From: Ignavibacteriales bacterium
Lineage (GTDB): Bacteria; Bacteroidota; Ignavibacteria; Ignavibacteriales; Melioribacteraceae
Direction of reading: 5' to 3'
Assembly: GCA_020061355.1 (NCBI GenBank)
Contig: JAGUYK010000046.1
Span: 97,213 to 161,212 of the forward strand
Length of the DNA: 64,000 nucleotides
A model generated the notes under the pieces. It saw only the letters and a list, made by a program, of their open reading frames with translations, did no database searches and was not told the origin of the DNA. How positions within the stretch are numbered: the first letter of the stretch is position 1; every line of letters starts with the position of its first letter. The translations under genes and the position numbers were made by a program. Below are positions 1 through 64,000 of the stretch, one piece after another.

Positions 1-1
1 A

Positions 2-775
2 GTATATGATGGAGTTGATAGAGACGGTCCAAAACTTTTTACTATGTCTTCGATTTTGAAATACAAAATTTTTCCGCTTCCTGAAATTTTAGAACTTTTA
101 CTTGACATGGGTAATTGGGGTACTGGGGCTCCGGTTGAAATTGAGTTTGCTGTTAACTTAACCGTTCAACATGATAAACCGAAAGAATTTGCACTACTTC
201 AAATGAGGCCGTTAGTTATTAGTAATGAAATTGAAGAACTTGAATTGGATACATTTGATAGGAATTCACTATTAATAAAAAGTGAGCAGGTACTCGGTCA
301 CGGGGTAATTAAGGATATAAGAGATATTGTATGCGTGGACTTAAATAAGTTTGATAGAAAATATACACTTGAAGTCGCACATGAAATTGCACAGTTTAAT
401 TCTATTCTACTTCAAAATAAAATACCTTACTTGCTCATCGGAATGGGAAGGTGGGGGACACTGGATCCATGGCTTGGAATACCTGTTACCTGGGAGCAGA
501 TTAACGGCGCAAGGGCTATTATTGAGGCAAACTTCACTGATTTTAGTGTCACTCCCTCTCAGGGATCCCACTTTTTTCAAAATTTAACTTCATTCAAAGT
601 TGGTTATTTTACAATTAATGAATTGGATGAAAGTGGATTTATTGATTGGAATTGGATTAATGAACAGCATGTTTATGATCATAAAGAATTTACAAAACAT
701 ATACGACTCGATAAATCTTTACTCATTAAAATAAACGGACATAAGAGTAAAGGGATCATAATTAAACCAAATTAA
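2..775 (+). CDS. PEP synthase-like (PPDK_N-type ATP-grasp) protein, C-terminal part
   Basis: The reading frame is open from the left edge of the window, so this is the 3' part of a larger gene; the ATG at 44 is internal. The translated part begins inside the ATP-grasp region (a DGVDRDGP stretch matching GADGP in the complete paralogue at 19463) and contains the FALLQMRPL stretch typical of the end of a pyruvate-phosphate-dikinase N-terminal domain. It then carries a C-terminal module with MGRWGTLDPWLGIP and SQGSHFFQNL motifs. That module is shared with the genes at 19463 and 21202 and sits where PEP synthases normally have the phosphohistidine swivel domain. No histidine domain (TSHAA-like motif) follows before the stop. 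The substrate is unknown; family membership is clear and function is not. Confidence 0.8.
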   Translation, partial: VYDGVDRDGPKLFTMSSILKYKIFPLPEILELLLDMGNWGTGAPVEIEFAVNLTVQHDKPKEFALLQMRPLVISNEIEELELDTFDRNSLLIKSEQVLGHGVIKDIRDIVCVDLNKFDRKYTLEVAHEIAQFNSILLQNKIPYLLIGMGRWGTLDPWLGIPVTWEQINGARAIIEANFTDFSVTPSQGSHFFQNLTSFKVGYFTINELDESGFIDWNWINEQHVYDHKEFTKHIRLDKSLLIKINGHKSKGIIIKPN

Positions 776-974
776 CAAATCAAGTAATATTACGTGCAGT
801 TGCACAACTGATTCTAGAGTAATTTCAAGTAGTATAAATCGATAAGTATTTCACCAAACATATTAATTTAGTGGCAAAATTTAAAATTGGAATCAAATCC
901 TTATATTTGCTCACCTGATTTGAAGATTGTTTTAACTATTTAGATTGCAAAAGAATTAAACAGGGAAAAATTGT
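776..974. other. Intergenic region upstream of the truncated tRNA-Ser
   Basis: No gene is seen here. A TATATTTG box at 902-909 fits the TAnnTTTG element of Bacteroidota promoters. A weak upstream TTT sits 18-19 nt before it. This is probably the original chromosomal promoter of the tRNA-Ser gene, now stranded upstream of its truncated copy and possibly reading into the integrase gene. Confidence 0.35.
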
Positions 975-1030
975 ACGGAAAGGTGGCAGAGTGGTTGAAT
1001 GCGGCGGTCTCGAAAACCGTTGTCCGGCTT
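975..1030 (+). repeat. Left attachment-site repeat; truncated 5' half of tRNA-Ser
   Basis: This 56-bp stretch is identical to 9173-9228. It contains the acceptor 5' strand, D-arm, anticodon arm (CGA) and the start of the variable arm of tRNA-Ser. After 1030 the sequence departs from the tRNA, so no T-arm or 3' acceptor strand exists here and this copy cannot be a functional tRNA. It is the footprint left when the element inserted into the tRNA gene. Confidence 0.9.
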
Positions 1031-1064
1031 ATAATCCAATCTAAAATCAAATCATTTTACTGTA

Positions 1065-1085
1065 GTTACTACTTTTTTTACTACT
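1065..1085 (+). promoter_or_regulatory. Candidate integrase arm-type sites, left end
   Basis: Two tandem 9-mers occur here, GTTACTACT at 1065 and TTTACTACT at 1077, spaced 12 bp start to start. The same arrangement (GTTACTACC and GTTACTACT, also 12 bp apart) is found just inside the right end at 9091-9111. Paired short repeats inside both ends of a tyrosine-recombinase element suggest arm-binding sites for the integrase N-terminal domain. This is inferred from position and similarity only. Confidence 0.45.
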
Positions 1086-1122
1086 AAAACCTATTTTCTT
1101 TGAACGTTTGAGGAGTGTTTTT

Positions 1123-2133
1123 ATGAATCTCGTTAAACGTTCGAACGGCAGATATTATATTACTTACATTCAATCGAATGGAAAGAAAAATGGTATCTCT
1201 ACCAGAACAAAAATTAAAGCAGAGGCATTAAAATTCCTTTCACAGTTTGAAAGGGAAATGGAAGCAAGAAGACTTCAAAAATTAATACCGATTTCCTTAA
1301 AAGAATATTCAAACCAATTCTTAAGCTATTCTAAACAAATCCACACCCAAAAGACTTATAGAGGTTATGAAGCAGCTCTTAATAATCTTGAAAAGTTCTT
1401 AGGTGGAATACCAATTACAGAAGTTACCCACAGCAAATTATCTGAATACTTTGAGAATCGGATTAATACAAGTTCGATTTATCAGGCACGTAAAGACCTA
1501 ATTTGTTTTAATAGTTGTTTCAATAGTGCTATTGCTGAGGGTTATATTCTTTCAAATCCCTGCAAGTCAATTAAACGATTCCGATTACCTCAAAAAGAGC
1601 CGGTATTTTTCCATGAATGGGAGTTTGATTTACTACTAAGCAAAATAAAAGAAAATGATATTAAGGATATTGTCATTTTTGCTGTTCATACCGGACTTAG
1701 ACAAATGGAATTGATTACTCTGGAATGGTCTCAAATTAATTTCAAGGATAGATTTTTGGTATTAACGAATCATAACCACTTAACAAAATCAAAAAAGATT
1801 AGAACCGTTCCATTGTCTATTAAAGCTATGCAGATATTAACAGATAGAGAAATGAAAAAAAAGGGGAATCTGATATTTACGTTTAATAACAAGCCGATAA
1901 ACCAAAACTTCATTTCTCATTTATTCAAAAGCTATGTAAGAGAATCGGGTATCAATCCTAAACTAAACTTTCACTCTTTAAGGCATACATTTGCGAGCTG
2001 GTTAGTACAAAGGGGTGTATCTATCTATGAAGTATCAAAGCTTTTAGGACATAGTAATATATCCGTAACAGAAATTTATTCCCATCTAAGAGCCGAAGAC
2101 CTTAGAAGTGCTATAAACGTTCTTAATAATTGA
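1123..2133 (+). CDS. Tyrosine recombinase/integrase
   Basis: The gene encodes a 336-aa site-specific tyrosine integrase. The catalytic set is complete: R193 in TGLRQ, a lysine in the KSKK beta-turn (about 228-231), H284 and R287 in HSLRH, H310 in GHS, and nucleophile Y319 in EIYSHL. Residues about 1-50 resemble an arm-binding domain and 55-150 the SAM-like core-binding domain. I chose the ATG at 1123 because AGGAG lies 8 nt upstream (1111-1115); an in-frame TTG at 1108 would put the start before that ribosome-binding site. It lies 93 bp inside the left repeat and is the expected recombinase for the tRNA-Ser att sites. A terminator follows at 2252. Confidence 0.93.
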   Translation: MNLVKRSNGRYYITYIQSNGKKNGISTRTKIKAEALKFLSQFEREMEARRLQKLIPISLKEYSNQFLSYSKQIHTQKTYRGYEAALNNLEKFLGGIPITEVTHSKLSEYFENRINTSSIYQARKDLICFNSCFNSAIAEGYILSNPCKSIKRFRLPQKEPVFFHEWEFDLLLSKIKENDIKDIVIFAVHTGLRQMELITLEWSQINFKDRFLVLTNHNHLTKSKKIRTVPLSIKAMQILTDREMKKKGNLIFTFNNKPINQNFISHLFKSYVRESGINPKLNFHSLRHTFASWLVQRGVSIYEVSKLLGHSNISVTEIYSHLRAEDLRSAINVLNN

Positions 2134-2251
2134 GATAAAAATACTATCGGTTATATTTGAATTTTATTGAAGTTAGAATATTCATTGGTTAATTTCCGAA
2201 GGGTTGAGGGTAAGTTTTACTATGACGGGGTGTCTTTCGTTTGCAACTTTC

Positions 2252-2273
2252 AAGTAATTGTGAATTACTTTTT
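2252..2273 (+). terminator. Rho-independent terminator after the integrase gene
   Basis: A perfect 8-bp hairpin (AAGTAATT / AATTACTT, 3-nt loop) is followed by a run of T. It lies 118 bp after the integrase stop and before the lipoprotein gene. The stem is AT-rich, so strength is uncertain. Confidence 0.5.
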
Positions 2274-2308
2274 GAAAAAATATAATTTCATTAAATATAT
2301 AAATAGAA

Positions 2309-3823
2309 ATGGTTCTTAAAAAAATATTTTTCTTTTTACTCATAATTATATTTGCCTTTCCCTTTTGTAAAAAAGATGAATCACCAACAGCTCCTCAAAA
2401 CCACTTACCAAAGATTGAGAGTTTAAGTGCAAATCCACCAACAGTATTAATTAGTACAGAAACAACGTTGACATGTATCGCTACTGATGAAGATGGAGAC
2501 AATCTAACAATTACTTGGTCATCTAAAAGAGGTAAATTCTTAAATGGAAATCTTGGAATATCAGTTAAATGGCTTGCACCTTCAACTGCAGGAACTGATA
2601 CTATTAATGTGACTTTAAATGATGGTAAACAAACAGTAAAAGGTTTCCTGGAAATAAGTGTAGGAACAATATCAGAAATACCGGACTTACTAACACCAAC
2701 CAATAATGAAGTTGAAGTTTCACTTACTCCTACATTAACTTGGAAGGCAATTAGTAGTGCAATTAGCTATTCTTTACAAGTTTCTACCAGCAATACATTT
2801 TCTCCATTAGTTTTTAATCAGAGTGGTATAACAAATGTTAACCAGCAACTAAATGGATTGAATATAAACACAGTTTATTATTGGAGAGTTAATGTTACCA
2901 ATTTATTTGGTACATCAAATTGGTCAGGTATATTTTCCTTTCAAACTGTGGCACCACCACCCACGCCAGTTTTATTACTTCCAGTTAATAATGCAAATGA
3001 TATTTCTATATCTCCAACGTTGAGATGGAAACCAAGCACTGGTGCTACAAGTTATGAATTACAAGTATCCACCAATAATTCATTTATAGGATTTGCTTAT
3101 AACAAAAATGGTTTAACAAATGAAAGTCAACAAATCGCTGGATTAAGTAAATCGACGAAATATTTTTGGCGAGTAAGTGCAATAAATAATTATGGTACTT
3201 CCAATTGGTCAAGTGTATGGAGTTTTATAGCCAATTATGAACCATGTCCTCATATATCCAGTATCTCATATTTGGGGCAAATATATAATACAGTGCAAAT
3301 TGGTAATCAATGTTGGTTGAAAGAAAATCTTAATGTTGGGATAATGATAGATAACTTAAATAATACATCAAATAATAACCTAATTGAAAAATATTGCTAT
3401 AATAATGACACAACAAATTGTAATTTATATGGCGGTTTATACCAATGGGATGAAGCGATGGCCTACAATTTAATGATTGGTTCAAAGGGAATATGTCCTG
3501 ATGGTTGGCATATTCCGACGAAGACAGAATTTGAATCGTTGGCAGAGGCAATTAATCACAACGGAAATTCATTAAAAGCAATTGGGCAGGGTAACGGAGA
3601 AGGTGCTGGCAATAATACAAGTGGTTTTTCAGCTTTATTAGTTGGCTATCGGAAAAGTAATGGTAGTACTGATTATCTAAGAGATTATACTGGATTTTGG
3701 CGCTCTACTGATAGAAATGATACTTACGCATTAACAATGGTCTTGGGCAGCATGAATAGTGCTTTCATTTGGACAGGTCATACCAAAGATCAAGGATTTA
3801 GTATTCGATGCATTAAAGATTAG
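2309..3823 (+). CDS. FISUMP-domain lipoprotein with Ig/FN3-like repeats
   Basis: This is a 504-aa predicted lipoprotein exported to the cell envelope. Residues 1-20 form a hydrophobic signal ending at C20, followed by KKDES. An Ig/PKD-like domain (about 35-118) and two similar FN3-like repeats (about 122-212 and 216-308, each with a YYWRV or YFWRV strand) precede a FISUMP domain (Fibrobacter succinogenes major paralogous domain, about 315-504). That domain shows IGNQCWLKENLN, CPDGWHIPT and FSIRCIKD motifs. FISUMP proteins are surface or secreted proteins of unclear role. It is probably cargo, standing alone between the integrase terminator and a large hairpin. No Shine-Dalgarno is visible, as is common in Bacteroidota relatives. 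Confidence 0.8.
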   Translation: MVLKKIFFFLLIIIFAFPFCKKDESPTAPQNHLPKIESLSANPPTVLISTETTLTCIATDEDGDNLTITWSSKRGKFLNGNLGISVKWLAPSTAGTDTINVTLNDGKQTVKGFLEISVGTISEIPDLLTPTNNEVEVSLTPTLTWKAISSAISYSLQVSTSNTFSPLVFNQSGITNVNQQLNGLNINTVYYWRVNVTNLFGTSNWSGIFSFQTVAPPPTPVLLLPVNNANDISISPTLRWKPSTGATSYELQVSTNNSFIGFAYNKNGLTNESQQIAGLSKSTKYFWRVSAINNYGTSNWSSVWSFIANYEPCPHISSISYLGQIYNTVQIGNQCWLKENLNVGIMIDNLNNTSNNNLIEKYCYNNDTTNCNLYGGLYQWDEAMAYNLMIGSKGICPDGWHIPTKTEFESLAEAINHNGNSLKAIGQGNGEGAGNNTSGFSALLVGYRKSNGSTDYLRDYTGFWRSTDRNDTYALTMVLGSMNSAFIWTGHTKDQGFSIRCIKD

Positions 3824-3898
3824 AAAATTTACATGTAAATTTAATTTTTAAAATAGTTTTAAGTGAATATCTAAATAATTGGCTAAATAAGAATTTTG

Positions 3899-3975
3899 GA
3901 AACCCTTTCATTTGTCCTGCAATGCTGCGGGAAGCGGCAGCCAACCGCTTAGAGCAAGTGAAGGGGTTTTGTTTT
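3899..3975 (+). terminator. Large branched hairpin with T-run
   Basis: A long outer stem of about 14 bp (3901-3914 with 3955-3968, two G-U pairs) encloses alternative inner hairpins: 3932-3937/3945-3950 and 3924-3928/3937-3941, which share bases. It is followed by TTTTGTTTTT. Its position, just after the lipoprotein gene and 10 nt before the next start codon, suits a terminator for the lipoprotein gene or an attenuator for the gene at 3986. Confidence 0.55.
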
Positions 3976-3985
3976 TAGGTGATGT

Positions 3986-4654
3986 ATGAAAGAAAAGCTT
4001 AAAAAAAAATATTACTTACATGGTCACGAAAGTGAACAATACAAGTTTATAAAAGGTACTTGGATATCAGAGTCTTACTATTTTGAGAAAGTTTTTGAAT
4101 TAGTTGAAAGTGAATTTAACAAATTCTTTAGGAAAGTTTATTCTAATAGCAAATCAAAAAAAGAAATTGAGTTAATCCTAATTGATTTATTATCCCATTT
4201 TGCATTGACTGTTTGGAATAGAATTAATAGCGAACCTATCTATTTAAGCTATTTAGAAAAAAAATATAATCCAGATTTTGATGAAATATCAGAAACAACA
4301 TTCAAAAGTTTGATTAAAGAAGAATTACTCTTAGGAAATGTTGTACTACTTAGTTTACTTTCAAAATCAAAGGAATTACAAAAAATTTTACAAAGTCCAT
4401 TCTTAAAAGGAAGACAAATAAAAGAAGAAGATTTGAAATTATACATTGAAGTATACAAAGAATATCTAAGTTTGAAGGACCAGGGAAAAACAGGTCATCA
4501 GGCGGCGATGAAACAAGCTGCGCGAAATATACTCATAAGAAATAAGGAAATAGATAGTAACAAAAAAGATAAAAGACTTGCCGAAAATACAACAAAGAAC
4601 CTTCCCAAAATAAAATCGATTATGGGAAAATCGACAAAATCGATTAACGAATAA
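3986..4654 (+). CDS. Hypothetical protein of the element (222 aa)
   Basis: I do not recognise this protein. It is rich in Lys and Glu and mostly predicted helical, with no signal peptide or membrane span. The C-terminal 60 residues are strongly basic (KNKEIDSNKKDKRLAENTTK-type), suggesting nucleic-acid binding. AGGTGATGT lies just upstream of the ATG. It sits between the branched hairpin at 3899-3975 and the structured leader at 4678-4803, upstream of the replicase operon, so a regulatory or replication-accessory role is possible but unproven. Confidence 0.65.
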   Translation: MKEKLKKKYYLHGHESEQYKFIKGTWISESYYFEKVFELVESEFNKFFRKVYSNSKSKKEIELILIDLLSHFALTVWNRINSEPIYLSYLEKKYNPDFDEISETTFKSLIKEELLLGNVVLLSLLSKSKELQKILQSPFLKGRQIKEEDLKLYIEVYKEYLSLKDQGKTGHQAAMKQAARNILIRNKEIDSNKKDKRLAENTTKNLPKIKSIMGKSTKSINE

Positions 4655-4677
4655 TCTACCGATTAAATTATAGTTTG

Positions 4678-4771
4678 GTATCAGCCTTAAAAAGCTGATG
4701 CGAAAACTAAAAAATATTATTACGAAGTAAACCCATTTGAAGTGTTCGCATCCACTATGAATGGGTTTTTT
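4678..4771 (+). ncRNA. Structured leader with loop-complementary hairpin (candidate pseudoknot/attenuator)
   Basis: Hairpin I pairs 4678-4685 with 4694-4701. Hairpin II has an outer 9-bp stem (4729-4737/4760-4768), an inner stem AGTG/CACT (4741-4744/4753-4756) and an apical 8-nt loop TTCGCATC (4745-4752), followed by a T-run to 4771. The loop is the exact reverse complement of GATGCGAA at 4697-4704, which overlaps the 3' arm of hairpin I. The two pairings are therefore mutually exclusive or form a pseudoknot. This geometry recalls replication-control leaders of plasmids and sits 70 nt before the replication operon. Confidence 0.5.
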
Positions 4772-4783
4772 CGTATAAAAAAA

Positions 4784-4803
4784 GGCTATGGGCCACCATA
4801 GCC
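4784..4803 (+). promoter_or_regulatory. Perfect hairpin in the operon leader
   Basis: GGCTATGG and CCATAGCC form an uninterrupted 8-bp stem with a 4-nt loop, ending 27 nt before the GGAGGT ribosome-binding site (4831-4836) of the next gene. No T-run follows, so it is a leader hairpin rather than a terminator. It could be an operator or a third part of the upstream RNA structure. Confidence 0.4.
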
Positions 4804-4840
4804 GGTTAGTACAATAACAAAATACCACAAGGAGGTAAAT

Positions 4841-5302
4841 ATGTTACACCGCGAAAGTAAAAAACAAATCACACTAATTCCAACAAGAAGGCACCCCTTT
4901 GTTCATCAAGTACGACTTAATTTACCAACAGGGCCCAAATTCATTGGTAGATTAGATGAAGCTGGAGAAGGCACCTTTTATACTTCCCGAAGTCAAAGAC
5001 ATATTCTACGGATCTCAAATTCAATCGGATTGAACAAAGCTCTTCTCGAGGACGATTCAATTTTTTTCAATTGGATAGTTATTGACCTTGAAGGTCGGAA
5101 GCTATATGCGAGCCGTGAATATTTTCGTTCAAAAGGTCGGACCTATCGTTTTGCAAATGAATCGTTAGAACCCCAGGTCTTTATGCCAATTGATGAGTTG
5201 ACAATGAAAGCTGTCCGTGAGTTTGAAAAGGAACAACAAGAAAAGAAGAAGCTTGAAAGGGTCTTTGATAGGAGTAATTATGAACGCGTTTATTCCTTCT
5301 AA
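4841..5302 (+). CDS. Hypothetical protein, first gene of the replication operon (153 aa)
   Basis: I do not recognise the family. The protein has a beta-rich N-terminal two thirds (VHQVRLNLPTG, ILRISNSIG, WIVIDLEGRKLY stretches) and a charged helical C-terminus (about 118-145) rich in Glu, Lys and Arg. A strong GGAGGT ribosome-binding site lies 5 nt before the ATG. Its end overlaps the replicase start at 5280 by 23 bp, which implies translational coupling. Together with the leader structure, this suggests a DNA-binding or copy-control partner of the replicase; that role is inference. Confidence 0.7.
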   Translation: MLHRESKKQITLIPTRRHPFVHQVRLNLPTGPKFIGRLDEAGEGTFYTSRSQRHILRISNSIGLNKALLEDDSIFFNWIVIDLEGRKLYASREYFRSKGRTYRFANESLEPQVFMPIDELTMKAVREFEKEQQEKKKLERVFDRSNYERVYSF

Positions 5303-6518
5303 CCTTAATCTCGGTGCTGAAAAGCACCGGGATAAATATTACTTGATACTGTCAGCATTAACAAATCGAATAATATTTGATAAAACGATTAAAAAAAATT
5401 CGTTCGTTCCGGTTATGTCCAAAATATTGCATGACGTAATTAACAGCCGTTATAAGGAAAGAGTGAATGAATTAGTTGAGATGGGAATTATAGAAATTAA
5501 AGACCGTTATTGGGCAGGAATTATATCAAAGAGGTATCGCTTTCAGCCAAAATATAGAAATCAAAGTCTTAAGGCAGTTATAATAAATGACCCCAAAATA
5601 ATTGAACGAGTAAATGACCACAGAAGAAGAAAAACAGAGGCAATTCAAAAGCCCGAGCATTCATTCTTATTCAGAAACCTAATGGAAATAGAAATCAATT
5701 ATGAAGATGCAATAAAATATGTTGATGAAAATGTAAATGAGGAAACAAAAAAAAGTATATATAAAATAATGATTAATAATATCAAGGAGATTAAGTACAA
5801 ATATTATTGGGAATGTTCAACAACAGGAAGAATTTACAACAATATTACAAACCTGCCTCGAAAAATTCGAAAATTCCTACGGTGGCAAAAAAATCCTCTT
5901 GTCGAAGTGGATATAGCAAACAGTCAACCATTATTATTTAACATTCCAATTCAGAGATACATAAATAAAGATATCCAAGAATCAGATATAAGTTTATCAT
6001 TAGATATAGCTACTTATGTTACCACATTTTCAGATATAAAGCATTATGAAGATTTAACAACAAAAGGAATCTTTTATGATTATCTAATGGATTACTTTGT
6101 TAGAGGTATTGAACCGAGTGATTATTTGTTAGATGACTTAGGAATAGATGAACCGAGAGATGTTTTCAAAACAAGATTTTATGCAAGAGTATTTTTCTGT
6201 AAAGAATCTAACTTTTGGACTACAAACGAACGGGAACAATTTAAAAAACTTTTCCCAAATGTTGCCCAAATAGTATCCTATTACAAACAAGATAATCACA
6301 AAAACCTTGCAAATATACTTCAACAGGCAGAGGCAGAAATAATAATTGGTAAAGTTATCCCAAGAATTGCCGAAAAAAATATTTATGCGTTAACAATACA
6401 TGATTCCATACTTACACTTGAGGAGAGTGCGGAAACAGTAAGGGATATAATTGTTGATGAGTTCAAAAATCAATATGGACTAACACCTACAGTAAAAATT
6501 AAGAAGGGGGAAGAATGA
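5280..6518 (+). CDS. Divergent family A DNA polymerase-like replication protein
   Basis: The gene encodes a 412-aa protein starting at the ATG at 5280, with AGGAG at 5270-5274. The middle and C-terminal parts match the palm signatures of DNA polymerase I. A TTGRIY stretch (181-186) and RKIRKF (194-199) precede a motif A-like VDIANSQP with D211. A motif B-like helix has R293, K297, Y301 and F305 at four-residue spacing. LQQAEAEII (347-355) precedes a motif C-like IHDS with D375. There is no exonuclease domain. Residues about 20-95 could be a winged-helix DNA-binding region. It lies in an overlapping operon on an integrated element, so it probably replicates the excised form. Family assignment is by motif reading only. 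Confidence 0.7.
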   Translation: MNAFIPSNLNLGAEKHRDKYYLILSALTNRIIFDKTIKKNSFVPVMSKILHDVINSRYKERVNELVEMGIIEIKDRYWAGIISKRYRFQPKYRNQSLKAVIINDPKIIERVNDHRRRKTEAIQKPEHSFLFRNLMEIEINYEDAIKYVDENVNEETKKSIYKIMINNIKEIKYKYYWECSTTGRIYNNITNLPRKIRKFLRWQKNPLVEVDIANSQPLLFNIPIQRYINKDIQESDISLSLDIATYVTTFSDIKHYEDLTTKGIFYDYLMDYFVRGIEPSDYLLDDLGIDEPRDVFKTRFYARVFFCKESNFWTTNEREQFKKLFPNVAQIVSYYKQDNHKNLANILQQAEAEIIIGKVIPRIAEKNIYALTIHDSILTLEESAETVRDIIVDEFKNQYGLTPTVKIKKGEE

Positions 6519-6778
6519 CATATCTATGGCAGGAAGAAAGAGGGCAAAAATTCTATAGGGTTCAAACGGATGAAAAGGAAATTGCAAACAAGCTGAAAAG
6601 AAGGAACGGATTTAAATTGAGCGCATGGTCTATGAACGGTCATAAATTATGGATTTATACTTGCACGTTTTCAAGACCGGATATTGCAAAGAAAGTATTA
6701 AAATCAGTAACAGGTCAAAAGTTGAATATCGATTCTGAGGGCTTAATTTCTTTCGGTAAGTCTATTTCCTTGAACTAA
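6515..6778 (+). CDS. Small hypothetical protein coupled to the replicase (87 aa)
   Basis: The ATG overlaps the replicase stop (ATGA arrangement at 6515-6518), so the gene is translationally coupled and in the same operon. The protein is small, basic and unrecognised, with a compact alpha/beta pattern (KLWIYTCTFSRPDIAKKVL) and no signal peptide. Overlap and conserved reading support a real gene. A role in replication or partition of the element is possible. Confidence 0.65.
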   Translation: MTYLWQEERGQKFYRVQTDEKEIANKLKRRNGFKLSAWSMNGHKLWIYTCTFSRPDIAKKVLKSVTGQKLNIDSEGLISFGKSISLN

Positions 6779-7381
6779 GTATTTATCGTTTAACCTGAGC
6801 GATTTATTAGCTTAAAACCTACGCTATTTGGTGGTGATTTGGTGATTCTAAAAGAAAATTTTATTGTCATCAATGTTAATTTTTCCACACTATAAAAAAA
6901 AGGAGAGATTAAAGGAATCTGGAGTTTTTTGAGTCCATAAAAAGGGATTTTTTCCACAATATAAAAAAAGAGAAATGACTGAGATTTGAAATTTTTCACG
7001 TCCATAAAAAAGGATATATTTTGAATTATTGTAATCAAATAGACTAAAAGTGCCTGAGAGAAGCGTAATGAAAGCTTAGAACTATCTTTAAAAGCGAATC
7101 AAAAGCGAAAGAAGTGAATGTAATTAAGTAATATTTTCTTTGAAATATTTTTGATTTTTTTCAAAGGATTACACCTTTTGGACAAGCTAATTCCGTTAAC
7201 GTTTATTAACAAAAGGGAAAGTAAAAACAAATATTATGGACTTAGATATAAAGTAATAATCTAAATACCCTAATAATAGCGATATCAACCTTTTTTCTAA
7301 AATTGAGCGAAAGAATATGGCTAAGCTTATCATTATATAAATTTTTATTTATCTTAAAGTTGAATAAAATATGGAGAAGAA
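6779..7381. other. Gene-free AT-rich spacer; candidate replication origin
   Basis: No credible gene is seen across about 600 bp. The stretch is very AT-rich and contains an imperfect tandem repeat (6881-7016), each unit opening with TTTTCCACA, which fits the DnaA-box consensus TTWTNCACA. Its location directly downstream of the replicase operon makes it the best origin candidate for the excised element. This is inference from composition and repeats. Confidence 0.35.
6881..7016 (+). repeat. Imperfect tandem repeat, two units of about 67 bp
   Basis: Unit 1 (6881-6947) and unit 2 (6950-7016) both start with TTTTCCACA, continue with TATAAAAAAA, and end with GTCCATAAAAA followed by a GGGA or GGATA tail. 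The middle parts are diverged. The period is 69 bp. Confidence 0.6.
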
Positions 7382-8917
7382 ATGAAATTACTTTCCATAA
7401 TTATCTTACTTAACTCAATTAATCTTTTTTCACAGCATTTGATTTATACAACCAATAGATCAATTATTGAATGTGAAATTGATACTACAACTTTCAGCTT
7501 GGACAATATTACTTATAAACGTTACGATAGAGCAGGATATTTTCAAATGAAAAAATCTCAGATATTATTTATCAAAGATTTTAAAGGAAATTTTCTGTTC
7601 CCCAAAGAAGTGGTTGGCATTGAAAGTTCCAAGCGTTTACATTTGCCTAACTCAACGCACTACAGCAGGGATGAGAACAAAAAAGTATTTCCCAATATTG
7701 ATGCAGGACAAAAAGAAGGATACTCTATATGCAATGCTTGTTTTGATTTTAGTTCACCTTTACCTGATCAACAGATTGAAAATATATTAGCACAGCAGGC
7801 ACTTGTTGATACCAGACTATACTGTGAAATTTTGTATGAAGATAAGAGACTTGAACATGTCAATTCAGTTTTAAAAAAGGTTTTGTATAACTGGCCAGAA
7901 GAAAAGCGAGGTTTTAAATATCGAGTTCAGATATATAGAGGAGAACCGAATGCCTTTGCCATACCTGGAGGAAATTTAATTATTAGCGATGGTATGTTGG
8001 ATTTAATTGAATCTGATTTGGAATTAGAAGCTGTTTTGGCTCATGAGGTTGCACATGTTGAAAAAAGGCACCAATTAAGGCAGTATTATTTTATTCAAAA
8101 CCAAAAAACAATTGGTTTTATGGCAGGATTTATAAGTTTAATTTTTGCAAGAGCAGCTGGCGAAAAAGTTAGTGCTGAATCAATATTCAATCTCACTAAC
8201 TTGATTACAGATATTGTAGTAAATATTAGAAAAAACGGGTATTCCAGGGAGATAGAAGAGGAAGCGGACCTAATGGCTTTACTTTATTTCCAAAAACAAT
8301 CAATGTCATTAGTACCGATGAAGAATATTTGGGGGAAACTTGCAGATTACACTTTCAATCGTGGTAGTGATTTGTATAACACAAATGGCGACCATCCAAG
8401 TACTATGAAAAGAATTACACAAATTGAACAATCTGAAACTACAATACTAAAACAACCGATTATTTTCGAATGTCAGGAAAATATATCTGTCGACAAAACC
8501 AAAATAAAAGTTGTAGAAGTTTCTCCTCATTTCAATTTTGAAATAAAGGTAATTAACTTAATGCCATCATCAACAGAAAATAATCAAATGCAACTCAGTT
8601 TCATTGGTCATATTGATAATGAGTTAAGTACAAATTCATACAGAATAAAGGAAATTGTGTTGACTTCTGTAAAAAATAATATAGAGATTAAATTGGAGGG
8701 AAGTGAAAACTTCCTTCTTCCGAATTTATCAAGAAAGGAATATTTCTTTAAGTCCACTCTCGACTTTCAGAAAGCAAAAATTTTGAAATCTGTATTAGAT
8801 ACTCGTGCTAATATGGATCTAAAATTAAATGTAGAAAGAATTAATGTTGAAAGGAATGGAAAGATTGAAAATATTATTTATTCCGAAGTGAAGTTTTCTG
8901 TTAGAAAAATAATTTGA
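7382..8917 (+). CDS. Secreted M48-family metallopeptidase
   Basis: The gene encodes a 511-aa zinc metalloprotease with an N-terminal signal peptide (residues 1-18, ending FSQ). The zinc site is HEVAH (H221, E222, H225) with the third ligand E292 in an EEEAD motif, and GGNLIISDGML matches the conserved strand before the active site of M48 proteins. After the peptidase domain, residues from about 360 form a beta-rich region of unknown type. It is the last gene before the right end of the element and is separated from the replication operon, so it is likely cargo acting in the periplasm or at the cell surface. A terminator follows at 8990. Confidence 0.85.
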   Translation: MKLLSIIILLNSINLFSQHLIYTTNRSIIECEIDTTTFSLDNITYKRYDRAGYFQMKKSQILFIKDFKGNFLFPKEVVGIESSKRLHLPNSTHYSRDENKKVFPNIDAGQKEGYSICNACFDFSSPLPDQQIENILAQQALVDTRLYCEILYEDKRLEHVNSVLKKVLYNWPEEKRGFKYRVQIYRGEPNAFAIPGGNLIISDGMLDLIESDLELEAVLAHEVAHVEKRHQLRQYYFIQNQKTIGFMAGFISLIFARAAGEKVSAESIFNLTNLITDIVVNIRKNGYSREIEEEADLMALLYFQKQSMSLVPMKNIWGKLADYTFNRGSDLYNTNGDHPSTMKRITQIEQSETTILKQPIIFECQENISVDKTKIKVVEVSPHFNFEIKVINLMPSSTENNQMQLSFIGHIDNELSTNSYRIKEIVLTSVKNNIEIKLEGSENFLLPNLSRKEYFFKSTLDFQKAKILKSVLDTRANMDLKLNVERINVERNGKIENIIYSEVKFSVRKII

Positions 8918-8989
8918 CTTTGATTAAGAAAAGAATATTTTAGTAAAAAAATCGGAAGTCATCACAAAAAAATATTAGTACCCCAGAAG

Positions 8990-9046
8990 AACCGTTTAGA
9001 GTTTTATTCGGAGTGATGACCGAACGATTTTCTCTAAGCGGTTTTT
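8990..9046 (+). terminator. Rho-independent terminator after the M48 gene
   Basis: A 12-bp stem with one G-T pair (8990-9001 with 9032-9043) encloses an inner TTCGG/CCGAA hairpin and is followed by a TTTTT run. It separates the cargo gene from the right end of the element. Confidence 0.7.
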
Positions 9047-9090
9047 CATTAAATAAACGTTCATTGAGTTTGTGATTAGTAAGAAAAAAA

Positions 9091-9111
9091 GTTACTACCA
9101 AAGTTACTACT
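9091..9111 (+). promoter_or_regulatory. Candidate integrase arm-type sites, right end
   Basis: GTTACTACC at 9091 and GTTACTACT at 9103 are spaced 12 bp start to start, as in the pair inside the left end (1065-1085) and in the same orientation. The conserved paired layout suggests integrase binding. Confidence 0.45.
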
Positions 9112-9115
9112 AATG

Positions 9116-9146
9116 TTTGATTACAAGTCACTCTTTTGTAACTTTC
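9116..9146 (+). promoter_or_regulatory. Bacteroidota-type promoter for tRNA-Ser, supplied by the element
   Basis: TTTG at 9116-9119 is followed after exactly 19 nt by TAACTTTC (9139-9146), one mismatch from the TTTG-N19-TAnnTTTG consensus. Transcription would start roughly 20 nt before the tRNA 5' end at 9175. The promoter lies inside the element boundary (left of 9173), so the element brings its own promoter for the rebuilt tRNA. Confidence 0.55.
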
Positions 9147-9172
9147 GCACCGTCAAAACAACCAAAAATTCA

Positions 9173-9228
9173 ACGGAAAGGTGGCAGAGTGGTTGAATGC
9201 GGCGGTCTCGAAAACCGTTGTCCGGCTT
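9173..9228 (+). repeat. Right attachment-site repeat within tRNA-Ser
   Basis: This stretch is an exact 56-bp copy of 975-1030. It forms the 5' half of the intact tRNA gene. The recombination crossover must lie somewhere inside it but cannot be placed more finely because both copies are identical. Confidence 0.9.
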
Positions 9229-9263
9229 TCGTCGGACCGGGGGTTCGAATCCCCCCCTTTCCG
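9175..9263 (+). tRNA. tRNA-Ser (anticodon CGA)
   Basis: The 89-nt gene folds as a class II tRNA. Acceptor GGAAAGG pairs with CCTTTCC, followed by discriminator G. The anticodon stem GCGGT/ACCGT holds loop CTCGAAA with CGA at positions 34-36, reading codon UCG. The variable arm is long (TGTCCGG/CGGAC region), and the T-arm GGGGG/CCCCC holds TTCGAAT. CCA is not encoded. The 5' half is the right att repeat. Confidence 0.95.
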
Positions 9264-9264
9264 C

Positions 9265-9624
9265 ATGTATTTTACTCACATTCTAAAAAGTCTGAAGGAT
9301 AATAGTTTTTATTATGGTTCCACTTCTAATCTTGAAAAGAGATTGGATGAACATAATAAAGGTAAGGTCAAGTACACTAAAGGTCATCTTCCATGGCGAC
9401 TACATTATTTTGAAAAATATAAAACCCGATCAGAATCAATTCGGAGAGAAAATTTTTTCAAATCAATTAGTGGTTATAATTGGTTAAAAGAAAATAAAAT
9501 AACTGACCGGGGTCCTGCCGAAGGCATCCCTACGGGAGAATCCCCCCCTTTTTCGCCAAATAAATTTATTAATCAGGTGATTTATCTAAAGGATTTTTTC
9601 AATTTCAAAATAAATTTTGTCTAA
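9265..9624 (+). CDS. GIY-YIG domain endonuclease-like protein
   Basis: The protein is 119 aa, with a GIY-YIG nuclease domain over residues 1-80. Motifs are FTHILKS at the GIY position, FYYGSTSNL at the YIG position, RLDEHN, and a final NWLKENK helix. The start is the ATG at 9265, because the domain begins there; it is only 2 nt after the tRNA discriminator base. There is no room for a ribosome-binding site after tRNA 3' processing. The C-terminal 35 residues are not part of the domain, run across a GC-rich hairpin (9505-9553) resembling the tRNA 3' arm, and overlap the next gene on the other strand. Small proteins of this family are common, with poorly known function. Confidence 0.75.
   Translation: MYFTHILKSLKDNSFYYGSTSNLEKRLDEHNKGKVKYTKGHLPWRLHYFEKYKTRSESIRRENFFKSISGYNWLKENKITDRGPAEGIPTGESPPFSPNKFINQVIYLKDFFNFKINFV
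9505..9553 (+). repeat. tRNA-Ser 3'-arm-like sequence and hairpin within the GIY-YIG tail
   Basis: GACCGGGG (9505-9512) and GAATCCCCCCCTTT (9538-9551) match 9235-9242 and 9247-9260 of tRNA-Ser. Between them, a 25-nt insert of two small hairpins (TGCC/GGCA and TCCC/GGGA) replaces the T-loop bases. The outer GGGG/CCCC pairing is followed by TTTTT, so it may also serve as a terminator. Confidence 0.5.
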
Positions 9625-10002
9625 TGTAGATTTTTCTTCTTTGTATTCTTCATATTTGGTCATACACCAATTGTAGTCAACCAAATTTTTATCTGCAACA
9701 CTTTTTAACCAATTCAGTTCAAAAATGTGTAATGCTTTATCTGAGAATCCGATTCTAATTCCGTCAATTATAAATGAATTTGCAATTTCAGAATTTGAAA
9801 AAACAGGAGGATCTTCTATTATATATTCATTTTCCAGAAGTTCCGACAAAGCTCCGTCGCAAAATTCCTTATTAAATCCTAAAATCTTTGCCAATTTTCT
9901 GAGATTATTCTTCTCCGGTTCAGAAATGGTTTTGTCTTTACCAATAAGTATAAGCAATCCCTTAAAATAGTTGCTTCTATCCTGAAATGTCATAACAATC
10001 AT
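9586..10002 (-). CDS. Hypothetical protein (138 aa), possibly TerB-like
   Basis: This is a helical, soluble protein of uncertain family. The pattern of a short domain beginning FKGLLILIGKDKTISEPEKNNL, with a later cluster of acidic residues and helices, is reminiscent of TerB-like helical domains, but the match is weak. It is convergent with, and overlaps by 39 bp, the tail of the GIY-YIG gene. Two ATG codons (10002 and 9993) could serve as starts. Confidence 0.6.
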   Translation of the reverse strand: MIVMTFQDRSNYFKGLLILIGKDKTISEPEKNNLRKLAKILGFNKEFCDGALSELLENEYIIEDPPVFSNSEIANSFIIDGIRIGFSDKALHIFELNWLKSVADKNLVDYNWCMTKYEEYKEEKSTLDKIYFEIEKIL

Positions 10003-10088
10003 TATTTTTATTTCAGCACTAAATTATAAAATAATTTCTAATTTTAAGTCAATTAAAAATAAGTATTATTTTAATGTGAGAATCTGAA

Positions 10089-11663
10089 ATGGAACGAGCA
10101 AAAGAAAATGAAACAATTTGTTATAATCCTGCAACTGGGGAAGAGATTGGGAGATCAAAAATTCATTCTGTTGATGAATTAAGAAATATTATTGATCGAG
10201 CAAAGACGGCACAGATTGAATGGGGAGCTTATCCGGTTAAGAAACGAATTGAAATCGTTAAAAAAGTTAGAGAATATATTGTTAATAATGCTGATGAAAT
10301 GTCCGAAACGATCTCTAAAGATAATGGTAAAACCCGTGTTGAAGCTCTAGCTACAGAAGTTCTTCCTGCCTCTATGGCAATTTCATTCTATTGTTCCAAC
10401 GCTAAGAAGTTTCTTGCAGAGAAATTATTAAGAGGCGGGAATTTCTTTCTGATAAATAAGCGAAGTAAAATTATTCGAATACCTTATGGTGTTGTTGGAA
10501 TTATATCTCCATGGAACTATCCTTTCGCAATTCCATTCTCAGAAGTAATTATGGGTTTGCTTGCCGGTAATGCAATAGTTTTGAAAACGGCAACTGAAAC
10601 ACAATTAGTGGGATTACAATTAAAGAAGGCAATTGAATATGCAAATCTGCCTGAAGGGCTTTTTAGTTTTGTTAATCTTCCCGGAAAGGTTGCCGGAGAT
10701 GAAATGTTAAGATTGGGTATTAATAAATTATTTTTTACAGGTTCGGTCGCCGTAGGAAAATATTTAATGGGAAAAGCTTCGGCAACATTAACTCCGGTTT
10801 GTTTAGAACTTGGCGGAAACGATGCAATGATTGTTTGTGAAGACGCAGATCCATATCGTGCAGCTATGGGAGCATTATGGGCAGGATTTCAAAACTCAGG
10901 ACAATCATGCGGCGGTGTTGAACGAATATATGTCCACGAAAACATTTATGATCAGTTTATGGCAATTCTGAAAGACAAAATTGATAACCTAAATGTTAAC
11001 TATGGCAGCGATTTTAATTCTCAAATGGGATGTATGACAACCACCCGGCAAGTTGATACGGTTAATCTTCATATAGAAGATGCACTAAAAAAGGGCGCAA
11101 CTATTTATGCACAATCCCAAATTGTGAACTCGACTATAAAAAACTTTATTCCGGCTACAGTATTGACAAATGTAAATCATGATATGCTCGTTATGAAAGA
11201 TGAAACATTCGGTCCGGTTGTTGGAGTAATGAAATTCAAAAATATTGAAGATGCAATAACTCTTGCAAATGATTCATACTTAGGGTTAACTGGTTCGGTC
11301 TGGTCACGGAATCAGAAATATGCCGAAGGTGTTGCTAAGAAAATTAAAGCCGGAGAAGTTACTGTAAATGATCATTTGATGAGTCACGGATTGGCAGAAA
11401 CTCCATGGGGCGGATTCAAAGAATCAGGAATCGGAAGAACTCATGGCAAATTAGGATTTGATGAAATGACCCAACCGATGGTAATTGTAAAAGATCTATT
11501 ATCATTTACAAAGAAACAGTTGTGGTGGCATCCATATAGTAAAAAAATATATGATGGTTTGAAGGGACTAATCAATCTACTTTATAATAAAAGCTTATTA
11601 CTTCGTATAAAATCGGTCGGTAAACTCATAAAGATTCTAGCAAGAATGTTTTACAAAGAGTAG
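10089..11663 (+). CDS. Aldehyde dehydrogenase family protein
   Basis: This 524-aa NAD(P)-dependent aldehyde dehydrogenase oxidises an aldehyde to its acid. Visible signatures are SPWNYPFAIP (substrate and cofactor channel), FTGSVAVGK (nucleotide-binding turn), ELGGND (general-base Glu), GQSCGG (catalytic Cys) and ETFGPVVGV. The last 60 residues form a basic, partly hydrophobic extension beyond the usual end. Similar tails anchor fatty-aldehyde dehydrogenases to membranes, so a long-chain aldehyde substrate is plausible. It stands alone and no operon partner is seen. Confidence 0.93.
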   Translation: MERAKENETICYNPATGEEIGRSKIHSVDELRNIIDRAKTAQIEWGAYPVKKRIEIVKKVREYIVNNADEMSETISKDNGKTRVEALATEVLPASMAISFYCSNAKKFLAEKLLRGGNFFLINKRSKIIRIPYGVVGIISPWNYPFAIPFSEVIMGLLAGNAIVLKTATETQLVGLQLKKAIEYANLPEGLFSFVNLPGKVAGDEMLRLGINKLFFTGSVAVGKYLMGKASATLTPVCLELGGNDAMIVCEDADPYRAAMGALWAGFQNSGQSCGGVERIYVHENIYDQFMAILKDKIDNLNVNYGSDFNSQMGCMTTTRQVDTVNLHIEDALKKGATIYAQSQIVNSTIKNFIPATVLTNVNHDMLVMKDETFGPVVGVMKFKNIEDAITLANDSYLGLTGSVWSRNQKYAEGVAKKIKAGEVTVNDHLMSHGLAETPWGGFKESGIGRTHGKLGFDEMTQPMVIVKDLLSFTKKQLWWHPYSKKIYDGLKGLINLLYNKSLLLRIKSVGKLIKILARMFYKE

Positions 11664-11824
11664 TTTTAGGTAGAATCTGAGAATCCCGCAAAGTCTTCAA
11701 GTCTTTATATCACATCGTTATTGTTCTAAAGCAGAATGGTGACAAATATCACTGCTTATCCTTTCATAAAAGATTAAAATTGTCCAGGTAATTAAAAAAA
11801 ATACTCATCAGCCGAAAGAGAGCT

Positions 11825-13549
11825 TTGAAAAATCAAAGAAATATAAACAATGAATTTAATTGTATTGAGTTCGAGCGAATCAAAGAAGAGAATAAAAAGA
11901 ACTTAATTAATCCTTTAAAAATCATTTCTGTCTTAACAATCATTTCAGGTCTTTTTGCATTAGTTTTCGAAGTAAAATATTTTGTTAATGTATCGATATA
12001 TGTTTATGCCTTCCGTTTTTTTGTTATTACAATTGCTTTCTGGATAATGATATTGTCGGGTTTCGAATTCGGAAAGAAATATCCCAATCTATTAGCCCAT
12101 TCATTATTGATATCAATATTACTATCGTTTGGGGCCGTAATAATTCTACTGCCGACTACATTAATCGTCAATTCTCAGATTTCAGCATTGATAATTTTTA
12201 CTGCTTCTTTATTTTTAAGCTGGGAGGTAAAGAATCAAATTGTTGTAGCTATTTACTATAATTTAATATTTGGTTCGACAATTTTAATCAATAAGAGCGA
12301 AGTTTATTTTCAGCAGAATATATTTGCCTCTGTATTGTTTGTCCTATTCTTGAGCATAATGTCTGTAGCAATTGCGGCAATAAATTATAAATATCGTAGA
12401 ACAGCATGGCTGAATACATTCCGCTTAATTGATTCACAAAGAAAATTTCAGGAGATTTTCGAAAACTCAACTGATGGAATTTTCCAGGCATCTTTAGCCG
12501 GTAAGATAATCATATCAAATCCATCATTTAAAAAATTGATTTCCCTTACGATGGACGTGTCAGATTATGATATAAGTGACGAAAAATTTCTTGGTAAAAA
12601 TAATTTTAATACTATCTTAAACCTGTTGATACAGGGGAAACAAATAACAGATTTTACTTTCAAATCTGATTCTAAGGATTCGGAAATCAAACATTTTAAT
12701 TTAAGCTGCCAGTTAAGAAATGATTCAACATTAGGTGCTTATATTATCGAGGGGACTATACGTGATATAACACCTCAAATGAAAGTTGAAGAATCATTAC
12801 GTTTAGCCAAAGATAAAGCTGAAAAATCTGACAAATTGAAATCTACTTTCCTTTCTCAAATTTCACATGAAATTAGAACTCCGGTTAACGCAATACTAAG
12901 CTCGATAGAATATTTAAGAGATGAATTACAGAATGATATTAATGAAGAAGTTTCAACAACTTTTAAAATCATTGATTCTTCGAGCAGAAGAATAATAAGA
13001 ACAATCCACCTCATGCTTAATCATGCAGAATTGCAGAGCGGTACTTACAAATATATGCGGTCTAAGTTTGATCTTTATTCTGATTGCATGCTGCTGATAT
13101 TAAAGGATTATGATGGTTTATTGAAAGAGAAAGATATTCTATTAAATATTCATAAAATTACAGACGATTCTCATATTATCGCCGATGAATATTCTGTTAG
13201 TCAAATATTTAACAATTTGATTGATAATGCTATAAAGTATACACATGTAGGTGGAATTGATGTTTTAATTGACAGGGATGATGATGGCAGACCCACTGTT
13301 GAGGTTATAGACACAGGAATAGGAATATCCAGTGACTACTTACCAAATTTATTCAAATCATTTACACAGGAAGAGCAGGGATTTACACGTAAATATGATG
13401 GTAACGGGTTGGGTCTATCACTTGTTAAAAAATATTGTGAATTAAATAACGCAACTGTAAAAATAGCAAGCAGAAAACACGAAGGCACACGTGTGAAAAT
13501 AACGTTTCATAATCCCGGAGAGATTAGAGAAAAAGTTAAAATTTCGTAA
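11825..13549 (+). CDS. Membrane PAS-domain sensor histidine kinase
   Basis: This is a 574-aa kinase. About six hydrophobic segments (residues 30-190) form a membrane sensor. A PAS-like domain (about 205-320, FENSTDGIFQASLAGKI) is followed by HisKA with phospho-acceptor H348 in SHEIRTP, then a HATPase with N-box (NLIDNAIKY), G1 (DTGIGI) and G2 (GNGLGLSL) boxes. There is no receiver domain and no adjacent response regulator, so the partner is elsewhere. The start is TTG at 11825, as no ATG in frame precedes the membrane segments. A CAGCCGA word lies 16 nt upstream. It converges on the next gene with a 14-bp overlap. Confidence 0.9.
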   Translation: MKNQRNINNEFNCIEFERIKEENKKNLINPLKIISVLTIISGLFALVFEVKYFVNVSIYVYAFRFFVITIAFWIMILSGFEFGKKYPNLLAHSLLISILLSFGAVIILLPTTLIVNSQISALIIFTASLFLSWEVKNQIVVAIYYNLIFGSTILINKSEVYFQQNIFASVLFVLFLSIMSVAIAAINYKYRRTAWLNTFRLIDSQRKFQEIFENSTDGIFQASLAGKIIISNPSFKKLISLTMDVSDYDISDEKFLGKNNFNTILNLLIQGKQITDFTFKSDSKDSEIKHFNLSCQLRNDSTLGAYIIEGTIRDITPQMKVEESLRLAKDKAEKSDKLKSTFLSQISHEIRTPVNAILSSIEYLRDELQNDINEEVSTTFKIIDSSSRRIIRTIHLMLNHAELQSGTYKYMRSKFDLYSDCMLLILKDYDGLLKEKDILLNIHKITDDSHIIADEYSVSQIFNNLIDNAIKYTHVGGIDVLIDRDDDGRPTVEVIDTGIGISSDYLPNLFKSFTQEEQGFTRKYDGNGLGLSLVKKYCELNNATVKIASRKHEGTRVKITFHNPGEIREKVKIS

Positions 13550-13751
13550 AAACCTTTACGAGTTTCTCTTTAAGCCGATCCATTAATTTTTTGGCCCACA
13601 TAAATTCCGAAGCAAGAATTGATAAGCCCAGTGGTATTATTATAAATGCCGGACCGGGTAATACAATTAGCATAATACCTATTAACAATATTGTTGAGCC
13701 AACAATAGCAACAATCAACCTCTTAAATTGCTTGATAGTTTTTATTATCAT
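13536..13751 (-). CDS. PGPGW-family small membrane protein
   Basis: The 71-aa protein has two hydrophobic segments around VLPGPAFIIIPLGL, the hallmark of putative PGPGW-motif transmembrane proteins. A basic amphipathic C-terminus follows. Function of the family is unknown. It lies 17 bp downstream of the lysozyme-like gene on the same strand and probably shares its transcript. Confidence 0.8.
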   Translation of the reverse strand: MIIKTIKQFKRLIVAIVGSTILLIGIMLIVLPGPAFIIIPLGLSILASEFMWAKKLMDRLKEKLVKVFTKF

Positions 13752-13768
13752 AATAATATCTTTTTCAT

Positions 13769-14551
13769 TTATACTCTTGGATCATTAACAAGATAGTAAC
13801 CTGTTACACGTTTGAATGCATCGGAAGTCTTCTGTCCGGGTTTCCCATCTTTTAATAAATAGATATCAGGAAATTGATTAAGAAATTGTTGCAATGCCTC
13901 TCCATATTCGGTTTTTTTAGTAGAATAATAAACCATTGGAGAATCCTGATCAATTTGCTGAGTTCTTGAAATGGTAATTAAGTTTTTTTCTGCTAATCTT
14001 CTAATCAGAACAGCAGCACCTATTTGATTTGAAACTGCCGTATCAGACCATCTTCCATCGGCAACATATTTCCCTTTAACATAGTAATTTGATCCGCTCC
14101 ATAAATAAGGAGACAAAACTTCCGGATGCCGGGTTCTATAACCCCACCCATTATATTCTTCGATTTTAAATAAGAATCCGGCCAAGGACCAATCTTTCCA
14201 TAAATCCATTTTCTGAAGTTTTAAAGAATCGGTCGCACTTACCTCCCATGTAAATGGCGGTGATCCTGAAACGGGTCGTCCCGAGGGAACATGAATTGTT
14301 TTTGCTGTTAATGGATCTCCGTTATGCAAATGGCAATTAAAGTTTAACGAAGACTCCATATTGTGAATAGCAGCAATTATGTACCAGGGAATAGCTAATT
14401 GATTCCCGACTAATTCAAATCTGCTTTTGCTGTTATTAATTTTCTGAACAATTCTATCCACTTCGGTTAATTTGTCTAAACGAATTGAACAAGAATCGAA
14501 TAATCTTAGATATTCAATTCTTAATGCTGATGTTAAATTAATAGCCGGCAT
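13769..14551 (-). CDS. Lysozyme-family protein (peptidoglycan hydrolase-like)
   Basis: This 260-aa protein resembles the lysozyme-family (COG5526-type) proteins found in phages and bacteria. It has a helical N-terminus, IPWYIIAAIHNMESSLNF with the likely catalytic Glu, HNGDPLTAKTIHVPSGRP, and a WSLAGFLFKIEEYNGWGYR stretch. The C-terminal 60 residues look like a small peptidoglycan-binding module (FPDIYLLKDGKPGQKTSDAFKRV). No signal peptide is evident, so the export route is unclear. It forms a likely two-gene unit with the PGPGW protein. Confidence 0.75.
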   Translation of the reverse strand: MPAINLTSALRIEYLRLFDSCSIRLDKLTEVDRIVQKINNSKSRFELVGNQLAIPWYIIAAIHNMESSLNFNCHLHNGDPLTAKTIHVPSGRPVSGSPPFTWEVSATDSLKLQKMDLWKDWSLAGFLFKIEEYNGWGYRTRHPEVLSPYLWSGSNYYVKGKYVADGRWSDTAVSNQIGAAVLIRRLAEKNLITISRTQQIDQDSPMVYYSTKKTEYGEALQQFLNQFPDIYLLKDGKPGQKTSDAFKRVTGYYLVNDPRV

Positions 14552-14577
14552 AAAATCTCTTTATAATGTTATTGGAT

Positions 14578-14606
14578 TAAAAAGGGAGGCAGATTTGATC
14601 CGCCTC
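14578..14606 (-). terminator. Rho-independent terminator after the S9 peptidase gene
   Basis: On the minus strand, a 9-bp stem with one G-U pair (14606-14598 with 14594-14586) is followed by CC and a TTTTT run. It ends the transcript of the prolyl oligopeptidase gene. Confidence 0.7.
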
Positions 14607-14618
14607 TGTTATCTTAAT

Positions 14619-16727
14619 TTACAATTTCGGTTCGATGTCCATATTATAAAACATGAATGACCATAAATCGGCACTTAATTCAATTGATTTAGAAGTGCTG
14701 GTGCCGGCACCATGTCCAACTTTTGTTTCTATTCGAATTAAAGTTGGATAAGTTCCTTCATTCATTTCTTGAAGTGTAGCAGCATACTTAAAAGAATGTG
14801 CTGGAACGACCCTGTCATCGTGATCTGCTGTTGTTATAAGTGTTGCAGGATATTTGATGCCTTTCTTTATATTATGAAGAGGCGAGTAAGCATATAAAAA
14901 ATTAAAATGATCCGGATTGTCGCTTGTACCATATTCAGGTACCCATGCCCATCCGATTGTGAATTTATGGAACCGAAGCATATCCATAACACCAACCTGA
15001 GGGAATGCAACTTTATAAAGATCAGGTCGTTGGTTTATTACTGCGCCAACCAGCAGTCCGCCATTAGATCCGCCTTGAATTGCCAACTTTTCCGGTGATG
15101 TGTAATTATTCTGAATAAGCCATTCTGCTGCAGAAATAAAATCGTCGAAAACATTTTGTTTCTTTTCGAGCATACCGGCTTTATGCCAATCTTCTCCATA
15201 TTCACTTCCACCACGCAGGCAAGCCATTGCATAAATAACCCCATTTTCTAAAAGCGGAATTCGAGCTACTGAAAAACCTGGCTGCATTGAAATGTTAAAT
15301 CCGCCGTATGCATATAATAACGTTGGATTACTTCCGTCTAATTTCAAACCTTTTTTATGTACGATGAAAAGAGGTACCTTTGTGCCATCTTTACTCTCGT
15401 AAAAAATTTGTTTGGTTTCATAATCAGTCATCTCAAATTTAACGTCAGCTTTTCTAAACAATTCCGATTTATTATTCTTTACATCATACTTATAAATTGT
15501 TGGGGGATATGTGAATGATGTAAATGTATAGAAAGTTTCTGTATCTTCTTTCTTGCCGCCGAATCCTCCGGCAGATCCCAAAGTTGGTAATTGAACATCA
15601 TACAAGTATTTTCCTTCCATATTGAAAACAGAAATTTTACTGGTAGCGTCCTTTAAATAAGTAACAATTAATTTTTCACCTATAATAGAAACCCCCTGAA
15701 TTACATCTTTACTTTCCGGAATAACTACATTCCAATTTTCTTTTGAAGGATTTTTAGGATCAACAAGAACGATTTTTCTATTCGGAGCGTCAAGGTTGGT
15801 CTGAATTAAGAATTTATCATTCAGATTATCCACAATACTATATTGGGCATCAAATTTATTGAAGAGCCATTTAATTTCACTATTATTTCTCAAATCCTTG
15901 AACATGATGCCATTATAAGATGAAGATCCTTGCGATACATTTATTATCAAATAGCTTTCGTCATCTGTAACACCTGCTCCAAATAATCTTTTAGGATTCT
16001 CTTTATCCTCCCAAATCAAAATATCATTTTCTTGAGCTGTACCTATTTTATGATAATATAGTTTTTGAAATTCGTTAGATTGTTTTAATTCGTCTCCCGG
16101 TTTTGGGTCTGCATACCTGCCGTAATAAAAACCATCTTCATACCATGCCATACCGCTGAATTTTGACCACTTGATATGATCCTCAAGAAGCCCATTTGAA
16201 TAAGCATCCATTACAAAAATTTCTCTCCAGTCCGAACCGCCTTTAGAAATCATATAGGAAACATATTTGTAATCTTTAGAGAAACTCAGACCGGCAAGAC
16301 TCACAGATCCATCATTCGAAAATTTATTTGGGTCAAGAAAAACTACCGGTTCACCATCCAGCTCCTTCTGGATGTAATAAACATTTTGCTCCTGCAATCC
16401 GTCGTTCTTAGAGAAAATATAACGGTCTCCAATTTTTGAAGGTGCAGAATATTTTTCATAATTCCATAATTCTGTCAATCTGTTTTTAATTTTTTCGCGG
16501 TATGGAATTTTATCGAGGTAATTGAATGTGATCTTGTTTTGTGTTTCAACCCAATTGTGAGTTTCTTCCGAATTGTTATCCTCTAACCATCTATAAGGAT
16601 CTGCTACGATGGTTCCATGATAATCATCTGTGTGGGTTATCTTTTTGGTTTCGGGGTAATTAATTAATTGAGCAGAAAGTGTTGAAGTAAAAACAAATAG
16701 TAAGAAATACTTTAGAGTATTTTTCAT
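14619..16727 (-). CDS. Prolyl oligopeptidase (S9A family), secreted
   Basis: This 702-aa serine peptidase cleaves after proline in short peptides. An N-terminal signal peptide (1-19) indicates export to the periplasm or outside. The N-terminal DPYRWLED motif and a seven-bladed propeller region (about 80-420) precede the alpha/beta-hydrolase domain. That domain carries GGSNGG with nucleophile Ser near residue 555, an Asp near 640 in DHDDRVVP, and a His near 670 in KVGHGAG. Length is typical of the family. It is transcribed divergently from galT across a 105-bp gap. Confidence 0.95.
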   Translation of the reverse strand: MKNTLKYFLLFVFTSTLSAQLINYPETKKITHTDDYHGTIVADPYRWLEDNNSEETHNWVETQNKITFNYLDKIPYREKIKNRLTELWNYEKYSAPSKIGDRYIFSKNDGLQEQNVYYIQKELDGEPVVFLDPNKFSNDGSVSLAGLSFSKDYKYVSYMISKGGSDWREIFVMDAYSNGLLEDHIKWSKFSGMAWYEDGFYYGRYADPKPGDELKQSNEFQKLYYHKIGTAQENDILIWEDKENPKRLFGAGVTDDESYLIINVSQGSSSYNGIMFKDLRNNSEIKWLFNKFDAQYSIVDNLNDKFLIQTNLDAPNRKIVLVDPKNPSKENWNVVIPESKDVIQGVSIIGEKLIVTYLKDATSKISVFNMEGKYLYDVQLPTLGSAGGFGGKKEDTETFYTFTSFTYPPTIYKYDVKNNKSELFRKADVKFEMTDYETKQIFYESKDGTKVPLFIVHKKGLKLDGSNPTLLYAYGGFNISMQPGFSVARIPLLENGVIYAMACLRGGSEYGEDWHKAGMLEKKQNVFDDFISAAEWLIQNNYTSPEKLAIQGGSNGGLLVGAVINQRPDLYKVAFPQVGVMDMLRFHKFTIGWAWVPEYGTSDNPDHFNFLYAYSPLHNIKKGIKYPATLITTADHDDRVVPAHSFKYAATLQEMNEGTYPTLIRIETKVGHGAGTSTSKSIELSADLWSFMFYNMDIEPKL

Positions 16728-16832
16728 CTTAGCCCCTATATTAGTTTTGTTGATTAAATATGATTCTATATTTTAAAATAGAATAGTTTTTGAAATAAAT
16801 CCAAAAAGAATAAGAAAAATCAAAGTGATAAA

Positions 16833-17876
16833 ATGGCAGAATTAAACAAGTATCCTCATAAGAGGAAAAATATTCTTAACGGTGAATGGGTTTTAGTATC
16901 ACCGCACCGCACTCAGAGACCCTGGCAGGGTAAAATTGAATCATCAACCTCAAAGCCCACATCAAAATATGAACCGGGATGTTATTTGTGTCCCGGCAAT
17001 GAAAGGGCGGGAGGAGTTATAAATCCCCATTATAATTCAACATTTGTTTTCAATAATGACTTTAGTGCACTCTTGCCTAATTCCGATAATAATGAAATTA
17101 ATGAATATGATTTATTGATTGCAGAAGCCGAACCTGGAATTTGCCGTGTCGTCTGTTTCTCACCCGACCATAGCTTATCAATTGCTGAATTTGAAATAGA
17201 AACAATTACAGAAGTTATCGATACATGGATCATAGAATTTGAGAAACTTGGTAAACAGGACAAGATTAATTATATAACAATTTTTGAAAATAAAGGTGAG
17301 CTAATGGGATGTAGTAATCCTCATCCTCATGGTCAAATTTGGGCGCAATATTCAATCCCTAACGAAGCTTTCAAAGAAACAGAACAGCAGAGAAAGTATC
17401 TTGAAGAAAAAAAATATTGCCTACTTTGCGATTATTTAATTCATGAAAAAAAGAAACAGGAGAGAATTGTTTTTGAAAATGAAAGTTTTGTAGTTATGAT
17501 TCCATTCTGGGCGATTTGGCCGTTCGAAACAATTATAATTCCCAAAAGACATGGTCAAAACATTTTAATGTTAGATTCTTCCGAAAAAAGATTATTCGCT
17601 GAAGCATTAAAAGAAATAACTGTTCGTTATGATAATCTTTTCCAGACTTCATTTCCTTATTCGATGGGTTTTCATCAATCACCTACAGACGGAAAAGATT
17701 ATAAAGAGTGGCACTGGCATGTTCATTTTTATCCTCCATTACTCAGATCTGTTACTGTAAAGAAATTTATGGTTGGTTATGAAATGCTTGCACAACCGCA
17801 AAGGGATTTAACTCCGGAGATAGCAGCGGAAATGCTAAAAAAACAATCAGATATTCACTTTTATAGACAAAAATAA
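16833..17876 (+). CDS. galT: Galactose-1-phosphate uridylyltransferase
   Basis: The 347-aa enzyme transfers UMP between UDP-glucose and galactose-1-phosphate in the Leloir pathway. A CYLCPGNER metal-binding motif lies near residue 52. The catalytic NPHPHGQIW motif (about 161-170) carries the nucleophilic His, and the C-terminal EWHWHVHFYPP stretch is conserved. Length is normal. No galK or galE lies nearby, so the pathway genes are dispersed. Confidence 0.93.
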   Translation: MAELNKYPHKRKNILNGEWVLVSPHRTQRPWQGKIESSTSKPTSKYEPGCYLCPGNERAGGVINPHYNSTFVFNNDFSALLPNSDNNEINEYDLLIAEAEPGICRVVCFSPDHSLSIAEFEIETITEVIDTWIIEFEKLGKQDKINYITIFENKGELMGCSNPHPHGQIWAQYSIPNEAFKETEQQRKYLEEKKYCLLCDYLIHEKKKQERIVFENESFVVMIPFWAIWPFETIIIPKRHGQNILMLDSSEKRLFAEALKEITVRYDNLFQTSFPYSMGFHQSPTDGKDYKEWHWHVHFYPPLLRSVTVKKFMVGYEMLAQPQRDLTPEIAAEMLKKQSDIHFYRQK

Positions 17877-18078
17877 AATTATTTTCACTTTTAAAAAGAT
17901 CGGGCTAAAGTAAGAATAACAATCCTAATTTGTTTGTTTAAGAGGGCAATACTGTCTATTTTTCGTGTGCATTTTAATAGGACTTGGATTGTAAACGAGC
18001 CATAGATTAACAAAAGGGAAGTTGATCTGATTGGTTCTCCAGGTTGATTATTTAACATAATTCAGTCCGAGGTTAACA

Positions 18079-19365
18079 ATGGCAAGTAAAGAATTTAATC
18101 CCTATGAAATGGCGCAAGCCCAATTTGACAAAGTTGCAGAGATTTTAAATCTGGAAGAAGCAACACGTGAACTCTTAAGAAATCCATTACGTGAATATCA
18201 TTTTAGTGTTCCGGTAAAAATGGATGATGGAACAACAAAAGTATTTAGAGGATTCAGGGTTCAGCATAATGATGCCCGCGGTCCTTGTAAAGGCGGAATC
18301 CGTTTTCACCCTCATGAAACTATCGATACTGTTAGAGCACTCGCCATGTGGATGACATGGAAATGTGCAGTTGTAAATATTCCATTAGGTGGTGGTAAAG
18401 GCGGAGTCATTTGCGATCCGCATCATTTAAGTATGCAGGAACAAGAACATATTTGTCGTGGTTATGTTCGCCAGATGGCAAAAAATGTCGGTCCTATAAA
18501 TGACGTTCCCGCACCTGATGTTATGACAAATGCCCAGCACATGTTGTGGATGCTTGATGAATTCGAGACTATTCAAGGTGCTAAATATCCGGGATTTATT
18601 ACAGGAAAACCGGTCGGCATGGGCGGTTCGCTAGGAAGAACTGAAGCAACAGGATATGGTGTCATTTTCACTGTACGCGAAGCTCTAAAAGAATTAGGAA
18701 TTAGACCTGAAGACACAACTGCCGCAGTTCAGGGATTTGGTAATGTTGCTCAATATGCAATAGAACTTTTTCATAAATTAGGTGGAAAAGTAATTTGTGT
18801 TTCCAGCTGGGATCAAGCAGATCAGTGTTCATATACTTTTAGAAGAAAAACCGGAATTGATTTAAAGGAATTACTTAAGATAACCGATAAGTTTGGTGGT
18901 GTTGATAAAGCTAAAGCAAAAGAACTTGGTTATGAAGTACTGGAAGGTGAAGCATGGATTGAACAGGATGTTGATATTCTGTTACCATGTGCAATGGAAA
19001 ATCAGGTTAGAGGCGATAACGTAAATAAAATTGCTAAAAGAGTTAAAATTATTGCTGAAGGTGCAAATGGACCTACTACACCTGAAGCAGATATAGTAAT
19101 TCAGGAAAGAGGAATTTTTGTTATTCCCGATTTCCTTGCTAATGCCGGCGGAGTGACTTGCAGTTATTTTGAACAGGTTCAGTGTAATATGAATTACTAT
19201 TGGGAAAGAGATGAAGTCCTTGGTAAACTTGATGTGAAAATGACCTCAGCTTATTTAGCTGTAAGTGAATTAGCAAAGAAAAAAAATCTTTATATGCGCG
19301 ATGCTGCGTATGTTATTTCAGTTAGTCGTGTTGCTCAAGCATGTAAAGACAGAGGATGGGTATAG
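18079..19365 (+). CDS. gdhA: Glutamate dehydrogenase (NAD(P)+)
   Basis: The 428-aa cytosolic enzyme interconverts glutamate with 2-oxoglutarate and ammonia. Conserved features include RGPCKGGIRFHP (substrate-binding region), PLGGGKGGV with the catalytic Lys, PAPDVMTN, the Rossmann signature GFGNVAQYA, and AEGANGPTTPEAD. Length fits the hexameric type. It is monocistronic, with a terminator immediately downstream at 19411. Confidence 0.95.
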   Translation: MASKEFNPYEMAQAQFDKVAEILNLEEATRELLRNPLREYHFSVPVKMDDGTTKVFRGFRVQHNDARGPCKGGIRFHPHETIDTVRALAMWMTWKCAVVNIPLGGGKGGVICDPHHLSMQEQEHICRGYVRQMAKNVGPINDVPAPDVMTNAQHMLWMLDEFETIQGAKYPGFITGKPVGMGGSLGRTEATGYGVIFTVREALKELGIRPEDTTAAVQGFGNVAQYAIELFHKLGGKVICVSSWDQADQCSYTFRRKTGIDLKELLKITDKFGGVDKAKAKELGYEVLEGEAWIEQDVDILLPCAMENQVRGDNVNKIAKRVKIIAEGANGPTTPEADIVIQERGIFVIPDFLANAGGVTCSYFEQVQCNMNYYWERDEVLGKLDVKMTSAYLAVSELAKKKNLYMRDAAYVISVSRVAQACKDRGWV

Positions 19366-19410
19366 GATAAATTCGATTCTTTGAAAATAAGATCAGTTCT
19401 TTTATTTTGC

Positions 19411-19447
19411 AACCGGAAGTTGAATTATCCAATTTCCGGTTTTTTAT
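19411..19447 (+). terminator. Rho-independent terminator after gdhA
   Basis: AACCGGAA (19411-19418) pairs with TTCCGGTT (19434-19441) across a 15-nt loop, followed by a run of six to seven T. It separates gdhA from the next gene, whose start is at 19463. Confidence 0.8.
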
Positions 19448-19462
19448 TTATAAGAGGAATCA

Positions 19463-21208
19463 TTGACAGGCGAGAATAAAAATAATTTCTTACCAAGATT
19501 CAGTAGAGACTTTTTTGAATCATCTGAAAACTTTTCATGGATTGGAGATGGTTCGTTTGGTGGAAAAGCAAGCGGTTTAGCATTCATCAATGAAATTATT
19601 CGTAATAATATTAAGCAAGAGGAATTCCCGAATGCAATTGTAAGTATTCCCAAAATGGTTGTTCTAAGAACATCTGTCTTCAATTCATTTATTGAACGCA
19701 ACAATCTTTACGAATTTGCAATTAATGAAGAATCTGATTACCGTATAATAAATGAATTTCTGAAAGCTGATCTTCCCGTTGAAATACTTGGAGATCTGCG
19801 AACCTTAATCGAAAAAGTACATGTTCCGCTGGCTATCCGTTCTTCCAGCATGCTTGAAGATGCTAAGTATGAACCCTTTGCGGGTATTTATGCTACCAAA
19901 ATGATTCCCAACAATCAACCAAGCACAGATATACGCTTTAATAAATTGACTGAAGCAATTAAATTCGTATTGGCATCAACTTTCTTTAAAGCATCTAAAG
20001 ATTATTTTAAAGTATCGACTCACTCTGTTGAAGAAGAAAAGATGGCCGTAATTATTCAGGAAGTTGTCGGGCAGAATCATAATCTCAAATACTACCCGAA
20101 TTTTTCAGGTGTTGCAAGATCATTTAATTTTTATCCTTCCGGAAAATCTAAGCCGGAACAAGGAGTTGTTAACCTTGCACTTGGATTAGGTAAAACCATT
20201 GTTGATGGCGGTATCGTATGGAGTTATTGCCCGGCATACCCAAAATCACCACCTCCATTTGGTGATCCGAAAGATATGTTAAATACAACCCAGACTACTT
20301 TCTGGGTTGTTAATATGAATCCGATAATTGATTATGATCCAACAAAAGAGACAGAATTTCTAACACTTCATGATCTAATTGAAGCCGATTACGATAATGT
20401 TTTAACACATATAGCTTCAACATTTGATCAGCGTTCAAATAAAATTGTAATGGGAGTAGGAGCCGATGGACCAAGGGTAATTAATTTTATGCCGATGTTA
20501 TCGATGAATGAATTTGGATTTAACGACCTGATAAAAAAAATATTAAAAGTCTCTTGTGATGCAATGCAGAATCCGATCGAACTTGAATTTGCAGCAACAT
20601 TCAATAAAGAAACTGAAAAGCTACAATTTGGATTTTTACAGGTAAGACCAATGGTTGTATCTGCAGAAGAAGTTGATGTTGATGTGACAGAATTGGCTGG
20701 GGAAAATGTTCTTGTTGCTTCTGATAGAGTAATGGGGAATGGAATAATCAAAAATATTTACGATGTTGTCTTTGTTATTCCGGATAAGTTCGATAAAAAA
20801 AATACACAACAGATTGCTCAGGAAATTGATTCAATTAACAAAATACTTGTTAAAGAAAACCGTCCATACCTTTTAATTGGATTTGGACGTTGGGGGAGCT
20901 CAGATCCCTGGTTAGGAATCCCTATCGATTGGGGTCAAATTGCTGGTGCAAAGGTTATTGTTGAATCTACATTATTCGGTATTAATGTCGAGTTTAGTCA
21001 GGGTTCCCATTTTTTCCATAATTTGTCAAGTTTTAACGTTAGTTATTTTTCTATAAATTATGATGGTAAGTATGCAATTGATTGGGATTGGCTTAATAAT
21101 AACAAGACAGTTAATGAGACTGAATTTGTAAAACATGTAAAATTAAATAACCCTCTTAAAATAAAAGTTGACGGAAGAACCGGAATCGGAGTAATATTAA
21201 AATGCTAA
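19463..21208 (+). CDS. PEP synthase-like ATP-grasp protein lacking the phosphohistidine domain
   Basis: This 581-aa protein starts at TTG 19463 with AGAGGAAT upstream. Residues about 25-400 match the pyruvate-phosphate-dikinase/PEP-synthase N-terminal ATP-binding domain (FGGKASGLAF, IRSSSMLEDAKYEPFAG, VGADGPRV, FGFLQVRPM). The usual phosphohistidine swivel and PEP-binding barrel are absent. In their place is a C-terminal module with FGRWGSSDPWLGIP and SQGSHFFHNL, shared with the genes at 2 and 21202. It overlaps the next gene by 7 bp, so the two are probably one operon and may act together. Substrate and phospho-acceptor are unknown. Confidence 0.85.
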   Translation: MTGENKNNFLPRFSRDFFESSENFSWIGDGSFGGKASGLAFINEIIRNNIKQEEFPNAIVSIPKMVVLRTSVFNSFIERNNLYEFAINEESDYRIINEFLKADLPVEILGDLRTLIEKVHVPLAIRSSSMLEDAKYEPFAGIYATKMIPNNQPSTDIRFNKLTEAIKFVLASTFFKASKDYFKVSTHSVEEEKMAVIIQEVVGQNHNLKYYPNFSGVARSFNFYPSGKSKPEQGVVNLALGLGKTIVDGGIVWSYCPAYPKSPPPFGDPKDMLNTTQTTFWVVNMNPIIDYDPTKETEFLTLHDLIEADYDNVLTHIASTFDQRSNKIVMGVGADGPRVINFMPMLSMNEFGFNDLIKKILKVSCDAMQNPIELEFAATFNKETEKLQFGFLQVRPMVVSAEEVDVDVTELAGENVLVASDRVMGNGIIKNIYDVVFVIPDKFDKKNTQQIAQEIDSINKILVKENRPYLLIGFGRWGSSDPWLGIPIDWGQIAGAKVIVESTLFGINVEFSQGSHFFHNLSSFNVSYFSINYDGKYAIDWDWLNNNKTVNETEFVKHVKLNNPLKIKVDGRTGIGVILKC

Positions 21209-24200
21209 AAGAGCAAAAACAAATTGATAATCTCGTAATCGAACTTCAGGAGAGAGCGAAAGAACTTAATTGTCTTTACACAATAGAAGACAGTTTGAAT
21301 CGTTCCGAAATTTCGTTGCGTCAGGCATTCCACACTGTAATAAATGCAATTCCCCCAGCATGGCAATATCCAAATGTTTGCAAAGCAAAATTAATCTATG
21401 GCGATATAGTATATCAAACGAGCGATTTTGAAGAAACAAAGTGGGTCTTAACTTCCGACATTATTGTTCAGGACCAGAGAGTTGGCAGTATCTCAGTTTA
21501 TTACCTGGAAGATATGCCTCAATCAAATATTGGACCTTTCCTGAAGGAAGAGAAGAAACTACTTGACACTATTGCAGAACGTTTAGGTCATTTTATCCTT
21601 CATCAAAAACTAAAAGTTGTTTTTAATGAATTCAAAGCAGCAAGAGAATCAGTTCAAACCAGCTCAAAAGGGGAATGGCGTATTGTTCTTGATATGATTC
21701 GTAAAACTGATCCAAATCTCTTTATCAGTCTTATGAGAAAAACACTTCATCTACTATGCTGGAAAGGAGTTGAAGAAGCTGAAATGTTGATGAAACATAC
21801 AAGTATTGCAAAACGGACTGGCGACGATGACTCAATCTCAGACGAAAATAAACCGCTGAAGGTAAAAAAAATTGTTAATTACGATCAGTATGTTGAAACT
21901 ATTCAAAGGTTAGCTGATGAAAATTTACCCGACGATATTATTCTTAGCAGAATTCAGAAATGGATACAGGAGGATAAATCATCGTCACTTGTTAAAGTTG
22001 TTGAAAGTCAGGACACTTCGTTAACGGAAATTGCAGATGCCATACGCAAGTATTATCACATGGCTCCGGAAAAATTTGAATTGCCTCCTTCAACAATTAA
22101 GGGACTTCGAGTTTCACTTCTAAGAAGATTCTTTACCGAGCAGCTTGACTACATTAGTATCGCAAAAGAATATGTAAAACTAACTGATTTCTACCGTTTA
22201 ATTGATAAAATGATTTTTCCTCCTGGCAGTCACGGTAAACTCGGCGGAAAAAGTGCAGGAATATTTTTGGCTTACCATATTTTACAGCAAGAAGCGGCAC
22301 AAAATGAACTAATTCGTGAAATTAAAACTCCCAAGACATGGTTTATAACTTCAGATGGTGTTCTATACTTCATGCAGTATAATAATTTAGAAGAGGTATT
22401 TGAGCAGAAGTACAAAGAGGTTGATGAGATTAGAATTGAATATCCTCACATTGTCCAGTTATTTAAAAATTCTGAATTCCCTCCCGATATATTAAAAGGA
22501 TTATCTGTCGCCCTGGATGACCTTGGAGAAAATCCTCTTGTAGTAAGAAGCTCTAGTTTACTCGAGGATCAAATGGGCGCAGCATTTTCCGGTAAATATA
22601 AAAGCCTTTTTCTAGCTAACCAGGGATCAAAACCACAACGGCTTTCAGCATTAATGGATGCAATAGCAGAAGTATATGCCTCAACATTTAGCCCCGATCC
22701 CATAGAGTATAGAGCTGAACGTGGACTATTAGATTTTCACGAGGAAATGGGAGTAATGATTCAGGAAGTTGTTGGAGAACGCGTTGGAGATTATTTTCTA
22801 CCAGCATTTGCAGGTGTAGCATTCAGCAATAACGAATTCAGATGGTCGCCACGAATTAAACGTGAAGACGGTTTGGTCCGTATTGTAGCCGGACTTGGTA
22901 CGCGCGCCGTTGACAGACTAAGCGATGATTACCCGGTACTGGTTTCGCCGGGTCAACCGAAGCTTAAGATAAATATTTCACCTGATGAAATGCTTCGCTA
23001 TTCACCTAAGAAGATTGATGTGATAAACTTAAAGACTAACGACTTTGAATCAATTCCGATCTCTTTATTGCTGCATCATTGCGGCAAAAAATATCCATCG
23101 TTCGACAAAGTCTTTTCCGTTATGCAGGGTTCTATGATACGTCAGCCAATGGAATACGACATCGAAGATGAAAACACTGAATACATTGTTACATTTGATG
23201 GTTTAATATCAAAGACAGACTTTTTGAAGAAAGTCGACGCTATCTTAAAAGTACTTCAATTGAAAATGAAAACCCCGGTTGATATTGAATTTGTTAGCCA
23301 TGGTAATGATTTCTATTTGCTTCAGTGCCGGCCGCAAAGCTTTCACGGAGAATCAATTTCAGATACTATACCAAAGGATGTTCCACTTGAAAAAATTATA
23401 TTCACAGCAAACCGGTATATATCGAACGGTAAGGTTCCCGAAATTTCACATATTGTTTATGTCGACCCTCAAAAATATACAGAGCTTAAAGATCGAAATA
23501 AAATGCTTCAGGTTGGTAGAGCCATCGGTAAACTGAATAAACTTCTTCCAAAGAGAAAATTTATTTTAATGGGACCGGGCAGATGGGGGAGTAGAGGTGA
23601 TATTAAGCTTGGTGTAAGTGTAACATATTCTGATATTAATAATACAGCCATTCTAATTGAAATTGCGCGCAAAAAAGGGAATTATGTGCCTGATTTGTCT
23701 TTCGGTACCCATTTTTTCCAGGATCTTGTTGAGGCAAACATCAGGTATTTACCCTTGTATCCTGATGATTCGGGTGTAGTATTCAATGAAAAATTCTTAA
23801 TAGGATCTCATAATATTTTCCCGGAATTAATTTCTGAATATAGTTTTCTGGCAGAAACTATTAAAGTTATCGACGTTGCGAATATGACCGGCGGCAATGT
23901 GTTGAAAGTTTTAGTTAATGCAGAAATTGATCAGGCAATTGGAATGTTATCGCAACCAACATCTGATTCAGTTTTAGAAAGGGAGGTAAGAGCAATAGTT
24001 GAACACCAGTCGAGTGATCACTGGCGATGGAGAATGAAGATGGCTGAAAAAATTGCATCTGAATTGGATGGCGATCGATTCGGTGTTAAAGGATTGTACG
24101 TTTTCGGCAGTACTAAAAACGCTGTATCGGGACCCGGTAGTGATGTCGATTTAATTGTTCATATTGATAAAGAAAATTGCGAAATAAATAAACTTAATAT

Positions 24201-24390
24201 GTGGTTTGAAGGTTGGAGCTTGTGCTTAAGTGAAATGAACTACTTGAGGACAGGTTATAAATCTGAGGGCCTTCTGGATATCCATTTTGTAACAGATGAT
24301 GATATTAAAAATCGCAATAGTTATGCAACTAAGATTGGTGCCATAACTGATGCAGCGAGACCTTTGCGATTGAAAAATAAAATTGCTTAA
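21202..24390 (+). CDS. GAF-like/PEP-synthase-like/nucleotidyltransferase fusion protein
   Basis: This is a 1062-aa multidomain protein. Residues 1-140 resemble a GAF-type sensor domain, opening with a coiled segment (ELQERAKELNCLYTIE). Residues 140-330 are helical and unassigned. Residues about 340-700 form a PPDK_N ATP-grasp domain (GGKSAGIFLA, VRSSSLLEDQMG, LLQCRPQSF). Residues 770-850 carry the GPGRWGSRGDIKLG and FGTHFFQDL module shared with its neighbour. Residues about 925-1060 are a minimal nucleotidyltransferase with FGST and GPGSDVDL. No phosphohistidine domain is present. Fusion of sensor, ATP-grasp and nucleotidyltransferase suggests a regulatory or modifying enzyme. Confidence 0.8.
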   Translation: MLKEQKQIDNLVIELQERAKELNCLYTIEDSLNRSEISLRQAFHTVINAIPPAWQYPNVCKAKLIYGDIVYQTSDFEETKWVLTSDIIVQDQRVGSISVYYLEDMPQSNIGPFLKEEKKLLDTIAERLGHFILHQKLKVVFNEFKAARESVQTSSKGEWRIVLDMIRKTDPNLFISLMRKTLHLLCWKGVEEAEMLMKHTSIAKRTGDDDSISDENKPLKVKKIVNYDQYVETIQRLADENLPDDIILSRIQKWIQEDKSSSLVKVVESQDTSLTEIADAIRKYYHMAPEKFELPPSTIKGLRVSLLRRFFTEQLDYISIAKEYVKLTDFYRLIDKMIFPPGSHGKLGGKSAGIFLAYHILQQEAAQNELIREIKTPKTWFITSDGVLYFMQYNNLEEVFEQKYKEVDEIRIEYPHIVQLFKNSEFPPDILKGLSVALDDLGENPLVVRSSSLLEDQMGAAFSGKYKSLFLANQGSKPQRLSALMDAIAEVYASTFSPDPIEYRAERGLLDFHEEMGVMIQEVVGERVGDYFLPAFAGVAFSNNEFRWSPRIKREDGLVRIVAGLGTRAVDRLSDDYPVLVSPGQPKLKINISPDEMLRYSPKKIDVINLKTNDFESIPISLLLHHCGKKYPSFDKVFSVMQGSMIRQPMEYDIEDENTEYIVTFDGLISKTDFLKKVDAILKVLQLKMKTPVDIEFVSHGNDFYLLQCRPQSFHGESISDTIPKDVPLEKIIFTANRYISNGKVPEISHIVYVDPQKYTELKDRNKMLQVGRAIGKLNKLLPKRKFILMGPGRWGSRGDIKLGVSVTYSDINNTAILIEIARKKGNYVPDLSFGTHFFQDLVEANIRYLPLYPDDSGVVFNEKFLIGSHNIFPELISEYSFLAETIKVIDVANMTGGNVLKVLVNAEIDQAIGMLSQPTSDSVLEREVRAIVEHQSSDHWRWRMKMAEKIASELDGDRFGVKGLYVFGSTKNAVSGPGSDVDLIVHIDKENCEINKLNMWFEGWSLCLSEMNYLRTGYKSEGLLDIHFVTDDDIKNRNSYATKIGAITDAARPLRLKNKIA

Positions 24391-25223
24391 ATTAATATTC
24401 TTTGTGTATTTGTAAGATTGTTAAAATCGAATTTAATGAGTGCTAATTCATTCCCGTCGTGAGCAGCACTTAAACAAAGCGTGTTACCAATCTGATCTTT
24501 CCAACTCCCGGTTAATCGGGCTGATTCATGAATGTGTCCGTGTAAAGTAAGTTTAGGTTGTTTTATTTCAATCAATTTCCTAATAGAAACGCTTCCAACA
24601 TGAATATCTAATGGTGTATGATCTATCATTTTCCCATCAAGTGCGGAACGATCAAGTTTTGTTTTGTATGGAGGACCATGAAAGAGAATAATATCATTAT
24701 TGATATTATTCTTGCCGAATAAAATTTCTAAATCCTTTTTGATAGTTGAATATTTTTTTTCGTCGTCCGAAATTTCTACTGTTCTTTTGCCATCCTCGGG
24801 TGAAATACATCCGGGATCAACAAAACGAGAAACATCATATTTTTCCCAATCTTTAAGCAGGAAAGGGGACGGTGGAGTATAACAATATCCGTAAATTTTG
24901 AATTTAGTAAGATCAACTGATCTCAAGTTGACATATTCCCATATTCCTTTACTAGAATATTTAATAATTTCTTTCTCTTCAGCTTTGGCATCATCGTTGC
25001 CAAGTATTAGAAAAATTCTCGGATATTCATTCTGCATTACTAATTTTAACTGTCGGAGATTATCAACTAAGAATTCTTTTATGAAATCGGAATGCAAATA
25101 ACTGTGAGGTAAAAGATCCCCGCCAAGAAAAACAAGTTTGGGTTGTTCCTCTTTAATAAGATTAAAGAGTTTTAAGTACTTATCTGTTTTACCGTGTAAA
25201 TCTGATACGAAAAAGGAGATCAT
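24387..25223 (-). CDS. Calcineurin-like metallophosphoesterase
   Basis: The 278-aa protein has the full set of metal-binding motifs: SDLHGK, GGDLLP, GNDDAK, HGPP and HGHIHE. These define a binuclear-metal phosphoesterase, cytosolic because no signal peptide is present. The substrate cannot be told; relatives cleave phosphodiesters or protein phosphates. It converges on the fusion gene with a 4-bp overlap at the stops and is divergent from the HisH-like gene by 72 bp. Confidence 0.9.
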   Translation of the reverse strand: MISFFVSDLHGKTDKYLKLFNLIKEEQPKLVFLGGDLLPHSYLHSDFIKEFLVDNLRQLKLVMQNEYPRIFLILGNDDAKAEEKEIIKYSSKGIWEYVNLRSVDLTKFKIYGYCYTPPSPFLLKDWEKYDVSRFVDPGCISPEDGKRTVEISDDEKKYSTIKKDLEILFGKNNINNDIILFHGPPYKTKLDRSALDGKMIDHTPLDIHVGSVSIRKLIEIKQPKLTLHGHIHESARLTGSWKDQIGNTLCLSAAHDGNELALIKFDFNNLTNTQRILI

Positions 25224-25295
25224 ACGTATTTACATTATTAGTCTATTTCCAAATTAATAAATATTTTTGTTAAGCATAAAAATTTAATAGTAAAT

Positions 25296-25880
25296 ATGAT
25301 AGCAATTGTCAATTATGATCCGGAACAATCAGAAAGGATTGTTCGCTTTTTAAATGAAATTGAAATTCCAAATCGTATCTTAATAAATGAGACCGAAATA
25401 CTTAATGCAAAAGGTATTGTCTTACCTAACAGCCATGATTTGAAAGATGCAATTAGACGAATTCATTTTAAAAATCTTTTTAGTGCATTAAGGATGTGTA
25501 AAAAACCGATTCTTGGAATTGGAAACGGGATGATTATGATGTGTGAAAATACAATTCCTGATAATTTGAATGGATTCGGATTTTTTGATTTGACGGCCCA
25601 ACAACTAAATCATGAGAGTAAAAAAGAAGATTTATTAATGTCAATTAAATTTCCAAGTAGGATGTTAAACTTAGCCAAAGATGTTAATGTGAAAATTGAG
25701 GATGTAGATTATATTGTTGAGGAGAATGATTATTCGTCATATATGGTACAAAGTAATAACAAGCTTATCTCAGCTTTTATGGAAAGGGGAAATTGTTTCG
25801 GGACAATAATTAATCTCATTGATTCTGATGATGTAGGAAGATTGCTTTTCAAAAAGTTCTTTGATATTAGTTGTTCTTAA
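25296..25880 (+). CDS. HisH-like class I glutamine amidotransferase pseudoenzyme
   Basis: The 194-aa protein aligns by eye with HisH, the glutaminase subunit of imidazole-glycerol-phosphate synthase: MIAIVNYD start, VLPNSHDLKDAI, PILGIGNGMIMMCE, and a GRLLFKKFF end. The nucleophile elbow reads GIGNG instead of GICLG, so the catalytic Cys is replaced by Gly. The C-terminal His-Pro-Glu triad segment is also unrecognisable (FGTIINLIDSD). Glutaminase activity is therefore unlikely. No hisF is adjacent. It may be a regulatory or structural homologue. Confidence 0.7.
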   Translation: MIAIVNYDPEQSERIVRFLNEIEIPNRILINETEILNAKGIVLPNSHDLKDAIRRIHFKNLFSALRMCKKPILGIGNGMIMMCENTIPDNLNGFGFFDLTAQQLNHESKKEDLLMSIKFPSRMLNLAKDVNVKIEDVDYIVEENDYSSYMVQSNNKLISAFMERGNCFGTIINLIDSDDVGRLLFKKFFDISCS

Positions 25881-25893
25881 AATTTTTTCAATC

Positions 25894-27372
25894 CTACTCA
25901 ACTAAATCACTAAACCAATTATTAATAACTTCAAATTCTTTCCCGTTTACCGAAGAATGGTAATACTCATTTGTTTTGGATGAATAATAATAGTCTTTTG
26001 ACCATTCACCAATGTTTTTTATAATATCATCAATTGCATTAAGTATATAGTTTAACTCTTCATTGGTCATAGTAGGATGAATAGATAGCCTAACCCAGCC
26101 GGGCTTTTCCGAAAGGTCGCCATGATTAATTTTGTCAGTAATCCTTTTTGATCTTGTCGGATCAACATGCAGTAAATAGTGTCCGTAAGTGCCCGCACAT
26201 GAACATCCGCCTCTAACCTGTATTCCGTAAAGGTCATTTAATAATTTGACTATTAAGTTGTAATGAATGTCTTCAACATAAAATGAAATAATTCCAAGGC
26301 GTTCTTTGGTTTCCTGTGCCAAAATGTGAAGTGTGGGGATTTTTAAAAATCTATCAAATGCTATTTCAAGAAGTTCATGTTCGCGATCCAAGATATTCCG
26401 GATGCCCATTTCTTCTTTCAATTCAATAGCAAGTGCTGTCTTGATTGCCTGAAGAAAACCGGGTGTTCCACCATCTTCTCGGGTTTCAATATCCTGAATA
26501 TATTTATGTCCGCCCCAGGGATTGGTCCAATCAACAGTTCCACCACCCGGATGATCAGGAATTTTTCTATTATAAAGCTTCGAGTCAAAAATAAGAACTC
26601 CGGAAGTCCCTGGTCCCCCAAGGAATTTATGTGGTGAGAAAAAGATAGCATCAAGTTTTTCCATTGGATCTTTTGGATGCATATTAATTTCAATATATGG
26701 TGCCGCCGCAGCAAAATCGATAAAACAAATACCGCCGTATTCATGTACCATCTTTGCCATAAGATGATATTGCGGTTGAATTCCTGTTACGTTTGATGAT
26801 GCTGTAAAAGAGCCGATCTTTAAATTTCTATTCTCATAAAGTTTTAAAAGATGATTAAAATGATTCAAGTTTACTAACCCATTATCGTCCGGTTCTATAA
26901 TTACGACATCACAAATTGTTTCGAGCCAGGATGTATGATTCGAATGATGTTCCATGTGAGTTATAAAAACAACCGGTTTCTCATTCATTGGAATGCTTGT
27001 ATATTTATTTAATTGTTCGCAAACTTTTAAACCGAGCAATCGTTGAAATTTATTGATAGCTGCAGTCATTCCGAATCCGGCAAAAATTAGTACATCGTCC
27101 TTAGATGCATTAACATGTTTTTTTATAATCTTTTTCGATTTATGGTAAGCTTTTGTCATAGTTGTTCCGGTCACAGAAGATTCCGAATGTGTATTTCCAA
27201 CGTATGGACCGAAGTTTTCTATTAAAGTTTTTTCGATAGGGAAGTATAATCTTCCGCTTGCAATCCAATCGGCATAAATTATTTTTTTCTTACCGTATGG
27301 ACTTTCAAATTCCTGGTTAATTCCAATTATATTTTCCCTGAATTCGCAAAAATAGTTTTCGAGGTTATCCAT
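25894..27372 (-). CDS. Class V aminotransferase (cysteine desulfurase-like)
   Basis: This 492-aa PLP enzyme has fold-type I signatures: HMEHHSNHTSWLE, TASSNVTG, IDFAAAAP with the PLP-binding Asp, SPHKFLGGPG with the PLP lysine, and a RGGCSCAGTYGHYLL stretch that could contain a functional Cys. The family includes SufS-like cysteine desulfurases and selenocysteine lyases. Its length is greater than SufS (about 400 aa) and no suf genes are nearby, so the exact substrate is open. Confidence 0.85.
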   Translation of the reverse strand: MDNLENYFCEFRENIIGINQEFESPYGKKKIIYADWIASGRLYFPIEKTLIENFGPYVGNTHSESSVTGTTMTKAYHKSKKIIKKHVNASKDDVLIFAGFGMTAAINKFQRLLGLKVCEQLNKYTSIPMNEKPVVFITHMEHHSNHTSWLETICDVVIIEPDDNGLVNLNHFNHLLKLYENRNLKIGSFTASSNVTGIQPQYHLMAKMVHEYGGICFIDFAAAAPYIEINMHPKDPMEKLDAIFFSPHKFLGGPGTSGVLIFDSKLYNRKIPDHPGGGTVDWTNPWGGHKYIQDIETREDGGTPGFLQAIKTALAIELKEEMGIRNILDREHELLEIAFDRFLKIPTLHILAQETKERLGIISFYVEDIHYNLIVKLLNDLYGIQVRGGCSCAGTYGHYLLHVDPTRSKRITDKINHGDLSEKPGWVRLSIHPTMTNEELNYILNAIDDIIKNIGEWSKDYYYSSKTNEYYHSSVNGKEFEVINNWFSDLVE

Positions 27373-27427
27373 AAAATCTTAAAAATTTTTAGCAAAGATA
27401 ATAAAAGGGAATTAAGTATGATAGTTA

Positions 27428-27453
27428 ATAAAAAGCCGTCAATCGACGGCTTT
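27428..27453 (-). terminator. Rho-independent terminator after rpoD
   Basis: A perfect 9-bp stem (27445-27453 with 27432-27440) with a 4-nt loop is followed on the minus strand by TTTTTATT. It lies directly downstream of the sigma factor gene. Confidence 0.85.
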
Positions 27454-27462
27454 CATTAAGTT

Positions 27463-28323
27463 TTATCCTAAATATGCTTTGAGGTTCTTACTTCGGGTTG
27501 AATGTCTTAACCTTATTAAAGCTTTCTCTTTAATCTGTCTAACCCTCTCACGCGTAAGATTTAGTTTCTCACCAATTTCTTCTAATGTTAAAGAATGCTC
27601 TTTTTGAAGTCCAAAGTAGAGACGAATAACTTCTGCTTCTCGGTCTGTTAAGGAGGAAAGGGATCTTTCAATTTCTGCTTTTAGAGATTCCTTCATTAGA
27701 GTATGATCTGGAGTTGGCTGATCTTCATTAGGCATAACATCTAAAAGACTGTTATTACTGTCTTCACTGTGAGCAAAAGGTGCATCCATAGAAACATGGC
27801 GACCGGCAATTTGCATTGCGTATGTAACATCGGATACATCCATGTCTAATTGTACTGCAATTTCTTCCGGGCTAGGTCTTCTTTCGTATTCCTGCTCTAA
27901 CTGACTTAGAGCTTTCCCCATTTTATTCAGAGCACCAACTCGGTTAAGAGGCAAGCGGACCATTCTTGATTGTTCTGCAATTGCTTGCATAATTGACTGA
28001 CGAATCCACCATACTGCATAAGAAATAAATTTGAATCCGCGTGTTTCATCAAATCTCAACCCGGCTTTAATTAATCCCAGATTACCTTCGTTAATCAGAT
28101 CGCCTAAAGGTAATCCCTGATTTTGATATTGTTTAGCAACACTTACAACGAAACGAAGGTTTGCTTTGGTCAATTTATCCAGAGCATGTTTGTTTCCTTT
28201 TTTAATTTGTATTGCTAATTCAATTTCCTGATCAGGTGTAAGAAGATCAACTTTACCAATTTCCTGGAGATATTGGTCTAAAGATTTACTCTCTCGATTG
28301 GTGAATTGCTTAGTTATCTTCAA
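27463..28323 (-). CDS. rpoD: RNA polymerase primary sigma factor (RpoD/SigA type)
   Basis: The 286-aa sigma-70 factor lacks the long region 1.1, like primary sigma factors of Bacteroidota and relatives. Region 1.2 ([10 protein letters not shown]), 2.1-2.4 ([39 protein letters not shown]), 3 (RRPSPEEIA) and 4.2 ([20 protein letters not shown]) are all visible. It recognises most housekeeping promoters. A 318-bp gene-free leader lies upstream and a strong terminator downstream. Confidence 0.93.
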
Positions 28324-28641
28324 TTCTTATTAACTCCTTATTAATAATATTTTTAATAGCACTTTTAAACTTATTTCAAACAAATTGGTTCCATTAGTGA
28401 ATTATTCATTTCACTATTTTGACTTCAATCTTAATGATTTAGTTACCTTTTTATAAAGGTTGTTATGAAATGGTATAAATATATACTATAAGCAGCAAAT
28501 TGATATGTTATGTTAAAATTCATCAGCAAAATATAAGAAAATTAATTCCGATTGCCTACAAAAATTTTTGAGCCGTTCAACTATTTGATTTGACGCAAAA
28601 ATATAAGAATTAGTTGTAATGGCTTAAATATTTGCCCCCTA
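28324..28641. other. Gene-free region between rpoD and the ECF sigma gene
   Basis: The stretch is very AT-rich. I see no coding frame, hairpin or repeat I can defend. It presumably holds the rpoD promoter: a minus-strand TATTTTTG, fitting TAnnTTTG, lies near 28594-28601 but has no matching upstream box. Confidence 0.4.
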
Positions 28642-29292
28642 TTAATAAACTCGTAAAAACTGTTTCTTTTCACTTTTTTTCAGCTTTTCTTTTATTTTGT
28701 CTCCATTAAATGTAACTAAACCTTTATTTTGAGCATAAGTATATAATAAAGCGTAAAGCATTTTTCTTGCACGATGCAGGCGAGACCTGACAGTTCCAAT
28801 CGGACAATCTAAAAAGTCGGAAATTTCTTCATATGAATAACCTTCAATATCAGATAAAAATACAATAGTACGAAAGTCATCAGGCAGTGTCGAAAGGGCA
28901 TTAACTATTTCGTCGTCAAGTATATCATTGAACGCATCGCCTTCAAAATGAGAGGTTTTTACTTCCTCAGATTTTATATTTTCATAAAAATTTTGAACAT
29001 CCTCATAATCAACTTTGTCAGGTTCTTTTGAAGACTTTCGATAATTATTAATAAAGGAATTTTTCATGATCTGGAATAACCATGCTTTACAATTTGTGCC
29101 TTTTTCAAATTTGTCAAAAAAACGGTATGCCTTAAGCATTGTATCCTGTACCAGGTCGTCTGATTCATCCATGTCATTGGTTAGTTTTAACGCATATGAT
29201 TGCAATGCGTTCATATGAGGTAATGCTCCTTCTTCAAATTCTTTGTATTTCTGTTTTAATTCTGTTTCAGAAGTATATAATGATCTGTTCAT
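28642..29292 (-). CDS. ECF-family RNA polymerase sigma factor
   Basis: This 216-aa group 4 sigma factor has region 2 (LTNDMDESDDLVQDTMLKAYRFF, KAWLFQIMKNSFIN) and region 4 (LPDDFRTIVFLSDIEGYSYEEIS, PIGTVRSRLHRARKML) joined by an acidic linker. No anti-sigma gene is adjacent on either side, so its control is not visible. Its basic C-terminal tail (about 30 residues) extends past region 4. Confidence 0.93.
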   Translation of the reverse strand: MNRSLYTSETELKQKYKEFEEGALPHMNALQSYALKLTNDMDESDDLVQDTMLKAYRFFDKFEKGTNCKAWLFQIMKNSFINNYRKSSKEPDKVDYEDVQNFYENIKSEEVKTSHFEGDAFNDILDDEIVNALSTLPDDFRTIVFLSDIEGYSYEEISDFLDCPIGTVRSRLHRARKMLYALLYTYAQNKGLVTFNGDKIKEKLKKSEKKQFLRVY

Positions 29293-29414
29293 TTAATATC
29301 CCATGATTTCCTTTCTTAACAGACATTAAATTAATTTAGTTCATTTATTTGAAAGAATAACACGAATAAATTTGAAAAAAATATTAACTTAGCGGTCAAA
29401 ATTTTGGAGTAATT

Positions 29415-30026
29415 ATGAAAATTAAGCCTCTCTATATATACTTAATTCTCTTTGTAGCTTTTATTGTTGGTATTATTATCTTTTCTAATTATGGTTCGAC
29501 TTCTGGTTCACAAACTGAAATTTCACAACAATTACCAGATGATGATATTCATCGCGGAATGGGAGGAGATGGAGAAATGCCGTCCGGTTCCAATGTTACT
29601 TCAGATGCCAGACAACGGTTAGAGGAGTACAAATCGAAATATGAAAAAAATCCGAACGATACTTTAAATGCAAGAGAATTTGCTGATCTGCTCAAAATGG
29701 CGCATCAACAAGAAAAGGCAATTGAAATTTATGAAAGAATTTTAGAAAAGGATTCTAAACGAATTGATATTCTACTGGAGTTAACATTTCTTTATTTTAA
29801 TTTAGGTAACCTGGATAAAGCTGAAAATTATACGAACAATATTCTTAAAATAGACAAAGACCATCAATTAGGTAATTATAATTCGGGTGCAATTGCGGCT
29901 TCTAAAGGTGACAAAGCAAAAGCAAGATCTATTTGGCAAGGTTTAGTTAAGAAATATCCAAATTCGGAAATAGGACAAATTGCAGAACAATCGATTATTC
30001 AATTAGAAAAAACTAATCAGAAATAA
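29415..30026 (+). CDS. Membrane-anchored TPR protein
   Basis: The 203-aa protein has one N-terminal membrane segment (residues 6-25) and then a low-complexity acidic and Gly linker. At least three TPR-like repeats (about 70-190) follow, including QQEKAIEIYERILEKD and GNLDKAENYTNNILKID. It probably acts as a periplasmic assembly or scaffold protein. It converges on the IF-2B-like gene with a 14-bp overlap. Confidence 0.8.
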   Translation: MKIKPLYIYLILFVAFIVGIIIFSNYGSTSGSQTEISQQLPDDDIHRGMGGDGEMPSGSNVTSDARQRLEEYKSKYEKNPNDTLNAREFADLLKMAHQQEKAIEIYERILEKDSKRIDILLELTFLYFNLGNLDKAENYTNNILKIDKDHQLGNYNSGAIAASKGDKAKARSIWQGLVKKYPNSEIGQIAEQSIIQLEKTNQK

Positions 30027-30801
30027 TTTTTGTTATTAACTTTTTATCAATTTTCTCGAAATAAAAATTTCTAATTCGAATATTTTTTGGATGATGCCGC
30101 CATATTTCTTCTGGCGGCATTTCTTTTTGATTAAAGTTATTAGATTTAGAAAACTTATCTTTTCTTGCAATTACGTAAAATGGTTTTTTCAATACGTGAC
30201 ATGTTGCAGCTAAAATAGAACATCCAACTTTATTAATCACAGCTCCATTTTTCAGAATATAGTCAGAACCAACTAAAGCAGCATCAATTTTTTTAACAGA
30301 TTCATATATCATCGCTTCTGTGATTATCTGAGTAGGAATATTTACTTGAGCTAATTTTTTCGCAAGCAGTCTTCCTTCATTCTTTGGTCTCGATTCACTA
30401 ACAATTACATTAAGATCGGGAATATCATTCTTGAGTCCGCAAAAAATTTCAAACACGGTTCTACTGTTAGATAAGGTAATGAAAGAGGAATATTTGTATA
30501 GTATTTTCTTAGATTTTTCATAAAGTGAATTAAATGGATTCAAAAATATTTTATCATACTTCTTAAAGAAAGCATCAAGGTTTTTATCTCTTTTAATTGA
30601 GGATTTCATTTCATTAAGGTAGATCTGGACATTGTGGAAAGTCCTCAATTGAGTTTTCGCAAGATCAATGATTTCCGGAAAAAGTTGAATAATCTTTTGC
30701 TCTTTTTGTAGGTGCTCATGAAGTTCAATTAAAATATCAGTACTGCCAGATTTTTTATCACTGAAAATCTTGGACAATTTATTATCAAGCTTAACTAACA
30801 T
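30013..30801 (-). CDS. IF-2B family protein (eIF2B alpha/beta/delta-like)
   Basis: The 262-aa protein has a helical N-terminal half and a C-terminal Rossmann-like domain. The C-terminal half carries ESRPKNEGRLLAKKL, AALVGSDYILKNGAVINKVG and KPFYVIARKDKF, all typical of the eIF2B-related family. That family includes methylthioribose-1-phosphate isomerase and ribose-1,5-bisphosphate isomerase. The reaction here is unknown. It is the last gene of a four-gene run with usp, a cNMP-binding protein and hisA. Confidence 0.8.
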   Translation of the reverse strand: MLVKLDNKLSKIFSDKKSGSTDILIELHEHLQKEQKIIQLFPEIIDLAKTQLRTFHNVQIYLNEMKSSIKRDKNLDAFFKKYDKIFLNPFNSLYEKSKKILYKYSSFITLSNSRTVFEIFCGLKNDIPDLNVIVSESRPKNEGRLLAKKLAQVNIPTQIITEAMIYESVKKIDAALVGSDYILKNGAVINKVGCSILAATCHVLKKPFYVIARKDKFSKSNNFNQKEMPPEEIWRHHPKNIRIRNFYFEKIDKKLITKIISD

Positions 30802-30809
30802 TATTGTTT

Positions 30810-31283
30810 CTATTTTTTTACATTGTAATTGAATCCTTTAATTGGCTCTCTTAGAGTTAGTACCGGACATGGGGCTTTACGAACCACTTTTTCAGCAGTA
30901 CTTCCAAACAGTAAATGCTCAACACCTGTATGGCCATGAGTTGCCATTATAATCAAATCTGCGTCAATGTCCTTTGCTGTTTCATTGATTTCGACAAATG
31001 GTTTTCCCGTTCTAATTATTGTCTCTGATTTGATAGAAGACTCAATAAAATTTTTTGCAAGACTTTTTAATTCTTCATCAGCACGATTCTGAAGATCGGC
31101 GTCCATAGAAGGGATCGCAACTTGTCCCATGCTGAAATCAGCAGGGTAGATCATTGGCTCTACAACATAAATAAGATACATTTTTGCTTTAAATTGTTTA
31201 GCAAACTGAACTGCATATCTTAACGCATTTTTTGAATAATCCGAAAAATCAATAGGTACGAGGATATTTTTAATCAATTCCAT
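30810..31283 (-). CDS. Universal stress protein (UspA family)
   Basis: The 157-aa protein shows the Usp fold: ILVPIDFSDYSKNALRYA at the start, LIIMATHGHTGVEHLLFGSTAEKVVRKAPCPVL at the end. The G-2x-G-9x-GS-type ATP-binding motif (GHTGVEHLLFGSTAEKV) is intact, so it should bind ATP. AGGAGG lies before the ATG. It lies 10 bp after the cNMP-binding gene and 8 bp before the IF-2B gene. Confidence 0.93.
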   Translation of the reverse strand: MELIKNILVPIDFSDYSKNALRYAVQFAKQFKAKMYLIYVVEPMIYPADFSMGQVAIPSMDADLQNRADEELKSLAKNFIESSIKSETIIRTGKPFVEINETAKDIDADLIIMATHGHTGVEHLLFGSTAEKVVRKAPCPVLTLREPIKGFNYNVKK

Positions 31284-31293
31284 AACTCCTCCT

Positions 31294-31836
31294 TCACTTT
31301 GTTCTTATTCTATTATACAATGAAAGATAATCCTGGTTTAAATTACGAAGACGAGTCGCGATGATTTGTGAAATTCCTCGTAATATTTTGATTCCTTCTT
31401 TGGGGTGTGCTTCCACAAATTCATCAAGATCAGGTTTAAAAATAACAGCAAGTTGTGATTCCTTCATCGCTATTGCAGAAGCAGATCGCGTTTCCTCATC
31501 AAGCAGAGCAAGTTCACCAAAGAAATCACTTTTTCCTAAATTTGCTAGGTCAAATCTTTCGCCATCTTCTGTTTCCTGGGTTATTAATACTTCACCTTTA
31601 ATGATTAGGTATAGTCCAATACCCGGATCGTTTTGCATAAAGATATATTCATTAGCTGCGTATGCTCTGTTGTGAATGAGTTTGAAAAGCATTTTAAAAT
31701 ATTTATGATCAAGATTTTTAAATGGTGCCATTGATATCAACACGTCCTCAAGATCATCTTTTTTTGTTGGAGTTTTAAATAAATTCGCCCAAAAACTACT
31801 CTTTGTCATTGTTGAATCGTTATTTTCTTTTTCCAT
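31294..31836 (-). CDS. Cyclic nucleotide-binding domain protein
   Basis: This 180-aa protein is mostly one cNMP-binding domain (about 40-160), with IFMQNDPGIGLYLIIKGEV and the phosphate-binding cassette FFGELALLDEETRSASA. No helix-turn-helix follows, so it is not a CRP-type regulator; it more likely senses a cyclic nucleotide and acts on a partner. It is 10 bp from hisA and usp on each side. Confidence 0.88.
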   Translation of the reverse strand: MEKENNDSTMTKSSFWANLFKTPTKKDDLEDVLISMAPFKNLDHKYFKMLFKLIHNRAYAANEYIFMQNDPGIGLYLIIKGEVLITQETEDGERFDLANLGKSDFFGELALLDEETRSASAIAMKESQLAVIFKPDLDEFVEAHPKEGIKILRGISQIIATRLRNLNQDYLSLYNRIRTK

Positions 31837-31846
31837 TAATTACCTC

Positions 31847-32599
31847 TTAATTAAATATTCCGGATTCTGCAACGCGCCATATTTTTTGACACGGGAATTT
31901 GTTTTCATAAAAAGCGCGCCCGATAATAACAGAATCAATTACAGCGCCAGCTTCATTTTGCAATTTAATCAAATCTTCATAACCGCTAATTCCACCCGAG
32001 TGAGTAATTTTTCTTTCGGACACAGCAGCAATTCTCTTTGTAAGCTCAATATTTGGTCCCTTTAACATTCCGTTGGTTTTAACATCGGTAATTATAATTC
32101 TTTCGGTACCAATTGACTTTAAGAATTTCGCATAATCAATTGCCCTTAGGTGTGTCCTTTGCTGTCTTCCTCGAGTTACTACTTCATCATCAATTACATC
32201 AATAGCTGCAACAACTTTATTAGGTGTAAATTCATCAAGAATTTTAATAAACTCTCTCGGCTTTTCAAACGCCAGGCTGCCAATAACAACACGCGTAACG
32301 CCAAGATTAAAAAGTTCTTTTGCATCTTCGTAAGTTCTAATTCCTCCACCAAGTTCAACCGGAATAATTACTGATTCACACATTTTTCGAATTATCTCAA
32401 AATTTTCTTTTGTATGAGAATGTGAAGCATCAAAATCTACAACATGAATGCACTTGGCATTCTCGGCACGCCAGATCATTGCCATCTCAACTGGATCGCT
32501 CCCATATTCTTTGCAGTTCAACTCGGGAATACCCTGAACAACTCTTACAGTCTTACCGCCCTGAATATCAATTGAAGGAATGACTAGAATTTTTGCCAT
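31847..32599 (-). CDS. hisA: ProFAR isomerase (HisA)
   Basis: The 250-aa TIM-barrel enzyme isomerises ProFAR to PRFAR in histidine synthesis. Conserved features are IPSIDIQGGKTVRVVQG with the catalytic Asp, LGGGIRTYEDAKE, VIGSLAF, ITDVKTNGMLKG with the second Asp, THSGGIS and VIIGRAFYE. I place the start at the ATG at 32599, since the 46 upstream in-frame residues are unlike HisA. It heads an unusual operon rather than lying with other his genes. Confidence 0.88.
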   Translation of the reverse strand: MAKILVIPSIDIQGGKTVRVVQGIPELNCKEYGSDPVEMAMIWRAENAKCIHVVDFDASHSHTKENFEIIRKMCESVIIPVELGGGIRTYEDAKELFNLGVTRVVIGSLAFEKPREFIKILDEFTPNKVVAAIDVIDDEVVTRGRQQRTHLRAIDYAKFLKSIGTERIIITDVKTNGMLKGPNIELTKRIAAVSERKITHSGGISGYEDLIKLQNEAGAVIDSVIIGRAFYENKFPCQKIWRVAESGIFN

Positions 32600-32807
32600 T
32601 TTTAAAAACCGATTAAATTTGTGAAACCGATAAATCCAAATTTTAATGTATTTGGGAACTAAAATAATTAAATATGTTCTTAAAAGGAATTTGATTGTTT
32701 TTATATATTGGACCATTTGTATCCTCAATTGATCCACTGCATAAAAAATTTAATTAAACCTGTGAATTCTTGACTTTACAACCCATATTAATCATATTTC
32801 GAAGGGA

Positions 32808-33641
32808 ATGATAAAAGAATTGAATTTAATTACTTCGAAAGGGAATAAACTTCGAATCTCAGCATATTTTAATGAGAGTAGATTTTTAGGCAATTTATTA
32901 ATTTTTGTCCATGGATTTAAGGGATTTAAAGATTGGGGATTCGGCCCATATTTAGCAGATTATTTTTCAAATAGAGGTTTTTTAGCTGTTACATTTAATT
33001 TTTCGCATAATGGAATAGGTGATAATCAACAAGAATTCACTGAGCTGGAGAAATTCGCTCAAAATACATTTTCCTTAGAAATTTCGGAATTAAATGATTT
33101 AATTGATTCGATCAAAAGTGGAGTTTTTGGATTAGAATTATCTGGTAAAATTGGCATCTTAGGACATAGTCGTGGAGGTGCAATTTCTTTATTTGTTGCC
33201 TCAAAACGTAATGATATAAACGGAGTTGCTCTTTGGGCTTCAATTTCGAAATTAGACAGATCTTCTGATAGACAGAAATCTGAATGGAAGAAAAAAGGTG
33301 CTATTGAGGTTTTGAATACTCGAACAAAGCAAGTAATGAGATTGAATGTATCTCTTCTTGAAGATATAGAAAAAAATTCAGCAGGCTCTTTGAATTTAGA
33401 AAATTCTGTTAGAAATTTGAGATGCCCATTACTAATTGCTCATGGTGATCAGGATCTTGCAGTTCCAATCGCCGAGGCTGACCAGTTGTATGAATGGTCG
33501 GATAAATCAATAACGGAATACTATAGGATCATTGGTACTGGACACACATTTGGTATTGTTCACCCATTTAACGGTTCAAATGAGAAGTTTGAAAAACTTC
33601 TTAATAAAACAGCAAATTTTTTTGAAAGAAATTTAACTTAA
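32808..33641 (+). CDS. Alpha/beta hydrolase
   Basis: The 277-aa cytosolic hydrolase carries VHGFKGFKDWG (oxyanion region), GHSRGG (nucleophile elbow with Ser), APL-like AHGDQDLAVP (acid Asp) and a TGHTF His. Substrate unknown; the family includes small esterases and acyl hydrolases. A TTGACT/CATATT pair with 17-nt spacing lies upstream (32770-32798) but would leave almost no leader. It is 14 bp from bioY, probably co-transcribed. Confidence 0.88.
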   Translation: MIKELNLITSKGNKLRISAYFNESRFLGNLLIFVHGFKGFKDWGFGPYLADYFSNRGFLAVTFNFSHNGIGDNQQEFTELEKFAQNTFSLEISELNDLIDSIKSGVFGLELSGKIGILGHSRGGAISLFVASKRNDINGVALWASISKLDRSSDRQKSEWKKKGAIEVLNTRTKQVMRLNVSLLEDIEKNSAGSLNLENSVRNLRCPLLIAHGDQDLAVPIAEADQLYEWSDKSITEYYRIIGTGHTFGIVHPFNGSNEKFEKLLNKTANFFERNLT

Positions 33642-33655
33642 TACAAGAGGAATAT

Positions 33656-34234
33656 ATGTCAGTTAAAGTGAATGCTAAATCAAATTCATTGATTGGGATA
33701 ATCAATAAAACAAAAACCTCGCAGCTATTCTGGATTTTGTCGTTTTCAATTTTAACATTTTTAAGTGCACAGGTAACTGTTCCGGCTCAACCAGTACCAT
33801 TTACTTTGCAAACAATGATTGTATTGCTTTCAGGTGCATTCCTTGGTGCTAGAAACGGTATGATCAGTCAATTTGTTTACTTAATTGGTGGCGCAATAGG
33901 TTTGCCAATTTTTGCTGAGTACAGTTTTGGCATCGGACGACTATTGGGCCCTACCGGAGGATATTTAATTGCATTTCCGATTGCAGCATTTATAGTCGGT
34001 TATTTAATTGAGAAAAAAAGTGTTACCTGGATGATGTTGTTATCAATGGTAATCGGAACATTGATAATTTTTCTTTCTGGTTCTTTATACCTATCAATTT
34101 TCTTAAATGGCGATTTGAATAAAGCACTTTTTAGTGGTGCGATTATTTTTTCAGTTTGGGATATTATCAAAATAGGAGCAGCTTTCAGTATCTACAAAGT
34201 ATTTTCAAAAAAATATCCTAAACTGCCTATATAA
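33656..34234 (+). CDS. bioY: Biotin transporter BioY
   Basis: The 192-aa membrane protein has six hydrophobic segments. The BioY signatures VPAQPVPFTLQTMIVLLSGAFLG and GPTGGYLIAFPIAA are present. BioY is the biotin-binding S component of an ECF transporter and can work alone or with EcfAAT. No biotin synthesis genes are in the window, suggesting salvage. Confidence 0.93.
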   Translation: MSVKVNAKSNSLIGIINKTKTSQLFWILSFSILTFLSAQVTVPAQPVPFTLQTMIVLLSGAFLGARNGMISQFVYLIGGAIGLPIFAEYSFGIGRLLGPTGGYLIAFPIAAFIVGYLIEKKSVTWMMLLSMVIGTLIIFLSGSLYLSIFLNGDLNKALFSGAIIFSVWDIIKIGAAFSIYKVFSKKYPKLPI

Positions 34235-34256
34235 TTAATGCATTGAATAAACATCG

Positions 34257-36260
34257 ATGACTTATAAAAATTTAGTCTTCATCTTAATCCTTATAACTTC
34301 AATGGGGTTCTTCTTATTGAACATAAGAAGAATCCTTTCCTATATACTTCTAGGACAGAAAGAAAATCGTTTTAATAATCCCGCCAAGCGTATTACAAAT
34401 GTTTTAAAAATTGCATTCGGTCAATCTAAACTCTTGCGTGATCCTGTTGCCGGAATTATTCATTTCCTTATTTTTTGGGGGTTTGTACTTTTTCTATTTG
34501 CAGTTATCGAATCTATAATTCAAGGATTTTATTCACCTTTTACATTGGAGTTTCTGGGACCTGTTTTTTCGTTGATAACAATTATACAGGATATCTTTGG
34601 AATCTTTGTATCGGTTGCAGTTCTCTCTGCTCTCTACAGAAGATTCATTAAAAAGGTAGCCCGACTGGATGTCGGAAAAGTGGGGAATATTGATGCCGCT
34701 GTCATTTTAGTTTTGATCTTAGGTGTTGTACTGTCGATGTTCGGTCAGAATATTTCTCATATTGCCAATAACAATTTTCATTTAGGGGAATATGAAGTAA
34801 GGCCTGTTTCTAATTTTTTCAGTTCTATTTTTTATAGTCAGTCAACTCTCTCATCTGAACTATTTTATGAAATATTTTGGTGGTCGCATTTATTATTCAT
34901 TTTCGGATTCATGAATTTTCTCCCATACTCAAAACACTTTCACGTTGTAACCTCGATACCCAATGTTTACTTCTCCAAAATTGGCAAAGAAAAATATTCA
35001 TTAAAGAAAATCAATCTTGAAGATGAAAATGTATCCCAGTACGGAGCGGCGGATTTTGAACATCTTTCTTGGAAGCAAATTCTTGATGGATTTGCTTGCA
35101 CTGAGTGCGGAAGATGTACATCAGTTTGTCCGGCTGCAAATACGGGTAAAGTTTTGTCACCAAGAAAAATTATTGTTGATATTCGCAGAAGAACTGAAGA
35201 AAAAGCCCCATTAATTTTAGGTGGAATACAAGAGAATTCAATACTTACACAAAATTTGGTTCATGATTATATAACCGATGAAGAACTTTGGGCTTGTACC
35301 ACATGTAATGCTTGCGTTTATGAGTGCCCCGTTACAATTGAACATGTGGATACTATAGTGGATATGCGTAGAAATTTGGTTCTGATGGAATCTAATTTTC
35401 CGCCGGAATTAAATGCAGTATTCAAGAATATCGAAACGAATTTTACGCCATGGGCATTTAATTCACAGGATAGAGCTAATTGGGCTGAGGGAATGGGGAT
35501 CAAAACTATGGCAGAAGACTCAAATGGAGAGTTTTTATTCTGGGTTGGTTGTGCCGGGTCATTCGATGCCCGGTATCAAAAAGTTACAAAATCGATTGCT
35601 AAATTGATGCAAATTGCTAATATTGAATTCAGAATACTCGGAACAGAAGAAAAATGCAATGGTGATACTGCCCGTAGGTTAGGAAATGAGTATTTAGCCC
35701 AGATATTAATTCAAGAAAATGTAGAAACTTTAAACAATTATGGAGTGAAAAAGATAGTTACGGGATGTCCGCATTGCTATAATTCGTTAAAAAATGAGTT
35801 TCCGCAATTCGGTGGTAAATACGAAGTTGTTCATCATTCTGAATTAATTACTAATTTAGTTAATGAAGGGAAGATTAAACTTAAGAATGAGAAAGTAAAG
35901 TCAAAAATTACTTATCATGACTCGTGTTATCTTGGGAGATATAACGATATTTATGATGAACCACGAGACCCGCTGAAGAAAATTAATGGTGTACAAATTG
36001 TCGAAATGGAGCTAAATAGGGATAAAGGATTCTGCTGCGGTGCTGGTGGAGGTAGGATGTTCTTAGAAGAAACTGAAGGAACAAGGATAAATATCAATAG
36101 AACTGAAGAAGCGTTAAAAACCAATGCCGATACAATTGCTTCTGCCTGTCCTTTTTGCATGACCATGATGTCGGATGGTTTAAAATCTTTAGAAAAATCA
36201 GAACAGGTATTTGTAAAAGATATTGCAGAAATAATACTCGAAAACACAATTAGCAACTAA
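34257..36260 (+). CDS. Membrane Fe-S oxidoreductase (HdrD/GlpC-like, CCG domains)
   Basis: This is a 667-aa protein. About five membrane segments occupy residues 1-235. Two [4Fe-4S] motifs follow, CTECGRCTSVCP near 281 and CTTCNACVYECP near 347. The C-terminal half has two cysteine-rich CCG-type domains (GCPHCYNSL near 503, CCGAGGG near 593) as in heterodisulfide reductase HdrD and GlpC. It probably moves electrons between a menaquinol pool and a cytosolic donor. No flavoprotein partner is adjacent, so the redox couple is unknown. Confidence 0.88.
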   Translation: MTYKNLVFILILITSMGFFLLNIRRILSYILLGQKENRFNNPAKRITNVLKIAFGQSKLLRDPVAGIIHFLIFWGFVLFLFAVIESIIQGFYSPFTLEFLGPVFSLITIIQDIFGIFVSVAVLSALYRRFIKKVARLDVGKVGNIDAAVILVLILGVVLSMFGQNISHIANNNFHLGEYEVRPVSNFFSSIFYSQSTLSSELFYEIFWWSHLLFIFGFMNFLPYSKHFHVVTSIPNVYFSKIGKEKYSLKKINLEDENVSQYGAADFEHLSWKQILDGFACTECGRCTSVCPAANTGKVLSPRKIIVDIRRRTEEKAPLILGGIQENSILTQNLVHDYITDEELWACTTCNACVYECPVTIEHVDTIVDMRRNLVLMESNFPPELNAVFKNIETNFTPWAFNSQDRANWAEGMGIKTMAEDSNGEFLFWVGCAGSFDARYQKVTKSIAKLMQIANIEFRILGTEEKCNGDTARRLGNEYLAQILIQENVETLNNYGVKKIVTGCPHCYNSLKNEFPQFGGKYEVVHHSELITNLVNEGKIKLKNEKVKSKITYHDSCYLGRYNDIYDEPRDPLKKINGVQIVEMELNRDKGFCCGAGGGRMFLEETEGTRININRTEEALKTNADTIASACPFCMTMMSDGLKSLEKSEQVFVKDIAEIILENTISN

Positions 36261-36293
36261 TTATCATTTACACAACATAACAAGGAGGCATCT

Positions 36294-36491
36294 ATGCAAA
36301 AATATCAGAATCTAATAGAGTTCTTAAAAACTCTTGAAATTGATGTAACAAAGTTTTATGAAAAAGGGCAGTCTGCTGCCGGTACCCGTTTAAGAAAGGG
36401 TTTGAGCGAGTTGAAAAAGCTTGCTCAGGATATGAGAAATGAAATTCAGGAAGTGAAAGCTCAGAGAAAAGGTGAAAAACCTACTAGTTAA
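36294..36491 (+). CDS. Histone H1-like protein (Hc1 family)
   Basis: This small basic protein (65 aa) matches the Hc1-like proteins common in Bacteroidota: a KYQNLIEFLKTLEIDVTKFYEKGQ-type start, AAGTRLRKGLSELKKLAQDMR and a lysine-rich tail. These proteins are thought to bind and compact DNA. AAGGAGG lies 6-7 nt before the ATG, and a terminator follows at 36511. Confidence 0.88.
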   Translation: MQKYQNLIEFLKTLEIDVTKFYEKGQSAAGTRLRKGLSELKKLAQDMRNEIQEVKAQRKGEKPTS

Positions 36492-36510
36492 TGAGCTATT
36501 TCTCATTTTT

Positions 36511-36544
36511 AAGCTGGGTTAACTCGTTTAGCCCAGCTTTTTTT
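36511..36544 (+). terminator. Rho-independent terminator after the Hc1 gene
   Basis: AAGCTGGG (36511-36518) pairs with CCCAGCTT (36532-36539), followed by a T-run. It lies between the Hc1 stop and the true start of the CapA-like gene. This argues against the longer in-frame start at 36491 for that gene. Confidence 0.85.
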
Positions 36545-36553
36545 ATATCAATT

Positions 36554-37681
36554 ATGAATACAAAATTCACTCTTTCATTATTTGTACTAATCACGATTCT
36601 AGCCTCAGGCTTTCAGCTGGGGATTAGAATTCCCTCTATATCACATGATCAAAATTCAGTTGTTTCTTTGAAATTAAGCTTTGTAGGTGACATAATGTGT
36701 CATACTCCACAAATAGAGTATGCAAAAGTTGGCATAGATAGCTTTGATTTTAGAAATGTTTTCAAAGAAATAAAAGAATATTTATCTAAAGCTGATATTA
36801 CCTTTGGTAACCTTGAAACGGTAACTGCCGGTAAAACTAAAAAATATTCGGGATACCCACTATTTAATACACCGGATGAATTGCTTGATGCATTGAAGTA
36901 TGCCGGTTTCGATATTTTATTTACTTCTAATAATCATAGTCTTGATCGTGGAAATGATGGAGTAATTAGAACTATTCAAGAAATTCGAAAAAGAAATTTA
37001 ATTAATGTTGGCACTTACATTTCCAAAGAGGAAAGAGATTCATTATTGGTGATCGACTTAAAAGGAATAAAGCTTGGGATTTTGAGTTATACTTATGGAT
37101 TGAACGGGAATTATCTTCAAAAGTCAAAAAATTTTATGGTTAATTTGATTGATACATCACTCATTAAAAATGATGTTGCCAGAATTATGGAGAAAAAGGC
37201 TGATTTAATTTTAGTCTACTTTCATTTTGGTGATGAGTATTCTCGTACTCCTTCCAAGTTTCAAAATGAAGTTGTTGATAAAACATTTAAGTATGGTGCC
37301 GATGTAGTTATTGGTAGTCATCCTCATGTGATTCAGCCAATGAAATTTACTGATAAGATTAACGGTAAACTTGGACAAGGTTTTATAGCTTACTCAGTAG
37401 GTAATTTTATTTCGAATCAAAGATGGCGTTATTCTGATGCCGGTGTAATTCTAAATTTAGAAATCAAAAAGAATATTGATAAAGATTCTTTATGGATCAA
37501 TGAAATTTCAGCAATACCTACATGGGTATTTAAGGGTTATACAGGCATCCAAAATGAATTTGTCATATTTCCTTCCGATACAACTCTCATTAAATCATTT
37601 CCAGAATACTTTTCCAAAACCGATAAAGAAAAGCTATTAGAAAGTTATAATGACACAATGGAAATTCTATTCAAAAAATGA
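36554..37681 (+). CDS. CapA-family protein (poly-gamma-glutamate synthesis-like)
   Basis: The 375-aa predicted exported protein has a signal or anchor segment at residues 5-25. The metallophosphoesterase-like CapA fold is marked by FVGDIMCH, FGNLETV, TSNNHSLDRG, VYFHFGDEY and GSHPHVIQP. CapA proteins take part in poly-gamma-glutamate or capsule formation, but CapB and CapC are not nearby, so the role is uncertain. I chose ATG 36554 because the upstream in-frame ATG (36491) would span the terminator. Confidence 0.85.
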   Translation: MNTKFTLSLFVLITILASGFQLGIRIPSISHDQNSVVSLKLSFVGDIMCHTPQIEYAKVGIDSFDFRNVFKEIKEYLSKADITFGNLETVTAGKTKKYSGYPLFNTPDELLDALKYAGFDILFTSNNHSLDRGNDGVIRTIQEIRKRNLINVGTYISKEERDSLLVIDLKGIKLGILSYTYGLNGNYLQKSKNFMVNLIDTSLIKNDVARIMEKKADLILVYFHFGDEYSRTPSKFQNEVVDKTFKYGADVVIGSHPHVIQPMKFTDKINGKLGQGFIAYSVGNFISNQRWRYSDAGVILNLEIKKNIDKDSLWINEISAIPTWVFKGYTGIQNEFVIFPSDTTLIKSFPEYFSKTDKEKLLESYNDTMEILFKK

Positions 37682-37693
37682 ATCTGATTTTTA

Positions 37694-37701
37694 TATCTTT
37701 G
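37694..37701 (+). promoter_or_regulatory. Candidate -7 element of the MFS-dusB-apt operon
   Basis: TATCTTTG fits TAnnTTTG and lies 23 nt before the MFS start codon. The expected TTTG box 19 nt upstream is not present, so confidence is low. Confidence 0.35.
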
Positions 37702-37724
37702 CGCATGTGAAAGAAAAAAAATAA

Positions 37725-38918
37725 ATGAAGAACAAAGCATCCTTAAGCATAATATTTCTTACTGTTTTCATTGATTTAATGGGATTTGGAATACTTATTC
37801 CAATTCTTCCAACATTTGCAAGTAAGGATCTTGGCATTTCCGATTTTGGTATTGGATTAATTGTTGCAATTTATTCATTGATGCAATTCTTCTTCAATCC
37901 ATTACTTGGAAGGATCTCGGATCGAATCGGAAGAAGACCGGTTATTTTGGTTACGCAATTGTTGACTGTAGCTTCTTATCTGATGTTTAGTTTTTCGAAT
38001 TCATTCTTGATTTTATTCTTATCCCGTTTATTAGCAGGATTGGGAGGAAGCAACATTGGAGTTGCACAAGCCTATATTGCAGATATTACTTCTAAAGAAG
38101 AACGAAGCAAAGGAATGGGAATTATAGGAGCCGCATTTGGATTAGGTTTTGTCTTCGGACCATTGATTGGTGCATTACTTTCAAAGTATGGTTATCATAT
38201 TGCAGGATATGGAAGTGCTGCATTTTCTTTTTTAGCATTTGTTTTTGCATTATTCATGTTGCCGGAATCTAATCAATTCAAAAAAACTGAAACAAAATTT
38301 CAATTTAGATTATTCGATTTATCTTATACGAAAAAGATAATTGCTCATCCTACTTTAGGATTTGTAATAATTCTCTTCTTCATAATAATTTTTTCTATGG
38401 CAAATATTTACGGAACATTCGCATTGCTTGGTTATAAAGTTTATCACTTTACAGATCAGCAGACAGGTTTGTTATTCGGAATTTCAGGTATAATTGGGGC
38501 TTCAATCCAGGGTGGCTTCATGCGGATTCTATCTAACAAATTCAGTTATAGAAATTTAGTGTTAGCCGGTTCATTTTTTATGATGATTGGTCTTGGATTT
38601 CTTCCATATGGTGTAAATTTCTTAGGAGTTGCAATTGTAATTTCAATTCTGTCAATAGGTACGGGAATATTGCAGCCGACTATTCTAAGTATGATATCGA
38701 GATATGCACCTGAAAATGAACAAGGCTCTGTACTTGGAATTAATCAATCGTTCTCTGCTTTTGCAAGAGTATTAGGTCCATTATGGGGTGGATTTGCTTA
38801 CGATTTTTTTGGTTACCAGTTCCCATTTCTTACAGGCGCTGCTTTTACATTTTTTACTTTTCTCCTTGCATATTTTCTACTAAAATCGGAAAGGTTACCG
38901 GAGACAAAAAATGTTTAA
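37725..38918 (+). CDS. MFS transporter (TetA/drug-efflux-like)
   Basis: The 397-aa protein has 12 hydrophobic segments. The loop 2-3 motif GRISDRIGRRPVILV is intact, and AQAYIADIT in helix 4 to 5 resembles TetA-type proton antiporters. The substrate cannot be inferred. Its end overlaps dusB by 8 bp, so it heads a three-gene operon with dusB and apt. Confidence 0.9.
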   Translation: MKNKASLSIIFLTVFIDLMGFGILIPILPTFASKDLGISDFGIGLIVAIYSLMQFFFNPLLGRISDRIGRRPVILVTQLLTVASYLMFSFSNSFLILFLSRLLAGLGGSNIGVAQAYIADITSKEERSKGMGIIGAAFGLGFVFGPLIGALLSKYGYHIAGYGSAAFSFLAFVFALFMLPESNQFKKTETKFQFRLFDLSYTKKIIAHPTLGFVIILFFIIIFSMANIYGTFALLGYKVYHFTDQQTGLLFGISGIIGASIQGGFMRILSNKFSYRNLVLAGSFFMMIGLGFLPYGVNFLGVAIVISILSIGTGILQPTILSMISRYAPENEQGSVLGINQSFSAFARVLGPLWGGFAYDFFGYQFPFLTGAAFTFFTFLLAYFLLKSERLPETKNV

Positions 38919-39912
38919 ACTTGGCAAAATAGAAATAAACAAGGCACTTCTACTCGCTCCGATGGAGGATGTAACCGATATTGCATTTAGAAAAATATGT
39001 AAAGAGTTTGGTGCCGACATCGTTTATACAGAATTTGTTAATTCTGATGGATTGATTCGTTCCAACAAAAAAACGGAATTGAAGCTTGAGATTTCAGAAG
39101 AGGAACGTCCTGTAGGAATCCAGATATATGGCGGAAACCTCGAGCCGATGATTCAAGCCGCTAAAATTGCTGAAGAAAAGAAACCGGACATCATTGATAT
39201 CAATGCCGGCTGCTGGGTTAAAAAAATTGCCGGACGAGGTGCCGGTGCGGGATTATTGAAAGATCCATGTTACATGCAAACTATGGTTGAGAGTATTGTG
39301 AAAGCAGTTTCAATTCCGGTTACGGTTAAAACGAGAATTGGATGGGATAATAATTCAATAAATATTCTTGATGTAGCCAAAAGAATTGAAGATGCCGGGG
39401 CTGCTTCTTTAACTCTCCATTGCAGAACAAAAGTGCAGGGGCATAGCGGGGAAGCGGATTGGAATTGGATTACCAAAGTCAAAGAAATAATTAGAATTCC
39501 AGTAGCATTAAATGGCGGTGTTTTTACTGCATATGATGTTCAAAGAGCTTTTAATGAAACCAATGCGGATGCTGTAATGGTTGCAAGAGGTGCTATAGAA
39601 CATCCATGGATTTTCAGAGAAGCAAAAGAACTTTTAACGAGTAAAAACTTTCCTGAAGTTACTGTTGAAGAAAGAATTAATACAGCTCTTAGACACCTTA
39701 AATATTCTCTCGAAATTAAGGATGAACGTGCTGCAGTTCTTCCTTTCAGAAAATATTATGCGGGTTATTTGAAAGGATTGCCTAATTCAAAGGAAGTAAG
39801 AATAGAGTTATATAAGCAACTCGAATATGCTCCCATCGAAGAGATACTACTTAAATATTTAGATGAACTTAATTTTCGTCAGTTTATTGAAAAAGAAGAG
39901 GAGACCAAATGA
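38911..39912 (+). CDS. dusB: tRNA-dihydrouridine synthase
   Basis: The 333-aa FMN enzyme reduces uridines in tRNA D-loops. Motifs are LAPMEDVTDIAFR, IQIYGG, DINAGCWVKKI where the catalytic Cys is expected, TVKTRIGWD, LHCRTKVQGHSGEADW and NGGVFT. The usual reading around the active site is DINMGCPVKK; here CWVKK replaces CPVKK. Length matches DusB. It overlaps both neighbours by a few bases. Confidence 0.93.
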   Translation: MFKLGKIEINKALLLAPMEDVTDIAFRKICKEFGADIVYTEFVNSDGLIRSNKKTELKLEISEEERPVGIQIYGGNLEPMIQAAKIAEEKKPDIIDINAGCWVKKIAGRGAGAGLLKDPCYMQTMVESIVKAVSIPVTVKTRIGWDNNSINILDVAKRIEDAGAASLTLHCRTKVQGHSGEADWNWITKVKEIIRIPVALNGGVFTAYDVQRAFNETNADAVMVARGAIEHPWIFREAKELLTSKNFPEVTVEERINTALRHLKYSLEIKDERAAVLPFRKYYAGYLKGLPNSKEVRIELYKQLEYAPIEEILLKYLDELNFRQFIEKEEETK

Positions 39913-40430
39913 ATCTTAAGGATACTATTAGAGATGTACCGGATTTTCCCAAAAAGGGGATAGTATTTAAGGATATTACTACACTTTTGAAAAACCCGGA
40001 AGCACTTTCATTAGCAGCAGAAGAATTGTATAAGCTTGCTAAAAATAAGAAGATAACCAAAGTAGCTGGGATTGAATCTCGTGGTTTTATTTTGGGCGGA
40101 CTATTAGCCCAGAAACTTAATGCTGGATTTGTACCGATTAGAAAACCTGATAAGTTACCGGCTGAAACTCTTTCAGAATCCTACTCATTAGAATATGGGA
40201 CTGATTCTATCGAAATCCACAAGGATGCTATAGAATCCGGTGATATTGTCTTGCTCCACGATGACCTACTGGCTACCGGTGGCACGATGGAAGCTGCGAT
40301 TAAATTGATTGAAAAACTTGGTGGGAAAGTCGCACAAATTTCATTTTTGATTGAATTAAATTTTTTGAATGGTAGAGACAAGCTAAAAAGTTATGAGGTT
40401 CATTCTTTAATTCAATACGATTCTGAATAA
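39909..40430 (+). CDS. apt: Adenine phosphoribosyltransferase
   Basis: The 173-aa purine-salvage enzyme makes AMP from adenine and PRPP. The start IRDVPDFPKKGIVFKDITTLL, IESRGFILGG, RKPDKLPAET and the PRPP-binding loop LLHDDLLATGGTM are all present. It overlaps dusB by 4 bp (ATGA). Confidence 0.95.
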   Translation: MNLKDTIRDVPDFPKKGIVFKDITTLLKNPEALSLAAEELYKLAKNKKITKVAGIESRGFILGGLLAQKLNAGFVPIRKPDKLPAETLSESYSLEYGTDSIEIHKDAIESGDIVLLHDDLLATGGTMEAAIKLIEKLGGKVAQISFLIELNFLNGRDKLKSYEVHSLIQYDSE

Positions 40431-40444
40431 GCTAGAATTAATAA

Positions 40445-41152
40445 TCACTCTGTAGAGTCGCCATGTATGGCGTCTCTACATTTAAAATCTTTTGCTGCTA
40501 TAATAACAACAAACTCACCTTTAATCGTTCTCTTCTCAATTCCGGAAAGCATTTCTGACGCGGTACCGCGCCAAGTTTCTTCAAACTTTTTAGTTAGCTC
40601 TCTGGCAACAACAATATGTCTAAAGGGCATATACTGGTTGATTTCTTCCAGAAGTTTTTTAATACGGTAGGTTGATTCATACAATACTATTGTTCTCTCT
40701 TCGTTAGAGAGTTCCTGTAATTTTTTCTGTCTTCCTTTTTTCTGCGGCAGGAATCCTTCGAATACAATTGAGTCAGTAGGTAAACCTGCAATACTCAATG
40801 CCATTACTGCGGCATTTGCACCGGGGATTCCCACAACCTCAATTGCATTTGCAATTGCACTATTTACCAGACGAACACCCGGATCTGAGATACAAGGTGT
40901 GCCCGCGTCAGAAACCAATGCGCAATTGAGTCCTTGTTCAATTTTATTAATTATCTCAGGAATTTTTTTTGTTTCATTCTTTGCGTTTATAACAAAAAAT
41001 GGTTTATGAATTTCATAATGATCGAGCAAGATTTTTGTAACACGTGTATCTTCACATATTATCAAATCTACTGATTTCAATGTTTCAATTGCCCGGAATG
41101 TAATATCGGAAAGATTACCGATCGGAGTTGCAACGACGTATAATTTGCCCAT
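40445..41152 (-). CDS. rsmI: 16S rRNA (cytidine1402-2'-O)-methyltransferase
   Basis: The 235-aa SAM methyltransferase modifies C1402 in the ribosomal P site. Motifs are LYVVATPIGNLSDIT, CEDTRVT, LVSDAGTPCISDPG, VVGIPGANA and ELTKKFEE. The start is the ATG at 41152 rather than the TTG at 41158. The last ten or so residues (about CRDAIHGDSTE) are encoded by a palindromic repeat at 40451-40480, so the C-terminus has been replaced or extended by a REP-like insertion. Confidence 0.93.
   Translation of the reverse strand: MGKLYVVATPIGNLSDITFRAIETLKSVDLIICEDTRVTKILLDHYEIHKPFFVINAKNETKKIPEIINKIEQGLNCALVSDAGTPCISDPGVRLVNSAIANAIEVVGIPGANAAVMALSIAGLPTDSIVFEGFLPQKKGRQKKLQELSNEERTIVLYESTYRIKKLLEEINQYMPFRHIVVARELTKKFEETWRGTASEMLSGIEKRTIKGEFVVIIAAKDFKCRDAIHGDSTE
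40451..40480. repeat. REP-like palindrome overlapping the rsmI 3' end
   Basis: A 30-nt palindrome runs from TGTAGAGTCGCCAT to ATGGCGTCTCTACA with one mismatched pair and a 2-nt loop. The GTAGAGACG...CGTCTCTAC pattern resembles small dispersed palindromes known from cyanobacteria and other bacteria. That resemblance is from memory. Confidence 0.7.
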
Positions 41153-41203
41153 GTTCAATTTTTTTTATGCAAAATAATATAAATGGAGTTCAGAGTGAAG
41201 AAA

Positions 41204-41244
41204 GCAGAGTTCAGTATGAAATAAAAAATTTATCCGAACTCTGC
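41204..41244. repeat. Inverted repeat between rsmI and the lysine aminotransferase gene
   Basis: GCAGAGTTC (41204-41212) and GAACTCTGC (41236-41244) form a perfect 9-bp stem with a 23-nt AT-rich loop. No clear T-run follows on either strand, so it may be a weak terminator for the upstream minus-strand gene or a REP-type repeat. Confidence 0.5.
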
Positions 41245-41255
41245 TGATGTAATCT

Positions 41256-42617
41256 CTAGTTCAATGATTTTAGTGTTTTTTTAATAATTGCAATGCCTTT
41301 ATCAATTTCTTCTCTTGTAACGTTTAGAGGTGTTCTAAACCTAATGGTGCTTAAACCACAGCCGAGCATAATCATTTTATTCTTATAAAGTTGATTTAAG
41401 AATTTTTTTCTTATATCCGTATCTGGCATATCAAAGGAGCAAAGTAATCCAAGACCTCTTGCTTGAGAAACTAATTTTGGGAACTCATTCTGAAGTTCAA
41501 TCAAGTTTTCTAAAAGATACTCACCGACAATTCTGGAATTTTCAACAAGATTTTCTTTTTCAATGATCTCCAGATTTTTTCTCGATCGAACCATATCAAC
41601 TAAATTACCGCCCCAGGTTGAGTTGATTCGGCTTGAAGTTCTGAATACATTCTCTTTTACATCATCAATTCTATCCGATACCATTATTCCGCATATCTGA
41701 GTCTTCTTGCCGAATCCGATAATATCCGGCTCAACATAATGTTCATATGCCCATGTTTTACCTGTCATTCCAAGCCCGGTCTGTACTTCATCAAACATTA
41801 AAAGTATTTCATTCTCATCTGAAATTTCACGCAGCTTCAACAAAAATTCTTTTCTGAAGAAATTATCGCCTCCTTCGCACTGGACCGGTTCAATTATTAT
41901 AACAGCTATATCATCGGGGTTATTTTTGATTGCATCATAAATCTCATTTACGGCTTGTTCTTCAAGTTTGATGATCTCACTTAAATTTTCTTTGATAGGA
42001 AATTTAATTTTTGGATTAATAATTCTTGGCCACTTAAACTTAGGAAAATAATTAATTTTTGCCGGATCAGTATTTGTAATGGACATAGTATATCCCGAAC
42101 GACCATGAAAAGCTTCACTGAAATGAATTACCTGGTGACCTTTTTCTTCCTTATAACCTTTTTGAAAGTTTTTCCTGACTTTCCAATCGAATGCAACTTT
42201 CAAGCCGTTTTCAATAGCTAATGTTCCGCCATCTACAAAAAAGAGATGCTTGAAATTCTCTGGCTTTGCAATTCGGGCAAATGTATCAACAAACTTTGCC
42301 ATCTCAACAGTATATATATCCGAATTTGATGGTTTGTTCATTGCAGCAGTTGCAAGTTTTTCCCGAAACTCTGGTGAATTTATTTCTGGATGATTTAATC
42401 CTACTGGAGATGATGCAAAGAATGAAAAGAAGTCTAAATATTCATCTCCATTCTTTTCATCAACAAGGGTTAATCCATGACTTCTATTCAAATCGAGAAC
42501 AAGTTCAAAGCCATCAATTAACATCGTGTTTTTAAGAACATTATGAACATTTGCAGCTGATATAATTGTCTTATTTTCTAACATCGCTTCATCCATTAAA
42601 TTTTCTAGATAACTCAT
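41256..42617 (-). CDS. lat: L-lysine 6-transaminase
   Basis: The 453-aa class III PLP aminotransferase matches lysine epsilon-aminotransferase along its length: FFSFFASSPVGLNHPE, FVDGGTLAIENGLKVAFDWK, FHGRSGYTMS, EPVQCEGGDNFFR, DEVQTGLGMTG and GFGKKTQICG with the PLP Lys. It converts lysine and 2-oxoglutarate to aminoadipate semialdehyde and glutamate, the first step of lysine degradation. AGGAGGAG lies before the ATG. A 310-bp structured leader is upstream. An aldehyde dehydrogenase for the next step is not adjacent. Confidence 0.92.
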   Translation of the reverse strand: MSYLENLMDEAMLENKTIISAANVHNVLKNTMLIDGFELVLDLNRSHGLTLVDEKNGDEYLDFFSFFASSPVGLNHPEINSPEFREKLATAAMNKPSNSDIYTVEMAKFVDTFARIAKPENFKHLFFVDGGTLAIENGLKVAFDWKVRKNFQKGYKEEKGHQVIHFSEAFHGRSGYTMSITNTDPAKINYFPKFKWPRIINPKIKFPIKENLSEIIKLEEQAVNEIYDAIKNNPDDIAVIIIEPVQCEGGDNFFRKEFLLKLREISDENEILLMFDEVQTGLGMTGKTWAYEHYVEPDIIGFGKKTQICGIMVSDRIDDVKENVFRTSSRINSTWGGNLVDMVRSRKNLEIIEKENLVENSRIVGEYLLENLIELQNEFPKLVSQARGLGLLCSFDMPDTDIRKKFLNQLYKNKMIMLGCGLSTIRFRTPLNVTREEIDKGIAIIKKTLKSLN

Positions 42618-42927
42618 TACCGGACTCCTCCTGATATTTTAAATAAAAATGAATAAATAATTTCTGGAAAGGAGAAAAGAATTAGAATACCTCTTCGAGG
42701 CGGGAGGATAGAAAGTTGCGGAGGTTCTTTCTACCGGTAATCTTATGGTAATTGATATATTTCATTTTGGTTTATATCTCTATAGCAAAAATAGGAACTT
42801 ATTAACGGAGTATCAAATCAATAAAAAGCAATAATTATCAGCATAACTTCTTTTTTACAAAAACATTTTGTGTAAATTTGTCCTGGGATTAAAAATGTTT
42901 TAAACAAAGCTAACCTAATTTCTTAGA
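42618..42927. other. Intergenic region with hairpins and a promoter candidate
   Basis: No gene is seen. Hairpins occur at about 42690-42700 (CCTC/GAGG) and 42709-42733 (7-bp TAGAAAG/CTTTCTA), within the likely leader of the minus-strand lat gene. A TAAATTTG box at 42873-42880, fitting TAnnTTTG, lies 47 nt before the lipoprotein gene on the plus strand; its upstream box is poor. Confidence 0.4.
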
Positions 42928-43536
42928 ATGAAAATAAACTTAAAAATTCTATTTTCTCTGCCTGTTATTTTATCTATTCTTAGCTGTAAAAGCAGTGAAG
43001 ATTCCGGCTGGTTCAACGCAGATTTTTATAATAATGATAAGGAAAAAATTGCTTCGGAAATTGTTGATGAATCACTCAGATGCAAATTTAATCCTCCGCT
43101 AAACTGGTCATTTCAATCTGCGGAATTATCAAGAAAAATAGAATCAAAAAATAAATTTCAGGATGCCGGACCTAACAGCTTTTCTTATTCCCCGGCTTAC
43201 TTATTCTTTAATGAGTCGACAGGAAGTCTATTAAGTATCGGGATTGTCGAATATTCCGATTCGATTACTACTATCGATAATCTGGTTAGTAATTACAAGA
43301 ATTTATTAAGTAATAAATTGCGGAATGACAAGCTTTCCATCGGTTCATTTACCAAATCGGGAATTAAATTCGCACAATTTAAAAGTGAAAAGGAGAGTTT
43401 TGTTAATTATAAAATATTTTTCCCGAATGCATCTAAAAAGTTGATTCAGTTGGATTGTACTATCAGAAAAGATAGTCTAGAAGCAGAATTGAATTATTTA
43501 AAAGCAACTATCGGCTCTATCGAATTATACCGTTAA
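42928..43536 (+). CDS. Hypothetical lipoprotein (202 aa)
   Basis: A signal sequence ends in a lipobox, ILSC, with C20 as lipidation site, followed by KSSEDSG. The mature part is soluble and unrecognised, with a DESLRCKFNPPLNW segment and a mostly alpha/beta pattern. It lies alone between two divergent or intergenic spaces, upstream of pdxJ. Confidence 0.75.
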   Translation: MKINLKILFSLPVILSILSCKSSEDSGWFNADFYNNDKEKIASEIVDESLRCKFNPPLNWSFQSAELSRKIESKNKFQDAGPNSFSYSPAYLFFNESTGSLLSIGIVEYSDSITTIDNLVSNYKNLLSNKLRNDKLSIGSFTKSGIKFAQFKSEKESFVNYKIFFPNASKKLIQLDCTIRKDSLEAELNYLKATIGSIELYR

Positions 43537-43674
43537 TTCTTACGCATTTAATCGGTTTTCTCTATTGTTTCGGATTAATTTGTTAAAAGAAAGCAGCAAT
43601 AGATGGTAAGCAAGTTGTGTTTTGGTATTCTCTGATTTTTACAAAATTTAAATAAAATATTTGAAAGGAATCTT

Positions 43675-44394
43675 ATGAGATTTTGTTTAAATGTTGATCA
43701 CATCGCAACACTTAGAAACGTGCGCGGCGAAGTTCAGCCGGATCCTGTAACTTTTGCTTTAATGGCTGAGCAATACGGTATTGATGGAATTGTTGTTCAC
43801 CTTCGTGAGGATAGAAGACACATTAACGAGCGGGACGTCCGGCTGTTAAGAGAATTAGTTACAACAAAACTCGATCTTGAAATGGCTGCTATAGGTGAAA
43901 TAATTGATATAGCTTGTGATGTACGTCCCGAGCTTGCTACTATTGTACCGGAGCGTCGTCAGGAACTTACAACTGAAGGCGGTATAAATGTTATTGATGA
44001 CATAAATAATTTGCGTAATACAATTCATGCACTTCATCAGTCTGAAATTTCGGTATCATTATTTATTGAGCCTGACTTAAACCAGATAGATGCTTCAGCG
44101 GAAATTAATGCAGACTTTATTGAAATTCATACCGGTCATTATGCTAATGCTATTGGTGAAGAAAATATTTTTGATGAACTTGAACGTGTACGTGTTGCAG
44201 CTAAACATGCTAAGAAACTTGGACTTGGTGTTAATGCCGGACATGGATTGAACTACATCAACATGAAAGAATTTGTTGCAATCCCGGATATTGATGAAGT
44301 AAGCATAGGCCATGCTGTTATTGCACGTTCACTTTTTGTTGGGTTAGAGCTAGCAATAAAGGAAATGATCGCATTAACAAGAATGAACTCCTAA
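43675..44394 (+). CDS. pdxJ: Pyridoxine 5'-phosphate synthase
   Basis: The 239-aa TIM-barrel enzyme makes pyridoxine phosphate from 1-deoxyxylulose phosphate and 3-amino-2-oxopropyl phosphate. Landmarks: LNVDHIATLRNVRG, VHLREDRRHI, DLEMAA, VSLFIEPD, EIHTGHYAN, GLGVNAGHGLNY and SIGHAVIARSLFVGL. Length is standard. It appears monocistronic. Confidence 0.96.
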   Translation: MRFCLNVDHIATLRNVRGEVQPDPVTFALMAEQYGIDGIVVHLREDRRHINERDVRLLRELVTTKLDLEMAAIGEIIDIACDVRPELATIVPERRQELTTEGGINVIDDINNLRNTIHALHQSEISVSLFIEPDLNQIDASAEINADFIEIHTGHYANAIGEENIFDELERVRVAAKHAKKLGLGVNAGHGLNYINMKEFVAIPDIDEVSIGHAVIARSLFVGLELAIKEMIALTRMNS

Positions 44395-44476
44395 TTCTTT
44401 ATTGTGCAATTATTTCTGCTTTGTTTTTAATTCCTTCTTTAAAGTAATTTGTTCTGTAATTAATTGAATACTCAAA

Positions 44477-46060
44477 ATGAATGCGAGAAATCGTTTCTTA
44501 GTCATCTGCTTCTTATTATATATAAGTCAGGATGTTTATGCCCAATTAAAAAACATAAAAGTAAATAATGTAACAGCAAACCAGCCCAATGAAGTATCTA
44601 TTTGTGTCAACCCTAAAAATCCAAATTACATTGCTATCGGATCAAATTTGAATCTGTATTATTATTCAACCAATGGCGGAAATTCCTGGACTCAAAAAAC
44701 TATGGCTTCATCTCTCGGCGTTTGGGGTGATCCGTGTCTTGTGTACGATGCAAACGGAAATTTGTTCTACGGTCATTTATCTAATCCTGCAGTCGGAGGT
44801 TACTGGATAGATCGAATAGTAGTCCAGAAGTCGACCGATAATGGAGTTACATGGGATAGTGGTGCGGGCGTTGGTTTTTCTCCACCAAGAAAAAACCAGG
44901 ATAAGGAATGGATTGGTGTTGATATAACGAACTCTCAGTATAGAAATAATTTATACATGGCATGGACGGAATTTGATAAATACGGAAGTCCCGATCCGAA
45001 TGATCACTCTAGAATTATGTTTTCAAAATCAACCGATTCGGGTACTTCCTGGTCAACTCCATTCAAGGTTAGTGAAATAGAAGGGGACTGTTTAGATGAT
45101 GATAATACAGTTGAAGGTGTTGTTCCGTGTGTTGGGCCGAAAGGAGAGGTTTATTTAAGCTGGTCCGGCCCTAAAGGTATTAAATTTGACAAATCGATGA
45201 ATGGCGGAATTACATTTGGCAAAGATGTTCATGTTGCTAATCTTAATGCCGGGTGGGCTTTCGATATTCCGGGTATTTACAGATGCAATGGATTCCCGGT
45301 TACCGCATGCGATATTAGCAACTCACCATATAGAGGAAACATTTATATAAATTGGTCCGATCAGGATAATAATGGCACTGATATTTATTTCTCAAAGTCT
45401 ATTGATGGAGGTCTGACCTGGAGTTCACCTAAACGGGTAAATGATGATAATACTACAAGACACCAGTTTTTTAATTGGATGACTGTTGATCCTGTAACAG
45501 GTATGATTTATATAATTTTTTATGATAGAAGAAACTCTGTTGGATTGGAAACAGATGTTTATATAGCACGTTCCTCAGATGGAGGTGATAGTTTCCAAAA
45601 CTTCAAGATAAGTGACTCACCATTTACACCTTCGGCAACTGTTTTCTTTGGTGATTATACAAATATCGCTGCATTCAATGGAAAAGTTTATCCTGTTTGG
45701 ATGAGAATGGATGGCGGGACGATGAGTATCTGGTTCTCTGTGATTAATGATATTGATTTGATTACCAGTGTAAATTATCATGGTGAATTATTGATCAATG
45801 AATTTAAATTGATCCAGAATTACCCTAATCCTTTTAATCCTTCTACAATTATTTCATATCAATTACCTGTGAGTTCTTTTGTAAGAATTAAAGTGTACGA
45901 TATTATTGGAAATGAGGTTACTCTGCTGGTTAATGATTTTAAACCAAGAGGAATTCATGAAATTGAATTTAAGAGCTGGAATTTGAGCAGTGGAATTTAC
46001 CTTTACCGGATGGAAGCAGGTAATTATTTTCAATCAAAGAAAATGATTTTACTTAGATAA
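44477..46060 (+). CDS. T9SS-exported sialidase-like Asp-box protein
   Basis: This is a 527-aa secreted protein. A signal peptide (1-22, ending YAQ) is followed by a beta-propeller with repeated Asp-box motifs (YYSTNGGNSWTQK, STDSGTSWSTP, SIDGGLTWSS, SSDGGDSFQN), as in exo-alpha-sialidases and related folds. The C-terminal 80 residues are a type IX sorting domain (NYPNPFNPSTIISY, VYDIIGNEV, GIYLYRM). Catalytic sialidase residues cannot be confirmed by eye, so it may be a non-enzymatic propeller. Confidence 0.85.
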   Translation: MNARNRFLVICFLLYISQDVYAQLKNIKVNNVTANQPNEVSICVNPKNPNYIAIGSNLNLYYYSTNGGNSWTQKTMASSLGVWGDPCLVYDANGNLFYGHLSNPAVGGYWIDRIVVQKSTDNGVTWDSGAGVGFSPPRKNQDKEWIGVDITNSQYRNNLYMAWTEFDKYGSPDPNDHSRIMFSKSTDSGTSWSTPFKVSEIEGDCLDDDNTVEGVVPCVGPKGEVYLSWSGPKGIKFDKSMNGGITFGKDVHVANLNAGWAFDIPGIYRCNGFPVTACDISNSPYRGNIYINWSDQDNNGTDIYFSKSIDGGLTWSSPKRVNDDNTTRHQFFNWMTVDPVTGMIYIIFYDRRNSVGLETDVYIARSSDGGDSFQNFKISDSPFTPSATVFFGDYTNIAAFNGKVYPVWMRMDGGTMSIWFSVINDIDLITSVNYHGELLINEFKLIQNYPNPFNPSTIISYQLPVSSFVRIKVYDIIGNEVTLLVNDFKPRGIHEIEFKSWNLSSGIYLYRMEAGNYFQSKKMILLR

Positions 46061-46074
46061 TAGGAAATTGATTA

Positions 46075-46866
46075 TTGAGTAAAATTACTTCTGACGATCT
46101 TAAAAAGAAATTGGATTATCATTATCGATATTTTGATAAATCAAAGATCTCACCGGACCCGCTCGAATTTCTTCACAGGTACAATAACTATCACGATATA
46201 GAAATCTCCGGAATAATCTCCTCAATATTCGCTTACGGCAACATAAAGCAGATAATGTCTACTCTCGAAAAAATTCATTCAATTATGAATCACAATCCCT
46301 ATGAGTTTGTTCGCAAATACAAAATTGAAAAGGGGATTGAGGACTTTGTCAGGATTAAACATCGATTTTATAGTTCAAGCGATATTGCCAATTTATTTAA
46401 GGGACTTAATAAAATATATTCGGAATACAATTCACTCCAGGAATTTTTTAAAATTGAAGATTCCAGTTCAAAATTTGGAATAAAGAACCTGATTGCATCC
46501 TTTTCAAAAAGGATTATAGAACTTATAATCGTTAATGATTCAGTTAGTCGTGGTATCAAATTCATGTTCCCCGATCCTTATAAAGGAAGCGCATGCAAAA
46601 GGATGAATCTGTTTTTAAGATGGATGGTGCGTAAAGACGAACTCGATTTTGGTTTGTGGAATAAAATCCCGGCATCAAAACTGATAATCCCTGTAGATAC
46701 GCACATAGCAAAAATCTGTAAGGAGCTTAAACTAACTAAATTGAAAAACGTATCATGGAAAATGGCTGAGGAGATTACTGAAAATCTCAAGAAGTTTGAT
46801 CCTGATGACCCGGTTAAATACGATTTTGCTATTTGTCATATAGGAATGAGGGGACTGGAATTCTGA
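46075..46866 (+). CDS. TIGR02757 family protein (HhH-like)
   Basis: The 263-aa soluble protein matches the TIGR02757/DUF2400 family: DPLEFLHRYNNYHDIEISG, FAYGNIKQI, KRMNLFLRWMVRKD, and IPVDTHIAKICKELKL. The last motifs resemble the helix-hairpin-helix part of DNA glycosylases. Function is not established. The start is TTG at 46075, 15 bp after the previous gene and with AGGAA upstream. Confidence 0.88.
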   Translation: MSKITSDDLKKKLDYHYRYFDKSKISPDPLEFLHRYNNYHDIEISGIISSIFAYGNIKQIMSTLEKIHSIMNHNPYEFVRKYKIEKGIEDFVRIKHRFYSSSDIANLFKGLNKIYSEYNSLQEFFKIEDSSSKFGIKNLIASFSKRIIELIIVNDSVSRGIKFMFPDPYKGSACKRMNLFLRWMVRKDELDFGLWNKIPASKLIIPVDTHIAKICKELKLTKLKNVSWKMAEEITENLKKFDPDDPVKYDFAICHIGMRGLEF

Positions 46867-47063
46867 TTTTGGATTTTTGAATTTGGATTTATCATAGAGG
46901 ACTTTATTCCTTTATATTTTGAATTCTCAATTCAAAATTCACAATTCTCAATTTCTAAATTATCATGTTGCTCAGTTATACTCTGATATTTATATTAGCG
47001 AACCGTTAAACAAGATTTTATTATTAATTCATAAAATCCTCACATCAACTACAGGAGAAAAGT

Positions 47064-49013
47064 ATGGCGGAACAGAAGAAGTTTGTCCCCTTCGTCTCTT
47101 CAGAAACCAATATGGCAGAATTTACCATACGAGCATTATTGATCGGATTGGTACTTGCGGTTGTATTAGGTGCTGCAAATGCATATTTAGGCTTGAAAGC
47201 AGGTATGACAATAGCTGCAACTTATCCGGCTGCCGTAATTGGAATGGCAATTATTAAATTATTCAAAGGAACGATCTTAGAAGAAAACTTTGCCCGTACT
47301 GTCGGGTCGATTGGTGAATCAATTGCTGCCGGTGCTATTTTCACTTTACCTGCATTTTTTATTGCTGGAATCTGGGATCCTTTTTTTACACCTGGTAATT
47401 ATGTTATCTCTGCCGCAATTATGTTTGCTGGCGGTGTGCTTGGTATTATGTTCGTTGCTTTGCTTAGAAGGGTTATGGTTGAGGATGTCGAATTACCTTT
47501 CCCTGAGTCAGTTGCAGCAGCGGAAATTCATAAAGCTGGTCAGCACGGCGGCTCTGGTTCAAAATTTTTATTTAGTGCGATGGGAGTTGGTGCATTAATT
47601 CAGGCACTTGGACAATTCAAATTATTTGCAACAAGCGCCGATGGTTTATTATCTCTAAGCAAAGGTAATATTCTATTCCGCTCACCCGACGTAAGTCCTG
47701 CCTATATGGGTGTTGGATATATTATTGGTCCCCGTCTTGCTTCATTAAATTTTTCCGGAGGTGTTATTGCTTGGGGATTACTGGCTCCAATGATAGCTTA
47801 TTTCAAGTTTGGAAATACACCGATGGAAGGCCATGACTATGCCGGAACTATCATTCAGGTTTGGAGAGATTATGTTAGACCAATAGCAATAGGCGGTATG
47901 TTAGTCGGCGCTGCTTTTACATTATGGAGGATGCGTAAAAATTTAATTGCCGGGATTTCACGGTCGATTGGTGATGTAAAGAAAGCTGCTTCCGGTACTC
48001 ATGATGTAGATAGAATTGAAAAAGATATCGCATTTAAATGGGTCTTAATCGGTATTCTTTTCACAGCAGTATTGACATTTATCATATATGAATTTTTTGC
48101 CCAGGATATTCTTGCTGCTTTAGTTGCAACTGTTGTGATGATAGTAGCCGGATTTTTCTTTGCAGCAGTCTCTGGTTACCTTGTTGGTATAATTGGTTCT
48201 TCAAATAATCCTATTTCAGGTTTAACCCTATCCACTTTAGTTATTGCGGCATTACTTATGGTAATACTGGGAATGACCGGAACTCAAGGAGTTGCGGCAG
48301 TACTAGGAGTTGCTGCTGTTGTATGTGTCTCGGCTGCAGTAGCTGGTGAAATGCTTCAGGATCTAAAAGCCGGTCATATACTTGGAGGTACACCATGGAA
48401 AATGCAGATCGGTGATTTAATTGGTGTTGCCGTTTCCGCAGCGGTTATGTTTATTCCGCTTATAATCCTGCATGAAGGTGATATTAAAATGGGCGGAACC
48501 GGATTTGGCGGAGAAAAATTACCGGCACCTCAAGCTAGTTTAATGGCAATTCTTTCAAAAGGAATAGTTGCGGGTGAAATGGAATGGATTTTAATTTTCA
48601 CCGGAATGCTTATGGGTGTTGGTTTTATTTTAATGAATATTAAAAGCCCAATGCTGGTCTCAGTTGGAATGTATTTACCGTTAGGAACTACATTTGCAAT
48701 ATTTGTCGGAGGCATGATTAAAGGTGCCGTTGAAATGGTAAATGCTAAACGTAAATTTAATGATGCTCAAAAATCACGTGTAGAAAATACCGGAATACTA
48801 CTTGCTGCCGGATTGATTGCAGGGGAGGCACTTATCGGATTACTCTTTGCAGGATTCGCCTTCTTCGAAATATCTTTATTCCATATTTTTGAAACACCAA
48901 ACTTCTACTTGAGTTTAATAGTATTTGCTATAATTGCATGGTACCTGATTAAAATTCCTGTTAAGAACGCCGGTAGACCGGACGATCCGGCGCCACCGCA
49001 AGTGTCTATGTAA
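47064..49013 (+). CDS. OPT-family oligopeptide transporter
   Basis: The 649-aa membrane protein has about 14-16 hydrophobic segments. Family motifs are NAYLGLKAGMTIAATYPAAVIGMA, PFPESVAAAEIHKAG, SGYLVGIIGSSNNPISGLT and AGEMLQDLKAGHILGGTP. The OPT family takes up oligopeptides or metal chelates. AGGAG precedes the ATG, and a terminator lies at 49035. The neighbouring peptidase PepD suggests peptide use. Confidence 0.93.
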   Translation: MAEQKKFVPFVSSETNMAEFTIRALLIGLVLAVVLGAANAYLGLKAGMTIAATYPAAVIGMAIIKLFKGTILEENFARTVGSIGESIAAGAIFTLPAFFIAGIWDPFFTPGNYVISAAIMFAGGVLGIMFVALLRRVMVEDVELPFPESVAAAEIHKAGQHGGSGSKFLFSAMGVGALIQALGQFKLFATSADGLLSLSKGNILFRSPDVSPAYMGVGYIIGPRLASLNFSGGVIAWGLLAPMIAYFKFGNTPMEGHDYAGTIIQVWRDYVRPIAIGGMLVGAAFTLWRMRKNLIAGISRSIGDVKKAASGTHDVDRIEKDIAFKWVLIGILFTAVLTFIIYEFFAQDILAALVATVVMIVAGFFFAAVSGYLVGIIGSSNNPISGLTLSTLVIAALLMVILGMTGTQGVAAVLGVAAVVCVSAAVAGEMLQDLKAGHILGGTPWKMQIGDLIGVAVSAAVMFIPLIILHEGDIKMGGTGFGGEKLPAPQASLMAILSKGIVAGEMEWILIFTGMLMGVGFILMNIKSPMLVSVGMYLPLGTTFAIFVGGMIKGAVEMVNAKRKFNDAQKSRVENTGILLAAGLIAGEALIGLLFAGFAFFEISLFHIFETPNFYLSLIVFAIIAWYLIKIPVKNAGRPDDPAPPQVSM

Positions 49014-49034
49014 TTTTATTTTTCATTTTTCTTT

Positions 49035-49076
49035 CCCCGATACTTTGTTAAACATTGTATCGGGGATAATTTTTTT
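49035..49076 (+). terminator. Rho-independent terminator after the OPT transporter gene
   Basis: CCCCGATAC (49035-49043) pairs perfectly with GTATCGGGG (49057-49065), and a T-run follows (49070-49076). It separates the transporter from the PqqD-like gene. Confidence 0.88.
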
Positions 49077-49087
49077 AAGGAATCATC

Positions 49088-49462
49088 ATGCCTTTAAGTT
49101 TTAGTCAGCGTAGAAAAATATTAAAGAAAGCCAACTATCTCGATCTACACCCGTTGCGGTTACATGGTGAAGAAATATCTGATGAAAATATTGTTACGAT
49201 AATAATTCCCAAGTTTAAAAATAAATTTATTGTTCAATATATTGTACCGAAGTTGAAATCACCTGATATCAAATTAAAATTAGATGAAATTGGATCAACC
49301 ACATGGATTCTACTTGACGGTAAAAAAAATGTAAGAGAAATTTCAAATTTACTGATGGAAAAATTTGGAGATAAGATTGAACCGGTTAACCAGCGGTTAA
49401 CAAAATTCCTAACCGGACTTTATGAACAGAGACTAATTACTTTTCAAGAAATAAATATATAA
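49088..49462 (+). CDS. PqqD-family peptide-chaperone-like protein
   Basis: The 124-aa protein carries a PqqD-type winged-helix region (LDEIGSTTWILLDGKKNVREISNLLMEKFGD). PqqD proteins deliver ribosomal peptides to radical SAM or other modifying enzymes. No radical SAM gene or precursor peptide is nearby. It is 11 bp before pepD, so probably co-transcribed with that peptidase. Confidence 0.82.
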   Translation: MPLSFSQRRKILKKANYLDLHPLRLHGEEISDENIVTIIIPKFKNKFIVQYIVPKLKSPDIKLKLDEIGSTTWILLDGKKNVREISNLLMEKFGDKIEPVNQRLTKFLTGLYEQRLITFQEINI

Positions 49463-49473
49463 GGAGGTATAAG

Positions 49474-50934
49474 ATGGGTAATGTATTAGGCGGGTTGAAA
49501 CCCGAATTACTTTGGAAACACTTTGAGGAAATTTGCAATATCCCGCATCCATCGCGTAAAGAACAAAAACTTGCTCAATATATCATATCATTTGCAAAAC
49601 AAAATAATCTCGAATATCAAACTGATGATTTTGGAAATGTTGTTATCCGTAAACCTGCTACTCCGGGCTTTGAAAATAAGACTCCCGTTGTTCTGCAGGG
49701 ACATCTCGATATGGTTGCCGAGAAAAATAATGATGTTGTTCATGATTTCGATAAAGATCCAATTAAACCTTTTGTTGATGGCGATTGGGTAAAAGCAAAA
49801 GGAACAACTCTTGGGAGTGATAACGGAATTGGAGTTGCAGCGGCCTTGGCTGTCATGGAGTCCACTATTTTAGAGCATGGACCAATTGAAGCTTTATTTA
49901 CACTGGACGAAGAAACCGGTTTGAACGGCGCACAGGCACTTAAGCCAGGATTTTTAAAATCAAAAATACTGATTAACCTAGATTCCGAAGAAGACGGTGC
50001 ATTTTACATTGGATGTTCAGGCGGGCAAAGCACATTTGTTAGATTTACTTCTAAACCTTCTGAAGTCCCAGCCAATAGTGCCGCATTCGAACTAAAAATT
50101 ATGGGGCTAAAGGGCGGACATTCAGGATTGGATATACAAACCGGAAGAGGAAATGCGATTAAGTTGATGTCCAGGTTGCTTCATGAATTGAATTACAAAT
50201 TCGGAATTCGTTTGGTAAGCATTAATGGCGGAAGCAAGCACAATGCTATCCCGCGGGAGTCTTTTGCAGTAGTAAGAGTACCTAAAAAAGTTTCAGCTGA
50301 ATTTTTGGCATTTGTAGAGAATTATAATTCTGTTGTCAAATCGGAACTGGTAAGTGTTGAACCGAATCTTAAAGTTGTTGCAACTGAAGTTAAATCGAAA
50401 GCGAAAGTAATGGATAAAACTACAGCTGCAAATTTAATCGACTCTTTATTTGTTGTTCAGAATGGTGTAATTAAGATGAGTGCCGATATTGAGGGACTTG
50501 TAGAAACATCTACAAATCTTGCTGTTATAACAACAAAAGGTAAGGCGGTTGAAGTTATTCTTAGTCAGAGAAGTTCAGTAGAATCAGAGAAAAAAGAAAT
50601 TTCCAATGCTGTTGCCGCAACATTCAGACTTGCCAAAGCAGATGTTAAGCAGGGAGATGGCTATCCGGGATGGAAACCTGATATCCATTCACCGGTTTTA
50701 TCGGTAATGAAAGACGTCTTTCAGAATATGTATAACAAACATCCTGAAGTAAAGGCAATTCATGCCGGACTTGAGTGTGGAATTATTAAGGAAAGATTTC
50801 CCGATATGGATATGATTTCATTCGGTCCTACCATTACTGGTGCTCACTCACCGGATGAACAGGTTCAAATAAGCACTGTTGAAAGGTTCTGGAATCTCTT
50901 AACCAATGCACTAAAAAATATTCCCTCTAACTAA
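49474..50934 (+). CDS. pepD: Aminoacyl-histidine dipeptidase (M20 family)
   Basis: This 486-aa zinc dipeptidase cleaves Xaa-His and other dipeptides. Metal and catalytic motifs are VVLQGHLDMV, GSDNGIGVA, TLDEETGLNGA, GLKGGHSGLDI (lid domain), IHAGLECGI and GAHSPDEQ. A GGAGG ribosome-binding site precedes the ATG. Length and motif order match PepD. Confidence 0.93.
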   Translation: MGNVLGGLKPELLWKHFEEICNIPHPSRKEQKLAQYIISFAKQNNLEYQTDDFGNVVIRKPATPGFENKTPVVLQGHLDMVAEKNNDVVHDFDKDPIKPFVDGDWVKAKGTTLGSDNGIGVAAALAVMESTILEHGPIEALFTLDEETGLNGAQALKPGFLKSKILINLDSEEDGAFYIGCSGGQSTFVRFTSKPSEVPANSAAFELKIMGLKGGHSGLDIQTGRGNAIKLMSRLLHELNYKFGIRLVSINGGSKHNAIPRESFAVVRVPKKVSAEFLAFVENYNSVVKSELVSVEPNLKVVATEVKSKAKVMDKTTAANLIDSLFVVQNGVIKMSADIEGLVETSTNLAVITTKGKAVEVILSQRSSVESEKKEISNAVAATFRLAKADVKQGDGYPGWKPDIHSPVLSVMKDVFQNMYNKHPEVKAIHAGLECGIIKERFPDMDMISFGPTITGAHSPDEQVQISTVERFWNLLTNALKNIPSN

Positions 50935-50950
50935 ATTAAAATCTTGAACT

Positions 50951-51009
50951 TGATCATGCTCTTGATATTCATTTTTATTTTTGAGAGCATGATCATGAAC
51001 AAGATCATG
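50951..51009. repeat. Dispersed palindromic repeat after pepD
   Basis: TGATCATGCTCT (50951-50962) pairs with AGAGCATGATCA (50984-50995), and CAAGATCATG follows (51000-51009). The same words TGATCATGCTCT and CATGATCTTG recur at 60708-60733. It lies between pepD and an MFS gene and is probably a REP-like repeat that could also act as a terminator. Confidence 0.6.
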
Positions 51010-51031
51010 ATAATGATTTAATAGAGATATA

Positions 51032-52294
51032 ATGGAAAATCAAAATTTGCTTAAACCCGAACCATCACCGGTTTTTAGATGGATTATTTTAGTTTTTGTT
51101 TCTCTTGCTATGTTCGGCAATTATTATATCTATGATAGTATCAGTCCTTTAGCCGATCTGCTTGTTAAACAACTTAACTTCACCGATTCCAACATCGGTT
51201 TATTGCAGGGTATTTACAGTGTTCCCAATGTAATAATGGTTCTTATTGGTGGAATCATTATTGACAAAATCGGAACACGCATATCAACTTTTATTTTTAC
51301 CGCTCTTTGTCTTATAGGAGCAATAATCACCGCATCCTCCACAGAGTTAACTTTTATGGCAATAGGGAGACTTGTATTCGGACTTGGAGCTGAATCTATG
51401 ATTGTTGCTATTACAACTGTAATCGGAAGATGGTTCAAAGGCAGGCAACTATCATTTGCATTCGGATTAAATCTTACACTTGCAAGGTTGGGTTCGTTTG
51501 CTGCTCTTAATTCTCCTACATGGGCAAGAGGGTTATATGATAATTGGCAATACCCATTACTCCTATCTGTCGGTGCAGCAATTATTTCAATTGCATCAGT
51601 AATTGTTTACTGGGGAATGGATGCTTACGCAGAAAAAAATTATTCGCTTCGTCCGGTTCCTAAACAAGACAAAATTATTATCAGAGAAATATTTTCTTTC
51701 AGCAAGTCCTATTGGTTTGTAGTATTGCTCTGTGTGACATTCTACTCTGGAATTTTTCCTTTTCAAACTTTTGCAGTAAAGTTTTTTATTGATGTCCATG
51801 GTACATCAAGAGAATTTGGCGGATTTCTTTCAAGTATGTTAACACTTTCTGCGATGGTTCTTACTCCTTTATTTGGTTTGTTTGCTGACTACATCGGCAA
51901 AAGATCCTTGCTTATGATGTTGGGTTCATTGTTACTGGTACCGGTTTATTTGCTTATGGCATATACCAGTGTTACGCTTTACATACCAATGGCAATGATG
52001 GGTTTAGCATTCTCATTGATCCCTGCCGTTATGTGGCCCTCGGTTGCAATTATTGTCGATGAATCCAAACTGGGAACGGCTTACGGTTTAATGACGATGA
52101 TTCAAAACATCGGGCTTGCCGGATTCAATTTTATAATTGGATGGGCAAATGATTTCTCCGGCAACTATACAATGGGTATGTGGATCTTCTCTTCACTTGG
52201 TTTCTTCGGACTTCTATTTGCATTTTTACTAAGAAGAAGTGAACAGGGTCCCGGTGGGCATGGTCTTGAAAAAGGAATAAAAAATAGCCCTTAA
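51032..52294 (+). CDS. MFS transporter
   Basis: The 420-aa protein has 12 hydrophobic segments. It has a GGIIIDKIGTR loop (motif A-like) and a central cytosolic loop around residues 200-220. It resembles organic-anion/sugar-phosphate type MFS proteins, but the substrate is unknown. The stop codon lies in the loop of a terminator hairpin. Confidence 0.88.
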   Translation: MENQNLLKPEPSPVFRWIILVFVSLAMFGNYYIYDSISPLADLLVKQLNFTDSNIGLLQGIYSVPNVIMVLIGGIIIDKIGTRISTFIFTALCLIGAIITASSTELTFMAIGRLVFGLGAESMIVAITTVIGRWFKGRQLSFAFGLNLTLARLGSFAALNSPTWARGLYDNWQYPLLLSVGAAIISIASVIVYWGMDAYAEKNYSLRPVPKQDKIIIREIFSFSKSYWFVVLLCVTFYSGIFPFQTFAVKFFIDVHGTSREFGGFLSSMLTLSAMVLTPLFGLFADYIGKRSLLMMLGSLLLVPVYLLMAYTSVTLYIPMAMMGLAFSLIPAVMWPSVAIIVDESKLGTAYGLMTMIQNIGLAGFNFIIGWANDFSGNYTMGMWIFSSLGFFGLLFAFLLRRSEQGPGGHGLEKGIKNSP

Positions 52295-52313
52295 GAAGTA
52301 TGGGTTATTTTTT
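52282..52313 (+). terminator. Rho-independent terminator overlapping the MFS stop codon
   Basis: AAATAGCCC (52282-52290) pairs with GGGTTATTT (52302-52310, one G-U), followed by TTT. The stop codon sits in the 11-nt loop. Confidence 0.7.
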
Positions 52314-52349
52314 GTAAATTGTTTCTCAGGAACGGAGAATTTTGAATTA

Positions 52350-53096
52350 ATGTGTGTGTTAAAATCGATAAAAATATTTTTTCTAGCTATACTTTTTATT
52401 TTGCCAATCTCTATATCTAAATCACAAACTTTCGGATTTGGATGCCTAGGTTTAAGTGGTTTCTACGCCGGGTTTTCGCAACAACAATATAATGTTGGCG
52501 GTATTAACGATTACATAAAAATCAATTATTATGGTCCACTTCCAACTGCTAATGTTGAATTTAAAAAGGGTTCAGGATATAGAATTGGTGCAAATATATT
52601 CCGTGCAAAGTTTGATGCTCTCTTTATATCGGCAAAAGGTTATTACCAATTTATGAAAGAGAACCTTGAACAAAATCAAACTGAGCAAAATTCCTTTATC
52701 AGGAATAAGTATCAGATTTCGATGAATCATTGGGGCCTTGCTGTTGATGTTGGTGTTCCGTTATTCTGGATTTTTGATTGGAAGGTAGTTGAAGGAGGAA
52801 TCACTTTTCATAACACAGAGTTTACTCACGAAGTATTACGCGATGAAATTCAATTGTCCGAATCGAAATTTGAACCTGAAAAAAACAAAGTGAATTACTA
52901 CATTGGCTCCGGACTCATTATTCATATTGTTCCTGATTATTTAAGTATAGAGGGGACTGCAAGTTATAGCTTTATGAAAGTTGATGAACTAAATAATCAA
53001 TCACCCCTGCTTGTTGGTCCTGATAAGATTTCTAATTCTATTAATAAAGGGGGATTTATGGCAACTATACAATTAAATATTGGTTTTCCACTTTAA
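52350..53096 (+). CDS. Predicted outer-membrane beta-barrel protein
   Basis: The 248-aa protein has a signal peptide (about 1-25, ending SKS) and then alternating beta strands with aromatic residues, ending in IQLNIGFPL, which is typical of outer-membrane barrels. The exact family is not recognised. It is 14 bp before the M29 aminopeptidase gene and probably co-transcribed. Confidence 0.72.
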   Translation: MCVLKSIKIFFLAILFILPISISKSQTFGFGCLGLSGFYAGFSQQQYNVGGINDYIKINYYGPLPTANVEFKKGSGYRIGANIFRAKFDALFISAKGYYQFMKENLEQNQTEQNSFIRNKYQISMNHWGLAVDVGVPLFWIFDWKVVEGGITFHNTEFTHEVLRDEIQLSESKFEPEKNKVNYYIGSGLIIHIVPDYLSIEGTASYSFMKVDELNNQSPLLVGPDKISNSINKGGFMATIQLNIGFPL

Positions 53097-53110
53097 AATT
53101 TTGGTGCATA

Positions 53111-54073
53111 ATGAAATTATCCAAACTCGATAAAGCTTCGATCATTGCAATCAGAGATTGTATGGGAGCTAAAAAAAATGAATCTGTTTTAATCGTCACA
53201 GATGAAAAAAAGAAAAAAATTGGTTACAATCTTTTTAGAAATGCTTTGAACCTTGGTAATGAAGCATTATATGTCGAGATCAAATCGAGAGAGATGCACG
53301 GACAGGAACCGCCTAAACAGGTTGCCGAATTGATGAAAATGTTTGATGTAGTTTTATGCCCTACGGCAAAATCATTAACCCACACCAACGCACGCCGCGA
53401 GGCATCTGCACTTGGTGCAAGAATTGCAACTTTCCCTGGAATTACTGAAGAGGTTATGATCCGCGGTCTAAATGCAGATTATAAAAAAATTGCTGCATTA
53501 ACTATTAAGCTCACAGATATTTTGACTAATACAAGTATTGTTCGTGTTACGGCACCCAACGGCACAGATATTACAATGGATATTTCTACAAGAAAAGGTC
53601 ATGCAAGCAAAGGTTTATTCCATTCAAAAGGAGAAAGCGGTAACCTGCCTACAGGTGAAGCATACATAGCTCCATTAGAAGGGAAATCAAATGGAGTTTT
53701 TGTTGTGGATGGCTCAATGGCTGGTATCGGAATGATTAAAGGAAAACCAATTAGAATTGTTGTAGAAGATGGATATGCTGTTGAAATTTCAGGCGGTGCT
53801 CAAGCTAATAAGTTGAATGATATTTTGAGAAATTATGATATGCTAGCAAGAAATATTGCTGAATTTGGAATTGGCACTAATGATAAAGCAAAATTAAGCG
53901 GTTTACTGTTAGAAGATGAAAAGGTAATGGGTACAATTCATATTGCAATCGGAGATAATAAATCTATGGGTGGAGTTGTAAATGTACCGATCCACCTTGA
54001 TGGTGTGGTTAAAAAACCGACCGTTTATTTCGATTCAAAAATGATTATGAACAATGGGAAACTGCTGATTTAA
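53111..54073 (+). CDS. M29-family aminopeptidase-like protein
   Basis: The 320-aa protein resembles M29 aminopeptidases (AmpS/aminopeptidase T). Its GESGNLPTGEAYIAP segment, with Glu-containing metal ligands, and the ELGIGTN-like FGIGTN and GTIHIAIGDN segments fit. It lacks a signal peptide and is shorter than classical AmpS (about 410 aa), as is usual for the leucyl-aminopeptidase subgroup of Bacteroidota. Confidence 0.82.
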   Translation: MKLSKLDKASIIAIRDCMGAKKNESVLIVTDEKKKKIGYNLFRNALNLGNEALYVEIKSREMHGQEPPKQVAELMKMFDVVLCPTAKSLTHTNARREASALGARIATFPGITEEVMIRGLNADYKKIAALTIKLTDILTNTSIVRVTAPNGTDITMDISTRKGHASKGLFHSKGESGNLPTGEAYIAPLEGKSNGVFVVDGSMAGIGMIKGKPIRIVVEDGYAVEISGGAQANKLNDILRNYDMLARNIAEFGIGTNDKAKLSGLLLEDEKVMGTIHIAIGDNKSMGGVVNVPIHLDGVVKKPTVYFDSKMIMNNGKLLI

Positions 54074-54118
54074 ATCGTAATCAGATTCCACATAGAAAAA
54101 AGAAATATCATCCGCGCA

Positions 54119-54149
54119 TTGAAAATCCTCTTAATTTTTCATAAGTTTG
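54119..54149 (+). promoter_or_regulatory. Bacteroidota-type promoter upstream of the UvrD-like helicase
   Basis: TAAGTTTG (54142-54149) fits TAnnTTTG exactly, and TTG ends 20 nt before it (54119-54121). The start codon at 54173 is 24 nt downstream, giving a plausible short leader. Confidence 0.45.
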
Positions 54150-54172
54150 TCAGCTAAAAACCCAAGAATACC

Positions 54173-56347
54173 ATGAAAATCCTTAATGACTTAAATCAGG
54201 AACAGCTCAAAGCTGTGGAATACAATACCGGACCGCATATGATAGTTGCCGGAGCCGGATCTGGAAAAACCCGCGTTTTGATTTATAAAATCGCGTATTT
54301 GATAGATAAAGGGATGGATCCAACCGCAATTCTGGCTCTTACCTTTACAAATAAAGCTGCTAAAGAGATGAAGGATCGGATCCGGTCTTTAATCGGTAAA
54401 AAGGCAGCTGTGTTCTGGATGGGCACATTTCACTCGATTTTTGCAAGAATTCTAAGAGTCGAAGCAAAAACTCTTAATTATAAACCTAACTTTTCAATTT
54501 ACGACCGTGAAGATTCAGTTTCACTGGTAAGTAATGTTATGCAGAATTTGAACATTAATCTGGAAAATTTAACGCCGAATGGTGTTCAGCATAAAATAAG
54601 TTATCTTAAAAATCAGATGATAAAACCCGAAGATTATGGGAAAACAATGGCAACAACTCTTGCCGATAGAAAATTCTTAGAAATTTACAATGAGTATAAC
54701 AAACGACTTTTTGAAAATAATGCGATGGATTTTGACGATTTACTATTGAAGCCAATCGAATTATTCAAGAATAATCCGAAAATTTTATTGAAGTATAAAA
54801 AACAATTCAAATATATCTTAGTTGACGAATACCAGGATACGAATAAGGCTCAATATGAGCTGTTGAAACTCTTGAGTCCTACTAAAGATAAAGTTTGTGT
54901 TGTAGGTGATGATGCACAGAGCATTTATAGCTGGCGCGGTGCTGAAATTAAAAATATGCTCAACTTTAAAAAGGATTTTAAAGGTGCAAAAATTTTCAGA
55001 CTTGAACAGAACTACCGTTCCACAAAAATGATTCTTGCTGCCGCAGATTCAATAATCAAGAATAATACAGAGCAGATTACAAAAACATTATGGACCGAGA
55101 ATAACGACGGGGAAGAACTCACGTTAATGAGAGCTTCCGATGAGAAAGATGAAGCATTTCAGATTGCTAAAAGAATTAAAAAAGAGATATCGGCAAGAAA
55201 ATTATCATTGAACGACATATCAATTTTTTACCGTTTGAATTCACAATCGCGAGCCCTTGAAGATGCTCTTCGTAGAGAAAAAATTCCTTATAAGATTGTC
55301 GGAGGTGTAGAGTTTTACCGAAGGAAAGAAGTAAAAGATGTTCTTGCTTACTTAAGAATATTAACAAATCAGAATGACGAAGAAAGTTTATTGAGAATTA
55401 TGAACTTTCCACAGAGAGGAATTGGTAATACCTCTATTTCGAAAATGATTGCTTTCGCCCGTAAGCTTGAGCTTTCACTTTTTGCTACAATGGCACGTGT
55501 CTTTGAAGTAATCGAAGTTAAAGAAAGAATTCAGAAAAATGTTAAACAGTTTAAAATGTTACTAGATAAATATACCGATTTGAAAGATAAACTTTCGATA
55601 GGAGAATTAACTTCGGCACTGGTAGATGAACTCGGAATATTAAAAATATATAAAGAAGAGAATTCAGCCGAATCAATGGCACGGTACGATAATATTCAGG
55701 AACTCCTTTCAGCTGTTCAACAATACAGCAAAGAGAATCCCGATGCAAAACTTGATGAATTCCTTGCAGAGGTTTCGCTCGTTTCCGGAGTGGACCAGTA
55801 TGATGAGAAAGTAAATTCTGTGACACTAATGACGGTCCACAGCGCAAAAGGTCTCGAATTCCCACTGGTTTTTATTACAGGTTTGGAAGAAGATATTTTT
55901 CCGTTAAGTCCAAGATTTGATTCTGATTCAAAAATAGAAGAAGAAAGAAGATTGTTCTACGTAGCTTTAACGCGTGCCCAGCAAAAAATATTTTTGACTT
56001 ATTCTCGTTCAAGATATCGTTTCGGAGAAGTTGCATATCAAAGTAAATCCAGGTTCCTGGACGAACTCGATGAAAATACATATGAAGAATTAAATGGAGC
56101 AGGCGGAAGAAAATCCGGCAGACGCAAAAGAGATTTTGTTGATGAATTCTACCAGGAAAGTTATGATGATTTCGATCAGGAGCGTCGTTCTTTGAGGGTA
56201 GGAAGCAGGGTAACACACCAACTTTTTGGAATTGGTAAGATATTACAAATTATTGGTACAGGTGATCAACAGCGTGTTACAATTGCATTTGAAGAGAGCG
56301 GTACAAAACAGTTGCTTACAAAATTTGCTAACTTAAAATTGATTTAA
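54173..56347 (+). CDS. pcrA: UvrD/PcrA-type DNA helicase
   Basis: This 724-aa superfamily 1A helicase unwinds DNA 3'-5' in repair and replication restart. Motifs in order: LNQEQLKAV (Q motif), GAGSGKTRVL (Walker A), LTFTNKAAKEM, VDEYQDTNKAQYELL (II), GDDAQSIYSWRGAE (III), LEQNYRS (IV), TVHSAKGLEFPLVFI (V) and YVALTRAQ (VI). The C-terminal 60 residues form the Tudor-like GSRVTHQLFGIGKIL module that in PcrA contacts RNA polymerase. It is 22 bp before pfkA. Confidence 0.92.
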   Translation: MKILNDLNQEQLKAVEYNTGPHMIVAGAGSGKTRVLIYKIAYLIDKGMDPTAILALTFTNKAAKEMKDRIRSLIGKKAAVFWMGTFHSIFARILRVEAKTLNYKPNFSIYDREDSVSLVSNVMQNLNINLENLTPNGVQHKISYLKNQMIKPEDYGKTMATTLADRKFLEIYNEYNKRLFENNAMDFDDLLLKPIELFKNNPKILLKYKKQFKYILVDEYQDTNKAQYELLKLLSPTKDKVCVVGDDAQSIYSWRGAEIKNMLNFKKDFKGAKIFRLEQNYRSTKMILAAADSIIKNNTEQITKTLWTENNDGEELTLMRASDEKDEAFQIAKRIKKEISARKLSLNDISIFYRLNSQSRALEDALRREKIPYKIVGGVEFYRRKEVKDVLAYLRILTNQNDEESLLRIMNFPQRGIGNTSISKMIAFARKLELSLFATMARVFEVIEVKERIQKNVKQFKMLLDKYTDLKDKLSIGELTSALVDELGILKIYKEENSAESMARYDNIQELLSAVQQYSKENPDAKLDEFLAEVSLVSGVDQYDEKVNSVTLMTVHSAKGLEFPLVFITGLEEDIFPLSPRFDSDSKIEEERRLFYVALTRAQQKIFLTYSRSRYRFGEVAYQSKSRFLDELDENTYEELNGAGGRKSGRRKRDFVDEFYQESYDDFDQERRSLRVGSRVTHQLFGIGKILQIIGTGDQQRVTIAFEESGTKQLLTKFANLKLI

Positions 56348-56368
56348 GAATTACTTGCGGAGTAAAAA

Positions 56369-57415
56369 ATGAAAATTGGGGTTTTAACTGGTGGCGGTGA
56401 TTGTCCTGGACTTAATGCTGTAATTCGTGCGGTAGTTAGAAAATCTTTGCAGAATAATCACGAAATACTGGGCATTAAGGAAGGCTGGAAGGGTTTGTTA
56501 GAAAATAATTATGTCAATCTTACACGTGAATCCATTTCTGGAATTCTTCATCGCGGAGGAACAATTTTAGGCACATCCCGAACAAATGTTTACAAAATTC
56601 CAAATGGAGAAGAAACTGTAAAAAAGAATATGGCTGATAACGGTATTGATGCTTTGGTTGCAATTGGAGGCGAGGATACTCTTGGTGTTGCAGGCAAGCT
56701 CTTTATGGCAGGTGTCAATGTTGTTGGTGTTCCTAAAACAATTGATAATGACCTGAATTCAACAGATTATACTTTTGGATTCGATACGGCTGTTAACGTT
56801 GCTACCGAAGCAATTGATCGTTTACATACAACTGCAGAATCTCATAATAGAGTAATTGTTGTTGAAGTAATGGGAAGACACGCCGGATGGATTGCACTTC
56901 ATGCCGGTATTGCAGGCGGAGCTGATATGATCTTAGTCCCCGAAAAGCCATTCAATATCGATGAAGTATGCAGTGTACTTACCAAGCGTCATGCTAGAGG
57001 TAAAAGTTTTAGTATTGTGGTTGTTTCCGAAGGTGCTAAAATCCAAACAGAAGAACAATCTGATAAAGACGGTTCATTCATACTTAGCAGTCTTAAAAAA
57101 GATGAATTCGGTCATGTTAGACTTGGTGGTATCGGAAATGTTTTAGCAGACGAAATTGAAAAACGTACTGGTTTTGAAACAAGAGCAACAACCTTAGGGC
57201 ATATTCAAAGAGGTGGAAGTCCAACTGCATATGATAGAGTTCTTGCAACACGTTATGGTGTTTTTGCTGCTGACCTTGTTAACAATGGTTACTGGGGTAA
57301 AATGGCTGCATTAAAAGGAAAGGATATTGTTGCTGTTGAACTTGCTGATGCTACAGGCACACTTAAAACTATTGATGAAGAATTAATGCATGTTGCAGAA
57401 ACATTTTTTGGATAG
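56369..57415 (+). CDS. pfkA: 6-phosphofructokinase, pyrophosphate-type signature
   Basis: This 348-aa phosphofructokinase makes fructose-1,6-bisphosphate. Landmarks are GGGDCPGLNAVIR, GGEDTLGV, PKTIDNDL and EVMGRHAGW, and it resembles the group III PFKs. Asp103 in GGEDT and Lys123 in PKTIDND occupy positions where ATP-dependent enzymes usually have Gly. In characterised enzymes this Asp/Lys pair goes with pyrophosphate as the phosphate donor, so a reversible PPi-dependent enzyme is predicted. It follows pcrA by 22 bp. Confidence 0.9.
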   Translation: MKIGVLTGGGDCPGLNAVIRAVVRKSLQNNHEILGIKEGWKGLLENNYVNLTRESISGILHRGGTILGTSRTNVYKIPNGEETVKKNMADNGIDALVAIGGEDTLGVAGKLFMAGVNVVGVPKTIDNDLNSTDYTFGFDTAVNVATEAIDRLHTTAESHNRVIVVEVMGRHAGWIALHAGIAGGADMILVPEKPFNIDEVCSVLTKRHARGKSFSIVVVSEGAKIQTEEQSDKDGSFILSSLKKDEFGHVRLGGIGNVLADEIEKRTGFETRATTLGHIQRGGSPTAYDRVLATRYGVFAADLVNNGYWGKMAALKGKDIVAVELADATGTLKTIDEELMHVAETFFG

Positions 57416-57440
57416 AAAGTAAAATATATTTATATAAATC

Positions 57441-57483
57441 TCTATGCCTCTGCGGTTTAATCCTATTACCACTGAGGCATAGA
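57441..57483. repeat. Imperfect palindrome between pfkA and the AGCS gene
   Basis: TCTATGCCTC (57441-57450) pairs with GAGGCATAGA (57474-57483), and the next bases CTGCGGT/ACCACTG extend the pairing with mismatches. There is no T-run on either strand, so it looks like a dispersed palindrome rather than a terminator, though it lies between convergent genes. Confidence 0.6.
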
Positions 57484-57493
57484 AAAAACTCAA

Positions 57494-59107
57494 TTATTTA
57501 TTCTCACCTTTCATCAATTCCTTATGCGGAATATGTTTCATCGAAAAGTAATTCTTAACATCTTTCTTTAATACACCCGAAAGTAAAATTATAGTTAAAA
57601 GATTTGGTGCCGTCATAAATCCAAGAGCTGCATCACCAAATGCCCAGATAGCTTCCAGTTCGGCAATTGCACCGATAAATACAAAAACAATAAATACCCA
57701 TTTGTAGGGAAGAATTGCTTTCTGCCCGAATAAGTAATGCGATGCTCTATCACCATAGTACGACCAGCTGATAATAGTTGATGTTGCAAATAGCATTACC
57801 CCTAGCGTTACAATTTTATCACCGTAATTAAATAGCCACAATAAGCCCTGTTTAAATGCATACGATGTAAGCAAACTTGCATTGTATAATTGACCTGTGA
57901 AATTAGGATCTATATGATTGACATAAAACTGAGTATGCTGCCATGCATCAGTTGTTATTATTACTAATCCGGTAAGTGTACAAATAGTAATGGTATCTAT
58001 GAACGGTTCTAGTAATGCAACTGTTCCTTCGCGAACGCCATATTTTGTTTTGGCTGTTGCGTGTGCTATTGGTGCGCTTCCCTGACCGGATTCATTTGAA
58101 TATAGTCCTCGTTTTACACCCCACAATACTGTGTTCAACCAAATTAAAAATGCACCTCCTCCAACTCCGGCAATTTGCGCCGGTGGATTAAATGCAAATT
58201 CTACTATCATCCCGAATGCTGGAAGTACATGAGGAAGATTTGAAATAAGAACCACCAATGAGGTGAGTACATAAATAATTGCCATGAAAGGGGAGAGAAA
58301 TCCGGTTACGTTTCCAATTCTTTTTATCCCTCCAATTATTACTGTACCGATAAGAGTTGAAAGAATTAATCCAATTAGAATTTGAGTATAAGAGACTGAA
58401 AAGTTACCGATGATATTATGCTGTATAGTCCAAAAACTTGCTGTACCGAGGATTTGCTTAGTTTCAGAAAAGAGTTGATCGGATAGTGTAAATGCTTGAA
58501 TTGCATTTCCTGTTGCGAACGAACAGATTACAGCAAAACTTGCAAAGAGTATTGCTAACCATTTCCATTTAGGGCCCAATCCTTTTTCTATTGTGTACAT
58601 CGGTCCGCCGGCTGCTGATCCATCGGGTAGAATATCACGGTGTTTATGAGCAAGAGAGACTTCAGCAAATTTTAATGCCGTTCCGAAAAGTCCTGTCATC
58701 CACATCCAGAATAGAGCACCGGGTCCGCCGTAATAAATTGCAGTTGCAACTCCGGCAATATTTCCAATGCCTACTGTTGCTGAGATTGCAGTTGCTAATG
58801 CCTTGAAGTGGCTTAGGTCACCTTGATCTTTCGGGTCATCATAAGTACCTGCAGTTACTTTTATTCCATGCCAAAAATATCTTATCTGTGGAAAAAGTAG
58901 TTTGAATGTTATAAATACTCCAGTTCCTAATAATAAGGCTAACATCAATGGGATTGAACCTAATGGTACATCCTTACTCGGAAAATTTTTTATGCTTTCA
59001 ATATTACCGGGGAAAGACCATACTATGTTGAAAAAATCCTGTCCTCCGAAAATGAAAATTAAAAAAATAATTCCGAGTGTGATTAAACCAGCAGTTGATT
59101 TTTTCAT
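57494..59107 (-). CDS. Sodium:alanine symporter (AGCS family)
   Basis: The 537-aa membrane protein has about 11 hydrophobic segments and AGCS motifs (GIKVTAGTYDDP, ISATVGIGNIAGVATAI, GGPGALFWMWMTGLFGTALKFAEV, GLYSNESGQGSAPIAHA). It imports alanine or glycine with sodium. It lies 28 bp after the SNF-family gene on the same strand. Confidence 0.93.
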   Translation of the reverse strand: MKKSTAGLITLGIIFLIFIFGGQDFFNIVWSFPGNIESIKNFPSKDVPLGSIPLMLALLLGTGVFITFKLLFPQIRYFWHGIKVTAGTYDDPKDQGDLSHFKALATAISATVGIGNIAGVATAIYYGGPGALFWMWMTGLFGTALKFAEVSLAHKHRDILPDGSAAGGPMYTIEKGLGPKWKWLAILFASFAVICSFATGNAIQAFTLSDQLFSETKQILGTASFWTIQHNIIGNFSVSYTQILIGLILSTLIGTVIIGGIKRIGNVTGFLSPFMAIIYVLTSLVVLISNLPHVLPAFGMIVEFAFNPPAQIAGVGGGAFLIWLNTVLWGVKRGLYSNESGQGSAPIAHATAKTKYGVREGTVALLEPFIDTITICTLTGLVIITTDAWQHTQFYVNHIDPNFTGQLYNASLLTSYAFKQGLLWLFNYGDKIVTLGVMLFATSTIISWSYYGDRASHYLFGQKAILPYKWVFIVFVFIGAIAELEAIWAFGDAALGFMTAPNLLTIILLSGVLKKDVKNYFSMKHIPHKELMKGENK

Positions 59108-59135
59108 GACTCTCTATAGTTAGTGATGAAATGAA

Positions 59136-60500
59136 TTATATTATTCCGATCGAGTATAATAAAACTATAATTATAAGAATTGGCGCTACATATCTTAATA
59201 TTATTTTCCAATAGCCCATTACCCATGGGAATTTATCGAACAATTTCTCTGCGCCTTCTTTCACAAGCTGCTTTACTTTCTCAAATCCCCAAAGCCACCC
59301 GACAAAGATAGCAATGAAGAATCCTCCTAAAGGCAGCATTAAATTAGATGAGATAAATTCAGTTAAGTCAAAAAAAGTTTTATTAAATATTCTAAAATTC
59401 TCTAATGCATTAAATGAGAGTGCGCTTGGAATTCCGACTAACGTAACAAGTGAACCAAATACGATAACGGCATTTTTCCTTTTCCATCCTTTCTCATCAA
59501 CAAAATATGCTGTAACAACTTCAAGTAAAGAAACAGTTGAAGTTAAAGCTGCGAGAGTTAATGCAAAGAAAAAGAAAACGGCGAAATACCAGCCGCCCGG
59601 CATCTTAGCAAATACAACCGGTAATGTTCTAAAAATCAAGCTTGGTCCAACATCGGGATTTTGTCCTGTAGCAAATACTACAGTGAAAATACAAATACCG
59701 GCTATAATTGCTACTGACGCATCAAGGAATGCAATCCAAATTGATGAAACCGGGATGTTATCTTTTTTTGTTAGGTAACTTCCGTAAGTAAGCATTGCGC
59801 CCATACCAAGACTCATGGAAAAAAATGCCTGCCCGAGTGCAGCCAGAATTACATCGGAATTAATTTTACTCCAATCCGGATTAAATAAATAATCTAATCC
59901 TTTGGAAGCACCATCAAGTGTAAGACCAAATATCATGAGACCGATGAGCAGAACAAAAAGCAACGGCATCATAATTTTGCTTCCAAGTTCAATCCCTTTT
60001 TGAACCCCGAAATAAACTATTCCCATTGTTAGTAACATAAATGCTGCGAGTAATCCAATATTCCATAATGGATCATGAGTTAAAACTGAAAAGTGGTTGG
60101 AAGCTTCTTCGGCAAGATCATAGCTTAGTAAACTTCCGTTTACAGCTTCGAATAAATATCCTAGTGTCCAGCCGGCAACAACGGAGTAAAAGGAGAGAAT
60201 GACAAATCCTGCAACAACACCCATTCCGCCAATTCCATGATAGAATTTAGAATTAGTTAATGCTTTGAAAGAACCGACTGGATTTTTTTGTGCTGTTCTA
60301 CCTATTAATATCTCAGCAATTAGAACGGGGATACCGATTGATATTACACACAGAATATAAACAAATATAAAAGCGGCACCTCCATTTTGCCCTGCAAGGT
60401 AGGGGAATCGCCAAATATTTCCTAAGCCAATTGCTGAACCGGCAGCTGCAAGTATAAATCCGATTTTGCTGCCCCATTGTTCGCGGGGATTGTTTTGCAT
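59136..60500 (-). CDS. Sodium-dependent transporter (SNF/NSS family)
   Basis: The 454-aa membrane protein has 11-12 segments. The NSS signature WGSKIGFILAAAGSAIGLGNIWRFPYLAGQNGG is at the very start. It takes up amino acids or related solutes with sodium. I chose ATG 60500; a TTG at 60527 would add nine residues absent from the usual family start. It heads a probable operon with the AGCS symporter, both for sodium-driven amino-acid uptake. Confidence 0.92.
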   Translation of the reverse strand: MQNNPREQWGSKIGFILAAAGSAIGLGNIWRFPYLAGQNGGAAFIFVYILCVISIGIPVLIAEILIGRTAQKNPVGSFKALTNSKFYHGIGGMGVVAGFVILSFYSVVAGWTLGYLFEAVNGSLLSYDLAEEASNHFSVLTHDPLWNIGLLAAFMLLTMGIVYFGVQKGIELGSKIMMPLLFVLLIGLMIFGLTLDGASKGLDYLFNPDWSKINSDVILAALGQAFFSMSLGMGAMLTYGSYLTKKDNIPVSSIWIAFLDASVAIIAGICIFTVVFATGQNPDVGPSLIFRTLPVVFAKMPGGWYFAVFFFFALTLAALTSTVSLLEVVTAYFVDEKGWKRKNAVIVFGSLVTLVGIPSALSFNALENFRIFNKTFFDLTEFISSNLMLPLGGFFIAIFVGWLWGFEKVKQLVKEGAEKLFDKFPWVMGYWKIILRYVAPILIIIVLLYSIGII

Positions 60501-60705
60501 GATCTGATCCAATTTATAAATGTTCAAAAAAATTTGCGCTAATATTCAACATTAATAAGTTAATCGCAATAGAAAAAGTAGTTTCCTGTGAGAATAAAAT
60601 TCCAAATTCACAACAGCAACCTTGAAGAACCTAATAAACCGTGAAGGTTTACACTTAGCAATCAGAGTTCTCAACCTTCAAGGCTAAGTGAACCCAAATT
60701 GTTTT

Positions 60706-60733
60706 CATGATCATGCTCTTTTTCATGATCTTG
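60706..60733. repeat. Dispersed repeat, second copy
   Basis: CATGATCATGCTCTT (60706-60720) and CATGATCTTG (60724-60733) repeat the words found, in a different order, at 50951-51009. Confidence 0.55.
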
Positions 60734-60927
60734 ATCTACCTTCATCTCATCCTCAAAATATTTTGATACCTTAACAGAGATAATAAATCATAGCCAATTC
60801 ATATATAGTGCTAATTCAAAAGGTTCAAATATGTAATCAGAATAAGTGTTTATGTCCTGTTTTCGCAGTATTTTCAAAGAATTTTCTTGACAATAAGATA
60901 GTGGGGTCTTATCTTTCTCTCAGATTC

Positions 60928-61071
60928 CAGCCGAATTTTGAAAAAATGTAATTAACTGTTTCTTTAATAAAGAGGAAAAAGGTATCGAGGGCGATATTTT
61001 TTTCTTGTTTAAATTACACACCAGCCGACAGCCGAAAAAAAATAGATTCAGCCGAGAGGGTAATCAGCCGA
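60928..61071 (+). promoter_or_regulatory. Cluster of CAGCCGA direct repeats
   Basis: Five same-strand CAGCCGA copies lie at 60928, 61022, 61029, 61049 and 61065, the last ending 41 nt before the FN3 gene start. Another copy with a similar tail (CAGCCGAAAGAG) lies 16 nt before the histidine kinase start at 11825. GC-rich heptamers repeated in AT-rich intergenic DNA suggest regulator sites. Confidence 0.35.
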
Positions 61072-61111
61072 ATTTAATTATTAAGTTTTATAACTTCTTA
61101 TGAGGGTACTT

Positions 61112-64000
61112 ATGAAAAAACTAATTCTATTCATTTTGTTATTTCCGATGATAACCTTTGCGCAGCTGCCGGTAACTCCTGCAGATGGAGCAACTGGTGT
61201 CTCGATAGGTTTAGCATCTATATCATGGACTGCATTTGGCGGCGGTACTTATGATGTTGAACTCCATAGTAATAACACTTATACCGCGCTTGTTGCATCT
61301 GCATATGCAGGAGCTGGAACTTCATTAGCAGTGCCAGCAATGACACTACAAAATAATAGAACATATTATTGGAGAGTAAGAGATGCTGTTGGACCAGGTG
61401 CGTATAACAATTACTCATTTACAGTACAACTAGCAACACCAGCGTTAACAGCTCCAGCAAATGCAGCTACGGGTCAATCAATTAATCCATCACTTACCTG
61501 GACTTTAGCAGCCGTTACAACTAACGTTGAATTCTATCTTGATTATGTGTTAGATGGAACATTTGACGGAGACGAAACAACAGTTAACCTTGCTGTTTCA
61601 CCACAGGCAATTGGTCCATTACCTTATAATACTACCTATTCCTGGCGGGTCCGTGCAGTTGTAAATGGTGCAGTCCCAAATAATGCTGAAACGACAACAT
61701 CTGCAACCAGAACGTTCACAACCTTACTTGCAACTCCAGCACTTACCGGTCCTGCAGATTTAGCTGATGATGTGTCTACTACTGTTCAGGTTTCCTGGTC
61801 AATGGGCGCAAGTACATCTAATGTTCAATTTGATGTTGAATATGATAATAACAATAATTGGGGAGATGGATTCTTAACCAAATCCAATGTTACATCTCCT
61901 TATACTTTCGCTCCGGCTTTGGCAAATAATACAACTTACCAGTGGCGTGTAAAAGCTACTGTTACGGCAGGTCCTCCCAATGCCACAGAAACAACAACCT
62001 CAGCACAACGATCATTTACGACGATTGAACTTATTCCAGGATTAGTAGCTCCTTTACAGTATGCAGTTCAGCAATCCGTGCTAACAACTTTTACCTGGAG
62101 TGACATTGGTGCGACTGACTATGATCTTGAAATATCCACAGATCCAAACATGGCCGGTGCTACAGTCTATGCAGGAATAGCAGGCACAACATATACTCTT
62201 AATACTTTTGAGTATCTGAATCACTCCACAGTTTATTATTGGAGAATTAAAGAGAATGATTTTAGTGTTTACTCAACAATTAGACAGTTTACTACCTGGG
62301 CGGTTACATCATTCTCAGTTTCTGCAGTACCGATGGTAACCTCGGCTTATATTACTTTACAAATTTTCCCAACCCCAATCGGCACAACCAGGTATGACAT
62401 TTTCTACTCGGATGATGATTGGGCAACAAACACAGCAATTTCGAATTTAATAAATATTTATTCCTATAACTTAACAGGATTAAAAGCCGGTGAGACTTAT
62501 GATGTTCTCGTAAGAGCAAAGAATAATGCAGGTACAGTATTCTATTGTTATTCTGCTGAAGTAACATTCCAGACGCAGGGATTACCTACTCCATCATTAG
62601 CATATCCGATTGAAGGTGAAACCACGTACGGAAATCCACCTACAGTAAGTTGGTCTTTGGGTACATTGTTTACCGGTCAATATCAAGTTAGGTGGTCATA
62701 TGATCCTACCACAAATGGTGGTGGTCAGTTAACTGTTGGGGCAACTGATCTAGCATTAACATCTAACATAATTAAAACTTTCCCAACAGCATTAACCACG
62801 GGCGTCCCGGTTTACTGGCAGGTCAGATGCTACGATGGTACCGATTATGGTCCATATTCAGCAGTTGAAGATTTTGAAATTTACAGCACAAATCTTACAG
62901 TTGCACCGACACCTGTTCCATCATGGCCAATCGGCGGTAACGATTCATATCTTAATCCTCCAACTTTATACTGGTATACAGGTACATTTACTACTGGTTT
63001 AGGTTTTTATGTTGAATGGGATGACGACAATGATTTAAATGATGCACCTTTAGGAAACTCAGGTTGGTTTACTGAAGATCCATTCTATAAATTATTAGCT
63101 TCTTTAGATCCCGGCACTTATTACTGGAGAGTAAAATCAAGACTTACTGCTACACTCGTTGAAGGAGCCTGGTCTGATGTAGTAAGCTTTGTTATTCCGG
63201 CACCATTGGCTACTTCAGTTGCAATGCCAAATCCATTGCAGCCTAATGCAATTTCCGTAACAACATTAAATCCAACATTTACATGGTATGCTGTTACACC
63301 TCCGGCACTAACATATAAGTTAAGAATATCACCATATTACAGCACGGATGCAAATGGTATGTTGAATCATCCAACTGCTGTACAAACAACCACATGGTTG
63401 GCAACAACATCAGCATCATTCAATTCTATGGTCTTTACTGCTCCTGGTTTATCTTTATTACCCGGTGTTACATATTACTGGCAGGTAAAAGCCAAGAATG
63501 CATCAAATGTTGAATCATCATGGTCATATATAGTCAGTTTCTTAACCGCCGCCGGAGCCTCTGCAATTGTACCACAACCTGTTAGTCCAATACAGGGACA
63601 GCCGATTAATGCAACATCTGCAGTTTTAACATGGACATTACCAGCTCAACCACAAACACAATTGAAGTATGATTTGGAATATTCGAAATCTGCAGATTTT
63701 AATGACGCTGTCAAAAAGACATTGAATGATAAAGTAGCTCAGGTAGATGGACTTGAACCGAACTCAACATATTATTGGAGAGTATCTTCCAAGACTAATA
63801 CCGGTTCACAATCAATGTATTCAAATGTTCAATCATTCAGAACAGATGGTGCAACAAGTGTTGGCGATAACCAGATTATCCCTGATGAATTCATATTATC
63901 ACAGAATTATCCGAATCCGTTCAACCCAACGACAAAGATAACCTTCTCATTGCCGGGCGATAATTTCGTAACAGTAAAAGTATACGATATGTTAGGCAGG
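61112..64000 (+). CDS. Large T9SS-exported FN3-repeat protein (runs off the window)
   Basis: The frame is open from ATG 61112 to the right edge (963 codons). GAGGGT lies 5-10 nt upstream. A signal peptide (1-19, ending FAQ) is followed by about nine FN3-like repeats, each with a conserved tyrosine-rich strand (TYYWRV, TYSWRV, TYQWRV, VYYWRI) and a linker starting P-x-PA. Near the edge a type IX sorting domain begins (QNYPNPFNPTTKITF, VKVYDMLGR), so only some 30-60 residues are missing. It is probably a cell-surface or secreted adhesin-like protein. Confidence 0.88.
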   Translation, partial: MKKLILFILLFPMITFAQLPVTPADGATGVSIGLASISWTAFGGGTYDVELHSNNTYTALVASAYAGAGTSLAVPAMTLQNNRTYYWRVRDAVGPGAYNNYSFTVQLATPALTAPANAATGQSINPSLTWTLAAVTTNVEFYLDYVLDGTFDGDETTVNLAVSPQAIGPLPYNTTYSWRVRAVVNGAVPNNAETTTSATRTFTTLLATPALTGPADLADDVSTTVQVSWSMGASTSNVQFDVEYDNNNNWGDGFLTKSNVTSPYTFAPALANNTTYQWRVKATVTAGPPNATETTTSAQRSFTTIELIPGLVAPLQYAVQQSVLTTFTWSDIGATDYDLEISTDPNMAGATVYAGIAGTTYTLNTFEYLNHSTVYYWRIKENDFSVYSTIRQFTTWAVTSFSVSAVPMVTSAYITLQIFPTPIGTTRYDIFYSDDDWATNTAISNLINIYSYNLTGLKAGETYDVLVRAKNNAGTVFYCYSAEVTFQTQGLPTPSLAYPIEGETTYGNPPTVSWSLGTLFTGQYQVRWSYDPTTNGGGQLTVGATDLALTSNIIKTFPTALTTGVPVYWQVRCYDGTDYGPYSAVEDFEIYSTNLTVAPTPVPSWPIGGNDSYLNPPTLYWYTGTFTTGLGFYVEWDDDNDLNDAPLGNSGWFTEDPFYKLLASLDPGTYYWRVKSRLTATLVEGAWSDVVSFVIPAPLATSVAMPNPLQPNAISVTTLNPTFTWYAVTPPALTYKLRISPYYSTDANGMLNHPTAVQTTTWLATTSASFNSMVFTAPGLSLLPGVTYYWQVKAKNASNVESSWSYIVSFLTAAGASAIVPQPVSPIQGQPINATSAVLTWTLPAQPQTQLKYDLEYSKSADFNDAVKKTLNDKVAQVDGLEPNSTYYWRVSSKTNTGSQSMYSNVQSFRTDGATSVGDNQIIPDEFILSQNYPNPFNPTTKITFSLPGDNFVTVKVYDMLGR

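Follow-up and report, generated by a model that had tools for sequence, protein, structure and literature searches.

The tRNA-Ser element

The window (the whole stretch of DNA that was analysed, 64,000 nucleotides from an Ignavibacteriales bacterium) contains an 8.2-kb element bounded by copies of a tRNA gene sequence. A direct repeat (958–1030 and 9156–9228) contains a 56-bp exact block, the left copy of which (975–1030) corresponds to the 5′ part of tRNA-Ser, while the right copy (9173–9228) lies within an intact tRNA-Ser (cga) gene (9175–9264). The repeats are spaced 8,198 bp apart, and all features given for the element are on the + strand. The first-pass annotation had placed a polymerase-like gene on a tRNA-integrated element, and the exact repeat of tRNA-Ser (cga) at both ends agrees with this placement. 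No empty site was found in three of the four other same-genus genomes, where the right flank is not syntenic.

The element carries seven main ORFs. The first encodes a tyrosine integrase (1123–2133; Phage_integrase, E 4.9e-35; phrog_1, E 8.7e-73). Two genes are carried as cargo, one for a protein with Fib_succ_major and fn3 domains that looks secreted by eye (2309–3823) and one for an M48 family peptidase (7382–8917). Between them lie ORF222 (3986–4654; 222 aa), ORF153 (4841–5302; 153 aa), the gene for a 412-aa family A polymerase-like protein, here termed POL (5280–6518), and ORF87 (6515–6778; 87 aa). POL starts at ATG 5280, which is preceded by AGGAG, and ends with the stop codon 6516–6518; an in-frame alternative start, GTG 5217, is found upstream. 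The 3′ end of ORF153 overlaps POL by 23 bp and POL overlaps ORF87 by 4 bp. Relatives of ORF153 are present in other elements, relatives of ORF87 occur in loci L109 and L094, and ORF222 relatives precede ORF153 in L106 and, when a round of profile searching was added, in L109. An ORF153 profile gave no match below E 0.8 to PDB sequences, and no viral relatives of ORF153 were found. Pfam recognizes no helicase or replication family in the seven ORFs, and a crude pattern finds no Walker A motif in them save one chance-like match in ORF87.

Active-site residues of POL

POL is composed of an N-terminal domain (residues 1–140) and a C-terminal part that contains the hairpin, palm and fingers (177–412). 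The hairpin carries R184, the arginine of a TGR motif (codon 5829–5831). Motif A, D211-I-A-N-S-Q216-P (5910–5930), contains the presumed catalytic D211, and Q216 by alignment takes the steric-gate position. Motif B, R293...K297...Y301...F305 (6156–6194), lies on a model helix formed by residues 293–305. It is followed by Q348-x-x-E351 (6321–6332) and then by motif C, H374-D375-S376 (6399–6407), located at the turn between model strands 371–373 and 376–380. A script check found R184, R197, D211, Q216, R293, K297, Y301, F305, Q348, E351, H374, D375 and S376, so that the Pol I palm signatures earlier claimed to lie in order within 412 aa are all present. The earlier statement that the protein has no exonuclease agrees with Pfam, which finds no such domain in the window protein.

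A pattern scan located the POL family in 16 genome loci and 11 viral contigs. The window protein was aligned with 23 of these 27 loci, omitting L036, L038 and L041 (apparent duplicates by score and length) and the frame-split L031. Mean column identity across the resulting 24 proteins is 17%, yet 11 residues are identical in all of them: R184, D211, I212, N214, S215, Q216, Y266, K297, Q348, E351 and D375. Such invariance at this level of divergence places the motifs beyond chance. Position 293 is R in 21 proteins, K in two and a gap in one, and position 305 is F in 19, L in four and C in one; H374 is kept in 23/24 and S376 in 22/24, and position 267 is D in nine and E in ten of the 24. The R-K-F/Y-F spacing of the family is that of R754-K758-F762-Y766, which we take to be the motif B numbering of E. 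coli Pol I.

The fifth residue after the motif A aspartate corresponds to E710 of E. coli Pol I, the steric-gate glutamate. This residue is E in the PolA of the window genome itself (ADYSQIE, L052), in a phage PolA (DYHFHE) whose motif A aligns ungapped to that of POL, and in the divPolA2 protein P0004. Throughout the POL family (24/24) it is Q, and the position of F762 (301 in POL) is F or Y in 23/24. With Q in place of the steric-gate glutamate the choice of sugar may differ, and judged by the alignment sugar selection in the POL family may be altered relative to Pol I.

Predicted structure

An AlphaFold2 model of POL was built from the 24-protein alignment (pLDDT 85.6, pTM 0.83). Ahead of the hairpin the model contains helices 105–123, 125–135, 141–151 and 155–169. 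D211 is positioned near the end of strand 205–212 and D375 in the turn of a hairpin formed by residues 371–380, helix 293–305 is the O-helix by its motif B, and a long helix spans residues 341–365. When the model was searched against the PDB with Foldseek, the best 50 of 412 matches (E up to 10) were all family A DNA polymerases or fragments of them, with a best E of 3.5e-6 and modest TM-scores of 0.23–0.44 by query length. This match speaks for the palm fold expected from the first-pass annotation, and the order of the strands together with the fold match suggests that D211 and D375 may come together in the palm. Among viral models (BFVD) the best two matches extend over nearly the full length at a TM-score of about 0.7, and one of them is named putative DNA polymerase I. 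A Barba31A protein appears at rank 12 and a Zamilon protein at rank 37 (E 6.9e-4); the replication protein of the Zamilon virophage is presumably a TV-Pol.

The N-terminal domain is modelled with similar confidence (residues 1–140, pLDDT 86.4) as a strand, three helices, a hairpin and further helices. Most of the structures that it matches in the PDB are transcription regulators or DNA-binding proteins of the Rep type, which we take to be winged helices; 4pql and 5kbj (a Rep–DNA complex) occupy ranks 1 and 2, and with a best E of 0.066 none is significant. Of the winged-helix N-terminus proposed earlier, the order of secondary structure elements is therefore plausible but the fold match is not significant, and the domain is described here as plausibly winged-helix-like on the strength of the model.

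This arrangement bears on the view that POL is an initiator whose polymerase fold serves only to bind DNA or nucleotide, catalysis having been lost. The order of elements in the N-terminal domain is like that of winged-helix initiators, with Rep matches that are non-significant, and a precedent exists in RRM-only Pol-like proteins in which one or both catalytic aspartates are lost, as described in Rice 2023 (PMC10061031). POL homologues have, in contrast, kept both aspartates and the lysine in 24/24 and the arginine in 21/24 divergent proteins. This is hard to explain without catalysis, and we consider such an initiator very unlikely.

Profile comparisons and family databases

Single-sequence searches with POL in Pfam, NCBIfam and the PDB gave nothing useful, and neither did a profile search of PDB sequences. 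Pfam gives no PF00476 match for POL at E up to 10, the only match being DUF2115 at E 0.35, and none among the 24 aligned members at E up to 0.1. In PHROGs, ten of the 24 members match phrog_4756, of unknown function (best E 2.1e-8), and the window protein itself has matches of unknown function only. One member each matches Rep_1 and a phage replication-initiation PHROG, both weak hints of replication.

Comparison of profiles gave a closer connection. The hhalign profile of the POL family (39 members; all E values quoted are for single comparisons) aligns with divPolA2 at a probability of 96.9 (E 1.4e-10) over 171 columns, with the TGR of the hairpin, the motif A aspartate, RxxxK and the motif C aspartate in register. 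A set of PolA and three huge-phage-type polymerases gave 80.8 (E 1.3e-5) over the fingers and motif C, and a smaller mixed set gave 77.0 (E 2e-5) with motif A covered. These scores, for divPolA2 and for the widened PolA sets, bear out the relation to family A polymerases that had been read from the motifs. The three huge-phage-type polymerases alone gave 53.1%, and no significant link was obtained with 13 close PolA sequences or with a single divPolA1-candidate protein. MAP_030 of LMM01, picked from its context as a TV-Pol and represented by a shallow alignment, gave a non-significant probability of 0.9; it was not matched when the LMM01 record was searched with the 24-protein alignment, and by eye its motifs LQRIE and HDG are similar to those of POL. 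The same alignment found nothing in the divPolA2 record MG592441 or the divPolA1 record MW353176, so the apparent link between POL and divPolA2 is one of profile to profile only. Taken together, the predicted model, the Foldseek matches and the profile alignment support a family A palm and fingers fold for POL, on a mobile element.

Distribution of POL homologues

POL is sparsely distributed. A homologue is found in nine of 296 genomes of the phylum and a profile search was positive in 17 of 395 genomes, the window genome being included in both counts; among 58 near-relative genomes it was present in the window genome only, and it occurs in none of the four other same-genus genomes. The genome loci from the pattern scan belong to Pontibacter, Rufibacter, Hymenobacter, Solirubrum, Gemmataceae, Laterigemmans, Verrucomicrobia and other Bacteroidetes. 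A first viral scan with a single protein revealed no relatives. With the window protein as tblastn query, homologues were found in six of 50,697 phage records (595–735 kb, each from an uncultured phage) and in two of 72,556 plasmid records, both from Hymenobacter. LR756501 and LR756503, both among the six phage records, have the same length and the same match, and locus L010, from the same-phylum genome G124, is identical to L027 (Hymenobacter jeongseonensis) over 1,548 bp.

Among the homologue loci examined, Pfam recognized integrase genes in five (L011, L020, L025, L027 and L029). Integrases beside some homologues, and the absence of POL from the four same-genus genomes, were counted as evidence of mobility. 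Two genomes contain multiple POL-family matches, G124 on contigs C22, C4 and C21, and G513 at two places on C1; several matches per genome are expected of spreading elements, and some of these matches are pieces of one gene. In L016 (1393–3453) the homologue is 686 aa long and bears at its C-terminus NUMOD1 and a weak GIY-YIG match, resembling a homing endonuclease. The notion that homologues always lie on tRNA-integrated elements does not hold, as they are also present in the 595–735-kb phage records and on Hymenobacter plasmids, and of the 23 homologue loci scanned five contain a tRNA gene.

The gene position behind ORF153

No relatives of ORF153, ORF87 or ORF222 were found by phmmer beside the POL homologues L003–L045, and none of ORF153 by profile. 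ORF153 itself occurs in five of 296 phylum genomes, seven of 58 relatives and ten of 165 genomes of the order (window genome included in each). Eleven loci with an ORF153-like gene were fetched and compared, and POL was absent from all of these stretches (phmmer for all 11, profile for nine). An integrase related to that of the POL element is encoded in eight of them (L094, L095, L102, L103, L105, L106, L109 and L110; phmmer E 2.4e-30 to 9e-116) and is absent within the fetched stretches of L093, L096 and L104. Four of six loci examined have attachment repeats, in each case at a gene for tRNA or tmRNA, spaced 12,266 bp at tmRNA in L094, 8,366 bp at tRNA-Ser in L106, 7,230 bp at tRNA-Phe in L109 and 6,853 bp at tRNA-Arg in L103; none were found in L093 and L110.

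Replication genes recognized by Pfam follow ORF153 in four of the 11 loci. In L106 this is a BT4734-like_N/PriCT_1/D5_N/DUF5906 gene and in L105 a BT4734-like_N/PriCT_1/AAA_25 gene, each with a 4-bp overlap and a related integrase; both loci are in the same genome (G011), and BT4734-like_N is assumed to be an AEP-type primase domain. ORF153 is followed in L093 by a 73-aa gene and then AAA_25 with HTH, and in L104 by two small genes and then Phage_rep_O and DnaB_C; a weak tape-measure match nearby indicates that L104 may be a prophage. The remaining seven (L094, L095, L096, L102, L103, L109 and L110) have no Pfam-recognized replication gene behind ORF153. L094 has an ORF87-like gene and then a 533-aa protein with a P-loop and Walker B by eye. 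In L109, L110 and, after a small gene, L103, ORF153 is followed by members of one family of 292–300 aa that are 40–75% identical, and the order in L109 (ORF153, the gene at this position, ORF87) is as on the POL element. Members of this family (L109, 3288–4166; L103, 5471–6364; L110, 2383–3285) have no Pfam match; the family is perhaps a new initiator. A clean exchange, with both a related integrase and a recognized replication gene, is seen in L105 and L106 only. Exchange of genes in place is an argument that has been made for TV-Pol (PMC2579912). The ORF153 loci may amount to a natural experiment on the swapping of unrelated replication proteins at one gene position.

Defence genes are frequent cargo of small integrative elements, and this favours to some extent a role for POL in anti-phage or anti-DNA defence, as a polymerase carried as cargo. 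ICETh2 points the same way, as its element-borne primase-polymerase, which is unrelated to POL, is reported to be defence-related and dispensable for replication of the element (PMC7693054). POL, however, sits behind ORF153 in an overlapping operon, and none of the six element proteins scanned with PADLOC (the integrase was not among them) gave a match at E up to 0.1. A defence role is in our view improbable. By analogy, the dispensability of the ICETh2 enzyme would also count against a replication role for POL.

Function of POL

On balance POL is probably, by a small measure, a compact family A replication protein of the 8.2-kb tRNA-Ser element, most likely a primase-polymerase. This reading draws on the conserved active site, the fold match, the attachment repeats, the layout of the operon and the replication genes behind ORF153 elsewhere. 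What holds it back is that a related integrase is present in only two of the four loci with recognized replication genes, and that a plasmid homologue is accompanied by an annotated initiator. The polymerase and replication role given in the first-pass annotation is thus retained in part: the family A fold and the context favour it, but support for replication as such comes from gene context and is narrow.

The plasmid in question, of Hymenobacter tibetensis (L008), has along with the homologue genes annotated for replication initiation and for ParA, KilAC and a recombinase. Since it has an annotated initiator, the homologue is not its only replication candidate, which speaks against POL replicating every carrier. 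In the phage setting, the POL homologue of L003 (the 595-kb record) and of two IMG/VR contigs, L035 (38.6 kb) and L037 (341 kb), is followed by a gene for a 428–429-aa protein with a 4-bp overlap. The two form a tandem pair of family A polymerase genes (5989–8435 in L003), the second of which matches PF00476 in L003 (E 1.2e-19). The position of POL beside another family A polymerase in the 595-kb phage and the two viral contigs was counted against the replication reading; the tandem pair suggests that one polymerase might make primers and the other extend them. Near the pair of L035 an AAA_3 gene (9606–11702), which we take to be MoxR-type, is split by a stretch with Hint and homing endonuclease matches and appears intein-like. 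A conserved gene of 440–446 aa is found upstream of the homologue in L007 (4185–5525), L004 and L040; the L007 copy weakly matches DUF7833 (E 6.6e-4) and for the other two there is no match with E up to 0.05.

The adjoining second family A gene in L003, L035 and L037 and the plasmid initiator would also fit a family A enzyme with another role, whether in RNA synthesis or in repairing the DNA of the element or filling gaps in it. The invariant Q at the steric-gate position points in the same direction, as does the profile kinship to divPolA2, for which repair or an RNA polymerase is proposed by its authors (PMC11348598). Set against this, the aromatic residue at 301 is kept in 23/24, no other replication gene is recognized on the POL element, and four of the 11 other ORF153 loci have replication genes behind ORF153. 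We regard such a role as unlikely, if less so than defence.

If POL is the replication protein of the element, the integrase would excise the element as a circle. The winged-helix-like N-terminal domain, perhaps together with ORF153 or ORF87, would then bind element DNA. With two metals held by D211 and D375 and the dNTP bound by R293 and K297, the palm and fingers would synthesize a primer on the element or elongate one. Helicase and replicase of the host would presumably complete the copy, and the circle would reintegrate.

A wider proposal is tentative and distinctly less probable than the replication role itself. POL may represent a separate family A lineage (GR...R, DIxNSQP, RxxxK, LQxxE, HDS) that unites in one chain a winged helix for origin binding and a polymerase capable of self-priming, with an unusual Gln gate, and that replicates very small tRNA-integrated elements without a helicase of their own. 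It would be one of several interchangeable modules behind ORF153, along with AEP-D5, AEP-AAA_25, perhaps the 292–300-aa family, and others. If this is true, a new primase-like family A lineage exists in Bacteroidota elements, huge phages and plasmids that is unnamed in Pfam, NCBIfam and PADLOC, and the old prediction of priming by TV-Pol becomes testable in a very small system.

Comparison with known polymerase systems

Literature searches covering integrative-element polymerases of family A, TV-Pol/TVpol and divPolA revealed, by titles and opening lines of abstracts among the papers listed, no paper on this element family, and the passages of PMC7824862 contain no mention of the POL family. 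The suggestion of a little-described replication module nevertheless has to be narrowed, since the kind is already known from TV-Pol, PolA-SSB primases and divPolA1/2.

TV-Pol proteins are 400–600 aa long without an exonuclease, and have a hairpin arginine, two palm aspartates and RxxxK; their elements carry integrases or resolvases, and their hosts are bacteroidetes, planctomycetes and verrucomicrobia (Iyer, Abhiman and Aravind 2008, PMC2579912). POL is similar in its size class, in lacking the exonuclease, in the hairpin arginine, palm aspartates and RxxxK, in its integrase-bearing element and in its host groups. The arginine, aspartate and RxxxK hallmarks are present across the POL family (R184, D211, D375 and K297 in 24/24; R293 as 21 R and two K). 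A conserved aspartate in the fingers and a thumb cut down to two antiparallel helices are also described for TV-Pol; the comparable observations here are D or E at position 267 in 19 of the 24 proteins and the four model helices ahead of the hairpin. The KilAC and recombinase neighbours of the Hymenobacter tibetensis homologue also recall TV-Pol neighbourhoods (PMC2579912). In contrast, no D5-like helicase is fused to POL or present on its element, although only some TV-Pols have one, and the N-terminal domain is winged-helix-like whereas some TV-Pols are all-helical there (PMC2579912).

divPolA2 of barbaviruses and of Vibrio and Aeromonas phages is about 430 aa and combines a novel N-terminal domain with a palm (PMC11348598). 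POL resembles it in size, in this arrangement and in the alignment of the catalytic residues. The two differ in motif A and motif C, which are DFKAFE (E at the fifth position after D) and FDE in P0004 and DIxNSQP and HDS in the POL family, and in setting, divPolA2 being found in phages and POL on an integrative element.

The PolA-SSB primases and CCPol-MP of SCC elements (PMC10061031, PMC7581432) share with POL a family A core, a recombinase-bearing element and an operon with small genes. The gene for their OB-fold partner stands between the polymerase and a helicase, whereas on the POL element no helicase is recognized and no SSB or OB-fold partner was identified. CCPol keeps the equivalents of E710 and F762 as E174 and F225 (PMC7581432); at the steric-gate position, E174 in CCPol, the POL family has Q216 in 24/24. 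Pipolins, integrative elements with a polymerase of their own, piPolB (PMC10061031), are similar to the POL element in this respect, but the pipolin enzyme belongs to family B. As judged from sequence, POL appears to be a divergent family A polymerase of the TV-Pol/divPolA kind, formal membership of TV-Pol being left aside, and is not categorically new, given its likeness to TV-Pol (2008) and, by profile, to the phage divPolA2 (2024).
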